Origin: Kiritimatiellia bacterium
GTDB taxonomy: Bacteria; Verrucomicrobiota; Kiritimatiellia; PWTM01
Length of the DNA: 64,000 nucleotides
Assembly: GCA_026417735.1 (NCBI GenBank)
Contig: JAOACR010000003.1
Location: 62,001-126,000 of the forward strand
Reading direction: 5' to 3'
The position numbers and the translations under genes were made by a program. Under the pieces are notes generated by a model that saw only the letters and a program-made list of their open reading frames with translations, was not told where the DNA came from and searched no databases. This document shows positions 1 to 64,000 of the stretch, one piece after another; position 1 is the stretch's first letter; the number at the start of each line of letters is the position of its first letter.

Positions 1-615
1 CACGCGGACCGCGGGTGCGCGCCCGAGCGCCACCCGCAGCACATTGGGGATTAGGTGGGTCTCGGGATCGTGGTCCTCGCCGAGGCGCTCCGTCGCACCG
101 CAGGCGTTGAAGTAACGCAGAAACACCGGTTCGAAACCGTACCGATCCGCGAACCAGCGCAGCATCGTCTCGAGCATCAGTTTGGACTCGCCGTACGGAT
201 TTAAGGGGCGCTGGGGAGCGTCTTCCGAGATCGGAATGCGCTCGGGAACGCCATAGGTCGCGCAGGTGGAGGAAAACACGATCCGGCGCACACCCACCTG
301 TCGCATCGCCTCGATGAGATGGAATCCACCGACCACATTGTTATGGAAGTACAGCTCCGGCCGCTCCATGGACTCGCCGACGAGCGCAAATGCAGCGAAG
401 TGCAGCACCGCATCGGGACGGACCGAGCGCATCGCCTCCGAGATGGCATCTGCGCGCCGCAGATCACCAACGATGAGGCGGGCCCGAGGGTCCACCGCCT
501 CGCGGTGCCCGCGTTCGAGATTGTCGAAGACGGTCACGCGGTGCCCAGCATCGAGCAACGCTTCCGCGGTGACGCTGCCGATGTAACCGGCCCCGCCGGT
601 GAGCAGTACGTTCAT
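1..615 (-). CDS. galE: UDP-glucose 4-epimerase (3' end beyond window)
   Basis: Interconverts UDP-glucose and UDP-galactose in the cytoplasm, feeding surface polysaccharide and galactose metabolism. The 205 residues present begin with the NAD-binding GGAGYIG loop (residues 7-13). They carry the SDR active-site serine region SSTCATYG (115-122), the catalytic YGESK (Y141, K145) and the substrate-binding RYFNACGA (167-174), all diagnostic of the extended SDR epimerase family. About 120 C-terminal residues lie outside the window. The ATG overlaps the stop of the upstream nuclease-family gene by four bases (ATGA), so the two are probably translationally coupled. Another nucleotide-sugar epimerase specificity cannot be excluded without the C-terminus. 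Confidence 0.93.
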   Translation of the reverse strand, partial: MNVLLTGGAGYIGSVTAEALLDAGHRVTVFDNLERGHREAVDPRARLIVGDLRRADAISEAMRSVRPDAVLHFAAFALVGESMERPELYFHNNVVGGFHLIEAMRQVGVRRIVFSSTCATYGVPERIPISEDAPQRPLNPYGESKLMLETMLRWFADRYGFEPVFLRYFNACGATERLGEDHDPETHLIPNVLRVALGRAPAVRV

Positions 616-1109
616 CGGAACGGCTCGTCCGGCGGCGGCTCGGTGGGGGGCTCCTCCTCGTCCTGCTGCGAAGACTGTTCCTCCGCCTGTTGGAGCATCC
701 AGCTGGCGTCCTCTGTTTTCTCCCACACGCTTGCCGCCACGTAGATCGGGCATCCCTGCTGCAGCGCGAGCGCGATCGAATCGCTCGGTCGGGCGTCCAC
801 CTCGATCAGGTTTCGGCCATGTTCGGTGTCTTGAACGATATAGATGCGGGCGTAGAACGTGTCGTCCTTCAGCTCGTTGACCACCACCTTCGCAACCCGA
901 GCGCCGAACCCCGCGAGGATGGCGGCGATCAGATCGTGCGTCATCGGGCGGGGCGACCGCAAGCCTTCTCGATATCTCGCAATAGCGGACGCGACGAAGA
1001 CGTCGATGAACATGACGATGACCTTGCGGCCATCGGTCAGAAAGACACCGGCGCCGCCGCGCGAGGTCCCCACCAGTGTTTGCACTGTGACCTGGACATC
1101 CGGTTTCAT
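612..1109 (-). CDS. Bifunctional nuclease family protein (DUF151)
   Basis: A 165-residue protein of the BFN/DUF151 family, some members of which have DNase and RNase activity. The family signature DARPSDSIALAL is at residues 106-116, after a mixed alpha/beta N-terminal half. The last 30 residues are a Glu/Gln/Pro-rich acidic tail that is probably disordered and lies outside the conserved domain. It starts with ATG and its TGA overlaps the galE ATG, so it is the first gene of a short operon read leftwards. No functional link to galE is obvious. Nuclease activity is inferred from the family only. Confidence 0.85.
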   Translation of the reverse strand: MKPDVQVTVQTLVGTSRGGAGVFLTDGRKVIVMFIDVFVASAIARYREGLRSPRPMTHDLIAAILAGFGARVAKVVVNELKDDTFYARIYIVQDTEHGRNLIEVDARPSDSIALALQQGCPIYVAASVWEKTEDASWMLQQAEEQSSQQDEEEPPTEPPPDEPFR

Positions 1110-1198
1110 CGTGATGACCGCTGGTGTTCCAGCTAGAATACCTGCAGTCTAACCGGTGTGGGCTGAACTGTCACGGTGGGCTCACGGACGGCGGAGCA

Positions 1199-1492
1199 AT
1201 GGGCATCAAGCTCGAGATGTGGTTGTCGAGGGTTCGGCGCTGGCCGAAACCTCTGCGACTGGGCGGGGGCGTGGCGTTGCTGGTTCTCGGCGTGCTGGGG
1301 CTCTTCCTGCCAGTGCTCCAGGGACTGCTGTTTTTGGGTGCCGGTCTCGCGCTGCTGGCGGCGGATGTGCCGGCGGTTCGGCGTTGGGTGGACCGTGCGG
1401 CGCAACGTTGGTCGCGCCAGCACGCGCAGGCCGGCCGGGGCCAGTGGATCCGTGTGGAGCCGCCGCGCCCGGAACGATCGCCACGTTCCTGA
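1199..1492 (+). CDS. Small inner-membrane protein, PGPGW-like
   Basis: A 97-residue protein with a basic N-terminus (WLSRVRRWPKPLRL) followed by one long or two closely spaced hydrophobic segments, roughly residues 22-55. The central GLFLPVLQGLLFLGAGLALL resembles the PGPGW family of small transmembrane proteins, where a glycine/proline turn separates two helices; here the turn is LPVLQG. The ATG at 1199 puts the basic end directly before the membrane segment. A start at 1124 would add a stretch with no domain-like character. Function unknown. Confidence 0.6.
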   Translation: MGIKLEMWLSRVRRWPKPLRLGGGVALLVLGVLGLFLPVLQGLLFLGAGLALLAADVPAVRRWVDRAAQRWSRQHAQAGRGQWIRVEPPRPERSPRS

Positions 1493-1705
1493 GGCGGCGG
1501 CGCGCGGTGGGCGCGCTTGGGTTGGACTGCGGAAAGCTCGTGACTCGCGCAATGGATTGTCGGGGCGCTCGTTTCCCATTTCAGCGTTCGGGCCGCGGAC
1601 ATGAAGCCTACCTCGGGCCGCTTGCCCACCGCGGTCATCGGTGCCGCCGCAGACCGCTGACGCGCTCACGCCGCGATTTGCGGGCGGGAACGATGTGAGG
1701 ATGCC

Positions 1706-3061
1706 TCAGCGGCGATCGCCTCCGGGCGGCCGCCGTTCGCCGGGCTTCGGCAGGTCCGGCGGCGCGGTGACGGTTTCTGCGCGCGACACGTCTGGCTCTA
1801 CTGCCGGCCGTGGCACCTGACCACTCGGACGGATGTAGATGTCCGTGCGGCGGTTCTTTTGCATGTTTTCTTCGGTGTCGTTCGGTGCGATCGGTCGGTC
1901 GAAGCCGTAACCGTGGTAGCTCAGGCGTGACGGTTCAATGCCGCCGGTCTTAACGATGTAGTCCATGACCGCTTTCGCGCGACGCTCGGAGAGTCGGAGA
2001 TTGTATTCTCGCTGCGAGGTCTTCCGGCGGTCCGCGTGACCCTCGATGCGAGCGGTCGCACCGGGATCGCGCTGAAGCACTTTGATGATCTTGTCGAGCT
2101 GCGCGTGGTAGATCGGACGCAGGTCCGCCTTGTCGTAGTCGAACTCGATGTTCAGGCGGAACAGCATCAGGTCGTCGGCAGGGTTCAACGGGTCGGTGTT
2201 GTCTTCGATCACTTCATGCCCGTCCGCGACGCCGCCGCCATCGGTGTCCTGCTTGCGAGGATCCGTTTTGTAGGTGAGGACCTCCGCGCCGTCCTTGAGG
2301 CCGTCGAGGTCGGTGTCCGGGTTGAGCGGATCGGTCTGGAACTGGCGCACCTCCTGCCCGTCTGTCAGACCGTCTTTGTCGGTGTCCGGATCGTAGGGGT
2401 CGGTGCCGTACGTAGGCTCTTCGCGGTCGAGCAGCCCGTCGCCGTCGCTATCGATGTCGCCTCCCGAGAGCACCGGTGCGACCGGCAGCGCGGCACCGAA
2501 CCGGTAGTTCACGCCGAGGCCGAGGATCCAATTGAACTCGGTGTCCGAACCTGCGAGCGCGAGCTTCGCATCGAAGCGAACGGCCCACTCGTCATTGAAA
2601 TGGTACTGCAGGCCGCCGCCGGCCATGATGATCGGGTCAATGTTGTCTTCGGTTTCGCCCATGTCCTCTCCGTAGATCATCAGGGCAGCGCCTGCGGAGA
2701 GATAGGGGTCGATTCGCTGGTCGGGCTGGTTGCGGAGGTGGAAGAGCGCGTCCACGCCGAGTCGAACCCCCCAGGTGTCGTCGTCGAGCTGGTAGCGGCG
2801 GCTGTTCGGAAACTTTCTTGCGCGCAGCACCGGCGCGTAGTCCACCCCGGCTTCGAGCTCCCACCACGGGTTGAAGGTGTAGCCGAGCCGAAGCCCGAGC
2901 GATGGACCGCTTTTGACTTCCTCGTCCCCTTCGAACAGCATCGCGCCCAGCAGCGCGCTGCCGGACCAGGGTGCGCGATCGAAGAGGTCCTCCGCGGCGT
3001 GGCTGGCCGTTCCCGCCGCAATGGCCGCAATGCCCATCCACCGCCCCGCTTGACTGAGCAT
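1706..3061 (-). CDS. OmpA-family outer-membrane protein with TSP3-type repeats
   Basis: A secreted protein of about 451 residues. It has a signal peptide ending near ASHA, an eight-strand-type beta-barrel domain (about 25-195), and four aspartate-rich thrombospondin type 3-like repeats ([36 protein letters not shown]; about 205-290) expected to bind calcium. It ends in an OmpA C-terminal peptidoglycan-binding domain (about 300-415) with the motif [16 protein letters not shown]. It anchors the outer membrane to the cell wall. ATG at 3061 is preferred over TTG at 3067 because a GGGAG Shine-Dalgarno lies nine bases upstream of the ATG. The tail after about 415 is Pro/Arg-rich. Confidence 0.9.
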
Positions 3062-3118
3062 GTTCAACGTCTCCCGCGCGCCCGCACCAACTGAGATCGC
3101 GGCGCCGCGCGCGGTGGA

Positions 3119-3146
3119 ACTTTACCAGAGCGGTTGGTTCTTGCAA
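3119..3146 (-). promoter_or_regulatory. Putative promoter of the ompA-family gene
   Basis: Read on the minus strand: TTGCAA (3146-3141), a 16-base spacer, then TAAAGT (3124-3119). Each hexamer matches the sigma-70 consensus at four of six positions. Transcription would begin about 45 bases before the ATG at 3061. The element sits in the divergent gap next to the FHA gene. Assigned by eye. Confidence 0.4.
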
Positions 3147-3147
3147 T

Positions 3148-4545
3148 ATGAGCCCGATTGCCGCCGCGCGGGCGAGCGGCGAACGGTGGAGCCATGCGCG
3201 CACGGTGAACGACGAACCGAACCTGCTGGTCGAGTCCGGCCCCGACAAGGGAATGGAGATCCGCGTGTCGGTGTCCGGCGCGCGGCTCGGGCGCGCTTCG
3301 GGCAACGACATCGTACTGACCGATCCGGCGCTGTCCCGCTTTCACTGCCGGTTTTACTACAAGGATGGCCGGTTGCACGTTTCGGACCTCGCCAGCACGA
3401 ATGAAACGCTGATCAATGGACGGCCGTCGGTGGACGGGCGTCTGACGACGGGGGACCGGGTAACGATCGGCCAGACAGTGCTGAAGGTGCTGCGCGATTC
3501 ACCGCCTGCGGAGCAGCCGCCACCGCCGGCGCCGGTGCCGGAGGAGTCCGCGCCGGCGGAGGAGCGTGGCGCGCCGCTGGAGGTGGACCTTGGGCTTGCC
3601 CGCGACGACGAGTTTGCGCCGGCGCGAGCGGTATCGCCCTCCGAGCGGGTCGCTGCGCGCCGCCGTTACCTCGCCTACGGCCTGCTGCTGGTGCTGTTGT
3701 TGGCGGCCGCCGGTCTGTCCGTTCGGCTGCTGCAGCCTCGCGCTCGTCCGCGTGGCGCGGTCGCCGCCGGGCCTGCGCAGTTGGAGCTGCACTACGAGAA
3801 AATCGAAGCCAGTCCGGAAAACATTTTCCGGTATGCGGTGGACCTGGAGGGCGGGCAGCTGGCGGTGCGTGTGGACAACCTCCAGACGGGGCAGCACATC
3901 CGGCGCGAGAAGGCGACCGATCCGAAAGTGATTGAACTGCTCGCCTCCTCGCTCGAACAATCCGGTTTCTTTCAGCTGATGAACGAATACACCGGCATCT
4001 CGCCGAACGTGTGGGAGATGTCCGATCTGACGATCATCGTGAACCGGCGAGCGCACCGGGTGAAGGTGCTGAACCGGCTGCCGCCGGATGCGTTCAAAAA
4101 GGCGAGGGACGAGATCGAAGAATTTGTGCGCAACGAGATGGGCCTGCATGCGCTTGCGCTGCCGCCCGAAAAGCTGATGGAGCTGGGGCGCAACGCATGG
4201 TTGACCGGCAAAAAACTTTTCGACGAGCGTGAAGTGCGGCACGACAACCTCGCCCGAGCGATCCGCGCGCTGACGGAGGCCGAGAGCCTGGTTGAGTCGC
4301 TGGAGCCGAAGCCGCCGTTTTATGAGGAGGCGATTGCGCTGCGCGAGGAGGCCCGTCGACAGCTTCAGGCGAAATATGACGACTACATGTTCCGCGCCGA
4401 CCGTGCGATCAAGCTGAACGACTGGCGCGAGGCGAACGCGCACCTGCAGGTGCTGCTGGAGTCGTTTGTGGACCGCTCGGACGAGCGTTACCAAAAAGTG
4501 TACAAGAAGCTGGTGGACGTGCAGCGACGGCTGCAGCGCAAATGA
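3148..4545 (+). CDS. FHA-domain single-pass membrane protein
   Basis: A 465-residue protein. The forkhead-associated domain (about 25-115), a phosphothreonine-binding module, shows GRASGNDIVL (49-58), SRFHC (63-67) and STNETLING (83-91). A Pro/Ala-rich linker follows, then one transmembrane helix (about 174-195). The C-terminal domain of about 270 residues is unrecognised and ends in helices resembling TPR-like packing. The FHA faces the cytoplasm and the C-terminal part probably the periplasm. Its last codons overlap the PEGA lipoprotein start (ATGA), suggesting a paired envelope function. GTG at 3205 is an alternative start that begins closer to the FHA fold. The Ser/Thr kinase at 16.6-19.1 kb could in principle supply a ligand. 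Confidence 0.8.
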   Translation: MSPIAAARASGERWSHARTVNDEPNLLVESGPDKGMEIRVSVSGARLGRASGNDIVLTDPALSRFHCRFYYKDGRLHVSDLASTNETLINGRPSVDGRLTTGDRVTIGQTVLKVLRDSPPAEQPPPPAPVPEESAPAEERGAPLEVDLGLARDDEFAPARAVSPSERVAARRRYLAYGLLLVLLLAAAGLSVRLLQPRARPRGAVAAGPAQLELHYEKIEASPENIFRYAVDLEGGQLAVRVDNLQTGQHIRREKATDPKVIELLASSLEQSGFFQLMNEYTGISPNVWEMSDLTIIVNRRAHRVKVLNRLPPDAFKKARDEIEEFVRNEMGLHALALPPEKLMELGRNAWLTGKKLFDEREVRHDNLARAIRALTEAESLVESLEPKPPFYEEAIALREEARRQLQAKYDDYMFRADRAIKLNDWREANAHLQVLLESFVDRSDERYQKVYKKLVDVQRRLQRK

Positions 4546-5897
4546 TGAGGGCGATGCGGATGCGGAGAACCCCCGCGGAGTTCGCGGTGCTGGTGGCGCT
4601 GGTGCTGGTCGGTTGCGACGCCGGGCCGAAGGGCGACGGGCAGATCCGCATCACGAGTGATCCGGAGGGCGCCGCGGTGACGCTCAACGGCCGCGGGGTG
4701 GATCCGACGCCGACGACCGTCACCCGTCTGCCGGCCGGCAGCTACCTCATCAAGATTGAGAAGGCGGGATACCTGCCCGTCTACCGCACCGCGGCGATCC
4801 TCGAAGGCGGCCGGGCGACGGTTGAGGTCAAGCTGGAACCCGCGTTCGGACTGGCGCTGGTGGACTCCAAACCGCAGGGGGCGGAGGTTCACATGGACGG
4901 GGTGTTCCGGGGCCGGACGCCGCTGTTTATGGTCGACGTGCCGCCGGGCCGTCACCGGTTCCGGTTCGAAGCGCCGGGCCGCTTGCCGCGCGAAGTGGAG
5001 GAGGATTTCAACGACCGCGTGCCGCGCCGCGTGTTCGTCGAACTGCCCGGGAATGCGGGACGATTGGCGGTCCGCTCCACGCCGCCGGGCGCCACCGTGC
5101 GTCTGAACGGGGTGGAGCGGGGGCGTACGCCCTGCGAGATCGAGGACGTCCCGGCGGGCGAGAATGTGGTGGAAATACTGCTGGCCGGCTATCGGCCGTT
5201 CACCGAGAAGGTCGAGGTGCGCGCGCAGGAGACCCGCGAGATTGCGGGTGTGCTGCAGGCGATCCCGACGACGCTGCGCATCGAGTCGCTACCGCGGGGC
5301 GCGCGCATCTATGTGAACAACCAGTACCGCGGGGACGCGCCGGTGGAGCTGACGGATCTGCCGCCGGGCGAACACCGCGTGCGCGCGGAGCTTCCGGGTT
5401 ACGAGCCGATGGCGCGGACGGTGAACCTCGCCGCGCAAGCGATGGCGGTGGAGGAGTTCCGGCTGCAGAAGAACAGCGGGAAGATCGTGATTGTCAGCGA
5501 GCCTCCTGGCGCGCGCGTGTTCATCAATGGCGAAGAGAAGGGCGAAACACGGCCTGCCGCCGGCGGCGTGATCTCCGAACCGTTTGAAGTGGATCTCCTG
5601 CCGCCGGGCACCTACCAAGTGCGGTTGACCCGCCCCGGGTTCAGTCACACGCCGAAAACGGTGACCGTGGGGCCGAACGCGGTCGTGGACCTGCACGAGA
5701 AAATGGTTCGCCGGTATGTGCCCGACACGCGGGTGCGCATGAAGCTGGAGAGCGGCGAGATCGTGCGAGAGGGAATGCTGATGCGGAAGTTCCCGGACGG
5801 CTCGATCGAGCTCCAGCTCGACACCGGCACCATCCTCAAGATCGGGGCGGCAGAGATTCTGTCGATCGAGCCGTTGCGGGTGATGCCGCCCAGGTGA
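4542..5897 (+). CDS. PEGA-repeat lipoprotein
   Basis: A 451-residue lipoprotein. The signal sequence ends in a lipobox, LVGC, at about residues 22-25. Five successive PEGA-type beta repeats follow (about 32-100, 103-167, 171-236, 243-305, 316-392), each with a pattern like SxPxGAxVxxNGxxxGxTP and a PPGxHxxR turn. The last 55 residues form a small beta domain. PEGA domains occur in surface proteins and are thought to mediate binding; no enzyme motif is visible. The start overlaps the stop of the FHA gene, so co-translation and a joint envelope role are likely. The DUF192 gene converges and overlaps its last 62 bases. Confidence 0.85.
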   Translation: MMRAMRMRRTPAEFAVLVALVLVGCDAGPKGDGQIRITSDPEGAAVTLNGRGVDPTPTTVTRLPAGSYLIKIEKAGYLPVYRTAAILEGGRATVEVKLEPAFGLALVDSKPQGAEVHMDGVFRGRTPLFMVDVPPGRHRFRFEAPGRLPREVEEDFNDRVPRRVFVELPGNAGRLAVRSTPPGATVRLNGVERGRTPCEIEDVPAGENVVEILLAGYRPFTEKVEVRAQETREIAGVLQAIPTTLRIESLPRGARIYVNNQYRGDAPVELTDLPPGEHRVRAELPGYEPMARTVNLAAQAMAVEEFRLQKNSGKIVIVSEPPGARVFINGEEKGETRPAAGGVISEPFEVDLLPPGTYQVRLTRPGFSHTPKTVTVGPNAVVDLHEKMVRRYVPDTRVRMKLESGEIVREGMLMRKFPDGSIELQLDTGTILKIGAAEILSIEPLRVMPPR

Positions 5898-6243
5898 GGC
5901 GCAGGCCGGTCGACAGCGACGGCGGCGCCATCCACCCTGCGGTCGCCTCGATCGCGCCGACTGCCGAACGGCCGCCGAACGCGATCCGGCCGGGTCGCAA
6001 GTTGCGGACGATCCGAACGATCCGGTCCTCGCGATCAAAGAAGATCACATCGATCAAAAACCGCATGCCGAACGTGTGAACGGCACGACAGGGACGCAGC
6101 GCGAGCGCTTCGCCCGGCGGCGGTGGCGGATGGCCGAGCAGTCCTCGTGCGCGTTCGAGCGGACCTCGCGCGATGCGGACGAGGGGGATCACGACACCGC
6201 CCACTCGAACGGTTGTGAGTTGGTCGGATTGGCCCTCTGCCAT
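5836..6243 (-). CDS. DUF192 family protein
   Basis: A small protein of about 135 residues. The DUF192 core runs through ERARGLLGH, then the PCRAVHTFGMRF segment (the family's usual xxSxxTxGMRFPID-type motif), DVIFFDREDRIV and ATAGWM. Function of the family is unknown. The longer reading frame begins at a TTG (6279); ATG 6243 is preferred by codon type, though neither has a convincing ribosome site. The C-terminal tail runs antisense into the end of the PEGA gene. No signal peptide is visible, whereas many relatives are secreted. Confidence 0.7.
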   Translation of the reverse strand: MAEGQSDQLTTVRVGGVVIPLVRIARGPLERARGLLGHPPPPPGEALALRPCRAVHTFGMRFLIDVIFFDREDRIVRIVRNLRPGRIAFGGRSAVGAIEATAGWMAPPSLSTGLRLTWAASPATARSTESLPPRS

Positions 6244-6376
6244 GCGCAGTGTTCTAGGCAGGCCGGAGGAACAGCGCAAGCTCGCGAAGTCCGCCCGGCG
6301 CGGTTGCCGGCACCGCGGTCGTTTGTCGGTGCTTCGGCAAACCAGTAGGATCGCGCTCGTCGCTGGAGATCACCTG

Positions 6377-8794
6377 ATGTGTGCACAGCTATTCGCGATC
6401 GTCGCGCTCGCGGGAAGTGCCGCCACGCCGCTGCAGCCGATTGATTTCTCTCGGGTCCGTGTGGAGGGATACTGGCGGGCACGCGTCGAGACCAACCGCC
6501 TCTCGACAATCCCGTATTGCTTCCGGAAGTGTGAGGAGACCGGACGAATTGCGAACTTCGCGCGCGCGGCCGGCCTCGAGCCGGGGACATTCACCGGCAC
6601 CGCGTTCGACGACTCCGACGTGTACAAGGTGATCGAGGGGGCCGCCTGCTCGCTGGCGCTGACACCGGACGCCGCGCTGGACCGCTACCTCGACGACCTG
6701 ATTGCGAAGATTGCTGGCGCGCAGGAGCCCGACGGGTATCTGTACACCGTGCGCCGTCTGCTACCGCCTGAGCGGCTTCCGCGCATGGCCGGTCGGGAGC
6801 GCTGGTCCAATCTGAAGGACAGCCACGAACTCTACAATCTGGGCCACCTGATCGAGGCGGCGGTCGCGCACTGGCGCTCCACCGGCAAGACCAATCTGCT
6901 GGCGGTGGCGCGGCGGGCGGCGGACCTTGTGGCGTCGCTGTGGCTGGACCAGGGGATGGGGTGGCCGGAGGGGCATCCGGAGATCGAGCTCGCGCTGCTG
7001 CGGCTGGCGGATGCGACCGGCCAGCCGAGGTATCGCGAGGCGGCGCGGCGGCTGATGGAGATCCGCGGGCGGCCGGAGACGCACCGCCTTTACGGGCCGT
7101 ACGCGCAGGACCATCAGCCGGTGCTGGAACAGCGCGAGGCGGTCGGGCACGCGGTCCGCGCGCTGTATCTCTACACAGCGATGGCGCGATATGCGGGGAT
7201 CTCGGCGGAACCTGCGTGGCGCGAGGCGGTGCGGGCGCTGTGGGAGGACATCGTCCGCCACAAGCTGTACGTGACCGGCGGTTTGGGGGCGCGGGGGGCG
7301 GGCGAATCGTTCGGCGCCGCCTACGAGCTGCCGAACGAAACCGCCTACGCGGAAACCTGTGCGGCGATTGCAGGCGTGTTGTTCAGCTCTGCGATGCTGC
7401 AGTTGGAGGCCGACGCGCGCCATGCCGATGTGCTGGAGCGAATTTTGTACAACGGCGTGCTGTGCGGTGTCTCGCTCCGCGGCGATCGTTTCTTCTATCC
7501 CAATCCGCTCGCCTCGGACGGGCGTGGCGGCTTCAACCACGGCCGGCCGGAGCGGCAGCCCTGGTTCGGCTGCTCGTGTTGTCCGGTGAACATCGCCCGG
7601 GCGATTCCACAGGTCGGGGGCTGGATGTATTCAGTTGGCGAGGGGCGAGTGTACGTGCACCTGTTCGAGGCCGGCGTCGCCACCGCCGATGTGGCGGGGG
7701 TGCGCGTCGAGTTGCGCCAGGCGACCCGCTATCCGTGGGCGGGCGAAGTGGCGATCGATGTGCGGCCGGAGCGGCCGGCCCGATTTGAACTGATGGTGCG
7801 GATTCCGGGCTGGGCGAAAGGCCGGCCGGTGCCGAGCGACCTTTACACGGACGTGACGCCGCCCACTGACGCGCCGCAGCTGTCCCTCAACGGTGAGCCG
7901 GTGGACCTCCAACGCTTGGAGCGAGGTTATGCGAGGCTGTCCAAGGTTTGGAACGTGGGCGACCGCGTCGAACTGCGCCTTCCAATGCTGCCGCGTCGGG
8001 TGCGATCCCATCCGGCGGTTTCGAACAACGCAGGACACGTCGCGCTGGAACGGGGACCGATCGTGTATTGCATCGAGGGAGCGGACCACCCGGGAGGCCG
8101 GGTGCGGAACCTGTGGTTGCCGGAGGACGCGCCGCTTTCGGCCGAGGAACGGCCGGAGCTGCTCGGCGGCGTGGTGGTGATCCGGGCCCCCGGGCGGGCA
8201 CGGGGCGCGGTGGACCTCGGGCGGCTTGAGGACCGGCCGGCGGAGATCCTCGCGATCCCGTACAACGTGTGGTGTCACCGCGGTGCGAATGAAATGCGCG
8301 TGTGGATTCCGACCTCGCCGGCGGGTGTCACGCCGCATCCTGCGGCGACGCTGGAAGGTCGCGCGACGGTGAGCGCTTCGTTTTGCCACGCGGCCGACAC
8401 CCCAGAGGCGGCGAACGACGGGGTGCTGCCGGCCTCGTCCAGCGACGGCGGCATTCCGCGGATGACATGGTGGGACCACCGCGGCACCTCGGAGTGGATA
8501 CAGTATGAATGGCCCGCGCCGGTGCGCGTACGCGGGGTCGAGGTCTACTGGTTTGACGACACCGGCCGCGGACGGTGTCGTGTCCCGGCGAGCTGGGGGG
8601 TACGGGTGCGCGAGCGAGAGAAGTGGGTGGCGCCGCGCGGCGCGTGTCCGGAGGTACCCTCGGTGGAGCGGGATCGCTTCAATCGTGTCGAGTTCGAGCC
8701 GGTGGAGACCACCGCGTTGCGCATCGAGGTTGTTTTGCAACCGGAGTTCTCGGGCGGAGTACTGGAATGGCGCGTGATTCCGGCCGGCCCCTGA
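6377..8794 (+). CDS. GH127 beta-L-arabinofuranosidase-like hydrolase, secreted
   Basis: An 805-residue glycoside hydrolase of the DUF1680/GH127 family, which removes terminal beta-L-arabinofuranose from plant-type glycans. A short signal peptide (LFAIVALAGSAA) precedes an (alpha/alpha)6 barrel. The Glu of TAYAETC (E326) and the zinc/nucleophile cysteine cluster GCSCCPVN (C399, C401, C402) match the catalytic Glu-Cys arrangement of the family. The C-terminus has beta domains ending in an F5/8-type-looking module (about 650-805). ATG 6377 has GGAG eight bases upstream. The next gene, a sulfatase-fold protein, starts inside its last 28 bases. Arabinofuranoside specificity is from the family; relatives include GH146-like enzymes. 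Confidence 0.88.
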   Translation: MCAQLFAIVALAGSAATPLQPIDFSRVRVEGYWRARVETNRLSTIPYCFRKCEETGRIANFARAAGLEPGTFTGTAFDDSDVYKVIEGAACSLALTPDAALDRYLDDLIAKIAGAQEPDGYLYTVRRLLPPERLPRMAGRERWSNLKDSHELYNLGHLIEAAVAHWRSTGKTNLLAVARRAADLVASLWLDQGMGWPEGHPEIELALLRLADATGQPRYREAARRLMEIRGRPETHRLYGPYAQDHQPVLEQREAVGHAVRALYLYTAMARYAGISAEPAWREAVRALWEDIVRHKLYVTGGLGARGAGESFGAAYELPNETAYAETCAAIAGVLFSSAMLQLEADARHADVLERILYNGVLCGVSLRGDRFFYPNPLASDGRGGFNHGRPERQPWFGCSCCPVNIARAIPQVGGWMYSVGEGRVYVHLFEAGVATADVAGVRVELRQATRYPWAGEVAIDVRPERPARFELMVRIPGWAKGRPVPSDLYTDVTPPTDAPQLSLNGEPVDLQRLERGYARLSKVWNVGDRVELRLPMLPRRVRSHPAVSNNAGHVALERGPIVYCIEGADHPGGRVRNLWLPEDAPLSAEERPELLGGVVVIRAPGRARGAVDLGRLEDRPAEILAIPYNVWCHRGANEMRVWIPTSPAGVTPHPAATLEGRATVSASFCHAADTPEAANDGVLPASSSDGGIPRMTWWDHRGTSEWIQYEWPAPVRVRGVEVYWFDDTGRGRCRVPASWGVRVREREKWVAPRGACPEVPSVERDRFNRVEFEPVETTALRIEVVLQPEFSGGVLEWRVIPAGP

Positions 8795-10185
8795 TCGCCG
8801 GACTGGCTGCGATGGCCGGTCTCGCGCTGGGGGCGGTGGGGGCACCGCCGGCAGAGGACGGTCGGCCGGACATCGTTCTGCTGGCGGCCAGCGGCTGGCG
8901 TGCGGAATTTCCCGGCCGGGACGAGAATCCGGAGCGATGGATGCCCGCCGTCGCATCGCTCGCGGCGCGCGGGTTGCGATTTCGAAACGCGTACACGGTC
9001 TCCTCCGCGCCAGCCTTCGCGGAAGCGTCGCTGCTGTCGGGGCTGTATCCGAGTGTGATTCCATCGCCGCAGCGCGCGTTTCCGGTACCCCTGGCCGCCG
9101 CGCCGTTTTTGCCCCGGCGGTTTCGAGAGGCGGGATGGTACACGGTGCACATTGGCGCATGGCGACTCGGTTTGCCGCCCGAGCGGGTGGGATTTGAAGC
9201 GGCGGCGCTCGCGTTCGGACGGGGGGGCGCGGATGCCGGAGTACGCGTGTGCCGGTTCGATGGTCGCGTAGAGCAGATGGGGTGCCATGCAGACGACTGG
9301 ATTGCGGAGCAGGCCGCCGAAACGTTGATGCGCAGCGCGCGGCCCTTGTTCCTCGTTGTGATCTGGCAGGGGCCGGCGGGCGAACCGGCGTGGGGGGAGG
9401 GTGGGGGACCGCTGCCCGTTCTTTGGGATGACGAACTGATCGGCCGGCCGGCGTATTTGCCGACGGGGCTTCACCGCGCGCGCGCACGCGCGGCGGGCGC
9501 AACCAACGCAGCCGGCGCGGCGCGAGTGGCGGCGGGCTACCGCGAAGCGCTCCGAGCACTGGATCGGCGCATCGGCCGCGTATTGGCCGCGCTGGAATCC
9601 AGGCGGAGCGGGCGGCCGGTGTGCGTGCTGCTGACCAGTTTGCACGGCTGGCTCGCCGGAGAACACGGACTGATTGGCGCCGGCCTGCCGTACGAACCGT
9701 CGATTCGGGTGCCACTGATCCTGGTGGCGCCGCAAGTGCGAGGCGGCGAGGATGAGCGCTGGGCGTTGACGGTGGACGTGGCCCCGACGCTGGCGGCGCT
9801 GGCCGGGTTGGCGCCGGCCGCCCCCTGCCACGGTCGGCCGTTATGGCCGCCTGCGCCGGACTGGCGGGAGGGGATTTTGCACGAGCTGCCCGCCCCGCGT
9901 GAGGGCGCCCGCGCAGCGTGGTGCTGGCGGGAGGGACCGCTGAAATATGTACGAAGCGAGATGCCGGGTGAGCCGGGTGCGCTCGCGTCGGAAGAATTGT
10001 ATGACCTGGCTGCGGATCCGTTTGAAACGAACAATCTTGCGATCGACCGTCGTCGGCAGGGGCAGATCGGCGCGCTGGCGGGTGCGTTGCGTCGCGCGCA
10101 GTGCACGATCGAGCTCGATCGCCGCCGGTTGGCTGGGCCAGATGAGCGGCCGGCGAAGAAAGAGGTTATGATGCGGGCGCGATGA
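8767..10185 (+). CDS. Sulfatase-fold protein lacking catalytic residues
   Basis: A 472-residue secreted protein that follows the alkaline-phosphatase/sulfatase fold: PDIVLLAASGW (34-44), LAARGLRFRNAYT, LLSGLYPS, TSLHGWLAGEHGLIG, YEPSIRVPLILVAP and VDVAPTLAALAGL. The residues that make a sulfatase work are replaced. The N-terminal metal-binding Asp pair is AS (41-42), the Cys/Ser-x-Pro-x-Arg formylglycine site is SAPAFA (80-85), and the DHG/DNG motif is LHG. It is therefore probably a pseudoenzyme, possibly binding sulfated glycans. The ATG at 8767 lies 28 bases inside the GH127 gene, and its stop overlaps cutA (ATGA). The frame is fully open, so it is not a decayed gene. Confidence 0.8.
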   Translation: MARDSGRPLIAGLAAMAGLALGAVGAPPAEDGRPDIVLLAASGWRAEFPGRDENPERWMPAVASLAARGLRFRNAYTVSSAPAFAEASLLSGLYPSVIPSPQRAFPVPLAAAPFLPRRFREAGWYTVHIGAWRLGLPPERVGFEAAALAFGRGGADAGVRVCRFDGRVEQMGCHADDWIAEQAAETLMRSARPLFLVVIWQGPAGEPAWGEGGGPLPVLWDDELIGRPAYLPTGLHRARARAAGATNAAGAARVAAGYREALRALDRRIGRVLAALESRRSGRPVCVLLTSLHGWLAGEHGLIGAGLPYEPSIRVPLILVAPQVRGGEDERWALTVDVAPTLAALAGLAPAAPCHGRPLWPPAPDWREGILHELPAPREGARAAWCWREGPLKYVRSEMPGEPGALASEELYDLAADPFETNNLAIDRRRQGQIGALAGALRRAQCTIELDRRRLAGPDERPAKKEVMMRAR

Positions 10186-10535
10186 AGACGCTGTGGGTGT
10201 ACATCACTGTGCCGGACGTTGCGACCGGGCGCCGCCTAGCGGAGCGCTGGGTCGAGGAGCGGCGCATTGCGTGCGCGAACATCGTGCCGCGGATCGAGGC
10301 GATCTATCGGTGGAAGGGGCGGCTTGAGCGCGGGCGAGAGGCGGCACTGATCGTAAAGACGACGACGCGCCGCTGGCGTGCGCTGCTGGACGCGGTGCGC
10401 CGGGACCATCCGTACGAGTGTCCGTGTGTGCTGGCGTTGGAGGTCTCGCGTGGCGCGGCGCCGTTTCTGGGGTGGATTGCCGCGGAGACTGGCGCTTCCG
10501 CTGGCGTCCGTGCGCGGCGGTGCAGCGCCGAATGA
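10182..10535 (+). CDS. cutA: CutA divalent-cation tolerance protein
   Basis: A 117-residue cytoplasmic CutA1 homologue, of normal size for the family (about 105-115). It has the ferredoxin-like pattern with VYITVPD near the start, RIACANIVPRIEAIYRWKGRLE (31-52), the KT(T)TRRWRALLDAVRRDHPYECPCVLAL segment, and the terminal W in FLGWI. CutA forms trimers and is linked to copper and divalent-cation tolerance; the biochemical role is unsettled. It is joined by an ATGA overlap to the upstream sulfatase-fold gene. A 15-codon open frame starts on its own stop and leads to the next gene. Confidence 0.93.
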   Translation: MKTLWVYITVPDVATGRRLAERWVEERRIACANIVPRIEAIYRWKGRLERGREAALIVKTTTRRWRALLDAVRRDHPYECPCVLALEVSRGAAPFLGWIAAETGASAGVRARRCSAE

Positions 10536-10579
10536 ACGTGCGTTTGCCACTCACAACCGTGCCGGCGGCGTGGGTATGA
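10532..10579 (+). other. Possible 15-codon relay ORF between cutA and CNNM gene
   Basis: An ATG at 10532 overlaps the cutA stop (ATGA). It opens a frame of 15 codons (starting MNVRLPL) that ends in TGA at 10577-10579, itself overlapping the ATG at 10576 of the next gene. The downstream gene has no clear Shine-Dalgarno of its own. A terminating ribosome could be handed on through this mini-frame. No function for the peptide is implied. Confidence 0.35.
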
Positions 10580-11826
10580 TGTGGGCGGTCGACATCGTGC
10601 TGTTCATCGCGCTGCTGGCGGCGTCGGCGTTCAATTCGTCGGCGGAGACGCTGTTTTTTTCGCTCGACCCGCTCCACGTCCGCCGGATCGTCAGCGCCCG
10701 GCCCTCGATTGAGCGGGGACTTCGGGAGCTGCTCGCGGAGCCCCGGCGGCTGCTGTCGTCGGTGCTGATTCTGAACGTGCTGGTGAACATTGCCGCGTCC
10801 GCGGTGTTTTACCGGATGATGCGGCGGGTGTGGCCGGAGTCGGCCGAGGCGCTGAGCATCGTTGCGATGACGGCGATCTTGCTGGTGTTCGGGGAATTCG
10901 GACCGAAGCAGGCGGCAATGGTGCTGGGGCCGCGGCTGGTGCCGGCGTACATCGGACCGGTGCGTTGGGCAATTTCGCTTGCCGCGCCGCTGCGAGCCGC
11001 GCTCGAGTGGGCGACCGCGCGGGTCGAACCCTGGCTGCGGCCCGACCGGCCGGGACTGACGGGCGCCGAGTTTCGAAGTTTGGTGGAGATCAGCCAACAG
11101 CAGGGCGTGCTGGACGAGGAGGAGTTCTCGCTGATCAAGGCGATCATCAGTCTGGAGACGATGACCGCCGCGGACGCGATGACGCCACGGGTGGATCTCA
11201 AGGGCATCAATCTCGACGATCCCGCGCAGGACCCGGTCGCGGTGGCACGGGCGTCGCGGCGGCACTTTCTGCCGTTGTTTCGCGGCACGCTGGATCAGAT
11301 CGAGGGGCTGCTGGACGTGCGTCGGTTTCTGCTGGATCCCGCACATTCCCTGGAGGCCGCCCGGCTGCCGCCGATGTACGTGCCGGAGAATCTGCGGTTG
11401 AACCGTCTGCTCGCGGACTTCCAGAGCAGCGGCCGGCGGGTGGCGGTGGTGGTGGACGAGTTCGGCGGCACTTCCGGGCTGATCACGCGCGGCGACATCC
11501 TCGAGCGGATCACCGGCGAGATTTACCAGGAGATGAGCCGGCCGCGGCCGGTGTTCCAGGAGGCGGGGCCAAACCGGTGGCTGGTGGATGCGACCCTGAG
11601 CCTGGAAGATCTGAACCGCAAGCTCGGCGTGCAGCTGAGTGCGGACGGCGCGGACCGGCTGGCGGGGTGGGTATCCGCGCACGCGGGCCACCTGCCACAG
11701 CCCAACGAGGTGGTTGAGGCGCAGGGAGTGCGGGTGACGGTGCTGCAGGCGGAGCGCCGGCGGGTGACCCTCGCGCACATCGAGAAACTTCCGGAATCGT
11801 CCGGGAGCGGAGAGAGCGCGCGATGA
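10576..11826 (+). CDS. CNNM/CorC-type membrane protein (DUF21, CBS pair, CorC_HlyC domain)
   Basis: A 416-residue inner-membrane protein of the CNNM/CorB (hemolysin-C-like) family implicated in magnesium and cobalt homeostasis. The N-terminal DUF21 region has three to four hydrophobic helices (about 2-150) with FNSSAETLFFSL and GEFGPK motifs. A CBS pair follows (about 190-325), including VAVVVDEFGGTSGLITRGDILE. The C-terminal CorC_HlyC domain covers about 335-410 (RWLVDATLSLEDLNRKLG). It starts at ATGATG with no strong ribosome site, possibly by coupling with the mini-frame upstream. Its stop overlaps the second CNNM gene by four bases. Confidence 0.88.
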   Translation: MMWAVDIVLFIALLAASAFNSSAETLFFSLDPLHVRRIVSARPSIERGLRELLAEPRRLLSSVLILNVLVNIAASAVFYRMMRRVWPESAEALSIVAMTAILLVFGEFGPKQAAMVLGPRLVPAYIGPVRWAISLAAPLRAALEWATARVEPWLRPDRPGLTGAEFRSLVEISQQQGVLDEEEFSLIKAIISLETMTAADAMTPRVDLKGINLDDPAQDPVAVARASRRHFLPLFRGTLDQIEGLLDVRRFLLDPAHSLEAARLPPMYVPENLRLNRLLADFQSSGRRVAVVVDEFGGTSGLITRGDILERITGEIYQEMSRPRPVFQEAGPNRWLVDATLSLEDLNRKLGVQLSADGADRLAGWVSAHAGHLPQPNEVVEAQGVRVTVLQAERRRVTLAHIEKLPESSGSGESAR

Positions 11827-12803
11827 TCGTGCTGGAAGTGATGGCGCTGCTGGTTGCGCTCCTTGGCAGCGCGTTTTTTGCCGGCATCGAGACCGGCGTG
11901 ATCGCGATGAACCGTTTGCGGCTGCGGCACCTTGTGCAGCACCGGGTGCGCGGCGCCGCGGAGATCGAGGCGATGCTGGAGCGTCCGGACGTGCTGCTGG
12001 GCACCACGCTGGTGGGCACGAACCTCTGCCACGTGACGATGGCGGTGGTCGCCTCGCATCTCGCGGTGCGGGCGGGCTGGCGGTGGGCCGAGGCGATCGC
12101 GGGCGCGGTGGTGACGCTCGTGCTACTGGTGTTCGGCGAATACGTGCCGAAGGCGTGGTTCCAGGCGTTCCCGACCCATCGCGTGCTGCCGTGGGCGCGG
12201 CTGCTGCGCGCGGCCTCCGTGGTGCTGTTGCCCGCCCGTGTGGTGCTGGCCGCAATCGTGCGTCCGTTTCTGCGGCCCGCCGCACCGGCCGCCAGTGCGG
12301 CGCCGTTGCTCACGCGCGACGAATTTGTGCACCTCGCGCACGAAGGCCGCCAAAGCGGGATTCTCTCGCCGGTGGAGGCGAACATGATCACCGGCGTGAT
12401 CCGCATCGGCGGAATCCGCTGTCGCGATATCATGCGCCCCATCGAACAGGCCACCGTGGTGCCGAAAGGGATGCCGGTGCCGGAGCTGCTCGCGATCGCG
12501 CGCACGACGGACTTCTCCCGCTTCCCGGTGCGCGATCCGAACAGCGGTGAAATCGTGGGCGTGGTGAACATCTACGACGTGCTGTCGGACGCGGACGCGG
12601 AACGCCGGACGGTGGACCATTACATGCGCCGACCGCAGCTGGTCGCGGAGCATACGATTGCCGACCACGTGATGCCGCGGATGCGCGTCACTCGGCAGCC
12701 GCTGATGCTGGTGGCGGACGAGGGGGGTCGGGTGACCGGAATTCTCACGCTCGAAGATGTGCTCGCGATTATGGTGGGCCAGCCGAAGGCCGCTCCGGCA
12801 TGA
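11823..12803 (+). CDS. Second CNNM-type protein lacking the CorC_HlyC domain
   Basis: A 326-residue paralogue of the preceding protein, with a DUF21 membrane domain (SAFFAGIETGVIAMNR, LVFGEYVPKAWF) and a CBS pair (about 195-320, ending VADEGGRVTGILTLEDVLAIM). It stops directly after the CBS pair, so the roughly 80-residue CorC_HlyC domain of its neighbour is absent. Tandem CNNM genes often pair, which suggests a heteromeric transporter or regulator; this is inference. It overlaps both neighbours by four bases (ATGA). Confidence 0.87.
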   Translation: MIVLEVMALLVALLGSAFFAGIETGVIAMNRLRLRHLVQHRVRGAAEIEAMLERPDVLLGTTLVGTNLCHVTMAVVASHLAVRAGWRWAEAIAGAVVTLVLLVFGEYVPKAWFQAFPTHRVLPWARLLRAASVVLLPARVVLAAIVRPFLRPAAPAASAAPLLTRDEFVHLAHEGRQSGILSPVEANMITGVIRIGGIRCRDIMRPIEQATVVPKGMPVPELLAIARTTDFSRFPVRDPNSGEIVGVVNIYDVLSDADAERRTVDHYMRRPQLVAEHTIADHVMPRMRVTRQPLMLVADEGGRVTGILTLEDVLAIMVGQPKAAPA

Positions 12804-13267
12804 GCTGGCGGCGCCCATGCGTGCTGGTGGACGGCTACAACCTGCTCTATCGCCTGGAGGGCGCTCGCGCGGGCGGGGGTGGATGGGCGGCCCGGCACCG
12901 GTTGATCCGCGAGCTGGAGCGGACCGTTGGACTGATCGCGGAGCGGGTGACTGTGGTGTTCGACGGCCGGCACGGCGCCGTGGCGGACGTTGGGGATTCC
13001 CTCGTAGAAGTCGTCTTTGCCCACCCGCCCCTCAGCGCGGATGCATGGATCGAGCGAGCGGTGCGTGCCGCTGCGGAACCCCAGGCGGTGCTGGTGGTCA
13101 GTTCCGACCGACTGGTGCGGCAGTCAGCCGAAGCGGCGGGCGCGGTGACGATGGGGTGCAGCGAATTTCTTGAACTCTGCAGCAGGGCCCGCCGGTCGCA
13201 GCCGCCGCCCACACCGCCGCCCGGGCGGCGCTTCGGACCGTCGCTCGGGGATGCGTTCCCGACCTAA
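12800..13267 (+). CDS. YacP-like NYN-domain ribonuclease family protein
   Basis: A 155-residue protein with the NYN (PIN-like) fold of the YacP/Rae1 type. It has VLVDGYNLLYRL at the start (the first acidic metal ligand in VDGYN), TVVFDGRHG in the middle, and LVVSSDRLVRQSAEAAGA (the SSD acidic cluster). Bacillus Rae1 is a ribosome-associated mRNA endonuclease, so a role in RNA cleavage is plausible but not shown. The C-terminal 25 residues are Pro-rich. It is the last member of the overlapping plus-strand run begun at 6377; the Nfu-type gene converges five bases downstream. Confidence 0.8.
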   Translation: MSWRRPCVLVDGYNLLYRLEGARAGGGGWAARHRLIRELERTVGLIAERVTVVFDGRHGAVADVGDSLVEVVFAHPPLSADAWIERAVRAAAEPQAVLVVSSDRLVRQSAEAAGAVTMGCSEFLELCSRARRSQPPPTPPPGRRFGPSLGDAFPT

Positions 13268-13271
13268 CGCA

Positions 13272-13553
13272 TCAGCGCCCGTGGTCGGTCACGTCGATCA
13301 CCCGGCCGACCTCTGGGATCTGCTCGCGAAGAAACGCCTCAATGCCCCGGTGCACGGTCATTCGCGCGCCGGGACAGCCGCGGCAGCCGCCGCCCAGCTC
13401 GAGCAGTACGTCGTGGTTCTCGACGCCGACCAGCCGGGCGAATCCGCCGTGGCTGGCGAGCGCGGGGTTGACGTGGTCCTCGATCAGACGGCGGACACGT
13501 TCTTCGAACGAGGTGGACGGCTCGGGCGCGGGCACGGTATTGGACTGGCTCAT
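13272..13553 (-). CDS. Nfu-type Fe-S cluster scaffold (NifU C-terminal domain)
   Basis: A 93-residue protein consisting of the NifU C-terminal domain alone. It contains HVNPALASHGGFARLVGV and the cluster-binding CxxC in GGGCRGCPGA (C57, C60), then MTVHRGIEAFLREQIPEV. Such stand-alone domains deliver [4Fe-4S] clusters to target proteins. ATG 13553 is preceded on the minus strand by GGAGAG. The frame is open far upstream, but the upstream part is antisense-like sequence over lpxB. No other Fe-S assembly gene is in the window. Confidence 0.9.
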   Translation of the reverse strand: MSQSNTVPAPEPSTSFEERVRRLIEDHVNPALASHGGFARLVGVENHDVLLELGGGCRGCPGARMTVHRGIEAFLREQIPEVGRVIDVTDHGR

Positions 13554-13642
13554 CAGCTCTCCGTGGGTTGCGCGCACAACATAGACGCGTGGAGTGGCGC
13601 GCGCAAGCGGCGCTGACCGTCCGCCGCACTGTCGCGCGGAGA

Positions 13643-14776
13643 TTACGACGCGGCGCAGTGCAGTTCGTCCGCCACGATCGCAGCTGCCCGTTCGGCGGCA
13701 CCGGGCGGGCCGAGCTGCTCGCGGATCCGTTCGTAGCCGACCAGCATGTCGCGCCGCGCGGCGCTCTCCTCGATCAACGGCAAGATCGCGGCCGTGAGCG
13801 CTGCCGGGGTGGCCTGGTGCTGGATCAGTTCGGGGCAGACCTGTTCGCCGGCGATGAGGTTCGCCATGCCGATATAGCGCACGCGGACCAGCCGGCGCCC
13901 GATCGCGTAGCTCAGCGGATGCGCCCGGTAAACGATCACCTGGGGGCAGCCCAGCAGGGCGGCCTCGACGGTGGCGGTACCCGAAGCCACCCAGGCGGCA
14001 TCCGCGGAACGCAGGATGTCGCGGGCGCGGCCAATCGCGACGGGGAGATTCGTCGCGTCCGCGAGTGGGCGGATCAGCGCGTGCGCGGCCGAGTCGGCGG
14101 CGGCGATCAGGAACGCGGTCCCACGCCGCTGCTCGCGCAGCGATTTGGCGGCGGCGGCCAGACACGGCAGGATGCGGGAGATTTCCTGGCGGCGGCTGCC
14201 GGGTAACAGCGCGACGCGAGGCGAGCCTGGGGGCCAGAGGTCCGGCGGTGGCGGGGCGGTGATGAGCGGCCGCAGTTGATCCACCAGCGGGTGGCCGACG
14301 AAGTCCACTCGAAGGCCGGTACCGCGGAACACGTCGGGCTCGAACGGGAATATCGCAATCAGCCGGTGGACGCGGCGAGCCATCATTGGGATTCGCGAGC
14401 GATGCCACGCCCACACCTGGGGGCAGATGAAGTAGACGATCCGAATGCCGCGCCGCCGGAGGTCTCGTGCGAGCCGGAGGTTGAAGCCGGGGTAGTCCAC
14501 CAGCATCGCGAGCTGCGGCGGTCGCCGTTCCACCTCCGCGAGGATGCGGCGGTGCAGGCGCACGAAGAAGCGAAGGTGGCGAAGCACCTCCACGAATCCC
14601 ATCACCGCCGTGTCGCGGACATGGGCGAGAAGCCGAACGCCCTCGTGCGCTAGCGCGTCACCGCCCACTCCCCACACGTCGAGCGGTTCACAACGGGCGC
14701 GGAGCGCACGCAGCAGCGACGCCGCGTGAAGGTCGCCAGACATCTCGCCCGCGACCACGAGGAGCGAGGCGTTCAC
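13643..14776 (-). CDS. lpxB: Lipid-A-disaccharide synthase
   Basis: A 377-residue GT19 glycosyltransferase that joins UDP-2,3-diacylglucosamine and lipid X to form the lipid A disaccharide at the inner membrane. Visible motifs are GEMSGDLHAA (10-19), MLVDYPGFN, ICPQVWAWH, FPFEPDVF, VGHPLVD and LLPGSRRQEI (about 191-200), all typical of LpxB at normal length. It starts with GTG at 14776 overlapping the stop of the dehydrogenase gene (GTGA). It is the third gene of the lpxI-dehydrogenase-lpxB set, which places UDP-2,3-diacylglucosamine hydrolysis and disaccharide formation together. Confidence 0.95.
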   Translation of the reverse strand: MNASLLVVAGEMSGDLHAASLLRALRARCEPLDVWGVGGDALAHEGVRLLAHVRDTAVMGFVEVLRHLRFFVRLHRRILAEVERRPPQLAMLVDYPGFNLRLARDLRRRGIRIVYFICPQVWAWHRSRIPMMARRVHRLIAIFPFEPDVFRGTGLRVDFVGHPLVDQLRPLITAPPPPDLWPPGSPRVALLPGSRRQEISRILPCLAAAAKSLREQRRGTAFLIAAADSAAHALIRPLADATNLPVAIGRARDILRSADAAWVASGTATVEAALLGCPQVIVYRAHPLSYAIGRRLVRVRYIGMANLIAGEQVCPELIQHQATPAALTAAILPLIEESAARRDMLVGYERIREQLGPPGAAERAAAIVADELHCAAS

Positions 14777-15720
14777 GAGGGGCCTTCGGCGAGGCGGCGG
14801 TGGATTTCGATCGCGAGCTGCAGCGCACGTGCCGCCTGGCGGCCATCCACCACCGGTTCCGCGTGCCGCGCAACGCAGTCGACGAACGAGGCCAGCTCAT
14901 TGCGCAGCGGCTCTCCCCGCTCAATGGGCACCGCCTCGCGCACGATCCGTCCGCGGTCGAGCCGATAGATCTCGCCGCTTTGGTTCAGATAGTCGAGCGA
15001 GACGTAGGCCTGTTCGTAAAACACTCGGATTTTGCGCATGCGTTCCGGGCTAATCCGGCTGGCGGTGACGTTCGCGATCGTGCCGTCCGCGAATGAAAGC
15101 CGGACGTTCGCAATGTCCTCGGTGGGACTGAGCACCGGCACGCCGACTGCGCGGATCTCGGCGACGGGCGCGCGGACCAGATGCAGTAGGATTTCCAAGT
15201 CGTGGATCATCAGGTCGAGAATCACGCTGACCTCGGTGCCGCGGGGAGGGCCGTCCGGCCGGCCGGGGGGATAGGGGGCGAGCCGATGCGCCTCGACAAA
15301 GCGAGGGCGGCCGGCCGCATGCTCCAGCACGGACAGCACGGGGTTGAACCGCTCGACGTGGCCGACCTGCAAAATGCAGCCGCGCGCCTCCGCGAGCGCG
15401 ACCATTTCCTGCGCCTCAGCGGTGGTTGCCGCGATGGGTTTTTCGACCAGAAGGTGGAGGCCGCGGGAGAGCAGTGCGACCGCGACCTCGCGATGACGGT
15501 CGGTCGGGACCACCACGCTGGCGGCCTCGACGCGGCTGGCGAAATCGTCGAGCGAACCTGCGGCGTATGCGCCGTAACGGTGCGCGATCGTCTCGGCGCG
15601 GCGCGCATCCAGGTCATAGATGGCGGCGAGCGTTGCGCCGGGCAGGGAGGCGTAGATGCGCGCATGGTGCTCGCCGAGGCTGCCGACGCCGACCACGCCC
15701 ACGCGGACCGGTGCGCTCAC
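14773..15720 (-). CDS. Gfo/Idh/MocA dehydrogenase in lipid A operon, GnnA-like
   Basis: A 315-residue NAD(P)-dependent oxidoreductase. The Rossmann motif GVVGVGSLGEHHA is at residues 8-20, the EKP catalytic-lysine motif is in LLVEKPIAATT (about 91-101), and HDLEILLHL occurs in the C-terminal domain. It sits between lpxI and lpxB with GTGA overlaps on both sides. In Acidithiobacillus the related GnnA oxidises UDP-GlcNAc at C3 so that GnnB can install a 3-amino group for amide-linked lipid A. Context suggests a similar role here, but no GnnB aminotransferase is in the window, so the substrate remains unknown. Confidence 0.8.
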   Translation of the reverse strand: MSAPVRVGVVGVGSLGEHHARIYASLPGATLAAIYDLDARRAETIAHRYGAYAAGSLDDFASRVEAASVVVPTDRHREVAVALLSRGLHLLVEKPIAATTAEAQEMVALAEARGCILQVGHVERFNPVLSVLEHAAGRPRFVEAHRLAPYPPGRPDGPPRGTEVSVILDLMIHDLEILLHLVRAPVAEIRAVGVPVLSPTEDIANVRLSFADGTIANVTASRISPERMRKIRVFYEQAYVSLDYLNQSGEIYRLDRGRIVREAVPIERGEPLRNELASFVDCVARHAEPVVDGRQAARALQLAIEIHRRLAEGPS

Positions 15721-16613
15721 AGGGACAGGGACTCCCCGCCGGAGTCATCCGGCGGCAACGCGACCCAGGCCAGATTCATCCGATCAGCCTCCTCGATGAG
15801 TCGGGCCCGTTCGAGCAGGATCGTGCGTCCCGCCTCCACCGCGAGCGCGCGCACACGTGCCCGGCGCAGCACGCGCATCGTCCGGGCGCCGATCACGGGA
15901 ATGTCGTAACGCAGATCGTGGCCGGTACGGGCGGTCTTCACCACCACGGCGCCTGCGCCAGCCAGCGCGCCGCCCCGTCGAATGGCCGCATCGGTACCCT
16001 CAAAGGCTTCCACGGCGAGCACGACTCCTTCCTTCACCACCACGGTCTGCCCGACCTCCAGCGCGCTGGTCGCTTTGGCGACGCGACGGCCCAGTGCGAT
16101 GTCCGACCACTCCCGTTCGTCGGGTTCGCGCCGGCTCAGGCGCCCCGGCGCCGGCATCGCATCTTCCATGAAGCGGCAGGCGGGATGCACGCGCAGGCCA
16201 AGATCCTCGAGGCGGGCGACGAGCGCCCCGAAAATGGTCCGGGCATTCCGCGCCGGGAGTTGCCGGAGCAGCTCCATCATCGCAGCGTCGGGCCGCGCGC
16301 GGAAGAGGCTCAGCGGTGAGATCTGACCCGCCATCACCGCGTCGGACGCACCCGTCGCCTGAACCGCTGCGAGAAACTCGTTCATCGCGCCGACGCGCAC
16401 GGTGCGGACCTCGTCGGCGAGGCGGCGCACGGCGCGGTCGGTTTCGCCCGGGAACGCGATCACCGACAGACGGCGGACCCCATGGCGTCGCGCGGACTCC
16501 GCCAGCAGCCGCGGGTAGATTCCACGACCGGCAATGAGGAGCAGGTGCGATGGCACTGCCGCGGCCGTGGAATCCGCGAACGCGCTCGGCGACGTATCAC
16601 CAGAAGAATTCAT
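15717..16613 (-). CDS. lpxI: UDP-2,3-diacylglucosamine pyrophosphatase LpxI
   Basis: A 298-residue protein of the LpxI (DUF1009) family, which replaces LpxH in many bacteria and hydrolyses UDP-2,3-diacylglucosamine to lipid X. It has LLIAGRGIYPRLLAESARRHG near residues 25-45, AVMAGQISPLSLF, IFGALVARLEDLG, ALGRRVAKATSALEVGQTVVVKEGVVLAVEAFEGTDAAI and VVVKTARTGHDLRYDIPVIG. The N-terminal 20 residues are an extension beyond the usual start; the ATG lies 17 bases inside the 3' end of the Ser/Thr kinase gene. Its stop overlaps the dehydrogenase start (GTGA). Confidence 0.93.
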   Translation of the reverse strand: MNSSGDTSPSAFADSTAAAVPSHLLLIAGRGIYPRLLAESARRHGVRRLSVIAFPGETDRAVRRLADEVRTVRVGAMNEFLAAVQATGASDAVMAGQISPLSLFRARPDAAMMELLRQLPARNARTIFGALVARLEDLGLRVHPACRFMEDAMPAPGRLSRREPDEREWSDIALGRRVAKATSALEVGQTVVVKEGVVLAVEAFEGTDAAIRRGGALAGAGAVVVKTARTGHDLRYDIPVIGARTMRVLRRARVRALAVEAGRTILLERARLIEEADRMNLAWVALPPDDSGGESLSL

Positions 16614-19077
16614 CCTGTCCGCCGATGCGGCGCTTCATCGTCCGGCCCAGCAGCCTCACAACCTGACGGCGGGCGTCCACCACGCCGTAGGCGACGCGGA
16701 TCGGCTGATCGAGTGCGAAGCCGGTGCCGACCGAGTTGCGGAACCAACGGTAGCCTTCCTGCGAGAACTCCACCCGTATGGTGGAGGAGTCCATCCCCAG
16801 GTCCGTCACGTACATGCCGGGGCCGGTTTCGGAAATCGGGCCTCGGAAGCGGAACCGGAGTCGGATGACGCGGCCGTCGAGTTCACGCAAGCGCGAGGTG
16901 AGCTCGCTGACATTGACCTGTTCGATATCGGAGGTGTCCACGCTGTCGGCGGGTGTGTCGGGCGCCGGGGTCTCACTGCGGGCGGTCTTTGGGGTGCTGA
17001 CGGGAGCAAGCGACTCGCCGGTGGGCGCTTTGGCGAAAGTCCGAATCGCAGCATCGAGCGCGGCGATCTCGGCTGCGCGTCCCCATTGGAAGACGTCGGT
17101 GTCGCGATAGGCGGGGGTTGCGGCGGCGAGTGATTCGGCGGCCGCATCGAAATCGCGGGCTTCGACCTTCGCTTTCACGTCGTCCACAGCGCGGTCGGCG
17201 CGGATGTTCAGGACGATGCGGCGCCAGTCGGCAAGCCACGCGGTCAGGTCTTCCGTGGGGAGGCTAATTCGCTGGGCGGCCGCCAGCTGCATTTCCACCG
17301 CGGCGAACTGGCCCTCCGCGAGCAGGAACCGGGCCGCGTTCAGCGGAAAGTGAGCCTCGTCCGCTGCACGGAGGAGGTCGAGGATGTCCTGCTGCGAGAA
17401 CCGGAGGAGGTCGTGATCGGTTTCCGCGGTGCCTTCGCCCAGACGGCGCGACACAATCACGCGGGTGCCGCGGACGGCGAGCACGGTACCTGTGACGCCG
17501 GAGGTGAACCGAATCGGGCGCCCCCACAGCGCTCGGGAGTTGTCCGCGAGGATCGCGAACAAGCCCTGCAGCGAAGCGATTCGTTCCGCTTCTCGTTCGA
17601 CCTGCGCCCGCATCGCATGGGCAGGGTGATCACGCAGCCATGCCCGGAGGCGCTCGAGCGCCCCGCCGTGGTTGCGCCGGGCACAATCGGTGATCACCTC
17701 CTGCATCAGCTTCAGATACTCGCGGTACTCTGGCCAGGGAGGATGCGCGGCTGCCTCTGCGACCGCTGTGGTGGTCGCCGCGGATGCCTCGGCCGTCGGT
17801 GGCGGCGGTGACGTTTGCGTAGCGACCACCGTCACCTCGGCGGTGGCGGGGGGAACCGGCCGCGGAGGACGCGGCGGGCGGGGAGCGGGCGCGACCGCAG
17901 GGGGGTGGGTCGTCGGCGAGGTGATCGGGGATGGCGCGGGCGCCGGCGCGGGTTCGGGAGGCGGTGGCTTCGCCGCTGCCGGCGGGCGCGGGGTGGGGCG
18001 ACGCAGCGGAGAACCGGGCCAGAGGAACAGAAAAAGGTCCAACGCGAACAGCAGCGCTGCTACACCGGAAAGCGCCCACAACACCGGACGGCGGCGGTGG
18101 GGAAGAGTGGTCGGTAGGGGAGCCGGAGGGGCCTGGGGCGGCGAAAACACCGGTGGCGGCTTCGGGCGGACGACCGGCGCGGCCACTTTGGGCTGCGCGG
18201 TGCGGCGGATCGTACTGGAGCCGGGATAGGCCAGCGGCGGCAGCGGCGGCAGGCCGGCCTGCACGCGTTCGAGGTCAGCCAGCACGGCCTCCCAGTTGTT
18301 GGGTCGCTGGTCGCGGTCTTTCACCATCATCTTCTCGACCAGCATCGAGAAGTTGGCGGACACCGAAGGATTCACCTCGGCCGGATCGGTGAGGGTCCCT
18401 TCGAGGTGCTGGCGCATCGCTTCCTGGTCCGTGCAGTGCTCGAACGGCAGCACGCCGGTGACCAGGTGATACATCACCGCGCCGAGCGAGTAGATGTCCA
18501 CGCGGCAGTCGATGTCCGCAAGTCCTCTCACCTGCTCAGGCGACATGTAGTTCGGGGTGCCGATGGTGACATCTCGCAGCAGTTGCGCCTCGGCCGAGAT
18601 GTTGCTCCGGCTGATGCCCGAAAAATCGGCCACCTTGACCGAGCCGTCGTCGTCCACCAGGATGTTGCCCGGCTTCAGGTCGCAGTGGATCAAACCCGCT
18701 TTGTCCCACGCGTACTGAAGCGCACGCGCGACGGTGTCCGCGATCGTGAGCGTGTCCCGTTCAGCGAGGACACCCTTTCGCGAAAGCCAGTCGGCCACAC
18801 TGTAGGCGGCGACATATTCCATCACGAAGTATGGAACGCCGTTGATTTCGCCCGCCTCATAAACCTGAAGGATGTTCGGATGCTTCAGGTTCGCAACCGA
18901 GTTGGCTTCCAGCCGGAACTGCGCGACCGCGGAGGGATCCGAAAGCAGCTCCTCTCGCAATACCTTGATCGCGACGACACGATTCAACGACTGCTGACGG
19001 GCCTTGTAGACGATGCCCATCGCGCCGTCGCTGATCTTCTCAAATATTTCGTAGCCAGGTACTTGTATTACCGGCAT
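16597..19077 (-). CDS. Membrane Ser/Thr protein kinase with large extracytoplasmic domain
   Basis: An 826-residue Hanks-type kinase. The catalytic domain (about 8-272) has a glycine loop SDGAMGIVY lacking the first Gly, lysine K38 (VVAIKVL) and HCDLKPGN at 131-138 (HRD changed to HCD, with D133, K135 and N138 kept). DFS at 151-153 replaces DFG, followed by GTPNYMSPEQ and DIYSLG. A proline-rich juxtamembrane stretch, one transmembrane helix (332-353), a second Pro/Ala/Thr-rich linker and a 380-residue unrecognised extracytoplasmic region follow. Essential Lys and Asp residues are retained, so activity is plausible. The 3' end overlaps lpxI by 17 bases, hinting at control of, or by, lipid A synthesis. 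Confidence 0.88.
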   Translation of the reverse strand: MPVIQVPGYEIFEKISDGAMGIVYKARQQSLNRVVAIKVLREELLSDPSAVAQFRLEANSVANLKHPNILQVYEAGEINGVPYFVMEYVAAYSVADWLSRKGVLAERDTLTIADTVARALQYAWDKAGLIHCDLKPGNILVDDDGSVKVADFSGISRSNISAEAQLLRDVTIGTPNYMSPEQVRGLADIDCRVDIYSLGAVMYHLVTGVLPFEHCTDQEAMRQHLEGTLTDPAEVNPSVSANFSMLVEKMMVKDRDQRPNNWEAVLADLERVQAGLPPLPPLAYPGSSTIRRTAQPKVAAPVVRPKPPPVFSPPQAPPAPLPTTLPHRRRPVLWALSGVAALLFALDLFLFLWPGSPLRRPTPRPPAAAKPPPPEPAPAPAPSPITSPTTHPPAVAPAPRPPRPPRPVPPATAEVTVVATQTSPPPPTAEASAATTTAVAEAAAHPPWPEYREYLKLMQEVITDCARRNHGGALERLRAWLRDHPAHAMRAQVEREAERIASLQGLFAILADNSRALWGRPIRFTSGVTGTVLAVRGTRVIVSRRLGEGTAETDHDLLRFSQQDILDLLRAADEAHFPLNAARFLLAEGQFAAVEMQLAAAQRISLPTEDLTAWLADWRRIVLNIRADRAVDDVKAKVEARDFDAAAESLAAATPAYRDTDVFQWGRAAEIAALDAAIRTFAKAPTGESLAPVSTPKTARSETPAPDTPADSVDTSDIEQVNVSELTSRLRELDGRVIRLRFRFRGPISETGPGMYVTDLGMDSSTIRVEFSQEGYRWFRNSVGTGFALDQPIRVAYGVVDARRQVVRLLGRTMKRRIGGQDEFFW

Positions 19078-19176
19078 CTCCGTCTCGTCCGCCGTTGCTC
19101 CTTGTCGATGGACCGGTACGATCGCCGACTGCGAACTATACGGAGAGAACCGCAGCGCGGCAACCCGCGCGACCGC

Positions 19177-21285
19177 CTACTCGAGCGATCGGCCCTGAAC
19201 CCGCATGCGCGGGACGTCCGCGGAGAGCTCCCAAGACCGACCGCCCGCGGACAAACGGGCGCGGATCACGCCGTTTTCCCCTGCCAGCGCATCGAGCCGC
19301 GCGTTCTCTGCATCGTCTCCCCAGCAGAGCGCCCACGTGAGATGCCATTCGGAGGCGGTCTGCCGAAAGATGGTCACCGGCACCCGGTCGGTGGTCGAGG
19401 CCCCGACCCCGTGGGCCCGGACCGCGGAGAATGGCTCGCGAGCGGCGGCGAGCAGTCGAATGGGGCGGTCTCCCTCCCCCCGGACCGAAGACACCACCCG
19501 TTCGGCTGGCTCCGCAAGGATCGCGTCTCGCAGCCAGCGGTAGCCTGGCGCGGATGGGGGCGACCACGGCCGGCCCGGCTGATGGTCGTGCCACGCGCCG
19601 GTCACGTGGACCGCCACGTCTAGCATCCGTGCGCGATCGGCCGTAACCCAATCCGCCACCCACAGGAGGTTGGAGTCAAGCAACGCAACCGTTCGCACGA
19701 AGCGCACCCCCGGATAGATCGGGCCGGCGTCGGTCATCGCGTATTCGATGCCATCGGCGGCACCGAACGCCAGGCACCGGCCCGTCGCCGGGTTCTGGGG
19801 TCGCTCGTCGATGGTGAGGGTGGAATGAGCAATCGAGGTTTTGTCCCATTCTCGATGGAGACGGGAACCATAGAGATGGGTGCCGCTGTCGGCGAGAATC
19901 CAACGGCGTGCGGAACGGAGCACCAGGTGGTTTTTGTCGAAGTGGCCATGTCCTCCGCCGTGCGGACCGTACTTCAGGCACAGCCATGTCGCATCGGGTC
20001 CTTCGCCCCGTTGCAGGATCGCGTAGCCGGCATCGGCGAGGTTACGCGAGCCCCCGTGCCGAGGAAGGGCAGGAGTGTCGGGCAGATCCCGCACGCCGTA
20101 CCACAGCGCGAAGGGGCCGGAGCGTGACCCACCACTTCTTACCACCTCGGCGTAGGCGGGATCACCGTAGCGAGCCAGTGCCAGCTCGTAGTAGTTGGCC
20201 ATCTCGCCAAGCGCGACTTCTGCCGAATCGTTGAAGGCCGGCAGACGGCCGTCCGGGGTGGCAACGCGCAGTGGCGCGTCGAACATACGCTTCAACGGCT
20301 CTCGATAGAGATCGAGGCCCGAGTTGCGCGCGGCCTCGGCCAGCGGAAGGAGCGCGCGCACCGTATAAAAGTGGTATCCCCAGGAGCCCTCGAACCACAC
20401 GCCATCGGAAAGTACGCCACCGAGGAGGTTGGTGTGCCATCCGTGCGGCCCTGAAATCGCTTCGTACACCAGCTGGGTATCGCCGAGCAGAAAACCGGCG
20501 AGGCCGATCGCGGCGTTGCGATGGCATTGAATGTTGTGCACAACCGGCGAGCGCGACGGATTGCGAATGGTCTCCGCGATTGCGACACGCACAAGGCCCG
20601 TTTCAAACCGCTGCCGGTCGGCTGGATCCAGTCGAGGCCAGACGAAGTCGGCCCCCTGCAACAGCGGCACCAGCCAGGTCGCCTCGGAGAGCGGTTGCGA
20701 GGCCACGCGGCCACCCTGGCCCGGTTCTCGGACCGGCCGCCCTTGGTTATCGTGCCGTGCGTACGTGAGATACGCAGCGGCGTAGGCGCGCACGATCGCG
20801 ATCGCCCGCTCCGCGTAGCGTTCGATCCCTGTCAGCGCCCATGCGAGGCCCGCGTCGCGCGCCTGCACGGCCAGCGCCTCGTGAACGGCCATGATCGAGT
20901 AACCGTCAAAGTCCAGCGCCGCGGTGGTGGGATCGCCGCGAAGTGTGTGGGGACCGACGGGGCAGTGGTGCTCCCAGGTCCATTCGCCGGTCCGCCGGCC
21001 CTCGCGCAGTCGCACGCCGTGCTCGGGACAGACGTAGTTGTGGTACCAGTTCCCACCCCGGGGCGGCAGTCGCAGCGGTTCGGCGATCGCCCGATCCAGA
21101 TTGTCCAGCCTCTGCCGCCATAACTCCGACCAGGGCGCCGACCGGATTTTTTCGCGCACGGCGGCGAGACCTCGCGTGTCGAGCAGCAGCCGCGGGTGGG
21201 CGTCGGGATCGGCCGCGCCGGCCGAACAACCGAGCAGCAACCACCCGATACCAACCAGTCGCCGAAGAGGGTCACACGTCATCAT
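19177..21285 (-). CDS. Heparinase II/III-like secreted lyase, probable lipoprotein
   Basis: A 702-residue polysaccharide-lyase-like protein. The signal sequence ends with LLGC (C20), a possible lipobox, followed by PRLLLDTRGL as in alginate/heparinase-type lyases. The N-terminal (alpha/alpha) toroid includes GNWYHNYVCPEHG and VHNIQCHRNAAIG. The C-terminal beta-sandwich has GGGHGHFDKNHLVLRS, the signature of the heparinase II/III domain, and HSTLTIDERPQN. The substrate (a uronic-acid polysaccharide) is unknown. ATG 21285 has a near-perfect GGAGGTGAT ribosome site (21300-21292), which overlaps the stop of the upstream GH2 remnant. Confidence 0.85.
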   Translation of the reverse strand: MMTCDPLRRLVGIGWLLLGCSAGAADPDAHPRLLLDTRGLAAVREKIRSAPWSELWRQRLDNLDRAIAEPLRLPPRGGNWYHNYVCPEHGVRLREGRRTGEWTWEHHCPVGPHTLRGDPTTAALDFDGYSIMAVHEALAVQARDAGLAWALTGIERYAERAIAIVRAYAAAYLTYARHDNQGRPVREPGQGGRVASQPLSEATWLVPLLQGADFVWPRLDPADRQRFETGLVRVAIAETIRNPSRSPVVHNIQCHRNAAIGLAGFLLGDTQLVYEAISGPHGWHTNLLGGVLSDGVWFEGSWGYHFYTVRALLPLAEAARNSGLDLYREPLKRMFDAPLRVATPDGRLPAFNDSAEVALGEMANYYELALARYGDPAYAEVVRSGGSRSGPFALWYGVRDLPDTPALPRHGGSRNLADAGYAILQRGEGPDATWLCLKYGPHGGGHGHFDKNHLVLRSARRWILADSGTHLYGSRLHREWDKTSIAHSTLTIDERPQNPATGRCLAFGAADGIEYAMTDAGPIYPGVRFVRTVALLDSNLLWVADWVTADRARMLDVAVHVTGAWHDHQPGRPWSPPSAPGYRWLRDAILAEPAERVVSSVRGEGDRPIRLLAAAREPFSAVRAHGVGASTTDRVPVTIFRQTASEWHLTWALCWGDDAENARLDALAGENGVIRARLSAGGRSWELSADVPRMRVQGRSLE

Positions 21286-21292
21286 GGATGGA

Positions 21293-21649
21293 TCACCTCC
21301 AACCGGCCCCGGTGCCGAAGTCGGACACCTGGCCGGATGCAGTATTTCGGATGAATTCGCGCGCCCCGCGAGTTGTCCCCCCAACGCCGATTTGTGCCGC
21401 CTGAGCCCATTCCCGGTCGTCATACGCGGGGCGTAAGAACTCCCGCGGGCGCCGGTCGGAATGCCGAACGCAACGAAACTTCCAGATACCGTCGAGCGAG
21501 CGAACCAAGGGTTCGGGGTCGCCCGCGAGCACCGCAGCTTCGGTCGGACAGGCGTGCCGAATCGAGCACGGCGCAAGCTTGAGGATGACGAACACCGATT
21601 CGTCGTCCCACGGGCGTGCGCCGCCGGCGCGCGCGGCGGAGCGCATCAT
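21293..21649 (-). pseudogene. N-terminal remnant of a GH2 beta-galactosidase
   Basis: A 118-codon open stretch resembles the first domain of large GH2 beta-galactosidases. It includes an acidic Trp start (PWDDESVFV), TEAAVLAGDPEPLVRSLDGIW-type sequence leading into KFRC, then RRPREFLRPAYDDREW, matching the usual SLNGxWKF...RPxDFxxPxYDxxxW pattern. After that the similarity ends, and a TGA follows at 21295-21293. The expected remaining roughly 900 residues (sugar-binding, barrel and C-terminal domains) are absent. No ribosome site precedes the ATG codons at 21649/21646. Most likely a truncated relic left between lplA and the heparinase-like gene. Confidence 0.6.
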
Positions 21650-21687
21650 CCGCACGGGGAGGAGGAGCGGTCGTGTGCGCCGGGCGA

Positions 21688-22623
21688 TCACTCGGGAGTC
21701 TCCGGCCAGGTGGTGAAGCGGATCCGCAATGTCGCCGCCAGTTCCGATGGGTCGAACGGCCTCCCCATCCATCGCAAGATACGATCGGCGTCAGCGGTGT
21801 TCCGATCCGGCGGCACGAGGGCGGCGACCCGACCGTCGCGGACCTCAACTTGCCAGTGCGACGAGTCCACGAGGTCGCCAGCGGAGATCTCTGCGACGAA
21901 CGGCGGCGTTTCTCCGAAGCGCCAGTCCCACGAGCGATGCTGATCCGCCCGGCGGCGGATCGCATCCTGATCGAGATCGCCATCGGTCCATGCCTGGTCG
22001 GCAGGCCCCCACTCGCATTCAGCCTCCGCGCTGATCGCGGCCATGCAGCGTTCGACGGTCAGCCCCGCGTGCAGTGACGCGAGGTTCGCGACCGGTGCAC
22101 GCACCGACGCGATTGCGGACGATCTCCGTATGGTGCACGACGGCGTCAGCGTCGTGCGCAGACGGTCGAGGTCGGCAGAGACCAACAGCGTGCCGTGATG
22201 CATCGCGACGTCGCCCCGCAGACGGAACGCGGTGCCCGCGACTTTGCACTCGCCGGCGAACAGCGACGTCCGGTTTTCGAGGCGAGTCACCACGCCGAGA
22301 CGTGCGAGCGCCCGTCGGGTGAGTTCGAACAGTGTTGCCGGGCGGTACTGATTCCGGCGCATCAGAAACGAAAAACACAACACGCCGGGATCGTGCCAGA
22401 CTGCGCCACCGCCGGAGGTCCTCCGCGCAAGGTGGACACCCCCCCGTTCCAGCGCGGCGGGGTCAGTCTCCGCCCACGGATTCTGGTGGCGGCCGATCAC
22501 CACCGCGGGATCGTCCACATAAAACACAAGCAGCGGACCGTCGGTCGCGGCCTGCTCCAGAAGCCACTCTTCCGCGGCGAGATTCCACCACACATCACGG
22601 CCTTCCAAGCGGACGACGATCAT
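21688..22623 (-). CDS. lplA: Lipoate-protein ligase A family protein
   Basis: A 311-residue biotin/lipoate ligase-fold enzyme that attaches lipoate to dehydrogenase E2 or GcvH domains. Motifs are WNLAAEEWLLE, VVIGRHQNPWAE (about 41-52), the lipoate-binding RRTSGGGAVWHDPG (67-80), and LFAGECKVAGTAFRLRGDVAMHHGTLLV with the catalytic Lys of KVAG. A C-terminal accessory region is present. ATG 22623 is chosen over GTG 22650 because AAGGGG lies eight bases upstream of the ATG. Lipoate-dependent partner genes are not in the window. Confidence 0.88.
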   Translation of the reverse strand: MIVVRLEGRDVWWNLAAEEWLLEQAATDGPLLVFYVDDPAVVIGRHQNPWAETDPAALERGGVHLARRTSGGGAVWHDPGVLCFSFLMRRNQYRPATLFELTRRALARLGVVTRLENRTSLFAGECKVAGTAFRLRGDVAMHHGTLLVSADLDRLRTTLTPSCTIRRSSAIASVRAPVANLASLHAGLTVERCMAAISAEAECEWGPADQAWTDGDLDQDAIRRRADQHRSWDWRFGETPPFVAEISAGDLVDSSHWQVEVRDGRVAALVPPDRNTADADRILRWMGRPFDPSELAATLRIRFTTWPETPE

Positions 22624-22690
22624 CGGCGCGGTTCCCCTTGGAACAGGCACCCACTATGATACCTGGAGTCAAACCCAAAGGACAAACACC

Positions 22691-23941
22691 GTGAACGAAA
22701 ACCTTCCGCTGCGGCCGACCGCCGAGTGGCTGCAGCGCATTCCGAAAACGGATCTTCACGTCCATCTGGACGGCTCGCTGCGCATCCCGACGCTGGTGGA
22801 GCTTGCCCGTGCCTCCGGCGTGGCGTTGCCCTCGGAAACGGAAGAGGGGCTACGGGCGCTGGTGTTCAAGGACCATTACGCGAACCTCACCGAGTACTTG
22901 CGCGGCTTCGCGTACACGACCGCGGTGTTGCGCACACCGGAGCATCTCGAACGTGTTGCGTTCGAGCTGGCGGAGGACAACCTGGCGGAGGGTGTGCGTT
23001 ACATCGAGGTTCGCTTTGCGCCGCAGCTCCATTATCACGCGGATCTGCACATGCGCGATGTGCTCGCCGCGGTGAATCGCGGTCTTGCGCGGGCGGCGCA
23101 GCGGCACAACCAGAGCGAAGCGGTGCGGTCCGGCGCCGATCTGCCGTTCCACTATGGCATCATCGTCTGCGCGCTGCGCGCGTTTACGCGGCAGTACGGC
23201 CCATATTTTGCCGCGCTGCTCGACTTGCTCGGCGCGGCGCCGCGCAAGGAGGTGTTCAGCATCGCGTCGCTGGAGGTGGTGCGCACCGCGGTCGCAATTC
23301 GGGACCGCGACGGACTGCCGATCGTCGGGTTCGATCTGGCGGGCGAGGAGGCCGGCTATCCGGCGCAGGACCACCGCGAAGCCTATCAGTACGCGCACCG
23401 CTGGTTTCTTCGCAAGACCGTGCACGCCGGTGAGGCGTATGGCCCTGAGTCGATCTTCCAGGCAATCACGGACTGTCACGCGAACCGGATCGGCCACGGC
23501 ACGTTTCTATTTGCGGCGGACATGGTCCGTGGCCCCGGCATCGCGGATGCGGCCCGCTACGTCGAACAGCTGGCCGAGTACATTGCCAGCCAGCGCATCA
23601 CCATCGAGGTGTGCCTGACCAGCAATCTCCAGACAACGCCCTCGATCCGGTCGGTCGCGGAACATCCGGTGCGCCTGATGATCGAGCGGGGGCTGTCCGT
23701 GACGATCTGCACCGACAATCGTCTGGTGTCCCATACCACCGTGACGCGCGAGCTGGAACGGCTGACCGCAGGTGTCCCCCTCAGCGCGCGGCAGTTCCGA
23801 AACGTGATTGTCGCGGGGTTCAAGGGCGCCTTCATGCCGCTGCGATACGTCGAGAAGCGCGCGTATGTGCACCAGGTGATCGAGCGGCTGAACGAATGTC
23901 TGCGCGATGCGCCGGCGTTGTCGGCCGGCGAGACGCGATGA
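22691..23941 (+). CDS. Adenosine deaminase-family metal-dependent deaminase
   Basis: A 416-residue TIM-barrel amidohydrolase. Zinc ligands are in KTDLHVHLDGSL (H23, H25), with GFDLAGEE, KTVHAGEAYGP, RIGHGTFLF, EVCLTSNLQT and SVTICTDNR, the complete adenosine deaminase motif set. It would convert adenosine (or a close relative) to inosine in purine salvage. It is about 70 residues longer than typical bacterial Add, with additions around 135-165 and at the C-terminus, so a related substrate such as adenine cannot be ruled out. It starts at GTG with AAAGGA upstream. The stop overlaps the FtsB/DivIC-like gene (ATGA). Confidence 0.88.
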   Translation: MNENLPLRPTAEWLQRIPKTDLHVHLDGSLRIPTLVELARASGVALPSETEEGLRALVFKDHYANLTEYLRGFAYTTAVLRTPEHLERVAFELAEDNLAEGVRYIEVRFAPQLHYHADLHMRDVLAAVNRGLARAAQRHNQSEAVRSGADLPFHYGIIVCALRAFTRQYGPYFAALLDLLGAAPRKEVFSIASLEVVRTAVAIRDRDGLPIVGFDLAGEEAGYPAQDHREAYQYAHRWFLRKTVHAGEAYGPESIFQAITDCHANRIGHGTFLFAADMVRGPGIADAARYVEQLAEYIASQRITIEVCLTSNLQTTPSIRSVAEHPVRLMIERGLSVTICTDNRLVSHTTVTRELERLTAGVPLSARQFRNVIVAGFKGAFMPLRYVEKRAYVHQVIERLNECLRDAPALSAGETR

Positions 23942-24288
23942 GCATCTGGACCGTCATCTATCGGGCCGGCGTGGTTGCGGCGTTTGTTCTGCTGGCCGTG
24001 GTCGCCGCACTGGGGATTGTGCCGAAATGGCGGGCCATGCAGGACTATCGGCGGCGAAAGGAAGACCTGGAACGCCAGATCGCGATTGAAGAGGAGCTGA
24101 CCAAGCTGTTGCGCCAGAAGCAGGAGCGCTTTCGGACCGACCCGCGTTTTGTCGAGCGGATCGCGCACGATCTGGGGTTGGCGCGATCGAACGAGATTCT
24201 GTACCGGATCGTCCGGGAGCCCGGGGGGGCCGCGACGAACCGCGCGCGTTCGTCCACCGTTCCACGCCGCGGCGCGGGTGGCGAATGA
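23938..24288 (+). CDS. FtsB/DivIC-family septum formation protein
   Basis: A 116-residue bitopic membrane protein with a short N-terminus, one transmembrane helix (about 8-30), a charged coiled coil (MQDYRRRKEDLERQIAIEEELTKLLRQ; about 35-65), and the conserved FRTDPRFVERIAHDLGLAR segment that defines FtsB/DivIC. It is expected in the divisome with FtsL and FtsQ. The last 25 residues are a basic low-complexity tail. It is ATGA-coupled to the deaminase gene, an uncommon neighbour, and is followed immediately by the degraded gene described next. Confidence 0.82.
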   Translation: MSIWTVIYRAGVVAAFVLLAVVAALGIVPKWRAMQDYRRRKEDLERQIAIEEELTKLLRQKQERFRTDPRFVERIAHDLGLARSNEILYRIVREPGGAATNRARSSTVPRRGAGGE

Positions 24289-24341
24289 GCGCGCCTGCCC
24301 GCGTTACCGACGCGAGAGTTCGAAATGCGGAGAGCGGATTT

Positions 24342-27126
24342 TTGGCCGCCAAGGTGTCAGGGGTGTTCAAATGCGCGATGGCGGCGCTGCTATCGTTTCA
24401 GTGCGGTACGCGCGCGGCGCAACTCGAGAGCATGACGACCGGCTGGCGGGTTCACGCCTCGACGTACCGGCTGAGGGGCCGTGCCTGAACAGTGACGCGC
24501 CCGCGTCGTATGTTTGGGCTGATGCCCCGCCGGCCCGATGGCTGCCGTCTTGATTCTGCTGGACGCGCTGGAGGGAGGGGTCGCCAAGATCCGCGCGGTG
24601 GTCACGGACGAGGGCACGCTGTGGGGTTTCCGGGTTCCGCAGCGGCGCGTCGCGCGCTCGGAAGTGTGCCGGGCGGTTCCCCGTCTGGAGCTCGACGCGG
24701 AACGTTTCGAGGGCTGGTCGTTCTGGACCCCCGGTGCCCGGCGGGCGGGCGTGGTAGCGGCGCTCGGTGAGGCTCCCGTTTACGCGGGGAACACCACCTG
24801 GGGTTTCCAGGGCCCGGTGGTACCGCAGCTGGCGCCGGTCTGTCCCGCGGTGACGGGCTGGTCGAGCGGCGACGGTGTGGACCTAACGGCGATGTGATTG
24901 CCGGACGGCAACGGCGGCGCCCCCGCGACCTTCCTGCAGCGGTCCCCCCCTGCGAAGCTATACCTACACGCCGGCATTGTTCCGGCCGACCATGCTCGGA
25001 CGACTGTCTCGGTTTGGTTGGCGCCAGTCCAACCCTCCGCCCCGTAGATCGAACGCGAACGGCTCCGATCTCTGTCGCTTCGTGGCCGGGAGCTTGCGGC
25101 CACTGCTGCAGCGCTGCGGGTGAGGATGCCCGAAAGCTGGGCGGCGCTCGAGCCGCCGGTCGTCCCGCCGCGGCCCGTGCCGGTCGCCAACATCGCCGAC
25201 GCGATGGTGTTCACCGTGAACGAACCCATTCACACCGACTGGGCGTTGGCGCTCGGCCGCAGCACCTCAGCCGACGTGCTGATTCGCGCCTGGCTCAACT
25301 GGGGCAGCGCGCCAGATTGGCCCGAAATGGCGCATCTGCCCGCCCGCGCGCACGCGGCGGGAATGCTGTGGGGAGGTGGTCTGACCTGCAGTGCGCTGTA
25401 CCGTGGCGAAAACGGGCTGACCGACGAGGATCTACTCGACATGGCCACTCGCGGGTGGGACGGCGCACTGGTGGACATCGCAGATAGCCGCGGCCTCCAC
25501 CATGGGTCGGTCTCCGGCCCGCGGTACCTGGACTACCTGCTGCAGTGGTTGCGCGCGAAGATCGCCGGCGGCGCCGACCTCCTCTTCATGGACGAACATG
25601 ACGGCGCGCTGGGCCCTTTCGAAGGTTACGATGATCATTCGATCCAGGAGTTTCGCGCGTACCTGCGCAAAGAACATGTGGAGCGGCGCGGCGGGTCGGC
25701 ATCCGACTGGCACTGGGCCACGGAACTGGACATCGAGGTCCACGATCCTGCGATCTGCCCAGACGGCACGATCGCCTCGTTCGCCTTCCGGGCGCGGCTC
25801 GTCCAACGCGGGCATCTCAACCGGCTGACGATCGCTGGGCATTCTTTGGTATCCGCATGGGAGAAGTCTTGCGACGAGCGTAATGCGCGGGTCTGGGCAT
25901 GGTTGACCGAAAGAGTTCGCCTGGAGGCCCGGGCGCACGGGCGGCGCGTCTTCCTCTGTGGGAACGGCCTGGCGCCACGTCGAACTGCACGTGGCCGGTT
26001 TTATCAGCACCGGCCCTGCTGCAGGAGGGTCCCGTGGACCTCGGCCAATCGCAGATGCATCGCTGGCACTCACTGGTGCGGCGCGGACGGGCGCTCGCCG
26101 GTGGACGGGTGCCCGTCATGATGTTCATGCACTGGGGTCATTCGAGGTTTCCGTGGCTGAAGGTCTCGCCGGCGGATCGGGCTCTCTGGATGCGCGTACG
26201 AGGAGCAGAAATCTAAGCGGCGGGTGGTTGTTTTGCGCTTCCGGTCACGGGGCCGTTCGGCTGCGATGCGCAGTGCGACGGTACACTGCCGCTGATCGCG
26301 CGGTTCACCGCGTTCGACCATCACCACCGAGACTGGCTTCACAACGCCGAGGTGCGGGCGATGGACGCAGTTGGAGTGGATGCCGCCGAGTTCGGTACGG
26401 CGCTCTGGACACAGTCCGCACCGCCGGCCCTGTTGCTTTAACTCGTCACCCGGCGCGTCGAGGGCGGTCAGCTGCGGACGTGTGGTCTGCTGCGGGTGCG
26501 AATCCCGGCGTCGCCGGACGAGCCGCCGCCGGTGGTGCGGGCAGAAATGACGGAGCGCGGCTGCGAACTAATTGTCGACGGGCTTGTTGCGTCCGCGATC
26601 GTGCGGCTCGAATACCCCCCGCTCCCCAAGCTCGAGCCTTGTGCGCCGACGCGGCTTGTGTCGGCGCTGAGATGGTGTCGGGCGCGACGCGCGGAGTTTG
26701 TAGTGGCGCCGGACGGCGCGATGGCCGACGACGGCGAAACGCACTTTTCGGCTTTCCTGTAAGGTCGCCGACATCTGGAGCTCCGGAAGCCACCTTCGTT
26801 GCTTCTGGACACGCCGAAGGGCGGGCGACTCCGGATCGCCGTTCGTACACTAGCGGCGGAGGGCGCCCGCCTCGAATACCGCGTGGACGGTGGGCTGGTG
26901 CGCGCGGTGGAACTGCCGGGCCGGGATGGCCGCAATGAAGCAGAGGCCCGAGAGCATGCGGACCCGCTCAAGTTTGAGGTGCCGTCGGGCCGCCACCGGC
27001 TCAAGCTCGATCACGCGGGCGCTGACTGGGCTTTGTGGAGTGGCCGGAGTTTAGCGGGCCGCTCGAACCCCTTTCGCTGCTGCGGGCCGCGGCGAGCGAT
27101 CGTCAGGCGGAGGGGAATGCGTCCTG
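24342..27126 (+). pseudogene. Degraded gene for a large secreted TIM-barrel-like protein
   Basis: A single ancestral frame can be followed through many lesions. A signal-peptide-like start (AMAALLSFQCG; frame of 24285) shifts near 24480 and again near 24540. The frame is then open to about 25975 except for TGA at 24895 and TAG at 25045. It shifts again near 25975 and about 26030, then continues with in-frame TAA at 26214, 26439 and 26760 and a final shift near 27050. The longest intact part (25120-25975) includes MLWGGGLTCSALYRGENG and ADLLFMDEHDGALGPFEGYD, suggestive of a TIM-barrel glycosidase-like fold. A beta-rich C-terminal part follows (RLEYRVDGGLVRAVELPG, SGRHRLKLDHAGADWALW). The family was not identified. 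Confidence 0.75.
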
Positions 27127-30100
27127 AAGCGCGGCGACACGGATCGGTCGTCCTCGCATCGCGCGTAGTGCCCGAATCGTCGCTCTCGCGCCGGCGACGG
27201 TGGTGATCATCGGGATGTTTCGCCGAATTGCTTCGGCGCGGATGCGGACCTCGTCCAGCCGGGCGCGGGCACCGCTCGGTGTATTGATGATCAGCGCGAC
27301 GCGGCCGGCGTCCATAAGGTCCAGCACGTGTGGTCCCTCCTGTTCGGAGATCTTGCGGACGATCTCCACCTGCGTGACACCGGCTTCCGCGAGCACCTCC
27401 GCGGTGCCGGCGGTGCACACCAGCTGGTAGCCCATCGCGGCGAGCTCCCAGCCGATTTCGCCCGCCCAGTTCTTGTCGCGGTCGGCCATGCTGAGGAACA
27501 CCACGCCCCGCTCCGGCAACCGGGTGCCAGCCGCAATCTGACTCTTCCAGTAGGCCTCTTCGAAGGTTTCGCCGCGGCCCATCACCTCACCGGTGGATTT
27601 CATCTCCGGACCCAGGATTGGATCCACGCCGGGGAAGCGGTTGAACGGCAGCACGGCCTCTTTCACCGCGAACATCGGGATTCGTGACGGACGGGGGCCG
27701 AGCCCCATGTCGGCGAGGCGCTGACCGGCCATCACGCGCGCGGCAAGGCGCGCCAGCGGCACACCGGTGGCCTTGCTGACGTACGGGACGGTGCGGGACG
27801 CGCGCGGGTTGATCTCGAGCACGTAGATCTCGTTGTCGCGCACCGCGAGCTGCACGTTCATCAGACCCCGCACCTGCAGCGCCCGCGCCATTCGAATGCA
27901 GGCGGCCTCGATGCGCCGCTGGGTCGCCGGATGAAGCGAGTGGGGGGGGATGCAGCAGGCGCTGTCACCGGAATGAATGCCGGCCTCCTCCACGTGCTCC
28001 ATGATGCCGCCCAGATACACGCTTTCCCCGTCGGCGAGCAGGTCCACGTCCACCTCGATCGCGCGGTCGAGATAGCGGTCCACCAGCACGGGAAACCCCG
28101 GGCTGGCCTCAAACGCGGCCTCGATGAACGGCCGCGCCTCGTCGGCGTTTGCGGCGACCATCATCGCGCGACCGCCGAGCACGTAGGACGGGCGGATCAT
28201 CACGGGGTAACCCACCCGCTCCGCAACGCGCAGCGCCTCGTCGACGTTCATTGCGCTTCCGCTGGCGGGCTGCCGCAGACCGAGCCGATCCAGCAGCCGG
28301 CGGGTTTCCTCTCGATCCTCCGCACGGTGGATGTCGTCCGGGGAGGTCCCCCAAATCGGTGCGCCGGCGCGCTGCAGCGGCCGGGCGAGGTTCAGCGGCG
28401 TCTGACCGCCCACCTGCACCACCACGCCGATCGGCTGCTGGTCCTCGATGATGTTCATCACATCCTCGAAGGTGAGGGGTTCGAAGAACAGATGATCCGC
28501 GGTGTCGTAGTCGGTCGAAACGGTCTCCGGGTTGCTGTTCACCATCACCGTTTCGAAGCCGAGCGCGCGCAGCTCCTGCACCACGTGCACGCAGCAGTAG
28601 TCGAACTCGATCCCCTGCCCGATGCGGTTTGGGCCGCCGCCGATCACCATCACGCGCGGCCGATCCGCCCGTCGCGACTCGTTCACGGTGCCGCAGTAGG
28701 AGGAGTAGAAATAGGGCGTCACCGCCTCGAACTCCGCCGCGCAGGTGTCCACCAACCGGAACACCGGCCGCACACCAAGCTCGATTCGCCGGCGTCGAAC
28801 CTCGTCTTCGCTGGCGCCGCGCAGTTCCGCGATTTGCCGGTCGGAGAAGCCCGATCGCTTCGCGCGCCACAGCAGCGGCGCGTCGAGCGGTGCGCCGGCG
28901 GGCACCGACACAATCTCGCGCTCGATCTCGACGATCTCCGCGATGTTTTCGACGAACCACGGGTCAATGTGGGTGATCGCAGCGACCTCCTCGACGCGCA
29001 TACCGCGCTTCAGCGCGATCTTGATCGCAAAGATCCGCTCCGGCGCCAGCGTGCGGAGCATGTCCTCGAGCCGGTCGGCCGGCACCCGGCGCTCGGCGCG
29101 CAGATCGAGTCCGTGCACGCCGATTTCGAGACCGCGCAGCGCCTTCTGCAGCGCCTCGCGGAAGTTGCCGCCGATCGCCATCGTCTCGCCGACGGACTTC
29201 ATGCTGATGCCGAGGCTCGGTTCCGCGCCGGCAAACTTTTCGAACGCGAACCGCGGGATTTTCACCACGCAGTAGTCGAGCGCCGGCTCGAAGCTGGCGG
29301 GCGTCTGCCGCGTGATGTCGTTGCGCAGCTCGTCCAGCGTGTAGCCGACCGCGAGCTTCGCGGCGATCTTCGCGATCGGAAAGCCGGTCGCCTTGCTCGC
29401 GAGCGCGGAGCTGCGGGAGACCCGCGGGTTCATCTCGATCACCACCTGGCGACCGGTTTCGGGGTGCACCGCAAACTGCACGTTCGAACCGCCGGTTTCG
29501 ACGCCCACCGCGCGCAACACCTTGATCGCGCCGTCCCGCATCACTTGGTACTCCGCGTCGGTCAGCGTTTGTACCGGGGCGACGGTGATGCTGTCGCCGG
29601 TGTGCACGCCCATCGGGTCGAGGTTTTCGATCGAGCAGACGATCACCGCGTTGTCGTTGCGGTCCCGCATCACCTCGAGCTCGAACTCCTTCCAGCCGAA
29701 CACGCTTTCCTCGATCAACACGGTATGGTTGAGGCTGGCGGCCAGCCCCGCCTCGACGATTCTGCGTAGCTCTTCGGGCGTGCGGGCGGTTCCCCCGCCG
29801 GTGCCGCCGAGCGTGAAGCTCGGGCGCACGATCACCGGGTAGCCCAGCTCCGCGGCGGCGGCCTCCGCGTCGGCGACGCTGCCGACCATGCGGCTGCGCA
29901 AACACTCAAGGCCGGCGGCCTCCATCGTGGTCTTGAAGGCCTCGCGATCCTCCGCGCGACGGATCACCTCGGCGTTCGCGCCGATGAGCTCGCAGCCGAC
30001 CTCCTCTAGCACGCCGCTGCGCGCCAGTTCCATCGCGGTGTTGAGTCCGGTCTGGCCACCGAGCGTCGGCAGCAGCGCGTCTGGCCGCTCGCGCCGCAGG

Positions 30101-30330
30101 ATGGCGGCGACGAAGTCTGGAGTGATCGGCTCAATGTAGGTGCGGTCCGCGACGGCGGGATCGGTCATGATCGTCGCCGGGTTCGAATTCACCAGGATCA
30201 CGCGGTAGCCCTCTTCGCGGAGCGCCTTGCAGGCCTGTGAACCGGAATAGTCGAACTCGCAGGCCTGCCCGATCACGATCGGCCCGGAGCCGATGATCAT
30301 CACGCTTCGGATGTCGGTGCGTTTCGGCAT
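27103..30330 (-). CDS. carB: Carbamoyl-phosphate synthase large subunit
   Basis: A 1075-residue CarB of normal length that makes carbamoyl phosphate from ammonia (delivered by CarA), bicarbonate and two ATP, for pyrimidines and arginine. Two ATP-grasp halves are visible, each beginning with a dinucleotide-like motif ([21 protein letters not shown] and [19 protein letters not shown]). [21 protein letters not shown] and a C-terminal MGS-like allosteric domain (about 940-1075) are also present. ATG 30330 is one base after the guaA stop and matches the MPKRTDI start common in the family; the frame is open further upstream. It is the last gene of pyrG-carA-guaA-carB. Confidence 0.97.
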
Positions 30331-30331
30331 G

Positions 30332-31878
30332 TCACTCCCATTCGATCGTGCCGGGGGGTTTCGAGGTGACGTCGTACACCACGCGGTTGATGCCGCGAAC
30401 CTCATTGACGATGCGTCGTGCGATGCGGTCGAGCACCTCCGCGGGCAGGCGCACCCAGTCCGCGGTCATGCCGTCCTGGCTTTGCACCGCGCGAACCGCG
30501 GCGACGTGTTCGTAGGTGCGTTCGTCGCCCATTACGCCCACGGTGCGCACCGGCAACAGCACCGCGAACGCCTGCCAGATTTCGTGGCTGCCTGGCCAGC
30601 GGCGGATCTCCTCTTCGACGATCGCGTCGGCGCGCCGGAGCAGCTCGGCCCGCTCCGCCGTGACCTCGCCGACGATCCGCACCGCCAGGCCCGGCCCAGG
30701 GAACGGCCAGCGCTCGACGAGCGCGTCCGGCAGGCCCAACAGGCGGCCGAGCTCGCGAACCTCATCTTTGAACAGCGCACGAAGCGGCTCGATCAGTTCA
30801 AAGCCCAGCTCCGCGGGCAGTCCGCCGACGTTGTGGTGGCTCTTGATCGTCGCGGTGGGGCCGCCGAACGGCGACACGCTCTCGACGACGTCCGGGTACA
30901 ACGTGCCCTGGGCGAGATAGCGATAGGGGCCACTGTCCGCCGCGACCGAGCGGAAGACCTGAATGAACACTGCGCCGATGATCTTGCGTTTCCGCTCGGG
31001 GTCCTCCACGCCGCGCAGCGCCTCGAAAAACCGCTCTCCGGCGCGGACCACGCGCAGGTTCACGCCGAGGTGCCGACCGAACTCGGCCTCGATCTGATCG
31101 GTTTCGCCCTTCCGCATCAACCCGGTGTCCACATACACGCACTGCAGCCGCGTACCGACCGCCCGGTGCAACAGCGCCGCGGTGACGGAGGAGTCCACTC
31201 CGCCGCTCAGCGCACAGAGCACGCGGTCGTGCTCGCCGATCCGGCCGCGCAGCTCGCGGATGCTTTCCTCGATGAAGTCGCGCATGCGCCAGTCGCCACG
31301 GGCGCCGCAGACCTCCCGCACGAAGGTGCGCAGCATCTCGAGGCCGCGCGGCGTGTGCACCACTTCGGGGTGGAACTGGAGGCCAAACCGGCGACCGCTC
31401 GCGTCCGCCATCGCGGCGACTGGACAGTTCTCAGTGCGAGCCAGCACGCGGAAACCCGGCGGCGGTGCGGCGACGCGGTCGCCGTGGCTCATCCACACAT
31501 CCACCTCGCGGCCCAGGCCGCGCAGCAGCAAATCCGGATCCACCACCTCGACGCGGGCCGGTCCGTACTCGCGCCGGTCGCCGCGCTCGACCCGGCCGCC
31601 GAGGTCGCGCGCCATCAGCTGCATGCCGTAGCAGATCCCGAGCACGGGCAGGTCGCCCCGCCACAGCTCGGGGTCGCAGCCGGGCGCTCCCTCGGCGAGC
31701 ACACTCGCTGGCCCGCCGGAGAGAATCACGCCGACCGGGCGACGCGCGGCGAGTACCGCGAACGGCGTGTCGTGCCGCAGGATTTCGCAGTACACCTGCA
31801 GATGGCGAACGCGGCGCGCGATCAACTGCGTGTACTGCGACCCGAAGTCGAGCACCGCGATCCATTCGTGCGGCGCGC

Positions 31879-31882
<4 letters not shown>
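30332..31882 (-). CDS. guaA: GMP synthase (glutamine-hydrolysing)
   Basis: A 516-residue enzyme converting XMP to GMP with ATP and glutamine. The N-terminal class I amidotransferase has [17 protein letters not shown], nucleophile Cys in [10 protein letters not shown] (about 84-93) and FHPEV (His, Glu of the triad). The ATP pyrophosphatase domain has [10 protein letters not shown] (about 224-233). The C-terminal dimerisation domain ends [13 protein letters not shown], the classical GuaA terminus. It overlaps carA by four bases and is one base from carB. A guanine-nucleotide gene lodged between carA and carB is unusual and is discussed separately. Confidence 0.97.
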
Positions 31883-35505
<3,623 letters not shown>

Positions 35506-35576
35506 CAGCGACTCTCCTTTCCGTTTCTTTGCAGGTTGATGCCCTTCTCCTAAACGGGTCCGCCGCGGACCGGCCC

Positions 35577-35918
35577 TCATCCGATCGCCTCCCCGCCGCG
35601 CTCACCCGTGCGGATGCGGATGCACTCGAGCAGGTCGGTGACGAAGATCTTGCCGTCGCCGATGCGGCCGGTGCGGGCACCCTTGATGATCGCGTCGATG
35701 GTTGGCTGCACGAACGCTTCGTTCACAGCGATGTCGAGCCGGACTTTCTTGAGCAGGTTCACCTCGGTGACCGCGCCGCGGTAGCTCTCCGTGTAGCCCA
35801 TCTGCTGCCCGCAGCCGATCACGTTGCTGACCGTCATCTTGTACACCTGCGCCTGGAAGAGCGCGGCTTTCACGTCCGGCAGTTTCTCCGGCTGAATGAT
35901 CGCGGTGATCAGTTTCAT
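35577..35918 (-). CDS. glnK: P-II nitrogen regulatory protein
   Basis: A 113-residue P-II signal protein that binds ATP/ADP and 2-oxoglutarate and plugs AmtB when nitrogen is sufficient. The T-loop segment [11 protein letters not shown] contains Tyr46, equivalent to the uridylylated Tyr51 of enteric P-II. The B-loop [11 protein letters not shown] (about 83-93) and C-loop [11 protein letters not shown] are intact. The N-terminus [20 protein letters not shown] is canonical. It lies 31 bases downstream of amtB, which makes it the GlnK-type paralogue. AAAGGA precedes the ATG. Confidence 0.95.
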
Positions 35919-35949
35919 CTGTCGTGTCCTTTCCGCTTTGGGGTTGGGG

Positions 35950-37329
35950 CTATTTCGTCAAGAAGCCCTGGAAGTCCGGATAGGCCTCAAGCCCGTGTTC
36001 GGCGAGATCCAGGCCGATGAGCTCTTCCTCGCGGCTGACGCGAAGGCCCATCGTCGCTCGAATGATGCCGAAAAACACGACCGCAAAAGCAACGCACGCG
36101 ACGCCATACGACAGCACACCGAGGAGCTGGACCAGAAAGTTCTTGTCCTTGCCCCAGATGCCGGTCGCGAGCGTCCCCCAGATGCCGCACACCAGGTGCA
36201 CCGAGATCGCACCGACGGGGTCATCCACCCGCAGCCGGTCCATCGCCAGCACGGAGAGCACAACGAGCACACCGGCGACACCGCCGATCAATACCGAGGC
36301 CGACACGGAGACGACATCCGCGCCGGCCGTGATGCCGACGAGACCGGCCAGGATCCCGTTCAACACCATGGTGAGGTCGGGCTTCTTCTGCACGATCCAC
36401 GAGGTGATCATCGCGCCAACCGCGCCCGCGGACGCGGCCAGCGAGGTGGTGACCAGCACGAAGGACACGCCGCCGGGATCGGCCGAGAGCACTGAACCAC
36501 CGTTGAATCCGAACCAGCCCAGCCACAGCAGAAACACGCCGATGGTCACCAGTCCGAGATTGTGGCCCATGATCGGACGAATGCCGCCGTTCACATACTT
36601 GCCCAGGCGCGGGCCCACCATGATCGCGCCGACCAGAGCCGCCCATCCGCCCACCGAGTGCACGAGCGTCGAGCCGGCGAAGTCATGGAACCCCATCTGC
36701 TTCAACCAGCCGCCACCCCAGTGCCACGAGCCGACAAACGGGTACACCAGCGCGACGTACAGCGTTGCAAACACCAGGAAGCTGCGCAGTTTGATGCGCT
36801 CGCAGACCGCGCCCGAGACGATCGTCGCGGCGGTCGCGGCGAACATCCCCTGGAAGAGGAAATCGGTCCAATAGGTGTAACCGGGATTGTACGCGCTGGT
36901 CGTCGCGTTCGGTCCTGGCGCAAGCCCCCAGCCGCCAAAGCCGAAGAAACGGCCGACAATCCAGTTGCCGTCGCCGGGGTACATCAGGTTGAACCCGAGC
37001 AGCGCGTAGGTGAGCAAGCCGATCGCGGGGATCATTGTGTTTTTGAACAGGATGTTCACCGCGTTTTTCGCACGGTTGAGTCCCGATTCCACCGTCGCGA
37101 AGCCCAGATGCATCACGAACACGAGGAACGTCGCGACCATCATCCAGGTGTTGTTCGTCGTAAACATCTCGGCACTGACGGACGGCGGGGCGGTGGCGCC
37201 TGGCGGAGCCGCCGCGGGTTCCGTCGTCTGCGCCCAGGCGGCGGACGCCAACGCGACACCGCCGCAGACCAGCAGGTGCCGCGCAAGCCGAGACACCGAC
37301 GTTCGACCGGTCCAACATCCGTTGCTCAT
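35950..37329 (-). CDS. amtB: Ammonium transporter
   Basis: A 459-residue Amt/MEP/Rh transporter with a cleavable signal peptide (ending near ASAAWA) and eleven predicted transmembrane helices. The channel histidine pair is represented by [15 protein letters not shown] and the later [10 protein letters not shown] / [18 protein letters not shown] region. The family segment GWFGFNGGS is intact. The C-terminal cytoplasmic tail ends with [17 protein letters not shown], the typical P-II-contacting end. ATG 37329 has AAAGGA eight bases upstream; an earlier in-frame start at 37365 would place the ribosome site inside the gene. First gene of amtB-glnK-porin, preceded by a sigma-54-type promoter. Confidence 0.96.
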
Positions 37330-37392
37330 CGTTCTGTCCTTTCCCATGTTGCTCCCGCACCGCACTGACTCGAATGCGGGCGCCGAGAACTA

Positions 37393-37408
37393 AGCAGCTG
37401 CCGTGCCA
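37393..37408 (-). promoter_or_regulatory. Sigma-54-type (-24/-12) promoter of amtB
   Basis: On the minus strand the sequence TGGCACGGCAGCTGCT runs from 37408 to 37393. TGGCAC at -24 matches the RpoN consensus exactly. The spacer is exactly five bases, and CTGC at -12 differs from TTGC only at its first base while keeping the invariant GC. The expected transcription start is about 37383, some 54 bases before the amtB ATG. Sigma-54 control of amtB-glnK operons is well known in other bacteria. Confidence 0.6.
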
Positions 37409-37441
37409 GATGGCAGACGCGCCATCGCGCGGGGCGCGCAA

Positions 37442-37476
37442 GCGACGATGGTTCATAGAGCTGTGTCAATCGTCGC
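37442..37476. promoter_or_regulatory. Perfect 8-bp inverted repeat upstream of amtB (candidate enhancer)
   Basis: GCGACGAT (37442-37449) is repeated as its exact complement ATCGTCGC (37469-37476) around a 19-base spacer. Its centre lies about 76 bases upstream of the predicted sigma-54 start site, the distance expected for an enhancer-binding activator. A second dyad, GATGGC-N6-GCCATC, occupies 37409-37426, immediately upstream of the -24 element. The sequence does not match the enteric NtrC box closely, so the activator is unknown. Confidence 0.4.
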
Positions 37477-37936
37477 GGGGATGCGCAGACGCTATGCCAT
37501 GGGCGTCCCGCCGTACGGAAATGTCGCAACCGGCGGCCCTGGAACGACAGGTTTGACGTTCGCTCGCAGGCATGGAGACCGATGGCCGGCAAGCTCCAGA
37601 CGGTCGCGCGGTCACGGTCGGACACTTCTGTCGGGGATGCGGGGCTGCGGCAGCAGCGGGATTTTCCGACCGCGATCCGTGCCGACCACCAGCGGCTGTG
37701 CCAAGGGCCGAGGGGGGCGGCCGCAAACGCGGACCGCAGTCTTTGCGGTGTCGGGTTCAGCGGGGCGACACTCGCACACTGGAAAGAGCGGTTCCTCGGA
37801 GCGAGGGGCGCGCTGGCACTTCGGTTGGACTTGCGCAATGTGGGGCGCGAGCCATACTGGACTGTTTCAAGCCATGTCGTTCGGCGACAGGAGCCCGATG
37901 CGGGCTGCGCCGGCCGGTGGCACGGGAGTGCGGACG
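37477..37936. other. Gene-free stretch between amtB control region and gpmI
   Basis: Open frames here, on either strand, have no recognisable domain, ribosome site or protein-like composition, and no structured-RNA family could be recognised. A possible gpmI promoter is near its right end. The stretch may be an old, unrecognisable gene remnant. Confidence 0.5.
37831..37858 (+). promoter_or_regulatory. Putative promoter of gpmI
   Basis: TTGCGC (37831-37836), a 16-base spacer and CATACT (37853-37858) resemble a sigma-70 promoter (the -10 matches at four of six positions). Transcription would start about 70 bases before the gpmI ATG. TTGCGC also appears at the -35 position of the proposed xylA and larE promoters. 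Confidence 0.33.
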
Positions 37937-39592
37937 ATGGTCGAACCGTTGCGCAGGATCTCGGGGTATGCGGGGCCGAGGGGGCCGGTGGTGCTGTTGA
38001 TCATGGATGGAATCGGGATCGGTCGGCAGCCGGCGGGCGACATGGTGCGGGCCGCGCACAAGCCAAATCTCGAGTGGTTGGCCGCGCACTCGATCACGGA
38101 CCGCCTTCAGGCGCACGGTGTTGCGGTCGGTATGCCCAGTGACGCGGACATGGGCAACAGTGAGGTCGGTCACAACGCGATCGGATGCGGTCGCGTCTTC
38201 GCGCAGGGCGCGCGGTTGGTGAGCGAGGCGATCGCGGACGGCCGTTTGTTCCGGGGGCGGGCATGGCGGGAGGTGATGGCGGCGGCGACACGCCCGGGCG
38301 CGCAGCTGCATTTCATCGGGCTGCTGTCCGACGGCAACGTGCACAGTCACATTGAGCACCTCATTGCGCTGCTGCGCGCCGCAAAGCGCGAAGGGGTCCG
38401 TCGTGCGCGGGTGCACGTGCTGCTGGATGGGCGCGACGTGCCGCCGACGAGCGCGCTGACTTACGTGGACCAGCTCGAGGCGGTGCTGGCGGAGCTGAAC
38501 GCCGATGGGACGGTGGACTACGCGATCGCGTCCGGTGGAGGCCGGATGAAGGTCACGATGGACCGCTATGAGGCCAACTGGAAGATTGTGGAGACCGGCT
38601 GGCGTGCACATGTGCGAGGCGAGGCGGAGGCCTTCCCCTCGGCGCGGGCCGCGATCGAGGCGTTTCGAGCGCGTTCCCCCGGCATTATCGACCAGGACCT
38701 CCCCGCCTTCGTCGTCCACCGTGATGGCGTGCCGGTCGGGCCGGTTCGGGACGGCGACGGTGTGATCCTCTTCAATTTCCGCGGTGACCGTGCGATCGAG
38801 ATCTCCCGTGCGTTCGAGGAAGAGCCGTTCGACAAATTTCCGCGAGGACCGCGGCCCGACGTGGTGTTTGCCGGCATGATGGAGTATGACGGCGATCTGC
38901 ACATTCCGAAGCGGTACCTGGTGGAGCCGCCCGCGATCGACCGCACGATGGGCGAATATCTCGTGGCCAGCGGCGTGCGGCAGTTGGCCTGCAGCGAGAC
39001 GCAGAAGTTCGGGCACGTCACGTACTTCTTCAACGGCAACCGCTCGGGCAAATTCAGCGAGGAGCTGGAGGACTACGTCGAGGTGCCGTCCGACCGCGTG
39101 CCGTTCGAGGAGCGACCTTGGATGAAGGCCGCCGAGATCACCGATGTGGTCGTGCGGGCGATCCGCGAGAATCGGCACCGGTTCATTCGCCTCAACTACG
39201 CGAACGGCGACATGGTCGGCCACACCGGGGTGCTGCCGGCGGTGCGGATTGCGGTGGAGACGGTGGACCTCTGCGTGGGTCGGGTGGTCCGCGCGGTTCG
39301 CGACGCCGCGGGAATTCTGGTGGTCTCCGCGGACCACGGCAATGCCGACGACATGCTGGAACTGCGCAACGGTGAGCCGGTGGTGGATCCGGCGACGGGC
39401 GAACCGAAGGTGAAAACGGCCCACTCGCTGAATCCGGTGCCCGTGTATGTGTACGACCCCTCGGGCGTTAGCCGCGCTCGGCGTTCCGCGGCCACCGGAT
39501 TGGGGATCAGCAGTCTGGCGGCGACCTGTTTGAAGTTGCTTGGCTTTGAACCGCCGGAGGACTACACGCCCAGCATTGTGGACGTCGGCTAG
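37937..39592 (+). CDS. gpmI: Cofactor-independent phosphoglycerate mutase
   Basis: A 551-residue alkaline-phosphatase-superfamily enzyme interconverting 3- and 2-phosphoglycerate in glycolysis with two manganese ions. Motifs are VLLIMDGIGIG (first Asp ligand), MPSDADMGNSEVGHNAIGCG (the phosphoserine in GNSEVGH), VHVLLDGRDVPPTSA, NFRGDRAIEIS, NYANGDMVGHTG and VVSADHGNADDM (Asp/His ligands). Normal family length is 500-550. ATG 37937 has GGGAG eight bases upstream; the frame stays open 534 bases further upstream but without protein-like sequence. Confidence 0.95.
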   Translation: MVEPLRRISGYAGPRGPVVLLIMDGIGIGRQPAGDMVRAAHKPNLEWLAAHSITDRLQAHGVAVGMPSDADMGNSEVGHNAIGCGRVFAQGARLVSEAIADGRLFRGRAWREVMAAATRPGAQLHFIGLLSDGNVHSHIEHLIALLRAAKREGVRRARVHVLLDGRDVPPTSALTYVDQLEAVLAELNADGTVDYAIASGGGRMKVTMDRYEANWKIVETGWRAHVRGEAEAFPSARAAIEAFRARSPGIIDQDLPAFVVHRDGVPVGPVRDGDGVILFNFRGDRAIEISRAFEEEPFDKFPRGPRPDVVFAGMMEYDGDLHIPKRYLVEPPAIDRTMGEYLVASGVRQLACSETQKFGHVTYFFNGNRSGKFSEELEDYVEVPSDRVPFEERPWMKAAEITDVVVRAIRENRHRFIRLNYANGDMVGHTGVLPAVRIAVETVDLCVGRVVRAVRDAAGILVVSADHGNADDMLELRNGEPVVDPATGEPKVKTAHSLNPVPVYVYDPSGVSRARRSAATGLGISSLAATCLKLLGFEPPEDYTPSIVDVG

Positions 39593-39640
39593 GTCGACGG
39601 GCCCGGCCGCGCCGCTCCGCGGCAGGTGGAGAACCGAACC

Positions 39641-42600
39641 ATGAGGACGACCGCACCCATGCGTCGGATAGTGGCGACGGCACTGTTGGCGGTCGGACCG
39701 GTCGCCGCATCGGCCGGCTGGTACCCGGACCACGACACGGTTCGAGTCAGCCGGGCGGAGGCCGACCTGCGCGAAGCGGGACTCTTTCGACTGCCCGACG
39801 GCACCCTCGTGATGCGGATCCGTTGCGGTTCGGCCCCGCCCTCGCGCTCGCTGCGATTGCTGATCGAAACGCCAGCGACGGGGGCTGCCGGCCGCGTCGA
39901 ATCGTGGATGATCGAAAATGACGTGCTCTATCGGCGGGCTTTCGGCCTTCGGGGTTGGGCATGGGACGAGGCCGGTGGAGTGATATCGGTTGAGTCCGCG
40001 TATGGCGTGCGCAGCGTATTGCTGCCGCCCGCCTGGGGCCCTCCTCTGAAGTGGGCGGTGGAGACCTTGACGCCGGACTGGAACGTGGCGGACCGTTTGC
40101 CGGCCGAGGGCCTGATTGCATCGTCGGCAGATCGCATCCCCGAACTCGCCATCGAGCCGCCTCCGGCGCCGGAGCCGCCGCCGCGCGTCGGCACGCCACC
40201 AGCGCTCGCTGCCCGCTGGACGGAGTTGGCCGGCGGGGAAGGATGGACGAACGATGAGAGCGCGCTGCCGCTGCCCGCCTGGAAACTGGCAGGCGGAGAG
40301 ACCGTATCGTTCGCGCTGACGGTGCGCGAAGCGGGCGGAGCCGCATGGCCAACGGAAGTGGAGGCCTCCGCCCGTCGCGGGGACCGGCAACAGTGGCGGG
40401 GGCGCTCGGGGCCCGTGTCTTGGACGCTGCTGGCAATGCCCGAGGGGGAGGGGTGGACGTGGCTCGGCGGTGAACTGCGGGCGGACACTTCAGTGGCGGT
40501 TGAGCTTGAACTTGGTCTGGGTTTGCCCCCGGCGCAGTGGCGGCTGCAGCAGCCCGACGGCCGATCGTTGCCGATCGGCACGGAGGCTCTTGAGACCCCC
40601 GACCTCGTGGCCGCCGGGCCGGGACGGCGGGGTCTACGTTCGCTCTGGCCGCTGGTGGTCGCTTCGTGCCCGACCGCTGCGGTGGTCATCGCGTTGGATC
40701 CGGCGGAGCCGGCACCGGTGCTGTGGACGGCGCGCGAGTCGCCGCCGGCCCTGCGGGGAGCGATCCCACTGGCGCTGTCTGCCGCCGTGACGAAACTGCG
40801 CAACCGTGCCGTTTGGGCGCTGTGGGTGCGGTGTGGCGCATCGCCGCTGGATTTTCGCGCGGCGCTGTCGGCCTGGCAGCGACGTGCCGGAGTGTATCGC
40901 GACACCTACGCGGCGCCGGCGCAGTGGCGGCTGAGCCCGGAGGAGTCGACGTCGGCACGCGCGACGTTGAGCGGGCCGATCGCGGTGGAAGTTCTGCGCG
41001 GCGACGAGCCCGGGGCCGGCTCCGAGTGGCGGTGTCTGGGACTGCGACCTTGGGCGCTGGATCTGCCGCTGCCGAAAGGCTGGTCGCCGGATATCGCCAC
41101 TGCGCTGCGCATCCTCCAGTTCCTTGCCGCCGCCGGCGGCAGCGCGGCGTGGTACGCGCAGGCGGCGATCGTCGGTGGTGTCCGCAGCACCGATGACACG
41201 CTTTCGATCGCGGCCGTGAACGGGCGGCTCCTCCGCGTGAATGTCTCCGCCGATCCGGACTTCATGACCACCGCCGCGGCGCGCTGGAACCGTGCGATGC
41301 TCGAACTCGGCGCAGTTCGACACGTGACGGAGGCAGCGCCGGTGCACGTGATCGCGCTCGATGCGTTGAGCGCGACCGCGGGTTTGGACCACAATGCGGC
41401 GGCGTTGGCGTCCGCGGATCGGCCGGCTTCCTGGCGCGCGCCGGAGCGGGGGGTGGCGGTCGTACGGGATCTCGACGCGCTGGAGTTTGTGGAAGCGCTG
41501 CGCAAGCTTGTCGGGACGGAAGCGCCGCTCATCGCGCTCGAAAATCCGTTTGATCATCACGCGACGCTTGTGCGGTTCGCCGATCTGACCGTGGTGGACG
41601 ACGCGCTCGATGCCGATCCGCTCAGTTCGCGCTCTTGGCGGCACCGTCTGCTGGCAGGGCCGCGACCGGTCGTTCGACGGCTGAGCGGGGATTTTGAGTG
41701 GAGCGACCCGCGGACGATGGATGGCGCCGCCGCGGTGTCGACCGCGCTCGGGATGGTGCCGTCGTTCGGCAGGGACGCGCAGGGGCGATCGTACTGGTCG
41801 GTGGCGCAATGGAGCCGGCGGGATGCGGTCGCGCTCCGATACTGGGTGCCGCTGGCGGTACGGCTGGCGGAGGGGGGCTGGCGGGTTGAACCCTGCGTGG
41901 CGGTGGACGAGGGCGGAGTGCGGGCGGAGGCCTTCGGCGGGGCCAGCGGGGTGCTACACGTGACGGTCTGGAACCGCGGCAGTGCGGTACGTGATGTGCG
42001 GCTTGTCGCACGTGGCATATCCGATCCCGCATATGTGTTTGATCTGCGGGACGCGACGGTGCGGGGACTGGCCGCGCCGGACGGGCTAGCGCGCTGGTCG
42101 GCGCGGCTGGGGCCGGGGGAGGTTCGCGTGTTCGACGTGGTGTCAGGGCCCGCAGTGGGCGCCGAGCGTGGTTGGCTGGAGGCGTGGGGCGACGCCCAAG
42201 GGGTCGGCGCCGCGGCCGCCGCAAATCTTCAGGCGATGGAGCTGGAGCGCCGCCGAGGCGTGGAGCTTGAGGTGGAACCATCGCTTCCGTTTGTGCGCGG
42301 CACGGTGAACCGCGTGCGGGCGCGCGTCCGGAACGCGAGCAGTGCGCCGCTCGTGATCGCGGATGTGCGGCGGATTGCGGGTTCGGACTCGGCGCCGATG
42401 CTGCGGGAGCCGCGTATCCTCGCCGCCGGCGAAACCGCGGACTTCGGATTCGGGGTGGACGAGGCCGTTGCGCCGGATGGTTCGTGGCTGCTCTGGCAAT
42501 GGAGGATGCAGCAACCGGAGGCGGAATGGACGACGGTGCGCCGAACGCCCTCGCGGTGGACTGCGCCGGTCGAGATCGGCGCGTTGGTTTTTCGCGCCGT

Positions 42601-42874
42601 CGCGCCCGGAGTGGTGGAGGTGCGACTGCCGCTCCGCAATCATACCGAACAGCAGCAGGAATTGACGGTTGAATGGGCTGTGCCCTCCGCGCCGCCGCAG
42701 CGCACGGTCACCGTGCTGGAACCTTTGGAAGCCCGCGAGATGACGCTGCCGGTCACCGGTGAACCCGGCTCGAGCGCCCGGGTGGAAGTGCGCGTACGCG
42801 GTGGGGGCCGGGAGCTGTACCGCGGCGATGTGCGGGCGGTGTGGGACGGCAAGTCCGCGACGCCGATGCAATGA
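39641..42874 (+). CDS. Large secreted protein of unknown function
   Basis: A 1077-residue protein with a signal peptide (MRRIVATALLAVGPVAASA). No enzymatic family was recognised. The N-terminal part (about 20-450) alternates beta-rich segments with a proline hinge (IEPPPAPEPPPRVGTP, about 170). A middle part (about 480-720) looks mixed alpha/beta. The last 300 residues look like two or three Ig-like beta domains (NRVRARVRNASSAPLVIADV; EVRLPLRNHTEQQQELTVEW). ATG 39641 is preferred to GTG 39626 because the GTG lies in the AGGTGGAG ribosome site. Its stop overlaps the SNF2 helicase start (ATGA). Probably lineage-restricted. Confidence 0.75.
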   Translation: MRTTAPMRRIVATALLAVGPVAASAGWYPDHDTVRVSRAEADLREAGLFRLPDGTLVMRIRCGSAPPSRSLRLLIETPATGAAGRVESWMIENDVLYRRAFGLRGWAWDEAGGVISVESAYGVRSVLLPPAWGPPLKWAVETLTPDWNVADRLPAEGLIASSADRIPELAIEPPPAPEPPPRVGTPPALAARWTELAGGEGWTNDESALPLPAWKLAGGETVSFALTVREAGGAAWPTEVEASARRGDRQQWRGRSGPVSWTLLAMPEGEGWTWLGGELRADTSVAVELELGLGLPPAQWRLQQPDGRSLPIGTEALETPDLVAAGPGRRGLRSLWPLVVASCPTAAVVIALDPAEPAPVLWTARESPPALRGAIPLALSAAVTKLRNRAVWALWVRCGASPLDFRAALSAWQRRAGVYRDTYAAPAQWRLSPEESTSARATLSGPIAVEVLRGDEPGAGSEWRCLGLRPWALDLPLPKGWSPDIATALRILQFLAAAGGSAAWYAQAAIVGGVRSTDDTLSIAAVNGRLLRVNVSADPDFMTTAAARWNRAMLELGAVRHVTEAAPVHVIALDALSATAGLDHNAAALASADRPASWRAPERGVAVVRDLDALEFVEALRKLVGTEAPLIALENPFDHHATLVRFADLTVVDDALDADPLSSRSWRHRLLAGPRPVVRRLSGDFEWSDPRTMDGAAAVSTALGMVPSFGRDAQGRSYWSVAQWSRRDAVALRYWVPLAVRLAEGGWRVEPCVAVDEGGVRAEAFGGASGVLHVTVWNRGSAVRDVRLVARGISDPAYVFDLRDATVRGLAAPDGLARWSARLGPGEVRVFDVVSGPAVGAERGWLEAWGDAQGVGAAAAANLQAMELERRRGVELEVEPSLPFVRGTVNRVRARVRNASSAPLVIADVRRIAGSDSAPMLREPRILAAGETADFGFGVDEAVAPDGSWLLWQWRMQQPEAEWTTVRRTPSRWTAPVEIGALVFRAVAPGVVEVRLPLRNHTEQQQELTVEWAVPSAPPQRTVTVLEPLEAREMTLPVTGEPGSSARVEVRVRGGGRELYRGDVRAVWDGKSATPMQ

Positions 42875-45800
42875 TCGATTTGACGGACGAACGGCTGCTC
42901 GGCTGGGGTGGGGAACGCAAGCTCCAGGACGCTCGGCGGCTGCTGGAGCGGGAAACGGTGGAGGAGATCATAGTCGAGCCCCCGGTGGTGCGCGGCACAC
43001 TGCGCAGCACCGTCCGCTGCCTCCGAACTGGCTTCCGTTTGCTTCAGGGCGGCTGCGTGGAGAGCCTTTGCCCTTGCTATGAGAGCCGCGAACGCGGCGT
43101 CATCTGTGCGCACGTGATCGCGTTGGCGTTGGCGGTGCGCCATCGCCAGTTGGAGCAAGGAGCGATCGCTGCGGCGGGCGAGGAGGCGGAGCGTGCTGCA
43201 CGCCTCGCCGCATTGCCGCCGACCGCCTTTTTGCGCCGTGCGGCGCCCGGCGAGCCGGGCCGTCCTGCGGAGATACTGCTGGTTCTGCCGTCGTCATGGC
43301 CGGAGCAATGGGCCGCCGGCCGGCTCACCGTGCGGGTGTTTGCGCGGATTGACGGCCGATCGGTGCCGCTGGAGGAAGTGCCCCGTGAGTTGCCACTGCG
43401 GCTCGGCCCGCGCGACGAGCGGTTGCTGTTCGTCGCGGAGGACATCGGTGCGGGCGCGCGCAGCGAGCTGCGGACGAGCCGGGGCGACTTTTTGAGCTTG
43501 CTGGAGGCAGCGGCCGGCGGCTCGCTGGCTCTCGACGACGGCCACCGCCTGACGGTGCATCCCTCACCTTTGCTTCAGTCGCGACTTCATCTGGATCTCG
43601 ACGGCGCCACCGGTGAGCTGCTGCTCTCGGTCGAGACACCCCTGCCCGGCGGCGGAGTCGCGGCGATCCACCTTCTGGGGCGGCGTCGCGGGTGGGCCGG
43701 CTGTGCGACGGAACTCTGGCCGCTCGTGTCCACGTTGCCCGAGGCGGCACACGCGGCTTACGGAGGGGTCATCCGCATTCCGCGCATCGCGGTGCCCCAG
43801 TTTCTCCGCTCCGAGTGGCCCCGTCTGGCCGCGCAGGCGCCGCACGAGAGCACGGTGACGCCGGAAATTCTTGACCTGCGGCCCGCGCAACCCAGCTTTC
43901 ACGTCCTCGCGCGCGGCAGTCTCGCCTCGCTGAATGTGACGCTCTATGCGGTGTATGACGGCACCCGGCTGGTGGCGGGCAAATCTGATCCGGCGGGTCA
44001 GTTTGCGATCCCCGACCCGGAAGACCCGTTGCGCTATTTCATCCGGAACGCGGACGCCGAGGCCGAGGCGCTTCGCATGCTGGCGCGACGGGGGCTGGTG
44101 GGGGAGTGTGGCGACCGTCTCTCGCCGCTGGTGGGGGAGCGGTCGGTCGTGAACTTTCTGGCCCGCGAGGTGCCCGCGCTGCGACGGCGCGGGTGGACGT
44201 TCAGCGTGGAGGGCCGTGCGGCCACCGCGATGGAGGAGGCGATCTGGGCGGTGCCGGTGGTGCGCATCGTGCCGGCTGCGGATGGCCGCTCGTTCGAGGT
44301 GGAGGTTCGACTGGAAGACTCTGGCGGTGGCCACATCCCGGCTTCGGAGGCGCGTCGAGCGTTGCTCAAGGGCGAGAGTTTTCTGGAACGCGAGGGCCGT
44401 CGCATCTGGCTGGACGGTTCCGCGGTCGAAGCGCTGGATGAGATTTTCGCGGACTGTGAGTCCAGCGACGGCTCGAAGCCGGGCACGTTCCGGTTGGCGG
44501 CCGTTCACGCCGCCTACGTGCAGGATTCGCTTGCCGCGCTCGACGGCGTTGACGTCGAGGCGCCACCAGGCTGGGCCGAGACCGCCATGCGCCGCCTCGC
44601 CGCTGCGCGCCGCAACGGCGTCGAACTGGAGAGTGTCGAGATCCCCGATCCGCCCGCCTCTCATCTGCGTCCCTATCAGCGGCAAGGAGTTGCGTGGCTG
44701 CGCCACCTTGAACGCTGCGGTTTCGCGGGCATTCTCGCCGACGACATGGGCCTGGGGAAAACGCTACAGGCGCTCGCCTGGCTGGCGATGCCGCGTTGCG
44801 ATCCTGATGCCCGCGGCAAACCCTCACTCGTGGTGTGCCCGACCAGCTTGATGGAAAACTGGGCTCAAGAGGCGGCCCGATTCGTCCCCTCTTTGCGAGT
44901 ACGTCTGGTCGCGGGGTCCGGCCGGCACGACGACTGGGAACGCCTGAACGATAACGATCTCCTCATCACCTCCTATGCGCTGTTGCGGCGTGACGCAGAA
45001 CGATGGAAGGGAATCCGGCTGGCGGCGATCATCCTCGATGAGGCGCAGCACATCAAGAACCGAGCCACGCGCAACGCGATCGCGGCGAAGGGACTGCAGG
45101 GAGCGCAGCGGCTGGTGCTCACCGGCACGCCGATGGAGAACAGTGTGACAGACCTGTGGTCCATCATGGACTTCTTGATGCCAGGGTATTTGGGATCGGC
45201 CGAGTCGTTCCGGCGACGGTATGAGGTGCCGATTCAGCAGGGGGGGGAAGCGGCGGAAGAGGCACTCGCTCGATTGCGGCGGAAGCTCCGGCCGTTCTTG
45301 TTGCGCCGGCTGAAGCGCGAGGTGGCGCACGAACTTCCACCGCGACTAGAACGGGTCGCGACCTGTTCGTTGACGGCGGAGCAGACTCGAGTCTATACGG
45401 AAATTCTCGAGCGCTCTCGCCGTCGTATCCGCGAGCTGATCGCCGAACGAGGCGTGGAGGCCGCCCGAATGGAGATTCTGCGGACGCTGCTGAGGCTCCG
45501 GCAGGTGTGCTGTCACCTCGATCTACTCCGGTTGCCGCAAGCGAACTTTGAGGCGCCGTCCGCAAAGCTGGAACTGCTGTTTGAGCTGCTGGAGGAGGCG
45601 GCAGATGGCGGTCACCGCGTACTGGTCTTCAGTCAGTTCGTCTCGATGCTGGCGATCATCCGCCGTGAGCTCGACCGGCGAGGCTGGCGGTACTGTTACC
45701 TGGACGGCGCAACGACCAACCGCCTGGAGGTGGTCCGCGAGTTCAATCGCGATCGTTCGATCCCCGTCTTTCTGATCAGCTTGAAGGCCGGTGGCACCGG

Positions 45801-46065
45801 ACTGAACCTCATCGGGGCGGACACCGTGATCTTGTATGATCCCTGGTGGAATCCGGCGGTGGAGGATCAGGCGATTGACCGCGCGCATCGGATTGGGCAG
45901 ACGCGCTGCGTGTACAGTGTTCGCCTGATTGCGCGGGACACCATCGAAGACCGTGTGCAGCAGATGCAGCGCCGCAAGCGGGAGCTCATCCAGGCAACCG
46001 TGCAGGCCGGCGGTGGTGCAGAGCGGCTGAGCTGGGAAGACCTGCGCGAACTGTTGGCGCTGTGA
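42871..46065 (+). CDS. SNF2-family helicase with SWIM zinc finger
   Basis: A 1064-residue DNA translocase. An N-terminal SWIM zinc finger, CxCxnCxH, is seen as C67, C69, C79 and H81. A 500-residue accessory region follows. The SNF2 ATPase has LRPYQRQGVAWL (Q region), DDMGLGKT (motif I, about 623-630), DEAQHIKN (II), LTGTPMEN (III), VFSQFVSML (IV, about 918), LKAGGTGLNL (V) and DRAHRIGQT (VI, about 1000-1010). Bacterial SWIM-SNF2 proteins relate to RapA/HepA and are presumed to remodel nucleoprotein complexes; targets are unknown. It is ATGA-coupled to the large secreted protein upstream. Confidence 0.9.
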   Translation: MIDLTDERLLGWGGERKLQDARRLLERETVEEIIVEPPVVRGTLRSTVRCLRTGFRLLQGGCVESLCPCYESRERGVICAHVIALALAVRHRQLEQGAIAAAGEEAERAARLAALPPTAFLRRAAPGEPGRPAEILLVLPSSWPEQWAAGRLTVRVFARIDGRSVPLEEVPRELPLRLGPRDERLLFVAEDIGAGARSELRTSRGDFLSLLEAAAGGSLALDDGHRLTVHPSPLLQSRLHLDLDGATGELLLSVETPLPGGGVAAIHLLGRRRGWAGCATELWPLVSTLPEAAHAAYGGVIRIPRIAVPQFLRSEWPRLAAQAPHESTVTPEILDLRPAQPSFHVLARGSLASLNVTLYAVYDGTRLVAGKSDPAGQFAIPDPEDPLRYFIRNADAEAEALRMLARRGLVGECGDRLSPLVGERSVVNFLAREVPALRRRGWTFSVEGRAATAMEEAIWAVPVVRIVPAADGRSFEVEVRLEDSGGGHIPASEARRALLKGESFLEREGRRIWLDGSAVEALDEIFADCESSDGSKPGTFRLAAVHAAYVQDSLAALDGVDVEAPPGWAETAMRRLAAARRNGVELESVEIPDPPASHLRPYQRQGVAWLRHLERCGFAGILADDMGLGKTLQALAWLAMPRCDPDARGKPSLVVCPTSLMENWAQEAARFVPSLRVRLVAGSGRHDDWERLNDNDLLITSYALLRRDAERWKGIRLAAIILDEAQHIKNRATRNAIAAKGLQGAQRLVLTGTPMENSVTDLWSIMDFLMPGYLGSAESFRRRYEVPIQQGGEAAEEALARLRRKLRPFLLRRLKREVAHELPPRLERVATCSLTAEQTRVYTEILERSRRRIRELIAERGVEAARMEILRTLLRLRQVCCHLDLLRLPQANFEAPSAKLELLFELLEEAADGGHRVLVFSQFVSMLAIIRRELDRRGWRYCYLDGATTNRLEVVREFNRDRSIPVFLISLKAGGTGLNLIGADTVILYDPWWNPAVEDQAIDRAHRIGQTRCVYSVRLIARDTIEDRVQQMQRRKRELIQATVQAGGGAERLSWEDLRELLAL

Positions 46066-46464
46066 CGCCTGGACGCGGACGACTCCTCGCAGGAACGCGT
46101 TGGTCGAACCGCCGCGCCGGAGCGGAGCGGTCTTGGAGACACCCGGCCGACCGATCGCAGATGTTGGGAGACAGGTGCCCTTCAAACCGGGGCCAGGTGC
46201 GGGGTCCGATGGCAGACCGGGCGCGATCGGATAACTGGACGCGCTCGCCTGCAGGCGGCAACGTTTGAGAACCGGCAAAGGCGTCCAACATAGGGAAGCC
46301 AGCCTTCACCGGGGTTCCAAGGGTTGGACCCGCTCAGTGCGCGGTGATCACTTTGCCCGATCGTCCGCAAAGCGCCTCCCGGTGTGGCCGGGATGAGATG
46401 AAGGGGGCTGGCCCCTGCTGCTCCACGGGAGGAGACGCCTGTGCTATGCTGCGCCCGCCGCGAC
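46066..46464. other. 399-bp gene-free interval before the tRNA
   Basis: No frame here looks protein-coding. An imperfect hairpin (GGGTTCC with GGACCC around AAGGGTT, about 46313-46332) is visible but has no T run. The right end contains a TATGCT hexamer suitable as a -10 element for the tRNA. Nothing else was recognised. Confidence 0.5.
46445..46450 (+). promoter_or_regulatory. Possible -10 element for the CAU tRNA
   Basis: TATGCT lies 14 bases before the mature tRNA 5' end, giving a leader of about eight bases. The corresponding -35 position (TCCACG) is a poor match. Confidence 0.3.
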
Positions 46465-46538
46465 GGGCCCGTAGCTCAGCCGGTCAGAGCGGAAGACTCA
46501 TAATCTTCTGGTCGCAGGTTCGAGCCCTGCCGGGCCCA
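46465..46538 (+). tRNA. tRNA with CAU anticodon (elongator Met, possibly Ile2)
   Basis: A complete 74-nt cloverleaf. The acceptor stem GGGCCCG pairs with CGGGCCC, then discriminator A. The D-arm has AGCTCAGCCGGTCAGAGC. The anticodon stem GAAGA/TCTTC closes the loop CTCATAA (anticodon CAT). The variable loop is TGGTC, and the T-arm GCAGG-TTCGAGC-CCTGC is perfect. CCA is not encoded. Elongator tRNA-Met and lysidine-modified tRNA-Ile2 share this anticodon and are hard to separate by eye. It is not an initiator, because the anticodon stem lacks three consecutive G-C pairs. Confidence 0.93.
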
Positions 46539-46585
46539 CGGCGATGTCGATCACTCGTGGGCGGGAAAATGTGGAGGCACACACA

Positions 46586-47818
46586 GTGACACGCCGGACG
46601 AGATGGCTTCTGTTGGGCGCGATGGTGTCGAGCATGGCAGGGGGCGCATCAGCATCCTCAGCGGATGCCTCCTCGGTCACGGACGAGTGGACCGTGGCGG
46701 TCTATTACTTCCCGAACTACCACCCGTCCGATGCGCGCAACCAGCGCCTGAAGGGGCCGGGCTGGTCGGAGTGGGAGCTGGTCCGGGCGGCGCGGCCAAG
46801 ATTTGCCGGTCATCGACAGCCGTTGGTGCCGCTGTGGGGATATGAAAATGAGGCCGACCCTGCCGTGATGGCACGCAAGATTGACGCCGCGGCGGACCAT
46901 GGGGTGGATGTGTTTTTGTTTGACTGGTACTGGTATCACGACGGTCCCTTTCTTGAAAAGGCGCTGGACGAAGGGTTTCTGCAGGCGACGAATCGTCACC
47001 GGATGAAATTCGCGCTGATGTGGGCCAATCACGACTGGAAGGACATTCATCCCCACAGCCGACGCCGCCAGCCGACAACGCTGTTCCCGGGCAAAGTGAG
47101 TCCCGAGACCTTCCGACGCATCGGCGACATTTGCATTGAGCGGTATTTCCGTCAACCCAACCACTGGCGGATTGACGGACAGCCGTACTTTTCCTTTTAC
47201 GACCTAACTCGGCTGGTGGAGTCGTTCGGCTCGGTCGCTGGCACCCGCGCGGCATTGGACGACTGGCGCGCACGGGCGGTCGCGGCGGGGCTGCCGGGTT
47301 TGCATCTGAACGCGGTGGTCTGGGGGCGGACGATTCTACCGGGTGAAACGACGCCGGCCGATCCCGCTCGATTGGTGAGGGAGCTGGGTTTTGATTCGGT
47401 GACCTCCTACGTGTGGATTCATCACGTTGCGTTGCCGAAGCTGGTCACGCCATACGAGGAGGTGTGGCAGGGGTATGAGCGATATTGGGACCGCGCGCGG
47501 GCGATGTTCGGGGTCCCGTACTATCCGAATGTGACGATGGGATGGGATTCCAGTCCGCGCACGGCGCAGGATGAGGACTTCGGTAATTTCGGATATCCGT
47601 TCATGAACACGATGAGCACGACACCGGACGCGTTTCGCGAAGCGCTGCGGCGAACGCGCCAGAAGCTGGAGGCGCTGGGCGGACCGAGAATCATCACCGT
47701 GAACGCCTGGAACGAGTGGACGGAAGGCAGCTATCTGGAACCGGACACGGTCCATCGCCTGGCTTACCTGGAAGCGATCCGGGAGGTGTTTGGTTCCGCG
47801 GCGTCGGGCGCGCGATGA
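46586..47818 (+). CDS. GH99-like / WbsX-type domain protein, secreted
   Basis: A 410-residue protein with a signal peptide (WLLLGAMVSSMAGGASA) and the WbsX/GH99-like TIM-barrel domain found in polysaccharide loci. Motifs are VAVYYFPNYHP, GPGWSEWELVRAARPRF, GYENEADPAVM, VFLFDWYWYHDGPFLEKAL, FALMWANHDW, YFSFYDLTRLV and ITVNAWNEWTEGSYLEPD. Endo-alpha-mannanase-like activity is suggested by the GH99 fold but is unproven. GTG 46586 is preferred because GGAGG lies eight bases upstream; an in-frame ATG at 46544 lacks a ribosome site. Its stop overlaps thrC (ATGA), an odd pairing with amino-acid synthesis. Confidence 0.83.
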   Translation: MTRRTRWLLLGAMVSSMAGGASASSADASSVTDEWTVAVYYFPNYHPSDARNQRLKGPGWSEWELVRAARPRFAGHRQPLVPLWGYENEADPAVMARKIDAAADHGVDVFLFDWYWYHDGPFLEKALDEGFLQATNRHRMKFALMWANHDWKDIHPHSRRRQPTTLFPGKVSPETFRRIGDICIERYFRQPNHWRIDGQPYFSFYDLTRLVESFGSVAGTRAALDDWRARAVAAGLPGLHLNAVVWGRTILPGETTPADPARLVRELGFDSVTSYVWIHHVALPKLVTPYEEVWQGYERYWDRARAMFGVPYYPNVTMGWDSSPRTAQDEDFGNFGYPFMNTMSTTPDAFREALRRTRQKLEALGGPRIITVNAWNEWTEGSYLEPDTVHRLAYLEAIREVFGSAASGAR

Positions 47819-49206
47819 ACGATCGCGGTCAGACGATGGCGGCCGCGCCGGCCGGAGGCCCCATTCGATATGTCAGCACTCACCGGGAGCTGCCGAACGG
47901 CGAGCGGGAGCCGGTAGGGCTGGCCACCGCGCTGGAACGGGGGCTGGCGCCGGATGGCGGCCTATATCTGCCGGAGCGAGTGCCGGCCCTGGATCTGGAA
48001 GGCCTCGTGAGGTTGCGCGACGCGCCGTACTGGCGGGTGGCGGAAGAGGTGCTGCGGCCGTTCGTCGAGGGCGTGGTACCGCCGGCGCAGTTTTCGGCGA
48101 TCTGCGAAGAGGCGTATGACTTCGACGTCCCGCTGGAGCCGATGGAGGAGGGACTGTGGCTGTTGCGGCTGGATCGCGGCCCCACTGCCTCCTTCAAGGA
48201 CTTCGCCGCCCGGTGGATGGCGCGAATGCTGCGGGCCGTCAGCCGGTGCGGCCGGGCGACCGTGCTGGTGGCGACTTCGGGCGATACCGGCAGCGCGGTG
48301 GGGGAGGCGTTCCGCGAGGTGCCCGGTTTCCGCGTCTTTGTTCTTTACCCGCGCGACGAGGTCAGCGAGGTGCAACGGCGACAGCTCGACCGCATCGGCG
48401 CGAACGTTACCGCGCTGGCGGTGGAGGGCACGTTCGACGACTGCCAAGCGATGGTGAAAGAGGCTTTTCTCGATCGTGCACTGGCTCCGCTGCGCCTCAC
48501 GTCGGCGAACTCGATCAACGTCGGGCGCATCCTCCCGCAGGCGGTGTATTACGTCTACGCTTGGCTGCGGGTCAGCCCCGAGGGCACGGCCGTGACGTTC
48601 TCGGTGCCGTCGGGAAATCTCGGGAACTCGTTCGGCTGTGAGCTGGCCCGCCGAATGGGGCTGCCGGTTGCGCGCCTCATCCTGGCGGTGAACGAAAACG
48701 ATGAGGTGCCACGGTTTCTTGCGACCGGCGCGTATCGGCCGATCTCTCCCTCCCGGGCCTGCCTCTCGAACGCGATGAACGTGGGGCATCCGAGCAACCT
48801 CGCACGCTACGTGGACTGGTATGGCGGTGTGCTGACCCGTAGCGGGGAACTGGTGCGGTCGCCCGAGGTGAGGGTGATGCGCCGGTATGTCGAGTCGATT
48901 TCGATCAGTGATGCGGAGACGGTGGACTGTCTGCGGCGGTGGTGGCGCGAGCGGCGTGTGCTGCTGGAGCCGCATGGGGCGGTGGGTGTGGCCGCGCTAG
49001 AACGTCTCGGTGGCGGCCCCCGCCCGGCGGTGTGTCTGGAGACCGCCCATCCCGCAAAATTTCCGGAGGTGATCGAGCGGGAGCTCGGCTTTTCTCCCGC
49101 GCCGCCGGCATCGTTCGAACGGCTGGCTTCCCGTCCGCTCGCCGTGGAGAATCTCCCCGCCGACTACACCGCGCTGCGGGCCCGGCTGTTGCAGGAGATC
49201 GCATGA
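47815..49206 (+). CDS. thrC: Threonine synthase
   Basis: A 463-residue PLP enzyme converting O-phosphohomoserine to threonine. It begins with the ThrC-specific YVSTHRELP and LAPDGGLYLPERVP. The PLP lysine is K128 in GPTASFKDFAAR. ATSGDTGSAVGEAF binds the PLP phosphate side, and NSINVGRILPQAVYY and VPSGNLGNSFG follow, as in the long (E. coli/yeast-type) subfamily. The C-terminal AVCLETAHPAKFPEVI is also typical. It overlaps the GH99-like gene upstream and thrB downstream by four bases each. No thrA is in the window. Confidence 0.96.
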   Translation: MNDRGQTMAAAPAGGPIRYVSTHRELPNGEREPVGLATALERGLAPDGGLYLPERVPALDLEGLVRLRDAPYWRVAEEVLRPFVEGVVPPAQFSAICEEAYDFDVPLEPMEEGLWLLRLDRGPTASFKDFAARWMARMLRAVSRCGRATVLVATSGDTGSAVGEAFREVPGFRVFVLYPRDEVSEVQRRQLDRIGANVTALAVEGTFDDCQAMVKEAFLDRALAPLRLTSANSINVGRILPQAVYYVYAWLRVSPEGTAVTFSVPSGNLGNSFGCELARRMGLPVARLILAVNENDEVPRFLATGAYRPISPSRACLSNAMNVGHPSNLARYVDWYGGVLTRSGELVRSPEVRVMRRYVESISISDAETVDCLRRWWRERRVLLEPHGAVGVAALERLGGGPRPAVCLETAHPAKFPEVIERELGFSPAPPASFERLASRPLAVENLPADYTALRARLLQEIA

Positions 49207-50186
49207 ACAACGAGTGGATCCGCGTCTTTTCCCCCGCCACCATCGGGAACATCGGACCGGGATTCGACGTGTTGGGCATGGCGGTTCGGGGGCTCGGCGA
49301 TGTCGTGCGGGCTCGGCGCAGCCGTCGCGGAATCCGTATTCGTGCGATTCGGTCTCCGACGCCGATCCCGACGGATCCGATGCGGAACACCGCTTCGGTG
49401 GCGGCGGCGAACGTGCTGAAAATTCTTGGCGAGCGGGGGGGAGTGGAGCTGGAGGTGTACAAGGGGCTGCCGGCGGGCTCCGGCCTCGGTTCGAGCGCGG
49501 CGTCTGCGGCGGCGGGCGCGTTTGCGGCGAACTGGCTGTACGGGCGACAGCTCAGCCTCGAGCAGCTCATCCTTGCCGCCACGCAGGCGGAGGCCGAAGT
49601 CTCGGGCGGCTTCTTTGCGGACAACACCGCGCCCGCGCTGCTGGGCGGTGCGACGCTGACGCGCTGTACTGTGCCGCTGGATGTGACACGCATCGGGATC
49701 ATCCGGCGGCTGAAGATCGTGCTGGTCACGCCGGCGCTGACGGTGTTGACCCGTGACGCGCGCCGCATCCTGCCCGACCAGGTGCCGATGCGGGCATTTG
49801 TCGCGAACATGGCGAACACCGCCCTGATCACCGCGGCATTCGCGAAGAATGATTACTCGCTGTTTGCACGCAGTCTGAACGACGCGGTGATCGAGCCAAT
49901 TCGCTCGCGGCTGATCCGCGGCTTCGATCAGGTCAAGGAGAGCGCGCTGCGGGCGGGCGCAGATGGCATGGCGATCTCCGGCTCTGGCCCCACCGTGTTC
50001 GCCATCACCGACGACGCCCGCAAAGCTCGTGCGATCGAGCAACAGATGGTGCTGACGTTCAACGCGTTGGGCATTCCGTCCCGCAGTTGGATCACGACAA
50101 TGGACCCGCACGGCACACGGCTGCTGGACAATTCCGCGCCCACACCGTCGGACCGCTCGCGTTGTGGTATAGTGCGCGAGGGATGA
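49203..50186 (+). CDS. thrB: Homoserine kinase
   Basis: A 327-residue GHMP-family kinase phosphorylating homoserine, the step before ThrC. It has FSPATIGNIGPGFDVLGMAV at the start, the ATP-binding GLPAGSGLGSSAASAAAGAF (about 88-107), and MAISGSGPTVFAI near the C-terminus. Length is close to the family norm. It is ATGA-coupled to thrC upstream and to a hybrid histidine kinase downstream. Confidence 0.95.
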   Translation: MNNEWIRVFSPATIGNIGPGFDVLGMAVRGLGDVVRARRSRRGIRIRAIRSPTPIPTDPMRNTASVAAANVLKILGERGGVELEVYKGLPAGSGLGSSAASAAAGAFAANWLYGRQLSLEQLILAATQAEAEVSGGFFADNTAPALLGGATLTRCTVPLDVTRIGIIRRLKIVLVTPALTVLTRDARRILPDQVPMRAFVANMANTALITAAFAKNDYSLFARSLNDAVIEPIRSRLIRGFDQVKESALRAGADGMAISGSGPTVFAITDDARKARAIEQQMVLTFNALGIPSRSWITTMDPHGTRLLDNSAPTPSDRSRCGIVREG

Positions 50187-52567
50187 AGCCCGCCGCGATG
50201 ATTCTGGCTGTTGGCGCGAGCGATGGGGAGTGGGCGGTGCTGCAGCGCATCGCCGCCGCGATGACCCCTCCGCCGAAGGTCGAGCGCGTACCGGACGCCG
50301 GCGCGGCGGAAGCACGATGGGTGGAGGAGGAACCGCTGGCCGCGGTGGTGCTGTACTGTAACCGTGCGGAAGAATGGCCACGGGCGTTGTGCGAGCGCGT
50401 ACGTCGCGCGCTGCGTGCGCCGGCCGCACCGATCATCGGGGTGCTGCGGGACGCGCGACCCGGCGATGCGGCACGTTTGCGGTCGGCGGGGGCTGATGTC
50501 GCGCTGGATGGAGCGGCGACCGAGCGGGAGTTGGGGTTGTTGCTGGAGACGGTGTTGCAGCTCCATTTGCGGCACCAAGAGACGCTGCGCCGCGAACAGG
50601 CGTTGCAGACGGTGCTTCGCCAGCGGACGAGCGACCTGTGGGAAATGGAGGAGCGGTTCCGGCTGCTTGTTGAGCATTCCCCGGATGGAATTCTTGTGAT
50701 CGCGCCGGACCGCGCGGTGCTGGACGCGAATCCTGCCGCATGCGAGCTTCTGGGTGCAAAGCGAGACCAGCTCCTCGGCGGCTCGCTGGATGCGTTTTTC
50801 TCCCACGGCCATCTCGAAACACTTCGCGCTGCGATGGAGGAGTGGCTGGAGGGCGGCCACCGCGGAATTGAGTGCGAACTGGTTTCGCCGGCCGGCCGGC
50901 GTCAGATCGAGATCCGCGCCAGCGCGATCAGCGCGGGCGGGCAGCGCGCGGTGATTCTCCATCTGCGGGATCTCAGCGAGCGCCGTCGGCTCGAACAGGA
51001 GCGCATGGAGGCGGAAACGCGCTACCGTCGGCTGGTGGAGCAGATTCCAGCGATCACCTACGTGTTTGACCTTTTGCCGCGGCGCACGACCTACATTAGC
51101 CCCCAGGTGGAAACGTTGCTGGGCTTTCGGCCCGAGATCTGGCTGCAAGACCCGGGCCTGTGGCTGCGCCAGATTCATCCCGAAGATCGTGAGCGGGTCC
51201 GCCATCTCATCTGCGACGTGCACGACGTCAGCCATGAGCCGTTTTTGTTGGAGTACCGCGTGATGGCGGCGGACGGGCGTGAGGTCTGGATCGAAAACCG
51301 GGGTACCTACATGAACCTTGGCGATCGCTGGGTGCTCCAAGGCGTCATGATGGATGTCACCGCCCGCCGTCGGGCGGAACAGGAGATCCGGGCAGGCTGG
51401 GAACGCCTCGCACAGGTGCAGCGGATGGAGGCCGTGGGACGGCTGTCCGCGGGCATCGCGCACGACTTCAACAACATGCTGACCGCGATTCTCGGTTATG
51501 GTCAGCTGATCGAACACGACCCGGCCTTGCCGGATTCCATTCGGGCGGACTTGCAAGAAATGATGCAGGCGGCACGGCGCGCGGAGTCGCTGGTGCGCCA
51601 ACTGCAGGCGTTCAGCCGGCCGACGCCATCCGAACGGGGACCGGTGGATGTTAACGAGGTCGTACGGGGCATGGACCGGCTGCTCCGCCGGACGCTGGGG
51701 CGGGACGTGGAGATCGTCACCCTGCTCGACGATCAACCCTGCCCGATCGAAGGGGACGCCGCGCGGCTCAGCCAGGCGCTGATGAACCTGGCGGTGCGAG
51801 CGCGGGACGTTCTGCCGCCGCACGGCCGGCTCCGCGTCAGCACCGCCGTGCTCGTTGCCGACGAGGAGTTTGTGCGCACGCGGCCCGGGTTGCCGGCGGG
51901 TGAGCTGGTGCGACTTGAAGTGGCGGACAACGGGCCGACGTTGGATGACCAGTCGCTCGCTCGCGTGTTCGAGCCGTTTGCGCGTCTGGGAGACGAGCGT
52001 GGCAGCGGGATGGCGCTGGCGGTCGTGCAGTCAATTATCACCGCGATGGGCGGTCATATTGAGGCGGGACGCGCGGAGGGTGGGGGGACGGTGTTCACGA
52101 TGTACTTCCCTCATCGACCCGATCTGGTGGGGGCGGTGGCCCACGAGGCCGCAGTCGGCGAAGTACCGGGCGGTCGCGAGTGCGTGCTGGTTGTGGATGA
52201 CGAACCCGGGGTACGTGCGCTGGCGGCGCGCATGCTGCGGTCGGCTGGGTACGAAGTGGTGGAAGCGGCCAACGGCATCGAGGCGCTGCACCTGTTCGAA
52301 CGCGAGCCGAACCGTTTTGATCTGGTGCTGACCGACATCATCATGCCCGCGATGTCCGGCCCGGAGTTGATCGAGCGGCTACTGGCGATCCGACCCTCTG
52401 TGCGCGCGATCTGCATGACCGGCTATGCGCATGATCCCTTTGCGGTGGTGTCGGCATCGGCGCGTGTGCCGGTGCTCTCGAAGCCGTTCACGCGCGCACA
52501 CCTGCTGTTCGAGGTGCGGCAATGCCTCGACGCCGGGGCCGGTGGCGGAGGTGCACCCTCGGCCTGA
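50183..52567 (+). CDS. Hybrid sensor histidine kinase with two PAS domains and a receiver
   Basis: A 794-residue cytoplasmic signalling protein with no transmembrane segment. An N-terminal receiver-like domain without a phospho-Asp (about 1-125), two PAS domains (about 165-285 and 290-410) and the HisKA box GIAHDFNNMLTAILGYG (H427) are visible. Next come the ATPase domain and a receiver (VVDDEPGVR, D718 in LTDIIMP, K767 in LSKPFT). The N-box reads NLAVRARD: the Asn that normally coordinates magnesium is Arg539, and the G1 box DNGPT (582-586) loses its second Gly. Autokinase activity is therefore doubtful. Start overlaps the thrB stop; a zinc-ribbon gene runs antisense over its 3' end. Confidence 0.87.
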   Translation: MKPAAMILAVGASDGEWAVLQRIAAAMTPPPKVERVPDAGAAEARWVEEEPLAAVVLYCNRAEEWPRALCERVRRALRAPAAPIIGVLRDARPGDAARLRSAGADVALDGAATERELGLLLETVLQLHLRHQETLRREQALQTVLRQRTSDLWEMEERFRLLVEHSPDGILVIAPDRAVLDANPAACELLGAKRDQLLGGSLDAFFSHGHLETLRAAMEEWLEGGHRGIECELVSPAGRRQIEIRASAISAGGQRAVILHLRDLSERRRLEQERMEAETRYRRLVEQIPAITYVFDLLPRRTTYISPQVETLLGFRPEIWLQDPGLWLRQIHPEDRERVRHLICDVHDVSHEPFLLEYRVMAADGREVWIENRGTYMNLGDRWVLQGVMMDVTARRRAEQEIRAGWERLAQVQRMEAVGRLSAGIAHDFNNMLTAILGYGQLIEHDPALPDSIRADLQEMMQAARRAESLVRQLQAFSRPTPSERGPVDVNEVVRGMDRLLRRTLGRDVEIVTLLDDQPCPIEGDAARLSQALMNLAVRARDVLPPHGRLRVSTAVLVADEEFVRTRPGLPAGELVRLEVADNGPTLDDQSLARVFEPFARLGDERGSGMALAVVQSIITAMGGHIEAGRAEGGGTVFTMYFPHRPDLVGAVAHEAAVGEVPGGRECVLVVDDEPGVRALAARMLRSAGYEVVEAANGIEALHLFEREPNRFDLVLTDIIMPAMSGPELIERLLAIRPSVRAICMTGYAHDPFAVVSASARVPVLSKPFTRAHLLFEVRQCLDAGAGGGGAPSA

Positions 52568-53031
52568 GAGGGGAGGGGGGACTGCCGGCGCTCTGTTGAT
52601 TGCCTGTTTTCGCTGGAAGGCGCCAGCGGCGGAGGGCAAGGCCGGCTCACTGCTGCAGCCCGGGGTGCGCGACGAAAACGCGAAGCTGTCAAGAGCAGCA
52701 GCACGGCGACCATGACCGCGGCCACCTCGGCGAACCCCCACTGCCGCGGGGCGGGCAACCAATCGGTTGGTACACCGAGCCATCGCCCGAGACCCCGACC
52801 GACGCTTGTTCGCAGCAACGGCAGCCCGCCCGAGAGAGCGGCGAGAAGTACGACCAGCGACTGCGCGAACACGCCGAGAGAGAGGGGCCGGCGCAGCCGG
52901 TACGCTGATGCGGCTTCCACTTCGGTGCGCTCCGCGAGCGGCCGGCCGCACTCGCCACACATCACCGGTTCTCGACGTTGCTTCGCCCCGGTCGTCAGGG
53001 TGCGTCCGCACTCTGGGCAGTACACTGGCAT
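52423..53031 (-). CDS. Zinc-ribbon membrane protein
   Basis: A 202-residue protein beginning MPVYCPECGRTLTTGAK, with a second pair in MCGECGRPLAERTE, a four-cysteine zinc ribbon. Two hydrophobic segments (about 50-72 and 98-117) flank LGRWLGVPTDWLPAPRQWG. The C-terminal 80 residues are Arg/Pro/Ser-rich and low in structure. Function unknown; zinc-ribbon two-helix proteins often accompany envelope or regulatory functions. The last 145 bases run antisense to the end of the hybrid kinase gene, so the true C-terminus might be shorter in function than in sequence. Confidence 0.6.
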   Translation of the reverse strand: MPVYCPECGRTLTTGAKQRREPVMCGECGRPLAERTEVEAASAYRLRRPLSLGVFAQSLVVLLAALSGGLPLLRTSVGRGLGRWLGVPTDWLPAPRQWGFAEVAAVMVAVLLLLTASRFRRAPRAAAVSRPCPPPLAPSSENRQSTERRQSPLPSQAEGAPPPPAPASRHCRTSNSRCARVNGFESTGTRADADTTAKGSCA

Positions 53032-53043
53032 CGCCGATGGTTC

Positions 53044-53078
53044 ATACTATTGCGCCGAGCGACAACTGCAAATAAAAA
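53044..53078. promoter_or_regulatory. AT-rich divergent promoter region (zinc-ribbon gene / larE)
   Basis: The stretch 53041-53097 is far more AT-rich than its surroundings. Minus strand: TTGCAG (53071-53066), 16 bases, TAGTAT (53049-53044), which would give an almost leaderless zinc-ribbon mRNA. Plus strand: TTGCGC (53050-53055), 17 bases, TAAAAA (53073-53078), directed at larE. Both are partial consensus matches. Confidence 0.35.
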
Positions 53079-53245
53079 ATTCGTGTAATTTGTTTATGGG
53101 CAGGACGCGGCGCGCACTGCCGCGGTGAGGGAGGAGGGGGAATTTTCAAGTGCAACGCCGTCGTTGGGGGTCGAGGTTCGATTGGCCGCGGCTAAAGCTT
53201 GCGTTGGGTGCGCCTCGGCGCGATCGTGTTCCGGAAGGACGGTTG

Positions 53246-54121
53246 ATGAGTGACGCGCTGACACAAAAGACGGAGGCACTGAATCAGTGGCTGCGGAACG
53301 CTGGCGCGGTGGTAGTGGGATTTAGCGGAGGCGTGGACAGCACGTTTTTGGCGGTGGCAGCGGCCAGGGCGTTGGGGGCGCGAGCGCTCGCAGTGACGGC
53401 GGATTCGCCCTCATTGAAGCGGGCGGATCTCGCACTGACAAAGGAACTCGCGGCGCGGTTTTCCCTCCGGCACCGGGTCATCCGCGGTGGTGAACTGGAA
53501 AATCCCGCGTACACTGCGAACTCACCGGATCGTTGTTTCCACTGTAAAACCGACCTGTTTGAAAAACTCGTGGCGATTGCGGCTGAAGAAGGCGACGCGG
53601 TGGTGGTGGACGGTTCGAACGCTGACGATCTTCATGACTACCGGCCCGGCCGGGAGGCGGCTCGGCGTCTCGGAGTCCGCAGTCCGCTGGCGGAACTGGG
53701 GTTCACCAAAGCGGAGGTGCGGGAAGCATCGCGTCGGCTGGGGCTGCCCACCGCGGATCGGCCCGCATCGGCGTGTCTGGCCTCGCGGGTGCCGTATGGC
53801 ACGCCGGTTACGGCCGAGCTTCTGGCGCGCATCGAACGTGCGGAGTCAGTGCTGCTCGAGCTTGGCTTTCGCGTGTTGCGCGTGCGCGCGCATGGCGATG
53901 TTGCGCGGATCGAGCTGGCGACTGACGAAATCCCGAGAATGTGTGAACCGACCATCCGCCACGCGGTGGCGGCGAAGTTGCGCGCCTGCGGGTTCCGCTA
54001 TGTTGCGCTGGATCTCGATGGGTATCGGACGGGGAGTCTGAATGCCGCCATTCACCCTGTGCCGTCCGACGGGGAAACGGAGTCGATGGTTCCCGCGCCG
54101 AGGAGGTCGTCCCCGTCGTAA
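53246..54121 (+). CDS. larE: LarE-type ATP-dependent sacrificial sulfur transferase
   Basis: A 291-residue PP-loop pyrophosphatase. VVGFSGGVDSTFLAV (27-33 is the PP-loop), RCFHCKTDLF (C97, C100), GSNADDLHDYRPG and ASACLASRVPYG (C177) are characteristic of LarE. In Lactiplantibacillus LarE, the equivalent cysteine (Cys176) donates its sulfur to the nickel-pincer cofactor of lactate racemase. Partner genes larB and larC are not in the window, so another sulfur acceptor is possible. ATG 53246 follows GGAAGGAC. The 3' end overlaps mnmA convergently by 70 bases; both encode PP-loop sulfur-transfer enzymes. Confidence 0.9.
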   Translation: MSDALTQKTEALNQWLRNAGAVVVGFSGGVDSTFLAVAAARALGARALAVTADSPSLKRADLALTKELAARFSLRHRVIRGGELENPAYTANSPDRCFHCKTDLFEKLVAIAAEEGDAVVVDGSNADDLHDYRPGREAARRLGVRSPLAELGFTKAEVREASRRLGLPTADRPASACLASRVPYGTPVTAELLARIERAESVLLELGFRVLRVRAHGDVARIELATDEIPRMCEPTIRHAVAAKLRACGFRYVALDLDGYRTGSLNAAIHPVPSDGETESMVPAPRRSSPS

Positions 54122-55221
54122 ATCGCCGCGATCTGGCCGGGGGTGACGGCGAACTGGGGTTCATCGAATTCGACGAGGAATTCGTCGGGTGAGACCACGC
54201 GGATCTGGGCCGCGGCCGGCGCGTGCCGCTGCCGCACCCGGCAGGCGGCGCGAAACTCTCTTTTCGGGGGCTCTGCCCACGCGATCCAGTTGGCGCCAAC
54301 TGCCGTGAGGCGCCCCGCGAGCACGTCGGTGCGCCGGCCGACCACGACTCGGTTCTCCGCCGGCTCCAACCGAACCACATACCACGGCTCTCCTGTGCCA
54401 CCAAGGCCGAGGCCTCGCCGCTGCCCCACTGTGTAGTGGACCAGGCCGCGGTGACGGCCCACCACTCGGCCCTGAAGGTCCACGATGTCGCCGGGGCGCG
54501 AGTCTGTCGGATCGAACAGGTCGGTATACCTGGCGGACTCCAGAAAATCCTGGCTCTCCGGCGTACGCGCGAGGGCTTCGAAGCCGGCTGCCGCGACGAT
54601 CTCACGCACCTGGTCCTTCCCCAATGAGCCCAGCGGCAGCAACAGCCCCCTGAGCTGTTCCTGCGTCGCGAGCGCGAGGAAGTACGATTGATCCTTTCCC
54701 TCGTTCGCGGCGCGGAACAAATGGATCCGGCCAGTGGTCCCGTCCGGCCGAAGGCGTGCGTAGTGGCCGGTCGCAAAACGGTCGAACGCAATTCCCGCCT
54801 GGCGCGCGGCCTCGAGCAGTCGGCCGAGCTTCACACGCCGGTTGCACCAGACGCATGGGTTCGGAGTGCGCCCCCGGCGGTACTCCGCGCGGACATATTC
54901 GAGAACATCTCGCTGGTAATCCGAGGCGAGCGAGACTTCGTGCAAGGGAATGCCCAAACGGGCGGTGAATTCGCGGAGGCGCTGAAGGTCACGCACCTCG
55001 CCCGGGCCGTAGCAACCCGAACGTCCGCTCTCGCGGATCTGCACCGCGCCATCCCAGATCCGCATCGTCAGACCGACCACCTCGAAGCCAGCGGCCGCCA
55101 GCAACAGTGCGGTCGCGGATGAGTCCACCCCGCCGCTCAGACCCACCGCGATCCGTTCGCTGGCTCGGACGCGCGCAAGTTCGAGCTGTACCTCAAGGGG
55201 GAGCGCAATGGTCACCCGCAT
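54052..55221 (-). CDS. mnmA: tRNA 2-thiouridylase MnmA, variant active site
   Basis: A 389-residue enzyme expected to thiolate U34 of Lys, Glu and Gln tRNAs. The PP-loop GLSGGVDSS is at 27-35, the nucleophilic cysteine motif is in NPCVWCNRRVK (C123, C126), FATGHYARL follows, GKDQSYFLA is at about 175-183, and a C-terminal beta domain includes YTVGQRRGLG. The second catalytic Cys, normally in an ESQD-x-C motif, is replaced: residues 222-227 read ESQDFL. An additional Cys occurs in SGCYGPGE (C70), giving a different cysteine set. ATG 55221 agrees with the family start; the frame continues upstream without homology. Confidence 0.9.
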   Translation of the reverse strand: MRVTIALPLEVQLELARVRASERIAVGLSGGVDSSATALLLAAAGFEVVGLTMRIWDGAVQIRESGRSGCYGPGEVRDLQRLREFTARLGIPLHEVSLASDYQRDVLEYVRAEYRRGRTPNPCVWCNRRVKLGRLLEAARQAGIAFDRFATGHYARLRPDGTTGRIHLFRAANEGKDQSYFLALATQEQLRGLLLPLGSLGKDQVREIVAAAGFEALARTPESQDFLESARYTDLFDPTDSRPGDIVDLQGRVVGRHRGLVHYTVGQRRGLGLGGTGEPWYVVRLEPAENRVVVGRRTDVLAGRLTAVGANWIAWAEPPKREFRAACRVRQRHAPAAAQIRVVSPDEFLVEFDEPQFAVTPGQIAAIYDGDDLLGAGTIDSVSPSDGTG

Positions 55222-55359
55222 GGAGCGAACATAGGCTCCCAGGTGGTCGCACGCAAGGCGGGTCGGGCGGTGTCCGCCGCCGGAGGTCGGTGGGCCGCCG
55301 CTGATGTAGAACGACGAATGGGAGCGCTGCAGATTGTCCGAAGGTTCGGGCACAGGCAT

Positions 55360-55388
55360 TTGACAGAACGGGGAAGGATGAGTAAGGT
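55360..55388 (+). promoter_or_regulatory. Putative sigma-70 promoter of rpoD
   Basis: A perfect TTGACA (55360-55365), a 17-base spacer and TAAGGT (55383-55388; T1, A2 and T6 of the -10 matched). Transcription would begin near 55395, about 43 bases before the rpoD ATG. This is the best -35 hexamer noticed in the window and would give autoregulation of the housekeeping sigma factor. Confidence 0.45.
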
Positions 55389-55437
55389 GTAGGGCCCGCG
55401 TTACAATGGGACGATTGTGTCCCAGCACGAGGAGAGC

Positions 55438-57258
55438 ATGGCAAGCCATCGAAAGGAACGTTCACAATCGGCTCGTCCGCATGATACTCGGCCGGCAACT
55501 TCGGATGCGAAGGAGGGAGCCCACAGCATGTCCGGGACGGCGTCACCCGCCGTCAACGAGACCCCCCCAGTGGTGGCGGCGCAGGTGAGGGGGACGGCCG
55601 CCGGCAGCGATGTTGTGCCGGCGGGAAAGATGGACCGCGAAACCCGCAATCAGAAGATCAAGGAACTAATCTCGCTGGCGAGCGAGCAGGGAGGCTATCT
55701 GACCTACGAGGACATCAACGACGCGCTGCCGGAAAGTTGCGTGAGCGCCGCGGAGCTCGACAGCCTGCTGATGATGTTCCGGAGCATGGACATTGATGTC
55801 ATCAGCGCATCCGAGGTGGACAAGTACAAGATGCAGGAGGCCGAGAGCCGCGCCCGCCACGCACAGCGTGCGGACGTGCTCGACGATCCGGTACGGATGT
55901 ACTTGAAGCAGATGGGGCAGGTGCAGCTCCTCACCCGGGAACAGGAAGTCGAAATTTCCAAGCGCATCGAAGAGGCGGAGCTAAAGAGCCGCCAGCTTTT
56001 CTGCCAGTTCGGCTTTGCGGTTCGCGCGTTCCTGGAGATTGCGGAGAGGCTCGAACAGGGTCGGGAACGGTTCGACCGCGTGGTGAACGATAAGCTCGCG
56101 AAAAGCCGTGAGCGCTATCTGAAACGTCTCCCCGCGCTCCGGGAGGCGGTCGCCCGTGCCCACCGGGCTGCGCTGCAAAGCTTCGATCGGTGGATGCAAA
56201 TGCGCAGGCGTTCGAAATCTGCGGACGCGGCGGGGCGGCAGGCCTTTGAGCGGGTCCGGCGCCAGGTCGAGGAGCTGTTGGAGAAGTTCTGTTTCAAGCA
56301 AAAGGCAATAGAGGACTGTGTCGTCGTTGCGGACGAGGTTCACGCGCAGTTTCGCGAAGCGTCGCGCGCGGTGGAGGCCTGGCGTGAGCGCGCGCGCGGC
56401 CGGTCCGCCCCGCCCGCGGTCACGGAGGCGATGGAGCGGCTGGAGGCGATTGCGCGGGACGCGCTGGTGCCCGCCGATGAGTTTGAGGCGCGGTATCAGG
56501 AGTTCAAGACCTGGATGCGAAACGCGCAGCGCGCGAAATCGGAAATGGTGGAAGCGAACCTGCGGCTGGTGATCAGCATCGCCAAGAAATACACAAATCG
56601 CGGCCTGTCGTTCCTGGATTTGATTCAGGAGGGGAACATGGGCCTGATGAAGGCGGTGGAAAAATTCGAATACCGCCGGGGCTACAAGTTCAGCACCTAT
56701 GCGACGTGGTGGATCCGGCAGGCGATCACCCGTTCGATCGCGGACCAGGCGCGGACGATCCGCATTCCCGTGCACATGATCGAAACGATCAACAAGCTGA
56801 TGCGGGTGCAAAAACAGTTGCTGCAGGAGTACGGCCGAGAGCCGACCCCCGAGGAGCTGGCGGAGGAGATGAACCTTCCGGTGGAGCGCGTGCGCGGCAT
56901 TCTGAAGATTGCGCAACAGCCGATCTCGTTGCACAGCCCCGTTGGCGACAGCGACGACACCAGCTACGGCGACTTCATCGCGGACACCAGCGCGGAGGAT
57001 CCTGCGAACGTCACCGCGCAGGCGATGCTGAAGGAGCGGCTGCGGGAAGTGATGCAGACCCTCACCGAGCGCGAGCAGGAGGTGTTGAAACTCCGGTTTG
57101 GCCTGGTGGACGGTTATTCCCGCACACTAGAAGAGGTGGGGCGCAAGTTCCGCGTCACGCGCGAGCGAATCCGGCAGATCGAGGCGAAGGCGCTGCGCAA
57201 GATGCGGCACCCAACGCGCATCCGCAAGCTCGAGGGCTTCCTGGAGAGCCGGCCCTGA
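55438..57258 (+). CDS. rpoD: RNA polymerase primary sigma factor
   Basis: A 606-residue housekeeping sigma factor. Region 1.1 is present ([24 protein letters not shown], about 75-98), as is region 1.2 ([22 protein letters not shown]). A long non-conserved insert (about 190-360) is followed by regions 2.1-2.4 ([51 protein letters not shown]). Region 3 includes HMIETINKL, and region 4 includes [16 protein letters not shown] and [15 protein letters not shown]. Retention of region 1.1 and the insert marks it as RpoD rather than an alternative factor. ATG 55438 has GAGG five bases upstream; GTG 55417 is an alternative. A kinase gene follows after five bases. Confidence 0.97.
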
Positions 57259-57263
57259 CCACT

Positions 57264-58613
57264 GTGCCGACATCCGCCTCGCCGCCCCGGCGAGTTGTGA
57301 AACGCGACGGTCAGGTCGTCCCCTACGACCGCGATCGGATCGAGACCGCGATTCTGCGCGCGCTCGCGTCGCTGGGACAGGGCGACCGATCCGTCGCCGC
57401 CATGCTGGCGCAGCAGGTGGAAGAGATGCTGGCCGCCGCGTACGGGCCGGCCGCCGCCCCGACGGTCGAGGACATTCAGGACATCGTGGAACGGGTGCTG
57501 ATGATGTCCGGCCGCGCCGAGGCCGCCCGCGCGTACATCATTTATCGGCACGAGCGCGCCCGGCTGCGCGACGCACGCGCGCGGCGGATCGAGGCGACCG
57601 ACAACATTCCGTACCGCGTCATTTACGAAGTTCTCCGCTGGAATCTCGACCACGAATGCGCCAGCATCGCGGATTTGAACCGCCGCATTGCAGAGGGGCG
57701 GTACGCGGAGCTGGTTCGCGATGCGGAGGCGCGGTACGAGGCGGAAGTGCGGACTGCGGCCAGCCGCATCATCGAGCGGCGGGCCGACGTGCGGTTGGTT
57801 ATCGTCGCCGGGCCCTCCTCGTCGGGCAAAACAACGACCACGATCAAGCTGTCGGAGCATCTGGCGGCGGCGGGACTAAAGCTGCGCGCGCTCAATCTGG
57901 ACAACTACTTTTTCGATCTGGAGCAGCACCCGCGCGACGAGTTCGGCGATTACGACTATGAAACGCCGCAGGCGCTCGACATTGAGCTGATCAACCGCCA
58001 TTTGACCGAACTGCTTGCGGGCCGTGAAATCCAGGTCCCGCGGTACGACTTCAAGACGGGCCGGCGAACCCTGAACGTTTCGTCGATGCGGCTCGAACCG
58101 GATGAGCTGCTGCTGTTGGACAGCCTGCATGGTTTGTACGGGCCGATGACCAGCTCCGTGCCGGCGGAACGGAAGTTTCGGGTCTACATCGAAACGCTCG
58201 AGCAGATCCGCAACGCGCACGGAGAGTTTCTGCGTTGGGCGGATCTCCGCATGATGCGTCGCATGGTGCGCGACGCGTGGCATCGGAACCACCGCCCGCT
58301 GGAAACCATTACGCATTGGCACTACGTGCGGGCGAGCGAGCTGAAGTACATCATCCCGTTCATCAGTGAGGTGGACTTCATCGTGAACAGCGCATTGCCG
58401 CATGAGCTGCCGATTCTGAAACCGCGGGTATGGCATGTGCTGCCGGAAGCGATCCGCGTCTGTCGAGACGAGCCACGCCGACAGGACGCGTATCTGCGGG
58501 CGAAGCGCCTGTACGAGTGGTTGGAGCCCTTAACGCCGATCGAGTCGGACGAGGCGATTCCGTCCCGCTCGCTGCTGCGCGAATTTATCGGCGGCAGTTC
58601 GTACGACTACTGA
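57264..58613 (+). CDS. ATP-cone fused to a uridine-kinase/PRK-type nucleoside kinase
   Basis: A 449-residue two-part protein. Residues 10-104 form an ATP-cone, the nucleotide-sensing domain of ribonucleotide reductases and NrdR (VVKRDGQVVPYDRDRIETAI; PTVEDIQDIVERVLM; AEAARAYIIYRHER). A P-loop kinase of the uridine kinase/phosphoribulokinase type follows, with Walker A GPSSSGKTTT (183-192), LNLDNYFFD, DYDYETPQALDIELI and RYDFKTGRR. The cone probably tunes kinase activity to ATP/dATP level; this is inference. It starts with GTG five bases after the rpoD stop without a good ribosome site, suggesting reinitiation. The substrate is unknown. Confidence 0.8.
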   Translation: MPTSASPPRRVVKRDGQVVPYDRDRIETAILRALASLGQGDRSVAAMLAQQVEEMLAAAYGPAAAPTVEDIQDIVERVLMMSGRAEAARAYIIYRHERARLRDARARRIEATDNIPYRVIYEVLRWNLDHECASIADLNRRIAEGRYAELVRDAEARYEAEVRTAASRIIERRADVRLVIVAGPSSSGKTTTTIKLSEHLAAAGLKLRALNLDNYFFDLEQHPRDEFGDYDYETPQALDIELINRHLTELLAGREIQVPRYDFKTGRRTLNVSSMRLEPDELLLLDSLHGLYGPMTSSVPAERKFRVYIETLEQIRNAHGEFLRWADLRMMRRMVRDAWHRNHRPLETITHWHYVRASELKYIIPFISEVDFIVNSALPHELPILKPRVWHVLPEAIRVCRDEPRRQDAYLRAKRLYEWLEPLTPIESDEAIPSRSLLREFIGGSSYDY

Positions 58614-58689
58614 GGCGTTCCGGAGCTGGAGAACGGCCTTCGTCGTCCGACGTGTGGCGCAAAGCTTCTCCGTGCGTCCTGGCGATTGA

Positions 58690-58714
58690 TCCGGCGTTTG
58701 GGAAAACCTAGCCG
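58690..58714. terminator. Weak dyad between convergent genes
   Basis: CCGGC (58690-58694) and GCCGG (58710-58714) can pair around a 15-base interior containing GG/CC. It lies between the nucleoside kinase and HEAT-repeat gene ends, where a bidirectional terminator would be expected. The T/A run is short, so the call is tentative. Confidence 0.25.
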
Positions 58715-58719
58715 GAACT

Positions 58720-60798
58720 TTACGGTGGCGGCGGGGCCAGCAATTTGGCCGCCTCGTCGCGGCGATCCGGCGCGTCGCTCTCTTTTGCGATACGTTCCAA
58801 GGCCGCCCGCACGGCCGGCGAGGCGACTGCGCCTGGCGCGCGGGCAGCTCGCAACACGGCCAGCTCGGCCTCCGTGCGGACGGATGTGTGGTCCAGGTGC
58901 TGCGCGGCGATCTCCGCGGCGGCGGCAGTGCCGAGCTCGCCCAGGATCGCCAGCAAGGCCTTTTGCTCATCGGCGTGTTCAAGGAGCGGCGCAATCTCGG
59001 CCGCACGTGCGGCGCGGTCGGCGGGCGCCACGCCCGTGCACTGGCGCAAGAGCTGTACCAGGCTGCGCTGCGCAAGACGCCGGGAGGCGGCATCGGGATG
59101 ACGGGCTGCCGCGATGAGCGGCGGCAGCGCCGCGGGATCCGCCCAGCCGCCGAGAGCTCGAATCGCAGCGTTGCGCACTGTCATTTGATCCGAGCCGGCC
59201 GCGGTCGCGACCAGCGGCAGCATCTCAGCCAGACGCAGACGGCCGGCCAGCGTAAGCAGTGCGGCCCGCGCCGCCGGCGCGGTCACGCTTTCCCATCGGT
59301 TGGGCAGCTCGGTTGCCACCTGCGGAACGCGCAGCGCCACGGCCTCGGTCGCGCCGAGCCAGGCGTCGGCGTCCGCCTCGTCGGTGGCATTCAGCAGGCC
59401 GTCCAGCAGCCGTGGCCATTCATCCCGCCCAGCGAGAGCGCCGGCCTGTTTGATCGCTTCCCGCCGGAGCGCGTGATCCGCTGTGGTGGTCAACTCCAGC
59501 AGTGTTCGCACCAGCGATGGGTCGCCGCGCTCACCGGCCGCACGTACCAGTTCCAGCCGGAGGGGCTGCTCGGCGGTACGGAGCAGCAGATGGAACTGGC
59601 TGTCCACGCCGGCACCGCTGATTCGGCGCAACGCCCTCCGTGCCGCGACCTTTACTGCCTCCGGCCCCTCGAGGGCGTTCTGTGCGAGAACTGCGACCGC
59701 CCGACCGCTCCCCATGGCGCCCAGCGTGCGCAGGGCCGCTGCGCGCACTGCAGGATCTCGGGCTGCGGCCAGCGACAGTACCGCGGGCTCCGCCGCCGTA
59801 ATGCCCCGATCCTCCAGCACCCCGAGTAGTGCGATCTGCGCGGCGGCCGGCATCAGCGCGATCGCCCCCGCGGCGCGCACGACGCCAGCGGCATCCACAT
59901 GCCGCCGCAGAATTTCGGCGCCGGCGACCTGCATCGCGCCGTTCGTCGAACCGAGCATGGTCAGTGCCCGAACGAGGCGCTCGTTCGAAGTCGCCATGGG
60001 GGCCGTGGCCAGCGCGGCGGCCGCCCTGACATATTCGGGCGCGCCAGCGCCATCAATCGCCATCACGCAGCGCTCCGCCATCACGCGGTCGCCGCGCGAC
60101 ACCGCGGCTTGCAAGCACGACAGGAGCGCATCCCATCCCCCCTCCCGTGCGGCGCGTCCCGCGACCGCCGCGTGCCGTGCCACCAGCTCGGTGGCGGCCG
60201 GCGTCGCGATCCGGCCCAGTGCACGGATGGCCAGCGCGGCTAGCGCCGGATCGTCGGAAGTCAGGAACGGCTCGATTGCCGGCACCGACGCCGGATCCGC
60301 GTGTGTGCCCAGCACTCGCAACACCTGCGCCTGCAGCGGAGGCGGCAGGCGCGGCAGCGCCGCCCGCAGGCGCTCATCAACGCCGGGGTCTCGCATTCTC
60401 TCCAGCGTGCTGCTCACATCCGGCGCGAAGGTAGGATCGCGGAGCAGCTCAAGCAGCGGCTCAACGGCTTCCGCAGATCCAAAACGGCCCAGCTGCTGCA
60501 GCGCAAATTGGCGGGCGCCTCGAGGGGCATCCGCGCGGCGCGCCAGAGTCAGCAGGGCTGCTTCAGCGACGGACCGATGCGCGCGGGAGCTGCAGGCGTT
60601 CAAAGCGCGCTCCGCCGCATCGAGGACCGAGCGGTCCTGTCCAAAATCCCAACGCGCCGCGGTCTCGAGCGCGTGTTCAACTGGCGGTACCTGCGGGGTC
60701 TTTCCGGTTGGGGTCGCACAACCGCCGCAAAGCAGCGCGATCGCCGACGCGATCACGCCGCCCCTCACCGCACCACCCTCAAAGACCGTTCGATTCAT
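58720..60798 (-). CDS. HEAT-repeat lipoprotein
   Basis: A 692-residue protein with a lipoprotein signal (IASAIALLCGGC, lipidated Cys near residue 27). About 15 HEAT/PBS-like alpha repeats of 30-40 residues follow, for example AVEPLLELLRDPTF, PALAALAIRALGRIATPAA, PAVRAAALRTLGAMGSGRAVAVL and MTVRNAAIRALGGWADPAALPPL. No catalytic motif is visible; such solenoids serve as scaffolds. It is the last gene of a fucosidase-oxidoreductase-HEAT operon, 21 bases after the oxidoreductase, with GAGG nine bases before the ATG. It may organise secreted enzymes at the outer membrane, but this is inference. Confidence 0.85.
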   Translation of the reverse strand: MNRTVFEGGAVRGGVIASAIALLCGGCATPTGKTPQVPPVEHALETAARWDFGQDRSVLDAAERALNACSSRAHRSVAEAALLTLARRADAPRGARQFALQQLGRFGSAEAVEPLLELLRDPTFAPDVSSTLERMRDPGVDERLRAALPRLPPPLQAQVLRVLGTHADPASVPAIEPFLTSDDPALAALAIRALGRIATPAATELVARHAAVAGRAAREGGWDALLSCLQAAVSRGDRVMAERCVMAIDGAGAPEYVRAAAALATAPMATSNERLVRALTMLGSTNGAMQVAGAEILRRHVDAAGVVRAAGAIALMPAAAQIALLGVLEDRGITAAEPAVLSLAAARDPAVRAAALRTLGAMGSGRAVAVLAQNALEGPEAVKVAARRALRRISGAGVDSQFHLLLRTAEQPLRLELVRAAGERGDPSLVRTLLELTTTADHALRREAIKQAGALAGRDEWPRLLDGLLNATDEADADAWLGATEAVALRVPQVATELPNRWESVTAPAARAALLTLAGRLRLAEMLPLVATAAGSDQMTVRNAAIRALGGWADPAALPPLIAAARHPDAASRRLAQRSLVQLLRQCTGVAPADRAARAAEIAPLLEHADEQKALLAILGELGTAAAAEIAAQHLDHTSVRTEAELAVLRAARAPGAVASPAVRAALERIAKESDAPDRRDEAAKLLAPPPP

Positions 60799-60819
60799 CG
60801 CATGGACCTCGTTGCTCAG

Positions 60820-62184
60820 CTAGATGTGCCACGGGGGGCGCATCGGCCGTTCCAGCCAACGCTGCGCCTCCGGGTCGCCAATCACCCGTTCCGCGACCGG
60901 GTCCCACCGGATCGGGCGTTCCAGCTCCATCGACGCATTCAATAGGTGGCAAATGGTCGCGCTCCGGTGACCAATTTCATGGTCGGCCACCGGACGGCGC
61001 CGGGAGCGTACCGCGTCCAGAAAATTCCGGTGATGACCCCCACTGCGCTCGGTCCGTCGCTCATGGGGAAGAATTTTCTCCCGGAGCAGTGACGGCGGGT
61101 CGGCCTCCAAACGGCCGCCATGGATGTGAATGAAGATCCAACCCTCGCTGCCGATCAGCTTCAGTCCGCGGTTTCCTTCGCTGCGGCCGTGGACCCGCAG
61201 GCCGTTCGCGTAGCGGTATTCAAACTCGAAATCCATGAACGCGTCAAAAATCGGGCTGGAGGTGCGGCGCCCGGAGGCCCTCAGCCAGACCGGGCCGCTG
61301 CGGTCGTGGTTGGTGATCAACTGCACCAGATCGAGCACATGCGCGCCGCGATCGGTCATTTCGCCGCCGCCCGTGGCCAGCCAGAATCGCCAACCGAAGT
61401 GGGTGGCCTCAGGAAAGTAGGGCCGCCACGGCGCCGGGCCCAGCCAGAAGTCATAGTCCAGCGTCTCCGGCGGCGATTGGGGCGCAAATGGGCCGGTCGC
61501 GCCGCGGATGCGCTGGTGGTGTGGCTCCGTCGTGGGCAGCCGCACCTCGACCTCTCGCAGATGGCCGATCCGGCCGTTGTTGACAAGCTCCCACGCGAAC
61601 CGGCAGGTGTCGTTCGACCGTTCGTGGCTGCCCGTCTGAAGAACGCGACCGTATCGCTCGACCGCCGTGCAGACGGCGCGTCCCTCGGGGATCGAGTTCG
61701 TGAGCGGCTTCTCGCAGTAGATGTCTTTGCCCGCCCGCGCCGCGGCCAGAGCGATCAGGCCGTGCCAGTGGTCCGGTGTGGCGATGGAGACCGCATCAAT
61801 GTCGTCCCGTGCGAGCAGCTCGCGAAAATCGTGGTAGGTTGCCAGGTCCTGTTCCCGAAGAGCGCGGCCGACTTTTTCGGCCTCGGCGCGAGCGGCCGCA
61901 GCGGCGGGAACAAGTCCCTTGCCGGCCGCCTCGCGCTCCACGTCGCACAACGCAACGATCTGGGCGTCCGGCTGGGCGATGAAGTTGCGCATGTTGCCCT
62001 GCCCCTGGCCGCCGACACCGATGCAACCGATCGTGATGCGTTCGCTGGGAGCGACCGCGCCGCCGCGTCCGAGCGCGCTGGCCGGCACAATCAGCGGAGC
62101 GGCGGCGAGCGCGGAGGCTCGAAGAAACGTCCGGCGTGAAACGGCACGACCGGCGAAGATCTTCGGATCGCGAGCTGAGCGCAT
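60820..62184 (-). CDS. Tat-exported Gfo/Idh/MocA oxidoreductase
   Basis: A 454-residue protein with a twin-arginine signal (SRRTFLRASALAAAPLIVPASALG) and an NAD(P)-binding domain (ITIGCIGVGGQGQGN, about 50-64). The EKPL motif is in DIYCEKPLTNSIPEG. The C-terminal domain has GGGEMTDRGAHVLDLVQ, typical of the large PVC family of periplasmic MocA-type proteins active on glycosides (compare GH109). The substrate is unknown, but the neighbouring GH29 gene suggests fucose- or sugar-related oxidation. ATG 62184 is preceded by GGAAGGGG; the open frame extends further upstream without homology. Confidence 0.9.
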   Translation of the reverse strand: MRSARDPKIFAGRAVSRRTFLRASALAAAPLIVPASALGRGGAVAPSERITIGCIGVGGQGQGNMRNFIAQPDAQIVALCDVEREAAGKGLVPAAAAARAEAEKVGRALREQDLATYHDFRELLARDDIDAVSIATPDHWHGLIALAAARAGKDIYCEKPLTNSIPEGRAVCTAVERYGRVLQTGSHERSNDTCRFAWELVNNGRIGHLREVEVRLPTTEPHHQRIRGATGPFAPQSPPETLDYDFWLGPAPWRPYFPEATHFGWRFWLATGGGEMTDRGAHVLDLVQLITNHDRSGPVWLRASGRRTSSPIFDAFMDFEFEYRYANGLRVHGRSEGNRGLKLIGSEGWIFIHIHGGRLEADPPSLLREKILPHERRTERSGGHHRNFLDAVRSRRRPVADHEIGHRSATICHLLNASMELERPIRWDPVAERVIGDPEAQRWLERPMRPPWHI

Positions 62185-62201
62185 CGTTTGAACCCCTTCC
62201 A

Positions 62202-63416
62202 TTAGCTGATGCCCGGTGAGGGCGCCGAGGATGCGGCGGGCGACCGCGGCTGGAGCCAACCCTGTGCACGAATGCGGCGGCCGCACTCCCGCAACGTCGC
62301 GACGTCATCGGGGTGAATCTCGCCCTCCGGCAGAGGACCTGTGTTCATCAGCAGGTTGCATTGCTGACCGAGCGCGGCGGCAAGACGGTTCAAGGTTTCG
62401 GTCGCATCGAGGTGCTTGCCGTCATCGTCCTTTCGGTAGCCCCAGACGTGGGGCTGCAGCGTGTCGCAAATTTCGTTCCACTTGTTGCGGTTTGCGGCCC
62501 ACGCGCGAGCAGCAATCCGGGCGTTCTCTTCCCCGATCATCTTGCGCACCCGTTGCTCGAGGGACTGACCGGCGCGCTCCGGCGCGGCGAAGTCCTCGGT
62601 GCCGGTCGCGCCCTGCTTGAACGAAATCAGACAGTGCGGCTGCAGTCGGCGGACCAGCGCGTAGGTCTCCTCGATCGGGAACAAATCCGGCCGCGCGTAG
62701 TAGCCCATGATAGGATCGAACCATACTCCCGCCAGTGGTCCGTACTGAGTGAGCAGTTCGCGGAGCTGGGCGTGCACGAACTCGATGTAGTGGCGGAAAT
62801 CCTCGTCGCGCCGAAAACGGTACGACGGCTCCGGGACGGGGTAGGCGGGACGGGCGGATTTCCATTTCGACACCTCATTGCTGTAGAAGTAGGGGTGTCG
62901 CCAGTCCAGCGCGTAGGAGTAGTACAGAAAGAGCCCCAGTTTCTTCTTTCGGCACGCATCGGCGAGCTCCGCGACCAGGTCGCGGCGGGCCGGCGAAGCC
63001 TTCGAGTGGAAGTCATTCTGCGCCGTTTCGAACAGACAGAAGCTGTCGTGGTGGCGCGAGGTCAGGTTCACGTAGCGCATCCCGGCTTCGCAGGCCAGAT
63101 CGGTAATGAAATCCGCGTCAAACCGGCGCGCGGTGAACTGCTCTTTCAAACGTTCGTACTCCGCGACCGGAATTTTTTCGTGCAGCATCACCCACTCACC
63201 GCGGCCCAGAATCGAGTATAGGCCGTAGTGAAGGAACAGTCCGAACTTCGCGTTGCGAAACCAGGCCAGCGAGGCCGCCCGCGGATCACGACGGAAAAGG
63301 TCCGCATAAGACTCGAGATGCGGAGGGACGCAGCCCGTGGCCCCCGCCGGTGCACCCGCCACCGCCATCGTCAACATGCCGCACCGGAAGAACTCGCGGC
63401 GGTTCATGCGGTTCAT
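62202..63416 (-). CDS. GH29 alpha-L-fucosidase, exported lipoprotein
   Basis: A 404-residue retaining glycosidase that removes alpha-L-fucose. The N-terminus has a Tat-like RREFF followed by a hydrophobic stretch and a lipobox-like ATGC. The barrel has WFRNAKFGLFLHYGLYS, YVNLTSRHHDSFCLFET and the nucleophile region AGVWFDPIMGYY (D234). It ends shortly after the barrel (NLLMNTGPLPEGEI), so C-terminal binding domains are absent. ATG 63416 is chosen because AAGGAG lies nine bases upstream; an earlier ATG at 63425 abuts that site. First gene of the operon and divergent from xylA. Confidence 0.92.
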   Translation of the reverse strand: MNRMNRREFFRCGMLTMAVAGAPAGATGCVPPHLESYADLFRRDPRAASLAWFRNAKFGLFLHYGLYSILGRGEWVMLHEKIPVAEYERLKEQFTARRFDADFITDLACEAGMRYVNLTSRHHDSFCLFETAQNDFHSKASPARRDLVAELADACRKKKLGLFLYYSYALDWRHPYFYSNEVSKWKSARPAYPVPEPSYRFRRDEDFRHYIEFVHAQLRELLTQYGPLAGVWFDPIMGYYARPDLFPIEETYALVRRLQPHCLISFKQGATGTEDFAAPERAGQSLEQRVRKMIGEENARIAARAWAANRNKWNEICDTLQPHVWGYRKDDDGKHLDATETLNRLAAALGQQCNLLMNTGPLPEGEIHPDDVATLRECGRRIRAQGWLQPRSPAASSAPSPGIS

Positions 63417-63457
63417 CGGCACCATCTCCTTGCGGGTCCGGCATACACGCAACCTGC

Positions 63458-63486
63458 ACACTGCCAGACGACCTCGGCCACGTCAA
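63458..63486 (-). promoter_or_regulatory. Possible promoter of the fucosidase operon
   Basis: On the minus strand TTGACG (63486-63481), 17 bases, CAGTGT (63463-63458). The -35 matches at five of six positions; the -10 is weak, which could mean activator dependence. It would start transcription about 36 bases before the ATG. Confidence 0.3.
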
Positions 63487-63554
63487 GAGGGTGAGCGGAG
63501 TCCCTCGGCGAGCGGGGAGGTCGGGGGGGGCGCAGCGCGGGTGCTCTCCACCGG

Positions 63555-63583
63555 TTGCGCCACGCACCCCGTGAGTGTAGACT
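63555..63583 (+). promoter_or_regulatory. Putative promoter of xylA
   Basis: TTGCGC (63555-63560), 17 bases, TAGACT (63578-63583). The -10 matches at four of six positions, and the start site would lie about 50 bases upstream of the xylA ATG. It shares the 222-bp divergent gap with the fucosidase promoter. Confidence 0.4.
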
Positions 63584-63638
63584 CCAGCGCAGCCCAGCGG
63601 CGCAGGAATGGAGTGACACAGGGCAGAAGGAGTGCGCA

Positions 63639-64000
63639 ATGAAAGTGCTGATCGGAGATCGGGAGTTCTTCAAGGGCATTGGGAAGATCGCGTATGAAGG
63701 GCCCGAGTCGCGAAATCCTCTCGCATTTCGCTGGTACGATGAGAACCGGGTCGTGGCCGGCAAGAAGCTGCGAGATCATCTCCGCTTTGCGGTTGCCTAT
63801 TGGCACTCGTTTTGTGGCACGGGCAGTGATCCCTTTGGTGCGCCGACACGGCGGCTTCCCTGGCTCAGCGCGACCGATCCGATTCAGCGCGCGAAAGACA
63901 AGATGGATGCCTGCTTCGAGTTCGCGACGAAACTGGGCATTCCGTTCTACTGTTTCCACGACTATGACCTCGTCGAAGAGGGCGACACGCTCGCGGAGAG
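63639..64000 (+). CDS. xylA: Xylose isomerase (3' end beyond window)
   Basis: The first 120 residues of a xylose isomerase, which converts D-xylose to D-xylulose. The N-terminus is canonical for the long (class II) type: [32 protein letters not shown] is recognisable in pieces ([15 protein letters not shown]). It then has [21 protein letters not shown] (Trp and His near the active site) and [18 protein letters not shown] with the catalytic His region. Ribosome site AGAAGGAG is six bases before the ATG. A fucosidase operon is divergent; no xylulokinase is visible before the window ends. Confidence 0.96.

What the first reader, a model, noticed from the sequence alone, without database searches (positions are those of the whole stretch)
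57264..58613. ATP-cone fused to a uridine-kinase-type enzyme directly behind rpoD
ATP-cones normally regulate ribonucleotide reductase or NrdR. Here a full cone precedes a P-loop nucleoside kinase, suggesting allosteric control of salvage by ATP/dATP. The gene begins five bases after the housekeeping sigma factor with no ribosome site, so its synthesis would follow RpoD.
Basis: partly seen in the sequence, partly recalled or inferred. Interest (0 to 1): 0.6.

Follow-up and report, generated by a model that had tools for sequence, protein, structure and literature searches.

The report
ATP-cone fused to uridine-kinase-like enzyme
A bacterial gene next to the main sigma-factor gene joins a domain that normally lets cells sense ATP and dATP for DNA-precursor synthesis to a small-molecule kinase; the pairing is conserved in many relatives and seems undescribed, but what the kinase acts on is unknown.

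Summary
Window 57264-58613 (+) encodes 449 aa: an intact ATP-cone (Pfam 78.9 bits, residues 10-99) followed by a PRK/uridine-kinase-type P-loop kinase (59.4 bits, residues 180-376). The GTG start lies 5 nt after the rpoD stop, without a well-placed ribosome site. It is not an isolated curiosity: about 80 species genomes carry the fusion at 53-89% identity. It occurs in 52 of about 97 sampled genomes of the window's class (Kiritimatiellia) and in none of about 190 others in the phylum. The residues checked against solved two-dATP cones, including the nucleotide ligands, are invariant or mostly conserved. The kinase's P-loop lysine and catalytic Asp are invariant, but the uridine/cytidine-recognition position is an invariant Gly. 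The nearest family with a tested member, the TGS/ThrRS-type 'nucleoside kinase', showed no uridine kinase activity in Thermotoga. So 'adenine-nucleotide-gated kinase' is well supported as a prediction; 'uridine salvage' is not. rpoD is directly upstream in about 70% of loci, but many have their own ribosome sites, so strict translational coupling is local. A new combination of known parts. The literature held here describes the ATP-cone as essentially restricted to RNR and NrdR.

The parts
57264..58613 (+). ATP-cone-kinase gene, 449 aa, GTG start, TGA stop
   Evidence: homologues in about 80 species genomes
57291..57560 (+). ATP-cone domain (residues 10-99)
   Evidence: Pfam PF03477, 78.9 bits; K13, R14, Y94, R98, R102, D73-R95 conserved
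57561..57791 (+). helical connector (about residues 100-176); from residue 117 on homologous to the region in front of the kinase in TGS-type nucleoside kinases
   Evidence: AlphaFold helices 111-171; matches to the paralogue start at residue 117
57801..58391 (+). PRK/uridine-kinase-type P-loop kinase domain (residues 180-376); P-loop GPSSSGKTT 183-191, catalytic Asp D213
   Evidence: Pfam PF00485, 59.4 bits; TthUCK/UCK alignment; Foldseek top hits UCK2 and TthUCK
58392..58610 (+). C-terminal helical region ending in LREFIGGSxYxY, shared with TGS-type kinases, absent from the canonical Udk compared
55417..57258 (+). rpoD, housekeeping sigma factor, directly upstream (5 nt gap)

Best explanation
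A P-loop small-molecule kinase whose activity is gated by the adenine-nucleotide pool. The N-terminal ATP-cone is of the type that binds two ATP or two dATP tail to tail and pairs with a second cone through its last two helices. Binding of dATP (or a change in the ATP:dATP ratio) would change the oligomeric state and so switch the kinase domain, which phosphorylates a hydroxyl of a nucleoside-like or ribosyl metabolite with ATP. Shown here by sequence: both domains, conserved ligands, conserved catalytic residues, conserved rpoD (in some loci cvpA-dnaG-rpoD) linkage. Inferred: nucleotide binding, oligomerisation, direction of control. Unknown: the substrate; classical uridine/cytidine specificity is doubtful.
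For: Cone: K13, R14, Y94 and R102 are invariant in 61 homologues and R98 is R in 55 of 61; they align with Lys7, Arg8, Tyr83, Arg91 and Arg87 of PcNrdD, and R102 with LbNrdB Arg102, all dATP contacts or charge-compensating neighbours. The cone-cone interface positions of LbNrdB (Met80, Ile92, Ile93, Lys89 and the Asp73-Arg95 salt bridge) are kept as M/I80, I92, mostly hydrophobic 93, R/K89, D73 and R95. The nearest solved cones are exactly the two-dATP cones 5OLK, 5IM3, 8P23. Kinase: P-loop K189 and T190-T192, D213, Y215, Y261, F263, R332/R333/R336/D337 invariant (G188 is Ser in 11 of 61). Model pLDDT 89 and Foldseek hits to UCK2/TthUCK. One clade (support 98/94) apart from the TGS-type kinases. 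In about 20 carrier genomes the only two detectable ATP-cone genes are an NrdR-sized ORF and this kinase, while the PF02867 reductase matches lie in other ORFs; two of those were read and are NrdJ-like without a cone.
Against: No nucleotide binding or kinase assay was found for this family. A tested member of the nearest kinase family (T. maritima TmUK) made no UMP and showed only ATPase activity with uridine, so the domain may not be a nucleoside kinase at all. P. aeruginosa NrdA has a second cone that does not bind nucleotide, so a cone fold alone proves nothing.
Confidence: 0.55

Rival explanations
1. It is a true pyrimidine (ribo)nucleoside salvage kinase (uridine/cytidine to UMP/CMP), inhibited by dATP or activated by ATP.
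For: Best profile matches of the kinase half are uridine kinases. The own genome has no canonical udk (only two PRK-family genes), no dNK match, and no thymidine kinase match, so a salvage kinase slot is open.
Against: 81-88 bits against equivalog cut-offs of 180-220. The base-recognition position is invariant Gly266 and Walker-B Glu-Gly is Asp-[Ser/Cys]. The related TmUK showed no UK activity.
Confidence: 0.2
2. It is a nucleotide-sensing ATPase or RNA/translation-linked regulator: the kinase fold acts as a switch and the cone reports the dATP pool to the dnaG-rpoD expression unit.
For: TmUK (ThrRS-type N-terminus plus the same kinase type) hydrolysed ATP in the presence of uridine without making UMP, and its authors favour a regulatory role. 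Linkage to rpoD and, in 16 loci, to cvpA-dnaG-rpoD.
Against: Phosphate-acceptor-side residues are as invariant as the P-loop (D213, D231, E233, R332-D337), as expected of an enzyme with a specific acceptor. No RNA-binding domain was found in the cone version.
Confidence: 0.17
3. The cone is only a structural/oligomerisation module that no longer responds to nucleotides; the kinase is constitutive.
For: Non-binding cones are known (second cone of P. aeruginosa NrdA).
Against: The ligand residues K13, R14, Y94 and R102 are among the dozen or so invariant cone positions in 61 sequences.
Confidence: 0.08

Closest known systems
ATP-cone of class I/III ribonucleotide reductases (LbNrdB 5OLK, PaNrdA 5IM3, PcNrdD 8P23)
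   Same: Same domain, N-terminal, same two-nucleotide ligand set and same self-association helices
   Different: Attached to a P-loop kinase, not to a reductase subunit
NrdR transcriptional repressor
   Same: Contains an ATP-cone; encoded elsewhere in the same genome
   Different: No zinc ribbon or DNA-binding part here; an enzyme domain instead
TGS/ThrRS-type 'nucleoside kinase' (Bacteroides WP_022275667, T. maritima TmUK; own-genome paralogue G000:C9:232838)
   Same: Homologous over residues 117-449 including the C-terminal LREFIG motif, about 29-41% identity
   Different: N-terminal TGS plus ThrRS-like part replaced by an ATP-cone; Walker-B EG to D[SC]; family-specific H222, R324-W325, H351, Y354
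Uridine-cytidine kinase (Udk/UCK; TthUCK 3ASY, UCK2)
   Same: P-loop kinase fold, catalytic Asp, Tyr/Phe of the acceptor pocket
   Different: Base-recognition His/Tyr is Gly266; extra N- and C-terminal domains; under NCBIfam cut-offs
Archaeal 2-phosphoglycerate kinase with ATP-cone (remembered from Aravind, Wolf and Koonin 2000; paper not held)
   Same: Precedent for a cone on a P-loop kinase (from memory; one search shows only that the two papers are cited side by side)
   Different: No 2-phosphoglycerate-kinase model among the NCBIfam matches listed

Membership tests
ATP-cone domain (PF03477) | Profile match over the curated cut-off across the whole domain | tested here: met
   78.9 bits against 25.8, positions 2-87 of 88
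ATP-cone domain (PF03477) | Nucleotide ligands of the two-dATP cones present | tested here: met
   K13, R14, Y94, R102 invariant, R98 in 55 of 61
ATP-cone domain (PF03477) | Binds ATP/dATP and changes oligomeric state | not testable with these tools
   needs protein
PRK/uridine kinase superfamily (PF00485) | Profile match, Walker A, catalytic Asp, fold | tested here: met
   59.4 bits against 22; invariant residues; Foldseek E about 1e-8 to UCK2
Uridine kinase, equivalog (TIGR00235 / NF004018) | Score over the equivalog cut-off | tested here: not met
   80.7 against 220.3 and 88.1 against 180 bits
Uridine kinase, equivalog (TIGR00235 / NF004018) | Pyrimidine-recognition His/Tyr (UCK2 His117, TthUCK Tyr93) | tested here: not met
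   Gly266 in 61 of 61 by alignment to 3asy/3w8r
TGS/ThrRS-type nucleoside kinase | Homologous kinase plus C-terminal region | tested here: met
   residues 117-449, about 29-41% identity
TGS/ThrRS-type nucleoside kinase | N-terminal TGS and ThrRS-like region | tested here: not met
   replaced by ATP-cone; separate clade, support 98/94
2-phosphoglycerate kinase (archaeal) | Match to its family model | tested here: inconclusive
   none among the 25 NCBIfam matches listed (E up to 0.17), but whether that library holds such a model was not checked

The most novel reading that the evidence does not exclude
A dATP/ATP-gated metabolic kinase in which the allosteric switch of DNA-precursor synthesis sits on an enzyme other than the reductase: in many Kiritimatiellia with a cone-less class II-type reductase, the only cone-bearing enzyme detected is this kinase, encoded next to rpoD (in some lineages cvpA-dnaG-rpoD), linking dNTP status to the transcription/replication gene set.
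Probability: 0.3. Interest if true: 0.8.

Novelty: new variant of a known kind. Interest (0 to 1): 0.57.

Why it matters
[quoted passage not shown] A conserved cone-kinase present in half of a bacterial class would extend dATP allostery to a different enzyme fold, show that the switch works on an unrelated catalytic domain, and give a simple soluble system (one 449-aa chain with a cone and a kinase) to study how cone oligomerisation transmits control. It also offers a handle on the function of the widespread but unassigned 'nucleoside kinase' family.

Tried and rejected
Viral contigs: no relative. Plasmids: only TGS-type or canonical kinases, no cone fusion. Archaeal 2-phosphoglycerate kinase: no such model among the NCBIfam matches listed. 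Thymidine kinase and deoxynucleoside kinase were checked to see whether another salvage kinase fills the role: none in the own genome. Conserved neighbours other than rpoD/dnaG/cvpA were sought as substrate clues; an AMP-binding (acyl-CoA-synthetase-type) gene follows in about 10 loci and ArgS lies nearby in about 10, but nothing points to a substrate. Promoter/terminator scan: one weak promoter-like site near the start of rpoD and nothing at the junction. Ten paper searches: no description of a cone-uridine-kinase fusion.

Full report
What is there. The ORF at window 57264-58613 (+) is real and full length: 449 aa, GTG start, TGA stop. Pfam finds an ATP-cone over residues 10-99 (78.9 bits, cut-off 25.8) and the phosphoribulokinase/uridine kinase family over residues 180-376 (59.4 bits, cut-off 22). 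The gene upstream is rpoD, ending at 57258; five bases (CCACT) separate its TGA from the GTG, and the nearest GGAG ends about 17 nt before the start. Only one weak promoter-like site was found in the region, near the start of rpoD, and no terminator at the junction. The AlphaFold model built on 61 homologues has mean pLDDT 89; Foldseek puts the kinase with human UCK2 and Thermus UCK and also finds the cone-bearing NrdB 5OLK.

How widespread. A scan of species genomes returned the 80 best relatives, all essentially full length at 53-89% identity, nearly all labelled Kiritimatiellae, Lentisphaerae, Verrucomicrobia or unnamed PVC MAGs; two come from one Ozemobacteraceae MAG (L088, L094), near-identical to each other, possibly contamination or transfer. 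Among 289 sampled genomes of the phylum, 52 carry the full fusion, all of them in the window's own class (about 97 genomes sampled); none of about 190 others do. These counts were made by hand from the table. The fusion kinases form one clade (support 98/94) apart from the TGS-type kinases.

Is the cone functional? Aligning to solved dATP-bound cones, the residues named as phosphate or base neighbours in PcNrdD (Lys7, Arg8, Tyr83, Arg87, Arg91; PMC11226230) fall on K13, R14, Y94, R98 and R102 of this protein; L. blandensis NrdB Arg102 (the gamma-phosphate contact; PMC5794259) also falls on R102 (the numbering offsets, 4 and 3 residues of tag, were worked out by hand). Four of the five are invariant in 61 homologues; R98 is Arg in 55. 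The internal salt bridge Asp73-Arg95 of NrdB is invariant here (D73, R95), and the cone-cone contact positions (Met80, Ile92, Ile93, Lys89) are kept as M/I, I, mostly I/L and R/K. This makes it look like a two-nucleotide cone of the kind that self-associates. Binding and oligomerisation are inferred, not shown.

Is the kinase functional, and on what? The P-loop (GPSSSGKTT, 183-191; G188 is Ser in 11 of 61, the rest invariant), D213, Y215, D231, E233, D239, Y261, F263, R332, R333, R336, D337 and R341 are invariant. But the position that recognises the pyrimidine base in uridine-cytidine kinases (His117 of UCK2; residue 93, Tyr or mutant His, of Thermus UCK: numbering and role from established knowledge of these enzymes) is Gly266 in all 61, and the Walker-B Glu-Gly is Asp-[Ser/Cys]. 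NCBIfam uridine kinase models match far below their cut-offs. The nearest kin are the 'nucleoside kinases' of about 550 aa with an N-terminal TGS plus ThrRS-like part (about 29-41% identity over residues 117-449); the own genome has one at C9:232838 and no third PRK-family gene. A tested member of that family, TmUK of Thermotoga maritima, formed no UMP, full length or truncated, and showed ATPase activity with uridine (PMC10248530). So the substrate is open. The own genome also lacks dNK and thymidine kinase matches, and canonical-length Udk is found in only about a dozen of 112 class genomes, which leaves room for an unconventional salvage kinase but does not show one.

Link to rpoD. In 54 of 76 loci with enough upstream DNA, rpoD lies upstream on the same strand, directly so in 53 (one, L046, has another gene between); 31 gaps are at most 20 nt and 44 at most 60 nt (starts were chosen by rule, so single gaps are approximate). 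In 16 loci cvpA and dnaG also lie upstream on the same strand, giving cvpA-dnaG-rpoD-kinase (Pfam identities), i.e. the kinase hangs on the macromolecular synthesis gene cluster. Many orthologues have a GGAG/AGGA motif in front of their start, so the coupling inferred from this window is not general. The loci are related, so the counts are not independent; the retention is still much stronger than for any other neighbour.

Other cones in the genome. The own genome has NrdR (C9) and an NrdD-like class III reductase with two cones (C6), and a PF02867 reductase on C14 without a cone match. In about 20 carriers of at least 90% completeness the two PF03477 matches are an NrdR-sized ORF and the kinase only (read by hand; the match list was cut), while 25 of 26 genomes examined have a PF02867 reductase; two of these were read in full and are about 970-990 aa, NrdJ-like, without a cone at the N-terminus. 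This is an observation, not a test of exclusion: class II reductases rarely have cones anyway (PMC11226230).

Known or new. In the open-access library no paper describes a cone fused to a uridine-kinase-type enzyme, and a 2024 paper calls the cone essentially restricted to RNRs and NrdR. From memory, the 2000 paper that defined the cone already listed an archaeal 2-phosphoglycerate kinase, so a cone on a P-loop kinase has a precedent; that was not verified. Domain databases probably list this architecture automatically. I therefore call it a new variant of a known kind: known domains in a combination that appears undescribed, conserved across much of a class, with a testable allosteric prediction and an open substrate.

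Noticed in passing
G000:C9:232838-233812 (locus L105:634-2319): Paralogous TGS/ThrRS-type nucleoside kinase in the same genome; its family also has Gly at the pyrimidine-recognition position in most members.
   Followed up: partly
G000:C6:28829-29452 (locus L003): NrdD-like anaerobic ribonucleotide reductase with two tandem ATP-cones.
   Followed up: partly
class genomes, e.g. G018, G095, G281: Carriers in which the reductase appears cone-less and only an NrdR-sized ORF and the kinase bear cones.
   Followed up: partly
L088 and L094: Two nearly identical cone-kinase loci in one Ozemobacteraceae MAG, nested on a long branch within the Kiritimatiellia clade: transfer or bin contamination.
   Followed up: no
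G010:C77:3549-4859: Cone-kinase copy with one in-frame TAA, the most diverged of the class hits (50% identity): pseudogene or sequencing error.
   Followed up: no
window 53150-55449: larE (sulfur transferase) and mnmA (tRNA thiolase) in convergent orientation just upstream of rpoD, partly overlapping at their 3' ends as called (53150-54121 + and 54052-55449 -).
   Followed up: no
116 class genomes: Thymidine kinase (PF00265) virtually absent from the class: five weak matches.
   Followed up: no
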